Origin: Nitrospirales bacterium
Lineage (GTDB): Bacteria > Nitrospirota > Nitrospiria > Nitrospirales > UBA8639
Assembly (NCBI GenBank): GCA_013817135.1
Contig: JACDDF010000001.1
Span: 1 to 22,423, forward strand
Direction: 5' to 3'
DNA length: 22,423 nucleotides
Under the pieces are notes generated by a model, which searched no databases, had not been told where the DNA came from, and saw only the letters and a list, made by a program, of their open reading frames with translations. The position numbers and the translations under genes were made by a program. Below are positions 1 to 22,423 of the stretch, one piece after another. The first letter of the stretch is position 1. Each line of letters opens with the position of its first letter.

Positions 1-809
1 CCCTTATCCGTGAGATACAGATCGCCATGCCGGTCCACATCGATATCAACCACATCGTACAATTTGCACTCTAGAGCAGGCTTGCCATCGTCAAGATATA
101 ACGACAAATCCAGTCCATCTGAACACCGCGGCCGCAGTAAACCTTCATCGTTGCTAAAATCTATCCCTATCGCATCGCCAGAAAGGACAATAAGATTTTG
201 GGCCGTCAAAGGACTCACACGCTCATCATCTTCTGCCGTCCAACACCCAGCAATTGTCGTAATCATTCCTGTCTGAGGATTATAATGCCGAATGCGATGG
301 GCTTGCGTATCTGCAATATACAGATGATCCTGATCGTCAATGGCTATGGCTGCAGGATATGTTAAATTGCATTCCAGGGCTGGCCCATCACCATTAAATC
401 CCCACTGCCCCGTACCAACGATGGTTGTAATGATTCCTGTATCCGCGTCAATTTTTCGAATTCGATTGCTACCTGAATCACAGACATAAATATGATTGTG
501 TGAATCACACAAGACATCTAATGGGAGATAAAGCCCAGCTTCCCCACATGGTCCGTAATCGCCGCTATAACATGTCTCACCAGTCCCCGAGAAGTTATGC
601 AACAGCCCTGTCTCCATGTCCACTCGCCTGATTCGGTCAGACCCGGATTCCGCAATGTAGAAAAACCGCCCCTCCCGATCAACGGTGACATGGTTAGGCA
701 ACGGAATTCCAGATTTCACGGCTCGCTTGCCATCCCCTGTGCTCCGTGATTTTCCGTTGCCGGCGAAGGTTTCAATCACCCCGATCTCCAATGCGGTCTC
801 AATACTCAT
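1..809 (-). CDS. NHL-repeat beta-propeller protein, 3' part cut by the window edge
   Basis: Reverse-strand reading from the ATG at 807-809 stays open for 269 codons to the left edge, so the C-terminus is missing. The protein shows repeated NHL units: a glycine-rich turn (AGNGKS..GDG, SGTGETCYSGDYG, VGTGQWGFNGDG), then a strand of the type AIAIDDQDHLYIADT followed by AHRIRHY and a TG-I-TTIAG strand. At least four blades are visible. No signal peptide is seen at the N-terminus (MSIETALEIG), so the fragment looks cytoplasmic unless exported by another route. A purine-rich AAAGGG lies about 10 nt upstream of the ATG. It sits 91 bp downstream of tatA on the same strand and may be read from that operon. 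NHL propellers are usually binding scaffolds or lyases; the ligand here is unknown. Confidence 0.85.
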   Translation of the reverse strand, partial: MSIETALEIGVIETFAGNGKSRSTGDGKRAVKSGIPLPNHVTVDREGRFFYIAESGSDRIRRVDMETGLLHNFSGTGETCYSGDYGPCGEAGLYLPLDVLCDSHNHIYVCDSGSNRIRKIDADTGIITTIVGTGQWGFNGDGPALECNLTYPAAIAIDDQDHLYIADTQAHRIRHYNPQTGMITTIAGCWTAEDDERVSPLTAQNLIVLSGDAIGIDFSNDEGLLRPRCSDGLDLSLYLDDGKPALECKLYDVVDIDVDRHGDLYLTDK

Positions 810-900
810 AGAAAATTTACCCTTTATGATTATTTCGAAAACAATCTGGTCCCACTACCACCACGGAAAAGACTTTTGCCCAATTGCCGTTTAAGCAAAA

Positions 901-1224
901 CTAGGCCTTAGAAGACGCAGGAACCTGTTCCTGGGGAGCGGGCTGGACTGCTTCCGTTTGCATTGGGGTAACCGGTTCTGTCGGGACGGTCTGCATAGGC
1001 TGGGAAATTTGTGGTTGAGCATTGCCATGATTGGCCGACGCCGTATTTTCCGCCTGGGCCTGGGGGTCCAGGTCATACGCCTCTGCCTCATGGACAGATT
1101 TCTTGAACCCTTTAATCGCTTTTCCAACCCCTTCGCCCAATTGCGGCAATTTCCCCGCCCCAAAAATGATCAGCACAATCATGAGGATGAGAATTAATTC
1201 TGTAAATCCTAAGCTTCCAAACAT
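901..1224 (-). CDS. tatA: Sec-independent (Tat) translocase subunit TatA/TatE
   Basis: Pore-forming subunit of the twin-arginine pathway, which exports folded, cofactor-containing proteins. It has 107 residues. The N-terminal membrane helix (about residues 5-21) is followed by the FG hinge at 21-22 and the amphipathic helix [19 protein letters not shown], the typical TatA layout. The tail from about residue 50 is long, low in complexity and rich in Q, P and T, as is common in TatA. A good Shine-Dalgarno (AGGAGAGG) stands just before the ATG. It follows the TPR gene by 22 bp, so co-transcription is likely. No tatC or separate tatB is in the window. TatB cannot be excluded from sequence class alone, but the short helix and the [17 protein letters not shown] pattern favour TatA. 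Confidence 0.93.
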
Positions 1225-1246
1225 GGTACCTCTCCTTGTTGGGGTA

Positions 1247-2062
1247 TCACTTTTTTACCATTTCTCTCGAACGCTTGCTAAACCGATCTTTGAGACGATT
1301 TCTGGCCTCTTCCGCTTGTTCAAACATCTTACACTTTTCATAGGTGTTAATCAGATTATAATAGGCCAATGGTTCATCAGGATTATTTTCAACGGCATCT
1401 TCCATTATTTTAACCGCCAGATCAGATTTCTTGAGATTTAAGGCAATTTCCATGAGCTTAAAACTCGACTCCAAATTACTTGGATCAAATTGTAGTACTT
1501 TCATATAAGCCTGCATTGCCATGTCTAACGTATTAAAGTCGGAGATATTGGGGTCATCCAATTTTTCATAGACTCCAGCCAAATTATACCAAGCAATGGG
1601 ATCTTCAGGTGAAATTTCGATCAGACGTTCGAAATACTCCTTGGCCTCTAAAAATGCATTTTTATCATTATAGAGTCGGCCGACATTAAAGAGAGCAAGC
1701 ACATCATAGGGGTTTAATTCCAATGCTCGTTTAAATTGACCCGTGGCCTCATCCAGCATCCCTTTTGTTCCATAGATCGTTCCAAGATTCGAATAGTACA
1801 TGGCCAGAGACCGATCCATTTCTACCCGAATACCTTCTGCCATCTCAATTGATTTCTTTACTTCCGCCAAGGCCTCATCCATACGGCCTTTATTGAAATA
1901 GAGCTCACCCAATCGACACCGTGCTTGAAAGTCGTCCGGCTCCTCGCTCAACAACTTTTCAATCTCAGCAATTTCCTCATCAACCGTTAATGGGCGTTCA
2001 TCTGTGGTCGTCTCGCCAGACTGCAGCTCCATCGTTTGGCTTCCAGCACTTTGTTCTTCCAT
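1247..2062 (-). CDS. TPR-repeat scaffold protein
   Basis: A 271-residue protein built almost entirely of tetratricopeptide repeats, which usually mediate protein-protein contacts. Repeats can be placed at roughly residues 44-77, 87-120, 121-154, 155-194, 195-229 and 231-264, with the usual W/Y-N-LG...Y and A-Y-P positions (for example [24 protein letters not shown]). The fourth repeat carries an extra loop ([12 protein letters not shown]). The first 40 residues are acidic and look disordered. There is no signal peptide or membrane segment, so a cytoplasmic location is likely. The start is supported by an AGGA about 8 nt upstream. It begins 14 bp after the membrane-protein gene stops and ends 22 bp before tatA, so the three look like one transcript. 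The partner is unknown. Confidence 0.88.
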
Positions 2063-2076
2063 TGCGTGTGTCCTAA

Positions 2077-3189
2077 CTACTGTGTTTGCCCGTAAATGGG
2101 ACGATTTGGTTGATAGACTAACCCTTCTTGAGCTTTCTTACGAAGCTTTCCCAAAGTTCCTCTTTTATCAATATTTAGCAACATTAACCCAAGCACTACC
2201 ATCAAGGTCAAATGGGATAATTGGAGCGCATAGCCTGCCATAAACATGAGACCCAGCCCATATCCTGCCAACCGACCGATCAACACCAACTTAATTACGG
2301 TATACGCCCAACAGGTAAAACCCAACACATAAAATGCAAAGGGGAGATAAAAGGTATAGCCCATTCCCATTTGAAAAATCCAGCCTATCCCCTCGCCAGC
2401 CTTTCTGACTTCTTTCGCCACTTCAGGATTCCAGAGAGAAAGAAAAAAATCCAGGAAAAGTAGGGCTAGAAAAGCACTGCCACCGCTAATAAGCAAAGTT
2501 AATCCCCACCGGCGTTGTTGCTTGTTTTTGGTGATAATTGACGTAGTCCCATAGGCCCAAAACACTAGGATGCTTGAAAGCACCATTAATGCCTCACCAA
2601 GCCTATTACCTTCATGCACCAGGGGTGGGGCATCAAAAATATTGAGCCATCCATAAGTCGTTGACATCGTCTGATAATACAACCATCCGCTAATCCCAAG
2701 GAAAAAAGTCCCCACCATGAGCCGTTGGCTAAACACCCGGTGAGTAGCCCAGTATTCCAAAACAAGAAAAACGAGCAACCCAAACGCCAAAACATTATAG
2801 ACAATCGTTCCGACCATAACCGGAGGAAAGAGTAAATAGCCCACCGTACAAGCTACCAATAAGGCCGCCAATGGAATAACAAACTTATCCCATTCTCCCA
2901 CCCATAGCTTTGTTCGTATTTTTTGAACCAGCAAAATCCCTAAAATCAGAAAAACCAGAATCGCAGTCATATTCAATAGTACAAACCCTAAGGAGGAGAG
3001 CGTGCGAAATCCTATTCTGACCGCTTCATATTTTTCGGCTAACTTGCCAAGGTGCATACCCAACCGTGAAACCAGCCGATACAGCACCAATTCAAAAAAG
3101 GCTGCAAACAACAAACTCTTGAGCCCCCATTCAAAAAGAAGCCCTGGGCCGTCTATTCTTTCTTGATGTTTTTCAGTAGTGGAAATCAT
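2077..3189 (-). CDS. Polytopic inner-membrane protein of unknown family
   Basis: I do not recognise this 370-residue protein. It has about nine or ten hydrophobic segments, near residues 22-40, 66-88, 104-121, 125-146, 157-173, 198-218, 229-251, 275-300 and 310-338, joined by short polar loops, with a basic C-terminal tail (about 340-370) that is probably cytoplasmic. Histidines near membrane segments occur at 46, 150, 192 and 326, but I see no heme or cofactor motif that would settle a function. No clear Shine-Dalgarno precedes the ATG at 3189, so the start is less certain than that of its neighbours. It lies 72 bp after the radical SAM gene and 14 bp before the TPR gene, which suggests that all act together at the membrane. 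A transporter, a cytochrome-like protein or an assembly factor are all possible. Confidence 0.8.
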   Translation of the reverse strand: MISTTEKHQERIDGPGLLFEWGLKSLLFAAFFELVLYRLVSRLGMHLGKLAEKYEAVRIGFRTLSSLGFVLLNMTAILVFLILGILLVQKIRTKLWVGEWDKFVIPLAALLVACTVGYLLFPPVMVGTIVYNVLAFGLLVFLVLEYWATHRVFSQRLMVGTFFLGISGWLYYQTMSTTYGWLNIFDAPPLVHEGNRLGEALMVLSSILVFWAYGTTSIITKNKQQRRWGLTLLISGGSAFLALLFLDFFLSLWNPEVAKEVRKAGEGIGWIFQMGMGYTFYLPFAFYVLGFTCWAYTVIKLVLIGRLAGYGLGLMFMAGYALQLSHLTLMVVLGLMLLNIDKRGTLGKLRKKAQEGLVYQPNRPIYGQTQ

Positions 3190-3261
3190 ATTTTTGAATT
3201 TCAGAGATTGAAGCGCATGTGTATTGAAATGGCTAGATCTTCATCCAAGATATAATCTTAT

Positions 3262-5034
3262 CTAAATCCTAGAGGGTTCCACTTCAAACTGTTTGTTATG
3301 ACGGGTGATATATAACAACCCATCCGCCATGGAGTAATTAAATGGTAATTCACACACAACTTCGCTGATCTTTTCATACACATACTGGTACACTTTTTCA
3401 GCCTGCTCCGGAGTCATGCCTGTTTTCACTTCATAAAAGAACCCTAAGCTCAAATCTTCCGAAGCTGGCCGCATAATTCGTTGAATCCCATACCCCCCTG
3501 GATCACTCATAATGGGGGCTTCCTTTTCTAGATCAAACAAACATGGTTGACAGGAAAATCCATAGGAAGAATTCAGCTTCGTATTATTGACAATAAAATT
3601 CAATGTTTCCAAGGACTCTTCTTCCGTTTCAGTCGGAAATCCCACGATCACGTAGCAATGCACCGCAATTCCAAGATCAACACAATCAGAACAGATTCGA
3701 TCAACATTTCCCTGGGTAATCCCCTTCACCATAAAATCCATCAGCCGGGCATTATAGGTTTCCAACCCAAAAACAATTTTTTGACATCCTGCCTCCCGCA
3801 TGGAGGTTAGTAACTCACGAGATAAATTCTTCTCAAATCGCAACTCGGCCGTCCACTGTAAATCCAACCCTCGATGAATTAGTTCCTTACACAGTCGTTT
3901 AGTTGGGGAAAGTGCCAGGCACTCATCCGTAAAGAAAAAATACCGTGTTTCATATTTATTGGACAACGCTTCCAATTCATCAACAACTTTCATTGGATCT
4001 TTTTGACGAAAATTCTGATGATCCAAAGTCAATGCACAAAAAGCACAATCCTTATAATAGCACCCTCTAGAAAATTGCACTGGCAACACCGTATGGGGCG
4101 CTAAATATTCACCCAAAGGAAACCCATCATAATTCGGGGCTGGATGCTCCGCGAGGTTTTCCGAGTAAAATGGCTGATTCACAATTATTTTTCCATCTTG
4201 CCGCCAGATGAGATTTGGCACTTTACTGAAATCTCTTTTTCCGTCTAACTGATTTATCAGTTCCAAAAGGGCCGTTTCACCTTCAAAAACAATGAAATCA
4301 TCAGTCAATTGAAATAGCCGATCACATCGCCTGAGATTATCCACCAGCCTCGTAAAAATACTTCCTCCGACGGTTACATGAACCTCAGGATGAATTTCCT
4401 TAATTAACTTACAAAGGGTTAAACCAGGGATGATCTGTGATGTAGCAGTTATGGAAACCCCAACAAAGTCTGGAATATCCTGACCAAAACCGGGAAAGAA
4501 GAATTTCCGGTAAAGATCCAGATAGGGGTTTTGGCTTTCATCGTGTATAGCTTGAAGAATTTCGCGTGAAGAATAAATAGAATACGCAAATTGGTTGTCA
4601 ACTACCGTCATCCTGGTCGGGAAATATAGGGAAGAGACAACCTCCAACCACCGATCGATCAAAAAGAGGCATTCTCGGTATCGATCAAGATGATAAAATT
4701 CTTCACCACGCAGGGAGGCTTTAACGGGCTCGATTTCATCTATCAAATAAGGAAATCGGTCAAGTGATTCCACAACACGAGCGTAATGTTCCTTACTCCC
4801 ATAGCCGGTTTCTCCAGAAACCGAATCTTCCAGCTTTTTCACCAAATCAACTAACCGGGGATGAATATCTAACCCAAAATCTTTAGTTAAGACCCTATCA
4901 AGTAACTCAATATTTAAATCACGTTGCTGATGGACAGGAACACCGGATTTTTCAAGAAAGGCTGAAAGACAGGGCACACTCAAATAGGGCTGAGAGGGAT
5001 GCCAACTCGGAGGGAATAAAAGTGAAATTTTCAC
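3262..5034 (-). CDS. B12-binding-type radical SAM protein
   Basis: A 590-residue protein with the layout of cobalamin-dependent radical SAM enzymes. The N-terminal part begins MKISLLFPPSWHPSQPYLSVP and contains a Rossmann-like VGVSITATSQ and VTVGGS (about 190-225), as in B12-binding domains. No DxHxxG motif is seen, so base-off cobalamin binding by a histidine is not indicated. The radical SAM core starts with FSRGCYYKDCAFCAL: cysteines 325, 330 and 333 form CX4CX2C for the 4Fe-4S cluster, one residue longer than the classical CX3CX2C. Later core motifs are FFFTDECLALS (about 366-376), KIVFGLETYN and YVIVGFPTETEEE. The start codon is GTG, chosen because GGGAG lies 7 nt upstream. Members of this class do methylations or other radical chemistry on varied substrates; the substrate here is unknown. 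It is the first gene after the terminator at 5187-5236. Confidence 0.88.
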   Translation of the reverse strand: MKISLLFPPSWHPSQPYLSVPCLSAFLEKSGVPVHQQRDLNIELLDRVLTKDFGLDIHPRLVDLVKKLEDSVSGETGYGSKEHYARVVESLDRFPYLIDEIEPVKASLRGEEFYHLDRYRECLFLIDRWLEVVSSLYFPTRMTVVDNQFAYSIYSSREILQAIHDESQNPYLDLYRKFFFPGFGQDIPDFVGVSITATSQIIPGLTLCKLIKEIHPEVHVTVGGSIFTRLVDNLRRCDRLFQLTDDFIVFEGETALLELINQLDGKRDFSKVPNLIWRQDGKIIVNQPFYSENLAEHPAPNYDGFPLGEYLAPHTVLPVQFSRGCYYKDCAFCALTLDHQNFRQKDPMKVVDELEALSNKYETRYFFFTDECLALSPTKRLCKELIHRGLDLQWTAELRFEKNLSRELLTSMREAGCQKIVFGLETYNARLMDFMVKGITQGNVDRICSDCVDLGIAVHCYVIVGFPTETEEESLETLNFIVNNTKLNSSYGFSCQPCLFDLEKEAPIMSDPGGYGIQRIMRPASEDLSLGFFYEVKTGMTPEQAEKVYQYVYEKISEVVCELPFNYSMADGLLYITRHNKQFEVEPSRI

Positions 5035-5069
5035 AACGCGGCTCCCAGGTAATGGGGATAATAAGAAAC

Positions 5070-5117
5070 GCGAAAATGGCCTATATTAAATTTATACACG
5101 TCGCATTCTCTTCAATG
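5070..5117 (-). promoter_or_regulatory. Possible sigma-70 promoter of the radical SAM operon
   Basis: On the minus strand a TTGCAT box and a TATAAA box are separated by 18 nt in the space between the upstream terminator and the GTG start of the radical SAM gene. The fit is moderate. The 5035-5186 stretch is AT-rich and otherwise shows no gene on either strand. Confidence 0.35.
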
Positions 5118-5186
5118 CAACAATTGGCCATTTCCTGTCACATAAATTTTTATATCATTTCACAAGGAGTAGATGGTTATTTAAAA

Positions 5187-5236
5187 AAAACCTCCGGTAA
5201 TTTCCCCCATTACTGGAGTCCATTACCGGAGGTTTT
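5187..5236 (-). terminator. Strong intrinsic terminator after the NxrC-like gene
   Basis: A perfect 15-bp inverted repeat: AAAACCTCCGGTAAT at 5187-5201 and ATTACCGGAGGTTTT at 5222-5236, with a 20-nt loop. Read on the minus strand the stem runs into an uninterrupted row of eight T, so it is a textbook rho-independent terminator lying 55 bp after the stop of the heme-subunit gene. The loop holds a near copy of one arm (ATTACTGGAG at 5209-5218), allowing an alternative, shorter hairpin. On the plus strand the stem is followed by only four T, so bidirectional action would be weaker. Confidence 0.9.
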
Positions 5237-5291
5237 CAAACTCAATCAGAGTCCTAAATAAAAATGGACCTGATCCAGAAAAGGCTGGAAC

Positions 5292-6248
5292 TTAGTTTGG
5301 CATTTGAGCCGTAAACCAAGTCGAAATCCCTTTCATCCCGTTTCGTTCTACGTTGGAACCGTCCCAGACCGCAAAAGCTACCGGGAAGCTGGCCCCTGCC
5401 GCGAATTGAACATCATTGGGGTCTTGCGTTTTGAGACTCCGCTTCATAACCACCCGCCAGGTTGGACCGCTGCAGCAGCCACCCTTCAGTGATCCATACG
5501 GCTCCCATAATCCATTCCCCACAACGTCTTGTGACGCTTGGGTAGTCAACGTACTAAATCCATTAGCATTCAAATCTTCGACTGATCCCAACCGCATGTT
5601 AGGATCTGACATAATGTTGCCTGACCAAATACCTGGGTTAAATGGCCCTAAGCTCCGACCAATTCGGTCAGGATAGGTCACACCACCAGCTGGCTCTTCA
5701 TAGTAATAATCCCAGGCTATGGATGGATATTGATTGTCAACATCCCACATACCTGCTACGCCAGCTCCAAGATCTTTTTGCCATTCCGCATTCCATCGCC
5801 ATATGTTGACCGTCCCACCAGACTGTCCCATACATTGGAATGGAGGAGCCCCTGCAGATTGTACAGGGAATTGCACTGCCACTTGATCCCTGAAATCCTG
5901 CGGACCAATGGTAGTATTATTTAATGTTTGATCACCCCAGTTGGCCCAAACGCCGATTTCCTCGCCATTTGTTGCCATTTTGATCATCACAGTTTTCACT
6001 GAGATGTTCGGATGCATTGGGGTCGTTATCGTCTGCCCACTTAATGGGGCAACGATACCAGGCACGGATTCCCATACAGGATTTGCCGCATCCATAGGGA
6101 TTGGCCCAGTAATTTTGCCAACCGGAATTGTTACCGGTTGCGAGACGGCCAGCGGAATCTGTCCCATGGTCAAACCTACACAGACCACCAAGACAGACAG
6201 AAGAACGCCAAACACCAGTCGTTTGTTACGCGTCTGCACCAATCTCAT
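5292..6248 (-). CDS. NxrC-like heme-b gamma subunit, type II DMSO reductase family
   Basis: Periplasmic electron-transfer subunit resembling the gamma subunits of ethylbenzene dehydrogenase, dimethylsulfide dehydrogenase and the proposed NxrC of nitrite oxidoreductase. The 318-residue protein starts with a Sec-type signal peptide (basic RNKR, hydrophobic stretch 11-29, likely cleavage near AVS-Q at 36/37). Family landmarks are VWESVPG, the strand DQVAVQFP (121-128), NIWRWNAEWQKD (148-159), TWRVVMKRSL (263-272) and FAVWDGSNVERNGMKGISTW (292-311). In ethylbenzene dehydrogenase a Met and a Lys bind the heme; Met140 in FQCMGQ and Lys269 in VMKRSL are the matching candidates here, by inference. 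A strong AAAGGAGG lies 10 nt before the ATG. It follows the chaperone gene by 116 bp and is closed by the terminator at 5187-5236. The molybdenum subunit (alpha) and the iron-sulfur subunit (beta) are not in the window, so the partner enzyme could be Nxr or another family member. Confidence 0.85.
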   Translation of the reverse strand: MRLVQTRNKRLVFGVLLSVLVVCVGLTMGQIPLAVSQPVTIPVGKITGPIPMDAANPVWESVPGIVAPLSGQTITTPMHPNISVKTVMIKMATNGEEIGVWANWGDQTLNNTTIGPQDFRDQVAVQFPVQSAGAPPFQCMGQSGGTVNIWRWNAEWQKDLGAGVAGMWDVDNQYPSIAWDYYYEEPAGGVTYPDRIGRSLGPFNPGIWSGNIMSDPNMRLGSVEDLNANGFSTLTTQASQDVVGNGLWEPYGSLKGGCCSGPTWRVVMKRSLKTQDPNDVQFAAGASFPVAFAVWDGSNVERNGMKGISTWFTAQMPN

Positions 6249-6364
6249 AATGACGCATCCTCCTTTGATAAAAGATTAAAACCGAAAAGACTGCTAACTA
6301 ACTGTCTCCTCAAACCTGTCACTCCTTAAAACAAATTTTCAAAAATGACTTATCCAAACATTCA

Positions 6365-7336
6365 CTAATCATTACCTGATTGCTCAGATACCCCACTTTC
6401 CTTATCTAAAAATGCATCCGCACCCACTTCACTCATAAGAAGACTCAGTTCGTTACCTTTATCCTGAGCTCCACATTCAAAGCTTTGACCTTCAGGGTTA
6501 TTGTATGTTGCAGGGCGATAATCAGTTTCTGAATAAGGCTGGGGAGTTACCCCTAAAAATGCAATATCGAAGGCCATCCAATTTGAGGTGAAATCGGCCA
6601 AAATTTTATAAAATCCGTAATCGGCTTTTCTAATTAACATTCCTGAAAACAAAGGAACCCATCGACCAATATGCTCTTTAACGAATTTCTTCTCCGCTTC
6701 AATGACTGTCTTAAGTTTTTCTGCTCCATCATGAAGAATGGCATATGATTCTTTATAGGCCAAATAATGCATAAATTCTAACTCTACACTCAAATGATCA
6801 AGGCGCTCATGAATATCAGGAGAAAGCTGAAGGCCAAAGGCACTATAAAAACCAGAAATATCACCCATGACGTATGACTGGCCAAACACATGATCATTTC
6901 CAAACAATGTTTCGTACGGCGGACAATCCAATGCAATGACATTACTAAACACTCTTCGATGCTCATCACGTAAATCTTGGAGACTCCAGTTTTCCCCTTC
7001 GGATGCTATCCAAGCTTCAATCGCATCAAAATTACCCACCAATGCAGCAAGACGCTCTTGCGTCTCTTCTCCGCCTATACTTTGTAGCTCTTTTTTCAAA
7101 CTTTCTAAGGCTAATTTTCCATCTTCAACAAATTCTCCACTTTGAAGATAATCCAAAAATTCCTCATCTTCAGGATACAGATACCCCCATGACACTAGCA
7201 GATAAAGCTTACTCCGACAAAGTGCCCGATCAACAGCTGGCGCATCTTTCGGGGATATCTTGACGGCCTTTTCATTTCCTGAAACTGTCATTCCGTTTTT
7301 TCCTACTTTTTTTCCCTCTTTAACGCCTGATGTCAT
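6365..7336 (-). CDS. TorD/DmsD/NarJ-family molybdoenzyme assembly chaperone
   Basis: Cytoplasmic all-helical chaperone that holds the catalytic subunit of a molybdoenzyme until its cofactor is inserted and it can be exported by Tat. The 323-residue protein has the family signatures DEHRRVF (124-130), ALDCPPYETLFG (135-146), DISGFYSAFGL (159-169) and ERLDHLSVELEFMHYLAYKE (177-196). It is longer than the usual 200-240 residues because of a basic 30-residue N-terminal extension and an acidic C-terminal tail of about 50 residues containing one Cys (288). The start is supported by AGGTG about 5 nt upstream; a later ATG at residue 16 is possible. It is the first gene behind the promoter at 7431-7459 and precedes the NxrC-like gene, so the two very likely serve the same enzyme. 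Confidence 0.87.
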   Translation of the reverse strand: MTSGVKEGKKVGKNGMTVSGNEKAVKISPKDAPAVDRALCRSKLYLLVSWGYLYPEDEEFLDYLQSGEFVEDGKLALESLKKELQSIGGEETQERLAALVGNFDAIEAWIASEGENWSLQDLRDEHRRVFSNVIALDCPPYETLFGNDHVFGQSYVMGDISGFYSAFGLQLSPDIHERLDHLSVELEFMHYLAYKESYAILHDGAEKLKTVIEAEKKFVKEHIGRWVPLFSGMLIRKADYGFYKILADFTSNWMAFDIAFLGVTPQPYSETDYRPATYNNPEGQSFECGAQDKGNELSLLMSEVGADAFLDKESGVSEQSGND

Positions 7337-7430
7337 ATTTCACCTAACTTTTAAAATTTTTCATTTCACAAGCTTTTGCTTCAATTAGGATCATCTCAGG
7401 ACCAATTATGATTCATGAAAAAGGGATCAG

Positions 7431-7459
7431 ATAATAGGACAACAGGCCTATGAAGTCAA
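7431..7459 (-). promoter_or_regulatory. Near-consensus sigma-70 promoter of the chaperone/NxrC-like operon
   Basis: On the minus strand TTGACT (7454-7459) and TATTAT (7431-7436) are separated by exactly 17 nt; each box differs from consensus at one base. Transcription should start near 7424 and leave a leader of about 88 nt before the chaperone ATG. This is the best promoter match that I see in the window. Confidence 0.72.
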
Positions 7460-7466
7460 GACTTCA
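7451..7466. promoter_or_regulatory. Palindrome overlapping the -35 box, possible operator
   Basis: TGAAGTCAAGACTTCA has two perfect 7-bp arms (TGAAGTC / GACTTCA) around a 2-bp centre. It covers the whole -35 hexamer of the promoter at 7431-7459, a position where a bound dimeric protein would normally repress. It does not match the FNR or LexA consensus; the cognate regulator is unknown. Confidence 0.5.
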
Positions 7467-7669
7467 ATATCCCTTATGGCCCCCCAGGTTTCCAGACTTT
7501 TCCAGCAACTTGAATCCCCTACTCCTAACTCAAAAAATCCACAAAAGACTCCTCTTTTACCCCTCCATCCATTCCCCGTACCCCCCATCTAAAAAGTCCA
7601 TATTCGCACTTTTCTTTTCCAAAGCATGCCATCCATCCAAACCACTAAGCGTAAGATGCCATAGACCCA
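7467..7669. other. Intergenic stretch without a recognised gene
   Basis: Together with the promoter region this makes a 333-bp gap between the ferredoxin gene and the chaperone gene. The minus strand here carries several runs of four to six G (at 7480-7485, 7560-7563, 7574-7577 and 7581-7586). Only very short open frames occur (up to about 35 codons) and none has a convincing ribosome binding site. No terminator-like hairpin with a T tract was found after the ferredoxin gene, so read-through into the chaperone operon is possible. Confidence 0.6.
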
Positions 7670-8281
7670 TTACCTGGGAACAATTCGAATAGCTGTACGG
7701 TCATTTACCGTTCCACAGATATATTGGCATATTCCACAACCCACGCATACCGAATCATCTACACGAATGTGATATGAGGCAAAATCCATCGAGAGAGCCT
7801 CCGTAGGACATTTAGAAACACACGCATTGCAGCCGGTTCCTGCCGTACACAGTTTTGCCCAAACTTTCGCCACTCCCATATTCACCTGAAAACGATCCGC
7901 AACAGGTAAAAGGGCCTCGGTAGTACACGCCCCAATACAAGGAAGATCATCACATAATTTGCATGGGGATTCTCCTGGGTAGATAACGGGAGTATCATTA
8001 CTCGATAACACTTGAATAGCGTCGTGAGGACAGACTTCGACGCAATCAGCGCATCCGGTACAGCGCTCCAAAAATAACTTCTCCTCCACTGCCCCTGGGG
8101 GACGAAGCCACCCCGTTTTCTCAGGAATAGGCTGCTCCTTTTTTATCGGGGAAGGAGCATCACGGTGTTTCACGAATTCATGAACAGTCGCGCCAATGGA
8201 AATTGCCGATTGTCGAAGAAACATTCTTCGACCTAATGTCGGATTAGATGAAGGGTGTTTTGACAGATCGGATTCCGACAT
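7670..8281 (-). CDS. Ferredoxin-type protein with four 4Fe-4S clusters (NapG/MauM-like)
   Basis: A 203-residue iron-sulfur protein with 16 cysteines in four groups: 74-77-80-84 (CTGCADCVEVCP), 107-110-115-119, 145-151-154-158 and 179-182-185-189 (CVGCGICQYICG). This fits four 4Fe-4S clusters, as in NapG/MauM-type electron-transfer proteins. The N-terminus has GRRMFLRQSAIS, close to the Tat consensus (RRxFLK), but the hydrophobic stretch after it is short and no clear A-x-A cleavage site follows; either it stays uncleaved and exported, or the RR is a relic as in NapF. Likely role: electron transfer, possibly with the heme subunit or its catalytic partner. It lies 68 bp after the HEXXH gene on the same strand. 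The Shine-Dalgarno is weak (GAAAG), but the start before the RR motif is the reasonable one. Confidence 0.86.
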   Translation of the reverse strand: MSESDLSKHPSSNPTLGRRMFLRQSAISIGATVHEFVKHRDAPSPIKKEQPIPEKTGWLRPPGAVEEKLFLERCTGCADCVEVCPHDAIQVLSSNDTPVIYPGESPCKLCDDLPCIGACTTEALLPVADRFQVNMGVAKVWAKLCTAGTGCNACVSKCPTEALSMDFASYHIRVDDSVCVGCGICQYICGTVNDRTAIRIVPR

Positions 8282-8349
8282 TATGACGCTTTCAATAGTT
8301 TATAAACCCATTCAACCAAATTGGACACGAGGAAAGGGATTTTATGAAT

Positions 8350-9348
8350 TTATACCACCCCAGAGGCCCGCAGCTTATACACCTCTACGCATCTGTCACA
8401 GGACCCATATTCCACATCCCATCCTGGATGGTTTTCGCGAATATAATCTAAGACAAAGCCTTCTAGGGTCTCATCCATGTTTTCTACCCAGGTATAGGTT
8501 GGGAATCGACAAAGGGGACAAGGAAACCCTGGGAGAAGCATGGGCTTGGTTGGCACATCAGGAACTTCACTGTCCTCAACCTCAATGGCTCTCTCGATAA
8601 CTCGTATCGTATCCGAAGCCATTTCTACTAATTCAGCATGCGTGAGATAATCCGCCTGCCAGATCCCTTCAAACACGGATTCCACCTGACCGGGAAGAAT
8701 CTTTCGATACCAGGAACGGAACTCCCGGAACCGATATTCCTTCGAAAACATCGGCTCTTTTCCTGTTCGGGCAATCCGGCTATCGACATGGAGGTTCCAC
8801 AGCACACGGTAACGATTTAAAATCAAATGTTCTTCCCCGGGGTTCAACCCCACTTTTGTGTCAGGATCGTAACCAAAGGCCTCATCTAACATGTCAGAAA
8901 TATGCGTTAACTCATGTCGTAGGTAACGGGTAATGGCTGGATCATAAAATCGCCGGGGGATCAATTTAATTCCTACCCCTTTTTTCCCGGCCTCCTCAAA
9001 TTGGCGGGATAGTTTTTCTTCGACCACCCCCCATTTCCGAAGAACATCAACCCCTTCCTGATCTTCTTTCAATACCCCTCGCACCAACACAATCCCAGTT
9101 TTATCTCGCAAAACCGGGAAGTCATCAAAAGCATCCCGGAGAATTTCAGCAAACCCCCATTTAGCAAATAAATGTTGATAGAGCCGCTTGAACTCTGGAT
9201 CCCGGTCATCAAGAGAAAACTTCTCGTAAATGGGGTCCGCAAACTCATGAAACTCATTAAAATAAGTCGGATCGCCTTCACGCTCAGTCTTTTCAGCAAA
9301 CGAGTCAATCACCTCCTGAAGGAGGGCGGGTTGAAAACGAATTTCCAT
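8350..9348 (-). CDS. Uncharacterised protein with HEXXH motif and two CXXC pairs
   Basis: I do not recognise the family. Residue numbers use the ATG at 9348, chosen because GGAGG stands 8 nt before it; a TTG two codons upstream is less likely. The 332-residue soluble protein has HELTH at 145-149 followed by ISDMLDEAFGYD, a zincin-type zinc motif, so a metallopeptidase-like fold is possible. No certain third zinc ligand is visible; E172, E173 or H174 (PGEEH) and H187 are candidates. The C-terminal part has CPLC (277-280) and CDRC (317-320), two CXXC pairs 37 residues apart that probably form a zinc-ribbon or rubredoxin-like knuckle. There is no signal peptide. It is the first gene of the minus-strand group leading to the ferredoxin and NxrC-like genes, which suggests a maturation or proteolytic role there, but this is inference. 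Confidence 0.8.
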   Translation of the reverse strand: MEIRFQPALLQEVIDSFAEKTEREGDPTYFNEFHEFADPIYEKFSLDDRDPEFKRLYQHLFAKWGFAEILRDAFDDFPVLRDKTGIVLVRGVLKEDQEGVDVLRKWGVVEEKLSRQFEEAGKKGVGIKLIPRRFYDPAITRYLRHELTHISDMLDEAFGYDPDTKVGLNPGEEHLILNRYRVLWNLHVDSRIARTGKEPMFSKEYRFREFRSWYRKILPGQVESVFEGIWQADYLTHAELVEMASDTIRVIERAIEVEDSEVPDVPTKPMLLPGFPCPLCRFPTYTWVENMDETLEGFVLDYIRENHPGWDVEYGSCDRCVEVYKLRASGVV

Positions 9349-9602
9349 GAGCAAAACCTCCGTTTACCGCAAGATCACCACAAGACGAGTTTCGTTTCTC
9401 GAAAGATGATCACCGTAATTTTAAATTCGCATTGATTTGGGAGGTAGCTATCTTGACTCCCCCGAAAAGCGACGTTTAGTATCATAACTAGTTGAATTAT
9501 AGGAATGAGTTTTCCCTTTTGGCAAGAGAGTTCCCTTGATCCATTCCCCAAGCCGTATAACCGCCCATTTATTGTCAATCTGTTTCCGAAGCGAGGAATT
9601 TC
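9349..9602. other. Divergent intergenic region
   Basis: A 254-bp region between two divergent genes. On the plus strand it holds a promoter candidate (9453-9482). For the minus-strand gene I see only the Shine-Dalgarno and no convincing promoter boxes. The sequence GGTGATC occurs twice on the minus strand near 9373 and 9410. No RNA gene is apparent. Confidence 0.5.
9453..9482 (+). promoter_or_regulatory. Possible sigma-70 promoter of the WD40 gene
   Basis: TTGACT (9453-9458) and TAGTAT (9477-9482) with an 18-nt spacer. The -35 box is good and the -10 box moderate. The predicted leader is about 110 nt. Confidence 0.4.
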
Positions 9603-10697
9603 ATGACCCAGCCGACAAGTTCTGACACACTGAGCTCCAATCACGGGTTCATCCATAATCCTGATTCCCAACCCTCACTTCTCATTGATTCACTAGCCTA
9701 TTGGAAAGGCGGTGCTAGGGAACTGAAGTCATTCCGTGGTCACACACAAGAAATATGGGCTGTCTCCTTTTCCCCTGATGGCCTGACACTAGCAAGCGGA
9801 GGGAATGATCGTTTTATCCGGATTTGGGATATTGAAACCGGCCGCCTTCTCCGATCTCTACGAGGCCACACCCTTACCGTTCGAGAAGTCAAGCATAGCC
9901 CTGATGGCCAAATGATCGCTTCAGCAAGTGAAGACCGGACCATTCGGCTTTGGAATCCTCAAACGGGGGAATCCCTTCGATTACTCTTTACTCGTTATGA
10001 CCATGGCGTAACCAGTATTTCATTTTCCCCAGATGGCCTCATGCTCGCTAGGGCTGGCCAAAATAAAGACATTAAAATCTGGGAAGTAACCACAGGCACC
10101 GAACTCATGACGCTCCTTGGGAAGGACCAATACGACCATAATTGGAGCGTCTGCACAGCATTTTCTCCGGACGGAATTCACCTAGTGGCTGGCACCGATG
10201 TCGGGAAAATCAAGCTTTATGAAGTTTTGCCAAGCGGGGAAGAAAAAATTGTTCACAACGGCCATTGGAGAGATGATGCCGACGACGAATCGACCGAAAA
10301 TCGTGGGTTTTACGTAGACGACCAAGGCGGATTTCAAAAGCCCATGGAATATTGGATTGGGGCACTAACCTTCACTCCTGATGGGGGCACCATGATTTCC
10401 GGAAGTCGCGACTGTACGATTAAATTCTGGGACATGCCGACGATGGAAGAACGCCGCACACTGAAAGGCCACTCGGCATGGGTTAGAAATCTTATTGTGA
10501 CCCAGGATGGACAGGTGCTTATCAGCGCCAGTGATGATGGGACCGTCAAAATGTGGGAAATTCAAACTGGACGTCAATTCAGGACGATTCGGTCACACAA
10601 AGGACCGGTCAGGGGGATTACCCTTTCATCTGATGGGAAATACCTCGCCACGGCTGGAAACGACCGCATCATCACCCTCTGGGATGGTGGGGCATAA
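9603..10697 (+). CDS. WD40-repeat seven-bladed beta-propeller protein
   Basis: A 364-residue protein with seven WD40 units at about residues 45-76, 88-118, 133-161, 179-207, 249-277, 289-319 and 331-361. Typical blade text is VSFSPDGLTLASGGNDRFIR followed by IWD, and LW, IW, LY, FW, MW and LW close the other blades. Seven units predict a complete closed propeller, usually a protein-interaction platform. Between blades 4 and 5 lies an insertion of about 38 residues (210-248) rich in Asp and Glu (HWRDDADDESTENRG), which would be an exposed acidic loop. No signal peptide, membrane segment or attached enzymatic domain is present. GAGG stands 6 nt before the ATG. It is the only plus-strand gene in the window and converges on the response regulator gene, so it forms its own transcription unit. 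Confidence 0.9.
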   Translation: MTQPTSSDTLSSNHGFIHNPDSQPSLLIDSLAYWKGGARELKSFRGHTQEIWAVSFSPDGLTLASGGNDRFIRIWDIETGRLLRSLRGHTLTVREVKHSPDGQMIASASEDRTIRLWNPQTGESLRLLFTRYDHGVTSISFSPDGLMLARAGQNKDIKIWEVTTGTELMTLLGKDQYDHNWSVCTAFSPDGIHLVAGTDVGKIKLYEVLPSGEEKIVHNGHWRDDADDESTENRGFYVDDQGGFQKPMEYWIGALTFTPDGGTMISGSRDCTIKFWDMPTMEERRTLKGHSAWVRNLIVTQDGQVLISASDDGTVKMWEIQTGRQFRTIRSHKGPVRGITLSSDGKYLATAGNDRIITLWDGGA

Positions 10698-10745
10698 TCT
10701 ATTTTCCGTCTAAGAAACCCTAAGCGACAAGCACTCATGACGCAG

Positions 10746-10761
10746 CTCTTTTCATAAAGAG
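10746..10761. terminator. Weak hairpin between convergent genes
   Basis: CTCTTT (10746-10751) pairs with AAAGAG (10756-10761) around a 4-nt loop, just after the stop of the response regulator and 48 bp after the WD40 stop. There is no T tract on either side, so terminator function is uncertain. Confidence 0.3.
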
Positions 10762-10763
10762 GA

Positions 10764-12224
10764 CTAATCGTCATCCCGATCGCTCTTCTCAGGATTCGTA
10801 TCGTCGCATGCCCGAACAATTCCATAGCGTTTACATTTTTCCCAAAGCCCTTTTCTGGATAATCCCAAAACCCTCGAGGCCGTCATCCGACTCCACCCTG
10901 TTCGATTAAGTATTTCAAGAATATGCCCCCGTTCAAAATTTTCACGCGCTTCGGCCAAAGTTTCCATCGCCCCATTCTTCACGCCTCTCCTCCCTTCCTG
11001 GTCCCCGCAAAACCCGCATCCTTTTTGCGGTTCACCTCCCGCATATGGACATCGACTCTGTCCACAGAGATCCCAAACCTGGATTTCTTGAGTGTGTTGC
11101 GCCAAAGCCAACGCACGTTCAATGGTATTTTCTAATTCTCTGACATTCCCCGGAAAGGAATACTGCAACAACACCTCGCGAGCTTGCCGTGACAAGGCTT
11201 TTGGTTCTTGGTGATTTCGACCTGACATCGTCTTCAAAAAATGCTGGGCGATCATGAATATATCTTCTCGACGTTCTCGAAGAGGGGGAAGCTGAACCGG
11301 CACCACATTTAATCGATAATAGAGATCCTCGCGGAATCGTCCCTGCTCAACTTCTTTCCGCAAATCTTTCTGCGTTGCACACACCAATCGCACATCCACT
11401 TCAATCGTGTCATTTCCCCCGACGCGTTCAAATTGCCGCTCCTGTAGGACACGAAGCAATTTAATCTGGACCAACGGGGAAATTTCGCCGATTTCATCCA
11501 AAAAGAGCGTTCCCTGATGAGCAAGTTCGAACCGACCATGCCGTTGTCGGAGGGCCCCTGTAAACGCCCCTTTCTCATGCCCAAACAACTCAGCCTCCAA
11601 CAGTGTTTCCGGTAGCGCGGCACAACTCACTTTAACCAACGCATGATTTCGACGTGCGCTATTGGCATGTATGGCATTGGCGATCAACTCTTTTCCCGTT
11701 CCACTTTCACCAACCACTAACACCGTCGCGTCAGTGACCGAGACTAACTTGATCTTTTCCAGCACTTGTCGCATTCGCTCATTTTTTCCCACAATCCCTT
11801 GAAAACTAAATTTCTTTTCCAATTCGTCCCGTAACACCCGATTCTCTTCCCTTAGAGCGACCACTGTGCAGACCCGTTCCACACTCAACAACAATTCATC
11901 CATGGAAAACGGTTTCGTGATGTAATCGTACGCACCGCTTTTCATCGCATCGACGGCCGTGTCAACAGAACCATGTGCAGTAATGACAATCACTTCCGTG
12001 CCAGGGCACTGCTCCCTGCACTGTTTCACAATATGAAGTCCGTCCACTCCGGGTAATCGCAAATCAGTAATCACCAAATTAAACCGTGAAGCCCGCAACC
12101 GCTCCAGTCCCTCCAAGCCGGAACTGGCTTCCTGTACCACATAGCCGATCGCCTTCAGCGCATCCACCATAGAAACTCGCATCAAGGGCTCATCATCAAT
12201 TATCAGGATTGAACCGTGAGTCAT
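10764..12224 (-). CDS. NtrC-family sigma-54-dependent response regulator
   Basis: A 486-residue transcription activator. The receiver domain (about 5-120) has the acidic pair D11/D12 (IIDDEP), the phosphoacceptor Asp54 (VITDLRLPG) and Lys104 (ITKPF). The AAA+ domain (about 142-375) has Walker A GESGTGKE (172-179), the sigma-54 contact loop GAFTGA (219-224), the Walker B FLDE (241-244) and the FPGNVRELEN region (357-366). A Fis-type helix-turn-helix closes the protein (about 433-470, RTGWSRMTASRVLGLSRKGL). Between AAA+ and Fis lies an unusual segment with four cysteines, C387, C392, C403 and C406. Its ATG overlaps the kinase stop codon (ATGA), so the two are translationally coupled and surely a pair. 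Target promoters would be sigma-54 type; I found none of good quality in the intergenic regions here. Confidence 0.95.
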   Translation of the reverse strand: MTHGSILIIDDEPLMRVSMVDALKAIGYVVQEASSGLEGLERLRASRFNLVITDLRLPGVDGLHIVKQCREQCPGTEVIVITAHGSVDTAVDAMKSGAYDYITKPFSMDELLLSVERVCTVVALREENRVLRDELEKKFSFQGIVGKNERMRQVLEKIKLVSVTDATVLVVGESGTGKELIANAIHANSARRNHALVKVSCAALPETLLEAELFGHEKGAFTGALRQRHGRFELAHQGTLFLDEIGEISPLVQIKLLRVLQERQFERVGGNDTIEVDVRLVCATQKDLRKEVEQGRFREDLYYRLNVVPVQLPPLRERREDIFMIAQHFLKTMSGRNHQEPKALSRQAREVLLQYSFPGNVRELENTIERALALAQHTQEIQVWDLCGQSRCPYAGGEPQKGCGFCGDQEGRRGVKNGAMETLAEARENFERGHILEILNRTGWSRMTASRVLGLSRKGLWEKCKRYGIVRACDDTNPEKSDRDDD

Positions 12225-15200
12225 GTGCCTACCTTCACAGGAATGCCCGAACGAGATCGAACCAATGGCAAGCGAATGGTAAACCGAGTTCCTTTCCCCT
12301 CTTCGCTGTCCACCAACATCTCACCTGCATGCCGCTGCACGATTCCCAAACTCACCGACAATCCCAACCCGGTCCCCTCTCCAGTCCCTTTCGTCGTAAA
12401 AAAAGGATCAAAAATATGAGGACGAATCTCTGGAGGTATTCCGCACCCAGTATCCTCAACCTCAATTTCATATCCTTCTTCCTGTTTTCGAGTACGCAAC
12501 GTCACCTGGCCACCTTCGTTTAGTGCCTGAACCGCGTTCAGGACTAAGTTCATAATCACCTGCTCAATCATATGCGCATCGACCATCACCGAAGGAAGTG
12601 TCTCATCATAGAACTTACTCAGAGTAGCATGTTTGACCAAAAATACATGCTCGGTCAATACCAGGACTCGGTCTAAAATTTGATGAAGATCTGTCATGGC
12701 TAATTCCGGTTCGCGTTGCTGGGAAAAATCCAGGAGCTGCCGAACGATGCGTTGAACCCGTCGCAACCCATCCTCCATAAAATGCAAATATTCCTGAGAT
12801 CGCTCAGGCGTCAACGTCCCTTTTCGAATATTGTATAAACAATTCAAAATTCCCCCTAACGGATTGTTGATTTCATGAGCAACCCCGGCGGCCAGCTTCC
12901 CAATGGACGCTAATCGCTCAGAATTCTGCACCTGGCGTTCCAAATGCTTGCGCTCCGTAATATCCCTGGCGATGCCCAATACTCCTGTGTAGACGCCTTC
13001 ATCATTGAGAAGCGGAGCCACACTCACCATCACCGCCCGCAACTCTCCCTCTCGACTGACCACCTCCACTTCGTAGACCTGCTTCGTCCCAAGATCCAGT
13101 GTCTCTTTCAAATACCGGCCACGATACCGCTTGGAGAGTAACGAGAGATACGGCTTACCAATCAAGTCTTCTTTTCGATATCCCCAGGCATCAACTTTTC
13201 CATTGACATAAGTAAACCGTAAATCGACGTCCAAGGTATAAATCACGTCATTCGCATTTTCCAACAAACTTTCGATGTACAGCTTGGCTTGTTCAATTTC
13301 CCGAGTACGCTCAGAGACTTTCTCTTCCAAGACTTCATTGTATCGTTGCAGTTCAGCTTCAAACTTTTTATGCTCGGTAATATCTCGTAACTGGACCATG
13401 ATTGAGGCTCTTCCACCCATATCAATGCGAACCAGATCCATCTCCATGGATTTCATGATGCCTTGCCGATCATAGACTTCAATCTCTGTCGTGGGCACCT
13501 TCGGCTCCTCACCGCTGACCCGCTCCAACAAACTCTGACTGACGACCCGGAACGCCGGTCGAACAAGCTTCACAAAGGAAGCACCCTCTAAATCAAAAGG
13601 GACATACCCTAGAATATCCCGTTCACGGGCGTTAACATCCAGGATCCGGCCTTCCGAATCAACCACAAAGATTGAATCGGCAGCCAAATTAAATAACGCC
13701 TTATATCCCGCCTCTGATTCAGACAATTGTTGGGTTCGTTCGGCCACAATCCCTTCCAGTTGGGTGGTATACCGCTCAACTTCACGCTCCAGAGCCTTTC
13801 GCGCAGTGATATCCCTCACAAATCCTCTCGAATACACCACCAAATGGGTTCCCGGATCCATCAGCGTCGTTGAATGAATTTCCACATCCATCACTTCACG
13901 CGATTGCGTCCGAAAGACGGTTTCGATGGAGCGAGCCCCGCCTAAGGCTAACCCTTGGACGTAAGCCTCCACCCCTTCTCGTTGTTCTGCCGGAACAATA
14001 TTCCAGAGCGACATCTCAAGCATGTCGGCTAGTGAGTATCCCAGCTTCTGCAACTCGGTCGTATTGACATGCACGAACCGCCCTGCGGGATCTAATTGAT
14101 GAATCATTTCCGGAGCATTTTCAATGAGATCACGATATTTCTGCTCCAATCGCCCAATTTCATCCACTTTCTGATTCAACTCAGAAAACGAATGTTGAAG
14201 ATTCTCCGCCATGGCATTAAATGTGTCAGCCAAGCGTTCGATTTCATCACCGGTACGGATTTCAATCTTTTCCGAAAGATTCCCACCTCCAAATTGCTCA
14301 ACTCCTTGCGATAAGACTTGAATGGGCTTCACGATCCGGCCAGCAACCACGACTCCCGCCCCCCACAAGATGACAAAAACGGCGATTCCATAGAAGATGA
14401 CCTTGCTTAATAATTGATCCAGCGGAGCATACGTTTCGGCAGAATCTTGACTGGTCAACATATGCCAGGACTTACCCCCAAAACTTTCCGGAGCAAGTGG
14501 CATCCCCAAGTGTAGAGGAGCATAGCCAACAATGGCATTCGGCATACCATGTGAATCTGGATCAGCAACCAACCACCCGACCCCACCTTGTTGAAACGCA
14601 CTGACCACATCAGAGGGCATCACGTGTTCTTCCAAAGAAAATGCGGGGCAGAGAATCGGCATCCCATCAGAAGCGGTTAACATGGCATGACCAGTTTTCC
14701 CGGCGGCCACTTCAGAAATCGACCGAAATAATGAGTCCCTCCTCAGAAGAATACTAATGGCTCCCACGACATGCTGGCGAAGATCATCCCAAATAGGGAC
14801 ACCAACATTCAGGACATGAGTCCCAAACTCTGGATCAAATGACAAATCGCTCACAAACGCTTGGGCATCTTGATGTTGAACGACGGCCTCCCACCAGAGA
14901 CTCTTTCCATGGAAAAAATTTACTTGTGGGAAGGAGCTCAATACCAGCGCTCCTTGCGTATCGACCACAACTATGGCGAGATAATCCGATTTTCTGATCG
15001 CATGCCATTGAATCAGGTAGTCAGTGGCATATTTGTTCAAAAATACCGGGAACTCATCCATACTGGATTGGATCCGCCAACTTTCCTGCCACTGCTGAAT
15101 AAGGGCCTGAATTTCGTCTGGATTTTTATCAGCATAACTCCGGTTCGAATTTAGGACGGCACTTCGAATAAACGGAATAGTGGCCAGCTGTTGCGCTTCA

Positions 15201-15406
15201 TTGATCCCACGAATAATCTGGGTTTCGACTTTACGAGCCACTTCCACCGCAATCCCCTTCATGGTGATACCGGCGGCTTCCCTTAGTGCCCGTTTTTCTT
15301 CAAAATATGTGAGGAGAAGAGAAAGAATAAGGGGCAAAAGACCAACCAGCACCATAGCCAGGATCGTCTTGCCCTTCAGTTGGAGGGGAAACCCAAAGCT
15401 TTTCAC
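12221..15406 (-). CDS. Membrane sensor histidine kinase with Cache-like sensor, HAMP and three PAS domains
   Basis: A 1061-residue sensor. Order: membrane helix (about 14-35), periplasmic sensor of Cache type (about 40-328; VVVDTQGALVLSS and GHAMLTASDG are typical strands), second helix (about 335-356), HAMP (356-408), PAS 1 (about 424-536), PAS 2 (about 564-678), PAS 3 (about 710-818), each ending in RDIT, then coiled linkers, HisKA with His844 (GVAHEINNPLGG), and an ATPase domain with the N box (953-961), DTGCGIP (985-991), FDPFFTTK (999-1006) and GTGLGLS (1011-1017). It phosphorylates the regulator encoded next to it. The start is GTG with no Shine-Dalgarno of its own; the stop of an 11-codon upstream frame overlaps it. 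The periplasmic part suggests a small-molecule or envelope signal; the ligand is unknown. Confidence 0.94.
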   Translation of the reverse strand: MKSFGFPLQLKGKTILAMVLVGLLPLILSLLLTYFEEKRALREAAGITMKGIAVEVARKVETQIIRGINEAQQLATIPFIRSAVLNSNRSYADKNPDEIQALIQQWQESWRIQSSMDEFPVFLNKYATDYLIQWHAIRKSDYLAIVVVDTQGALVLSSFPQVNFFHGKSLWWEAVVQHQDAQAFVSDLSFDPEFGTHVLNVGVPIWDDLRQHVVGAISILLRRDSLFRSISEVAAGKTGHAMLTASDGMPILCPAFSLEEHVMPSDVVSAFQQGGVGWLVADPDSHGMPNAIVGYAPLHLGMPLAPESFGGKSWHMLTSQDSAETYAPLDQLLSKVIFYGIAVFVILWGAGVVVAGRIVKPIQVLSQGVEQFGGGNLSEKIEIRTGDEIERLADTFNAMAENLQHSFSELNQKVDEIGRLEQKYRDLIENAPEMIHQLDPAGRFVHVNTTELQKLGYSLADMLEMSLWNIVPAEQREGVEAYVQGLALGGARSIETVFRTQSREVMDVEIHSTTLMDPGTHLVVYSRGFVRDITARKALEREVERYTTQLEGIVAERTQQLSESEAGYKALFNLAADSIFVVDSEGRILDVNARERDILGYVPFDLEGASFVKLVRPAFRVVSQSLLERVSGEEPKVPTTEIEVYDRQGIMKSMEMDLVRIDMGGRASIMVQLRDITEHKKFEAELQRYNEVLEEKVSERTREIEQAKLYIESLLENANDVIYTLDVDLRFTYVNGKVDAWGYRKEDLIGKPYLSLLSKRYRGRYLKETLDLGTKQVYEVEVVSREGELRAVMVSVAPLLNDEGVYTGVLGIARDITERKHLERQVQNSERLASIGKLAAGVAHEINNPLGGILNCLYNIRKGTLTPERSQEYLHFMEDGLRRVQRIVRQLLDFSQQREPELAMTDLHQILDRVLVLTEHVFLVKHATLSKFYDETLPSVMVDAHMIEQVIMNLVLNAVQALNEGGQVTLRTRKQEEGYEIEVEDTGCGIPPEIRPHIFDPFFTTKGTGEGTGLGLSVSLGIVQRHAGEMLVDSEEGKGTRFTIRLPLVRSRSGIPVKVGT

Positions 15407-15438
15407 TTTGGTAACATTGAAAAATCCATAAAGAACAT
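15403..15438 (-). CDS. Possible leader peptide upstream of the kinase
   Basis: An 11-codon frame, ATG at 15436-15438, encoding MFFMDFSMLPK. GGAG lies about 4 nt upstream of its ATG. Its TGA overlaps the GTG start of the kinase (GTGA), a layout that permits translational coupling, which would explain why the kinase itself lacks a Shine-Dalgarno. Conservation in relatives is unknown, so this remains a suggestion. Confidence 0.35.
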   Translation of the reverse strand: MFFMDFSMLPK

Positions 15439-15459
15439 CTCACTCCGATAATTTTCTAC

Positions 15460-15489
15460 ATTTTGATGCTCCTTTTTCCTTGATGTCAA
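15460..15489 (-). promoter_or_regulatory. Possible sigma-70 promoter of the kinase/regulator operon
   Basis: On the minus strand a perfect TTGACA (15484-15489) is followed after 18 nt by CAAAAT (15460-15465), a four-of-six -10 box. It lies in the 102-bp space between the secF stop and the kinase start, so the two-component genes may be expressed separately from secDF. Confidence 0.45.
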
Positions 15490-15508
15490 GAAACGGTAAC
15501 AGGGAAGA

Positions 15509-16429
15509 CTATTTACCCCGGCTTAATAGCTTTCCCTCTGCACCAGGCCAAAGTAGGAGGAGCGGACTCGCTACAAAAATCGAGGAATAGGTCCCAATGA
15601 TGACACCCAACAATAAGGCCAAAGAAAAATCGTGTAACACTTCTCCTCCCCAAATGGTCAATGGAACCAAGACCAGAACAACAGTCAATGTCGTAATTAA
15701 TGTCCTGCTTAAGACCTGATTAATCCCGTTATTGATCATCGTCGTCGTCGTCTCACGCCTCCTTTGACGAAGATTTTCACGAATACGGTCAAACACAATC
15801 ACCGTATCGGTCAAAGAATATCCTGCCAGGGTCAATAGCGCGGTCACCACCAGCAACGTAATTTCTGTATTCAACAGAAAATAAATCCCCAATACCGCAA
15901 GAACGTCATGAAATGTGGCAATGGCCGCAGCCACGCCAAAACGAAACTCAAAACGAACGGCAACATAGAGAATAATTCCTGCAAGCGAAAGTATGACCGC
16001 AATCAAGGCATCTCCTTGGAGTTTCTTCCCAATCGTAGGTCCTATTGAGGTACTGGAGTCCACCACAAACCCATGATCAGGAAATTCAGCTTGAAAGGCC
16101 TGAATGATGTTCTTACTGACGCCTTCTTCGATCGTGGTTTCTGTTTTCACGCGTATCAAGAGTTTTTGATCCTGGGGAAACTCCTGAAGTTCCGCTGCAC
16201 CCAATCCATGCGCATCCAAGGCTTTCCTGGCTTCGGCAATCAGGAGGGGCTTATCAAACTTCAGTTGGACCGCGGTCCCCCCGGCAAAATCAATCCCCAA
16301 ATTGGCCCATCCCACCAGAATGGCGATAACGGCCAACAATCCCAGAGAAACCAGAAAGCCTGATACCATGAAGGCAATGTTCCGCTTTCCCATAAAATCA
16401 ATATCTGTTTTCCCCAGAATTTCCATCAT
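15509..16429 (-). CDS. secF: Protein translocase subunit SecF
   Basis: Inner-membrane partner of SecD; the pair uses the proton gradient to pull preproteins out of the SecYEG channel on the periplasmic side. The 306-residue protein has the usual first membrane helix (about 17-40), the LGIDFAGGT motif (44-52), a periplasmic domain and five C-terminal helices. The D-x-VIVFDRIRENLR segment (in GYSLTDTVIVFDRIREN) is the conserved fourth-helix region with the functional Asp. Length is normal for SecF. Two ATG codons stand in tandem at 16429 and 16426; a GGAGG lies about 15 nt upstream, so the second ATG or a weaker GATAG signal may be used. It follows secD by 158 bp, an unusually long gap for this pair. 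Confidence 0.96.
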   Translation of the reverse strand: MMEILGKTDIDFMGKRNIAFMVSGFLVSLGLLAVIAILVGWANLGIDFAGGTAVQLKFDKPLLIAEARKALDAHGLGAAELQEFPQDQKLLIRVKTETTIEEGVSKNIIQAFQAEFPDHGFVVDSSTSIGPTIGKKLQGDALIAVILSLAGIILYVAVRFEFRFGVAAAIATFHDVLAVLGIYFLLNTEITLLVVTALLTLAGYSLTDTVIVFDRIRENLRQRRRETTTTMINNGINQVLSRTLITTLTVVLVLVPLTIWGGEVLHDFSLALLLGVIIGTYSSIFVASPLLLLWPGAEGKLLSRGK

Positions 16430-16587
16430 AATCTATCAGCGCTCCTCCCCAAAGAATGTCTCATGCCCATATACTTGCGTTGACGCCCCGCATAAAAGAA
16501 TGCTCATTTTCAAAAAAGCCGCATGTCTACTCTCCGACCAACCAAGATAATTAAGCTCCTCAAGCAATTCTCAATCCAGACGACCCA
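16430..16587. other. secD-secF intergenic gap
   Basis: 158 bp with no supported gene. On the minus strand a 23-codon frame starts at an ATG without a Shine-Dalgarno and ends 6 nt before the first secF ATG. No terminator was seen, so secD and secF probably share a transcript. Confidence 0.4.
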
Positions 16588-18222
16588 TTAGATACTGAGC
16601 GAATCCAACTTTTTTCGATTCATGAAATCAAACACCACCTTTGTCCCGACCAACGCCGTAAACAAGTTAATAGCAATTCCCAAGCACAAGGTCACCGCAA
16701 ATCCCTTGATGGGTCCGGTCCCAAATAAAAACAGTGCTAACCCGGTAATAAGGGTCGTAACATGGGAATCTACAATTGTTAAAAAGGCCTTATTATATCC
16801 ACTATCTACGGCTAAACGAACGGGGCGGCCCTGGCGGAGCTCCTCCCTAATTCGCTCAAATATCAACACATTGGAATCGACTCCCATTCCAATGGTCAAA
16901 ATAATTCCGGCAATACCCGGCAAAGTTAAGGTGGCATTGAGCCCTGATAAGGCTCCCAGCAAACAGATTAAATTAAGAAAAACGGCCATATTGGCAATGA
17001 CGCCGGAAAGCCGGTAATACACAATCATAAAGATCAGGACCAACGACCCGGCAATAATAGTTGTTCGTAACCCCTTCTCAATTGAATCCTGTCCCAGGGA
17101 AGGCCCCACAGTTAAATCCTGCAAGGTTTTCAACGGTGCCGGTAACGCTCCGGCTCGGAGCACCACCGCCAGATCATTCGCTTCTGCCGTTGAAAAGGTA
17201 CCTTCAATGATCGCCCGGCCACCGCTAATGCGATCTCGAATGACGGGGGCCGAATACACCTTTCCATCCAAGACCACAGCCATCCGCTTACCGATATTGG
17301 CAGCCGTCAGCTCATCGAATTCTCGTGCCCCTTTGCTGTCAAAGGTAATACTGACAATCGGCTCATTGAAATCACCAATCGTGACGCGTGCATCCTGCAA
17401 CACGTCCCCAATGAGAACCGCATCTTTTTTTACGAGATAAGGAATGCTATACGCCCGCCCATCGGGTTCCGAGACCGCCGATTCAAATAGAATTTCTGCC
17501 CCTTCAGGAATCTTCCCTTCCAACGTCTTCCGTACCGCATCTTCTTGGCCTTTTTCCACCTGAGGCGGTAAATCTAAGACCGCCTTGGACTCCTCCAATA
17601 ATTTAAACTCTAAGAGGGCCGTCTCTTGAATGAGATCTTTAGCCCGTTGAGGGTCCTTGACCCCAGGCAATTGAATCGCAATTTGGTTGAGCCCCAACCG
17701 CTGGATGAGAGGTTCGGCCACGCCAAATTCATCAATCCGGTTTCTGAGGGTTTCAAGTGCCTGATTGATGGCTGAGGTTTTAACTCGATCCTCCTCGGTG
17801 GCTCGGAGTTCGTATACCAAGCGCGTTCCCGCGGGATTTTGCGACACAAAGTTCGGGAAAGCCTCATCGAGAAGCGTTCGGACTTCCTCCCCATCGGCTT
17901 CTTGTTGAAGGGTGATGACAATCATTTTCGAGCCCTCACGACGAACCCCTTCCACCACGATTGCCTTGTCCTTCAGCAGATCCTCAACGGCCTTTCGAAT
18001 CCGATCAACGGCAATCTCCACGGCCCGTTCCTCTTCTACCTCCAAGACCAGGTGGATTCCTCCCTGAAGATCCAGGCCCAAGGAAAGTCCACGATGGCTC
18101 AATACCCGTTTGACGCCATCAGGTAATGACTGGAACAGCCATGGAAACGAAGGAAGGGCCAGGATGGCGGACACCACCATAACCACAAAAAGGAGAAACA
18201 ACCTCCCACGAAGCTTTTTCAT
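16588..18222 (-). CDS. secD: Protein translocase subunit SecD
   Basis: Larger half of the SecDF export motor. The 544-residue protein has an N-terminal membrane helix (about 7-25), the SLGLDLQGGIHLVLEV motif (47-62), a periplasmic P1 domain (about 65-370) with NRIDEFGVAEPLIQRLG (161-177), GTFSTAEANDLAVVLRAGALP (341-361) before the second helix, and five more helices from about 387 to 535. The conserved GIGMGVDSNVLIFERIREEL-type segment appears as LTIGMGVDSNVLIFERIREE (442-461) with Asp449 as the proton-path residue. An AAGGGG lies 8 nt before the ATG. The length is like that of many non-proteobacterial SecD proteins and shorter than the 615 residues of E. coli. It follows yajC by 19 bp. Confidence 0.97.
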   Translation of the reverse strand: MKKLRGRLFLLFVVMVVSAILALPSFPWLFQSLPDGVKRVLSHRGLSLGLDLQGGIHLVLEVEEERAVEIAVDRIRKAVEDLLKDKAIVVEGVRREGSKMIVITLQQEADGEEVRTLLDEAFPNFVSQNPAGTRLVYELRATEEDRVKTSAINQALETLRNRIDEFGVAEPLIQRLGLNQIAIQLPGVKDPQRAKDLIQETALLEFKLLEESKAVLDLPPQVEKGQEDAVRKTLEGKIPEGAEILFESAVSEPDGRAYSIPYLVKKDAVLIGDVLQDARVTIGDFNEPIVSITFDSKGAREFDELTAANIGKRMAVVLDGKVYSAPVIRDRISGGRAIIEGTFSTAEANDLAVVLRAGALPAPLKTLQDLTVGPSLGQDSIEKGLRTTIIAGSLVLIFMIVYYRLSGVIANMAVFLNLICLLGALSGLNATLTLPGIAGIILTIGMGVDSNVLIFERIREELRQGRPVRLAVDSGYNKAFLTIVDSHVTTLITGLALFLFGTGPIKGFAVTLCLGIAINLFTALVGTKVVFDFMNRKKLDSLSI

Positions 18223-18241
18223 TCATCTACCCCTTGATCCA

Positions 18242-18565
18242 TCATGATTCATTCGACGTGCGGATGCTCGCGACATGATCGCGTTGCAACCGAATTTTTG
18301 TATTATCCGCGACTTGCAGGGTAGCCGTTTCCTTATCCAAATTGGTAACGGTTCCCCAAATCCCTGAAGACGTAATCACCTTATCGCCTTTTTTAAGGCT
18401 ATCCAACAATTCCCGTTGTTTTTTTTGTCGACGTTGCTGCGGCAAAATAAGCAAAAAATAAAACACCACAAAAATCAGAAGAAAAGGAATGAGCGATAAT
18501 AAACCAGCTGAGGATTCGGGGCCGGCTCCCCCGGCTTGGGCCCAGGCATAGGAATCTAGATTCAT
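18242..18565 (-). CDS. yajC: Preprotein translocase accessory subunit YajC
   Basis: Small SecDF-associated membrane protein. It has 107 residues: a short N-terminal periplasmic segment, one membrane helix (about 22-42, LLSLIPFLLIFVVFYFLLIL), the PQQRRQKKQRELLDSLKKGD cytoplasmic turn and the VITSSGIWGTVTNLDKETATLQ beta domain typical of the family. Order tgt - yajC - secD - secF is the common bacterial arrangement, which supports the call. It starts 41 bp after the tgt stop. Confidence 0.96.
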   Translation of the reverse strand: MNLDSYAWAQAGGAGPESSAGLLSLIPFLLIFVVFYFLLILPQQRRQKKQRELLDSLKKGDKVITSSGIWGTVTNLDKETATLQVADNTKIRLQRDHVASIRTSNES

Positions 18566-18606
18566 AAGTACCTCAATGTAAATGTTTCAGTGGTCAATCC
18601 ATTCGA

Positions 18607-19782
18607 TCAGGTCGTCACGTCCTGAATGAGCGTTTCACTCGGATCACATTCGCGTCGCCGGTAAAAATCTCTCCGGTAGTCGTCAAACTGATTCGCGCTG
18701 ATTGCTTGTCGTAACCCTTTCATAAGCGAACCATAGTACCAAAGATTATGGACCGTATTCAGACGTACGCCCAACATTTCATGCGATAAAAACAGGTGTC
18801 GTAAATATGCCCTGGAAAACCGTTGGCATACCGGACACCCACATTCGGCATCAACTGGATTGGGATCACGGGTGTAGCGGGCTTGTTTAATCAACACCTT
18901 CCCTGTCGAGGTAAACAACCAGCCAGTTCTTCCATGCCGGGTCGGGATAACGCAATCAAATAAATCCAATCCACGAGCTACCCCTTCCACAATATCTTCA
19001 GGAAGCCCAACTCCCATTAAATAGCGCGGACGGCTAGGGGGAAGCTGATCAATCACCGTCTCGATCATCGTCAACATGGCCGGCTTTTCTTCTCCCAAGG
19101 ATAATCCACCCAAGGCATAGCCATCCATGTTCAGATTAACCAACTCCTGAGTCGACTCTTGTCTCAACTGGGCAAAGACTCCACCCTGAACAATTCCAAA
19201 TAACCATTGATGCTCTTTTCTCGGCACCACCGCACATCGCTTAGCCCACCTGGTCGTTCGCTGTACGGCTTCACGCGCTTGCTGTTCGGTACAAGGAAAG
19301 GTCGGACAATGGTCAAGAACCATCATAATATCGGATCCAAGTGCGACTTGGATGGCCATGCTTTTTTCCGGTGAGAGTAAATGCCACGCACCGTCGATAT
19401 GAGAACGAAAGCCGACGCCCTCCTCCGTCACCTTACAGAGATCGGCCAAGCTCACCATCTGGTAGCCACCACTATCAGTCAAAATCGCTCCAGGCCATTG
19501 CATAAACGCATGAAGCCCTCCCAGAGATTCAATGAGTTCATGGCCAGGTCGCAAAAATAGATGATAGGCATTCGCCAAAATCATATGAAACCCGCATTCG
19601 CGGACTTCTTTGGGGTCCAGTCCCTTGACCGTCCCCTGTGAGCCAACCGGCATAAAGGCCGGAGTATCGATCTCTCCATGGGAGGTAAATAATCGTCCAA
19701 CCCTCGCACGACCAGAAGGCAAAGTATGCTGAATATGAAAACGATTGGGACCTGACTGTGAGGTGGATGGTTCTTTAGACAT
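18607..19782 (-). CDS. tgt: Queuine/preQ1 tRNA-guanine transglycosylase
   Basis: Exchanges guanine 34 of tRNAs with GUN anticodons for preQ1, a step towards queuosine. With the ATG at 19782 the protein has 391 residues, the normal length; the longer frame up to 19863 would overlap argS by 50 nt and add 27 unlikely residues, so I reject it. Catalytic residues are visible: Asp103 in DSGGYQM (general acid/base) and Asp276 in LFDCVIPTR (nucleophile), with GGLSLGE (225-231) and YLMGVGLPEDI (254-264) lining the pocket. Zinc is bound by C314, C316, C319 and H345. Small departures from the usual text are DSGGY in place of DSGGF and TRHGRTG where TRNARNG is common. The Shine-Dalgarno before this ATG is weak. 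It lies 31 bp after argS. Confidence 0.95.
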   Translation of the reverse strand: MSKEPSTSQSGPNRFHIQHTLPSGRARVGRLFTSHGEIDTPAFMPVGSQGTVKGLDPKEVRECGFHMILANAYHLFLRPGHELIESLGGLHAFMQWPGAILTDSGGYQMVSLADLCKVTEEGVGFRSHIDGAWHLLSPEKSMAIQVALGSDIMMVLDHCPTFPCTEQQAREAVQRTTRWAKRCAVVPRKEHQWLFGIVQGGVFAQLRQESTQELVNLNMDGYALGGLSLGEEKPAMLTMIETVIDQLPPSRPRYLMGVGLPEDIVEGVARGLDLFDCVIPTRHGRTGWLFTSTGKVLIKQARYTRDPNPVDAECGCPVCQRFSRAYLRHLFLSHEMLGVRLNTVHNLWYYGSLMKGLRQAISANQFDDYRRDFYRRRECDPSETLIQDVTT

Positions 19783-19813
19783 TATCTCTGCGAATGCTTG
19801 ATCTCCACGCACG

Positions 19814-21595
19814 TTACATTTTCTCCGGTGCGGATATTCCCATGAGTGCCAGCCCATTACCAATAACCGTCTGGACTTGCCGAAGCAGGGCTAAGCGAGC
19901 GGCGGTCAAATCTGGCGAAACACTTTCGTACCTGAGCTCCTGATTCCACGCTCCAGTATTTCCACTTGCCCCGAATTTAATGTTTTCTCCCGTATCCCCG
20001 GTGTTCATCTCAGGATCCAATGAGGGAAGAACCCGATTTTTGTTGTAGTAGGCATGCAATTGCGCAGCAAGCTCTTGGAGATAAAACGTGACCCGATGAG
20101 GCTCTAACGCCAGAGCACTGCTTTCGACCACAAAAGGATACTGTGCCAATGTTTTAATAAGCCCTAACTCTTCATCCTGGATCAATAATGCCTGATCAAC
20201 ATCCTGAATAACCGGAAGGCGTATTTGGCGTTCCTGGGCTACTCGAAAGAGACTGGCCAATCGAGCATGCGCATACTGAACATAATAGACGGGATTATCC
20301 GAAGAATGTTGTTTGGCCAATTCCAAATCAAAATCCAAATGCGTGTCGGCGCGTCTCATCAGGAAAAAGAACTTGGCGGCATCTGGACCAACCTCATCAA
20401 TCACCTCGCGTAGGGTCACAAATTCACCAGCTCGCTTCGACATTTCAATTTTTTGTCCACCACGTCGCAAACTCACCATTTGCACCAAAACGATCCGCAA
20501 AGCCTCCTTGGCAAAGCCAAACGCTTGAACCGTGGCCTCCATCCGTGGAATATAGCCATGATGATCAGCACCCCAAATGTTTATTAAGGTATCAAAACCA
20601 CGTTCTAATTTTTGTCGATGGTAGGCTATATCGGCCGCTAAATAGGTATAGCTCCCATCCTGTTTTTGAGCCACACGATCCTTTTCATCTCCAAACTGAG
20701 ATGAACGAAACCACCAGGCTCCCTCCTCTTCTATGAGCAGCCTTTTCTGTCGAAGTTCGTCCAACGACTGTTGAATAAGACCGGTCGTATGCAGGGATGT
20801 CTCGCTAAACCAGGTTTCAAATTCAACACCAAATGTGTCCAAATCTTCTTTGATTCGATCCAAAAGCATCTGACTGGCCAATTGTGCACAGAGCGTCTCG
20901 GCCTTATCCGATGAGTCATCCAGTAAGGTTTGTCCATGAGTCTTCGCCACCGACCCAGCCACAATTTTTACATAGTCTCCATGATAGCCATCCTCCGGAA
21001 ACGATGACAGTTTTCCCCAATGCTCTCGATAACGGGCATAGACGGAACGACCCAACAACTGTAATTGGCGCCCGGCATCGTTAATATAATATTCACTGAA
21101 AACCGAAAACCCGCTAGATTTTAATAACCTGGCAATGGCCTGTCCCAATGCAGCTCCTCGTCCATGTCCGACATGCAACGGCCCGGTCGGATTAGCACTC
21201 ACGAACTCCAGGAGGATGCGTTTCCCTTTTCCGATGTCGCTGGTCCCATATAACGATCCATTGTCCTGAATCATCCGTAGAACTTGAATCCACCGGAGGG
21301 GATGGAGAGTCAAATTCAAAAATCCTGGAGGGGCAACGTTAACCTGGACGAATACATCTGAAAACTGCGCACGAAGTCCTGCTGCCAACAGTTCGGCTAA
21401 TTTCAAAGGCGGTTGTCGAACTTGTGAGGCCAATGTCATCGCGACACTACAAGAAAAGTCGCCCCATTCCGGTCGTTTAGGAGGTTCCACGACAATGGTA
21501 GGAATCGTGTCTAGACTTAATTCGCCGGATTCCTTGACCCTGCCTAGGATAACCGCGATGGCCTCAATGACTTGATTTTGGAGAAATTTCTCCAT
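19814..21595 (-). CDS. argS: Arginyl-tRNA synthetase
   Basis: Class I synthetase that charges tRNA-Arg. The 593-residue protein has the N-terminal Add1 domain (about 1-100), the catalytic core with FVSANPTGPLHVGHGRGAALG (131-151; HVGH is the HIGH motif), the WGADHHGYIPRM segment (341-352), MSKR (385-388) at the KMSKS loop position, and the anticodon-binding domain (about 435-593) with YYVQYAHARLASLF. The end, ARLALLRQVQTVIGNGLALM-GI, is the normal C-terminus, but it is preceded by an insertion of roughly 30 residues (529-560) rich in Gly, Asn and Thr that I do not expect in the family. The start has a weak TAGGA signal. It lies 68 bp after the glycosyltransferase gene and heads the argS-tgt-yajC-secD-secF row. 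Confidence 0.96.
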   Translation of the reverse strand: MEKFLQNQVIEAIAVILGRVKESGELSLDTIPTIVVEPPKRPEWGDFSCSVAMTLASQVRQPPLKLAELLAAGLRAQFSDVFVQVNVAPPGFLNLTLHPLRWIQVLRMIQDNGSLYGTSDIGKGKRILLEFVSANPTGPLHVGHGRGAALGQAIARLLKSSGFSVFSEYYINDAGRQLQLLGRSVYARYREHWGKLSSFPEDGYHGDYVKIVAGSVAKTHGQTLLDDSSDKAETLCAQLASQMLLDRIKEDLDTFGVEFETWFSETSLHTTGLIQQSLDELRQKRLLIEEEGAWWFRSSQFGDEKDRVAQKQDGSYTYLAADIAYHRQKLERGFDTLINIWGADHHGYIPRMEATVQAFGFAKEALRIVLVQMVSLRRGGQKIEMSKRAGEFVTLREVIDEVGPDAAKFFFLMRRADTHLDFDLELAKQHSSDNPVYYVQYAHARLASLFRVAQERQIRLPVIQDVDQALLIQDEELGLIKTLAQYPFVVESSALALEPHRVTFYLQELAAQLHAYYNKNRVLPSLDPEMNTGDTGENIKFGASGNTGAWNQELRYESVSPDLTAARLALLRQVQTVIGNGLALMGISAPEKM

Positions 21596-21663
21596 GCTGA
21601 AATATCCTATCTACGCAGAATATATGGGTTTTTCAATAACCGCGGCGAATGTAGCACAGCATT

Positions 21664-22423
21664 CTATCCAAGGCAAGGCACAGTGAAATCTTCATCAACA
21701 CGCTCAAGGGTTGGGTAGGTCATGGATGCCTTTACACTACTTAACACTTCCTCAACTGTTGCGAGGACTTCATGTTGGGGAATAGAAAGACACTGCTTAT
21801 CCGTACAATGCGCAACGGACACCTTCCCTATGCAATGACAGAATTTTCGTAACACGGTTACATGGGTTCCCCGCGGCGCCCATTTTGCCGGATCCGTGGG
21901 ACCAAACAACAACACCGAAGAAATACCCAAACTTGCAGCCAAATGCGAAAGTCCGGAATCATGCCCAATAAATATTTGGGCATGTTGTAAATATTGCGCG
22001 ACCTGAAGCAGACCTGTTCCCGTCAGGATGGCATACTCAAGATGAGTCAGTAACCCTTGCACATTTCGAAGAGATTCAATATCAGCGGGTCCTCCTATAA
22101 GACAAATCTTCCGTTTCGGATTCCCCATCATCAGGCCAATGACAATACTTGCCCATAACACCGGAGAGGCACATTTGTATCGACTTCCACTTCCAGCATG
22201 GAGAACAATAAGTGGCTCCTTGATAGGAGAAGGGACTCTCAACGAGTGTGATGTGGGGAACACAAGGTGCCGTGCAGGATTCACGTTTGTTTCTATGTCA
22301 CACAGGGCCTGTGTCGTCCTAGCCCACGGTTGGAGTATTTCAACATACCGATCAACCATATGGTTATTAAGCAATGTCGGGTCATGAGGGGACCGAAGAA
22401 TACAGTCTTGGATTCCCGCGGTC
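21664..22423 (-). CDS. Glycosyltransferase family 9 (ADP-heptose:LPS heptosyltransferase-like), N-terminal part outside the window
   Basis: The frame is open from the stop at 21664 to the right edge, so about 253 C-terminal residues are visible and the start is not. The C-terminal Rossmann domain of GT-B family 9 is clear: LIVLHAGSGSRYKCASPVLW (sugar-nucleotide site), KICLIGGPADIE, then FIGHDSGLSHLAASLGISSV-LLFGPTDPAKWAPRG, the family's best-conserved segment. The end carries a cysteine group (FCHCIGKVSVAHCTDKQC), which is common at the C-terminus of this family. Such enzymes add heptose or another sugar to the lipopolysaccharide core at the inner face of the inner membrane; the exact sugar cannot be told from this part. 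An internal TTG at 22374 could be mistaken for a start, but the family text requires the longer frame. Confidence 0.88.
   Translation of the reverse strand, partial: TAGIQDCILRSPHDPTLLNNHMVDRYVEILQPWARTTQALCDIETNVNPARHLVFPTSHSLRVPSPIKEPLIVLHAGSGSRYKCASPVLWASIVIGLMMGNPKRKICLIGGPADIESLRNVQGLLTHLEYAILTGTGLLQVAQYLQHAQIFIGHDSGLSHLAASLGISSVLLFGPTDPAKWAPRGTHVTVLRKFCHCIGKVSVAHCTDKQCLSIPQHEVLATVEEVLSSVKASMTYPTLERVDEDFTVPCLG

Follow-up and report, generated by a model that had tools for sequence, protein, structure and literature searches.

What does a protein of no recognized family, carrying a HEXXH motif and two CXXC pairs, do at the head of a respiratory accessory locus in a Nitrospirales bacterium? 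The earlier note on this DNA had proposed either a zinc metallopeptidase or a metal-binding maturation factor, devoted to one molybdoenzyme of the periplasm. The gene in question, whose product is here termed X, lies in a window of 22,423 nucleotides (the whole stretch of DNA that was analyzed), and its main features are the following:

8350..9348, minus strand: gene for protein X (332 amino acids; ORF list), a predicted zincin-like domain with HEXXH followed by a C-terminal, zinc-ribbon-like part with a double CXXC
9357..9361, minus strand: GGAGG, resembling a ribosome-binding site, ahead of the ATG of X at 9348 (read from the sequence)
8902..8916, minus strand: HELTH motif, residues 145-149 (147-151 in 334-numbering; alignment and a model helix at 141-156 in 334-numbering)
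8893..8895, minus strand: Asp152 of HExxHxxD, candidate metal-site residue (116 of 116 aligned sequences)
8782..8784, minus strand: Asp189, candidate third metal ligand on the helix after HEXXH (172-196 in 334-numbering; Asp in 115 and Glu in 1 of 116)
8509..8520, minus strand: first CXXC (277-280), in the C-terminal CPLCRFPT motif (116 of 116)
8389..8400, minus strand: second CXXC (317-320; 116 of 116)

Across 8350-9348 the plus strand presents several stops in frame 1, and the open reading frame is that of the minus strand. A TTG two codons upstream of the ATG at 9348 yields a 334-residue version of X, with which the searches were run; subtracting 2 from this 334-numbering gives the numbering of the earlier note, in which HELTH (145-149), C277/C280 and C317/C320 stand exactly where they had been placed. 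X was also rightly described as soluble, the highest 19-residue Kyte-Doolittle mean being 0.69, and neither a strongly hydrophobic segment nor a signal or transmembrane segment is seen in it.

Searches against family libraries do not assign X to any described family. The protein has no match in Pfam or NCBIfam at E<=1 and none among PDB sequences at E<=10 (phmmer), and a PDB sequence search with the profile of its family returned no family above cut-off, as did Pfam scans of 34 and of 116 members and an NCBIfam scan of 34. At E<=10, Pfam listed 22 families for the 116 members, all of them weak; SprT-like and WLM families are absent from these 22, and the only peptidase family among them is PF09768 (M76), matched by 4 of 116 members with a best E of 0.042 and falling short of its gathering score (12.1 vs 25.2 bits for P0143). 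These weak M76 matches may be taken as a lead suggested by sequence, not as membership. The models of the TorD family (PF02613 and TIGR03482), matched by a neighboring gene, find no match in X.

Relatives of X are nevertheless plentiful. A protein search yielded 188 at E<=0.001 and profile searches with the family yielded 471 and then 1316, with 120 relatives among the matches listed in each of the three. Those that bear a name among the matches listed come from Nitrospira and other Nitrospiraceae, the Nitrospinota (Nitrospinaceae, Nitrospinales and Candidatus Nitronauta, the Nitrospinota members carrying a long acidic insert), the Dehalococcoidia and bacterium HR11; the readings of gene neighborhoods reported below cover the Nitrospirota and Nitrospinota loci. 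In an alignment of the window's X with 115 listed relatives, which were picked for length and diversity and share 34-98% identity with it, both E146 and H149 of HEXXH are invariant, as are all four cysteines (C279, C282, C319 and C322 in 334-numbering) and R181, W186 and R193 (334-numbering). H145 is kept in 114 of 116, with Tyr in P0123 and Asp in P0144, and a further relative outside the alignment (L041) has Gln at this position (H147 in 334-numbering). D152 (116), D189 (115), H237 (115; H239 in 334-numbering) and D155 (111; D157 in 334-numbering) are the candidates for a third metal ligand. Since the motifs are conserved across 116 sequences of such varied identity, they are not due to chance, and the loss of HEXXH in close homologs, which had been named as a result that would speak against the proposal, is not what the family presents: the motif persists in the majority of relatives, to an identity as low as about 35%. 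In three Nitrospirales genomes X lies in pieces (G108, contig C20; G214, contig C29; G382, contig C76), and in G108 the HEXXH part is absent between two pieces 95 bp apart, reflecting either real decay or an assembly error.

Two structure models of X, with pLDDT of 91.6 and 91.9, both place HEXXH on one helix behind a small beta sheet, in the zincin-like arrangement by which the zincin superfamily is recognized, and zincins make up, by match titles, 27 of 50 and 44 of 50 of the structural matches listed for them, these being the best matches, so that a family missing among them may still match further down. The two histidines should face one another, as expected from their i/i+4 spacing on the helix, in agreement with the zincin helix envisaged for HEXXH beforehand. 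Hence, X is predicted by these models to adopt a divergent zincin fold. A viral structure library gave no clear match, and a ferritin-like EXXH reading was dropped once the model gave a zincin-like topology.

The genes that surround X in the window belong in large part to a conserved cluster:

7670..8281, minus strand: NapG/MauM-like polyferredoxin, next after X, with a twin-arginine-type N-terminus (by eye; Fer4 models over cut-off, NapG the best NCBIfam match at 3.7e-25, below its cut-off)
6365..7336, minus strand: TorD-like chaperone of type II DMSO-reductase-family enzymes (PF02613 at 2.1e-19, over cut-off; TIGR03482 the best NCBIfam match at 4.7e-21, below its cut-off)
5292..6248, minus strand: NxrC-like heme-b gamma subunit (PF09459 at 2e-26, over cut-off; TIGR03477 the best NCBIfam match at 5.1e-39, below its cut-off)
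3262..5034, minus strand: B12-binding radical SAM protein of the same conserved cluster (PF04055 over cut-off, PF02310 just below; kept gene order)
2077..3189, minus strand: unclassified membrane protein of 370 amino acids (no Pfam or NCBIfam family over cut-off)
1247..2062, minus strand: TPR protein of the same cluster (Pfam scan; kept gene order)
901..1224, minus strand: TatA-like protein (by eye; ORF list; kept gene order)
9603..10697, plus strand: WD40 repeat protein, divergent neighbor of X (PF00400)

The same-strand neighbors are thus an Fe-S protein, a TorD-type chaperone and an NxrC-like heme subunit, as had been claimed. Among 72 Nitrospirales loci, some of which come from the same genome, the ferredoxin directly follows X in all (71 by script and L128 by a separate reading), TorD lies downstream in 68 (three run off the contig) and NxrC in 57 (14 run off the contig), while the WD40 gene stands ahead of X in 71, the contig of L031 beginning at X. 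The genes beyond, for the radical SAM, membrane, TPR and TatA-like proteins, are likewise kept in order. One locus, L038, is an exception to this gene order, having X and the ferredoxin, then unrelated-looking DNA, and neither TorD nor NxrC. Since common descent accounts for the conservation of the entire block, however, the many Nitrospirales genomes amount to little more than one observation.

X is present in 138 of 395 Nitrospirota genomes, namely in 137 of the 143 of the window's order and in one genome of another family (G034). To locate NxrA, a Nitrospira protein served as query (E<=1e-100), since TIGR03479 matched 388 of the 395 genomes and is unusable as a marker of the nitrite-oxidizing enzyme NXR. 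NxrA was found in 135 genomes, 119 of them in the order and 16 outside it. Within the order, X accompanies it in 116 of 119 (in G108 and G214 as fragments only); of the remaining three, G266 and G364 have contigs that stop just upstream of TorD, and G181 yields no TorD either. Outside the order X was found in none of the 16 genomes with NxrA-like enzymes, even by profile search at E<=1, and in the loci from eight of these the A, B, C and TorD genes are present while X is absent (A and B being split in L160). Conversely, 21 genomes of the order carry X without an NxrA match at E<=1e-100, including the window's own metagenome-assembled genome (MAG; G000, 84.6% complete), in which neither NxrA nor NxrB was found; NxrA is present in four genomes of its genus, and the gap in this MAG is probably one of assembly. 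Assembly gaps at multi-copy genes make NxrA an unreliable sign of presence in MAGs (PMC12342949), and adjacency is therefore the stronger evidence.

Three genomes of the order, forming family f4, show neither an intact X nor an NxrA match. A profile search for X in 26 chosen genomes returned a single relic, in one genome of this family (L164, G310): a decayed stretch of 47 residues from the C-terminal zinc-ribbon part, with an in-frame stop and an E of 1.1e-8, hinting at loss and not at primitive absence. UBA2166 is given in PMC12342949 as the only clade of the Nitrospirales without NXR, and f4 probably corresponds to it, a match that we draw ourselves.

The Nitrospinota provide a different gene order. 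X is present in 51 of 77 genomes, some copies being cut by contig ends, and in all 36 cases that can be read the next same-strand gene, among matches to the query set and at most 219 bp away, is TorD (18), NxrA (14) or NxrB (4); the remaining 15 meet a contig end within 275 bp. A single contig (L101) presents the order X-NxrA-NxrB-TorD-NxrC. NxrA (E<=1e-40) was found in 32 of the 77 genomes, 28 of which have X, and in 23 genomes with X no NxrA reaches that threshold, seven of them showing the start of NxrA after X at a contig end. The four with NxrA and no X are of two kinds. G399 and G400 have loci with NxrA-like genes, their products 42% identical to Nitrospira NxrA, from which X is absent, and the NxrB of G400 lacks the NXR-type insertions described below. 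G431 and G432, in contrast, encode an NxrA that matches a Nitrospina NxrA at 95-97% identity, and a profile search returned no X from either; the two genomes speak against a strict necessity of X for NXR, unless these MAGs are incomplete. A MAG titled Nitrospinota (B18T1B5; L043/G397) has a typical Nitrospirales locus, with an X 84% identical, and its label may be wrong or its bin mixed.

A third arrangement is found in G034 (77% complete), where contig ends read NxrB-TorD-NxrC-X and X-ferredoxin-membrane protein, and where NxrA appears only as a weak 28-bit piece. Its NxrB is 65.5% identical to those of Nitrospira and Nitrospina and 44.2-51.5% identical to those of genomes without X (shared columns), and it carries 8- and 17-residue NXR-type insertions. 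Insertions of 8 and 17/18 residues are common to the NxrB of X-bearing lineages (L062, L089, L101, L065) and absent in eight NxrB-like proteins from genomes without X; they are possible client contact sites. Given the identity and the insertions of the G034 protein, X tracks the NXR type of NxrB. A link of X to all enzymes of the type II DMSO-reductase family is excluded by the loci outside the order and by G399 and G400, which have A genes and no X. In two or more bacterial phyla X travels with the genes of the nitrite-oxidizing enzyme, co-occurring with and adjoining nxr or torD in unrelated lineages, as befits an NXR accessory gene, with G431 and G432 as exceptions. Homologs without any link to molybdoenzyme loci had been named as a further adverse result, and wherever neighbors can be read (36 of 36 in the Nitrospinota, NxrB-TorD-NxrC-X in G034) the link is there. 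In the Nitrospirales and in some Nitrospinota (e.g. G413, L092, L148) nxrAB lie elsewhere while X adjoins TorD, and X is therefore better regarded as an accessory protein than as a subunit. Other members of the cluster recur as well: in several Nitrospinota loci (L092, L094 and others) a relative of the B12 radical SAM protein (about 312-330 bits) is encoded upstream of X, at a distance of 5-7 kb, and this protein might act by modifying a subunit of NXR. The 370-residue membrane protein, kept in the Nitrospirales, recurs in G034 as a relative encoded downstream of X (L064).

From its family, conserved motif, predicted zincin-like fold and genetic link to NXR, all of them computed, we infer that X binds a metal, works in the cytoplasm, cuts peptides and has NxrA/NxrB as its client, being a metal-dependent partner of TorD in acting on NxrA or NxrB. 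The N-terminus of NxrA is Tat-like (by eye) and X has no predicted export signal. The HEXXH helix would bind a metal, probably zinc, and the C-terminal four-cysteine part would form a zinc ribbon; together with the TorD-like chaperone, X would act on NxrA, on NxrB or on both while they await Tat export. Most likely it would make a limited cut or serve as a protease checkpoint in NXR assembly, and it might also hold or assemble NXR parts. At a probability of roughly 0.55, we favor X as a cytoplasmic biogenesis factor dedicated to NXR, combining a zincin metal site and a zinc ribbon, limited cutting or a protease checkpoint, and holding or assembly alongside TorD. The proposal of a metallopeptidase or metal-binding maturation factor for a periplasmic molybdoenzyme is thereby supported, an adverse fold, loss of HEXXH and unlinked homologs all having failed to appear. 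At somewhat under even odds, X may even be a HEXXH (zincin-type) peptidase that matures a molybdenum bis-MGD enzyme and checks its assembly, the first of this kind, processing or proofreading NxrA/NxrB with TorD ahead of Tat export and traveling between phyla with the NXR type of NxrB and its insertions, so that NXR could perhaps not be made without it.

Known systems offer partial parallels. The NiFe-hydrogenase maturation proteases (HyaD/HybD type), invoked in the earlier note, resemble the reading of X as a dedicated protease for one metalloenzyme; they are not known to carry HEXXH, however, and X has no family match to them. No X-specific C-terminal tail was seen on 10 aligned NxrA (two from X-bearing genomes) or 12 aligned NxrB (four from X-bearing genomes, one a fragment), which speaks against a hydrogenase-type C-terminal processing of these subunits and leaves the parallel weak. 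X has the pattern HExxHxxD, similar to the M76 pattern of Atp23, although X is bacterial, has a C-terminal double CXXC and falls far below the Pfam cut-off. PMC8877559 describes Atp23 as a HEXXH peptidase that also aids the assembly of one respiratory complex, HEXXH serving processing and another part assembly; ATP synthase is still put together by a form that has lost its proteolytic activity. By analogy, Atp23 would be the best functional parallel for X, which might hold NXR parts much as Atp23 does those of ATP synthase. Wss1, SPRTN and SprT-like proteins are tied to DNA repair, whereas X is tied to NXR, has no conserved third histidine in the 116-sequence alignment and no Pfam SprT-like match. 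YbeY-type zincin hydrolases carry a three-histidine motif that is absent from X, which combines HEXXH with a zinc-ribbon-like tail. The TorD/DmsD/NarJ chaperones, encoded by adjoining genes and probably acting in the same pathway, differ in that X has no PF02613 match and bears a metal-site motif.

The main rival reading denies X any cutting of peptides and makes it a chaperone of NXR assembly, or a metal- or cluster-handling factor, its HEXXH and ribbon being structural or serving metal delivery; Cys-rich accessory proteins deliver metal for other molybdoenzymes. Such a factor would have the same gene linkage, the four cysteines are conserved equally to E146, H149 and D152, no processing site is visible on NxrA or NxrB, and the first histidine of HEXXH can be lost. 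On the other hand, pseudo-peptidases usually lose the catalytic glutamate, which is retained here in 116 of 116 sequences; a purely non-proteolytic role seems to us the less likely reading. Co-inheritance could also account for much of the linkage, X being a general protease or regulator of no direct role in NXR biogenesis; conservation of the Nitrospirales block by descent and the two Nitrospinota genomes with NXR and no X are congruent with this. X, however, adjoins TorD or Nxr genes despite the differing gene orders of the Nitrospinota, G034 and the Nitrospirales, and is not found where only other-type NxrA-like enzymes occur, which renders the explanation improbable. Even less credible is an oxygenase reading, in which X would have a zincin fold, use Fe(II) and alpha-ketoglutarate at its HEXXH site and modify a subunit of NXR, beside the B12 radical SAM enzyme of the cluster: the 34 members scanned give no such NCBIfam match, and the structural match to ChlB ties with many peptidases and is absent among the 50 matches listed for the second model. 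A biogenesis factor with a protease-like metal site thus remains our preferred account of X.

This NXR also occurs in a third lineage, the anammox bacteria. PMC3578206 mentions that the NXR gene clusters of Kuenenia, Nitrospira and Nitrospina share a putative zinc finger protein, which may be X. Published accounts place the genes NITMOv2_3614-3631 in a nitrite-oxidizer cluster with several proteins of unknown function (PMC12342949), identify NxrC as 3624 and TorD as 3625 in that numbering (PMC6606698) and name NITMOv2_3626 a periplasmic nitrate reductase (PMC6131200); from the gene order, X should be NITMOv2_3627. Our literature search returned no paper describing X by name or motif, or its HEXXH site.

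In Nitrospira and Nitrospina, biological nitrate formation depends on NXR, a key catalyst of the global nitrogen cycle. To our knowledge, its assembly, and the difficulty of making it in other hosts, are poorly understood. X provides a concrete candidate for a missing ingredient of NXR assembly: a dedicated and widely conserved protein with a predicted protease-like metal site. In metagenomes, moreover, X may mark NXR apart from related nitrate-reductase-like enzymes, as the Nitrospirota counts (116 of 119 within the order vs 0 of 16 outside it) suggest.
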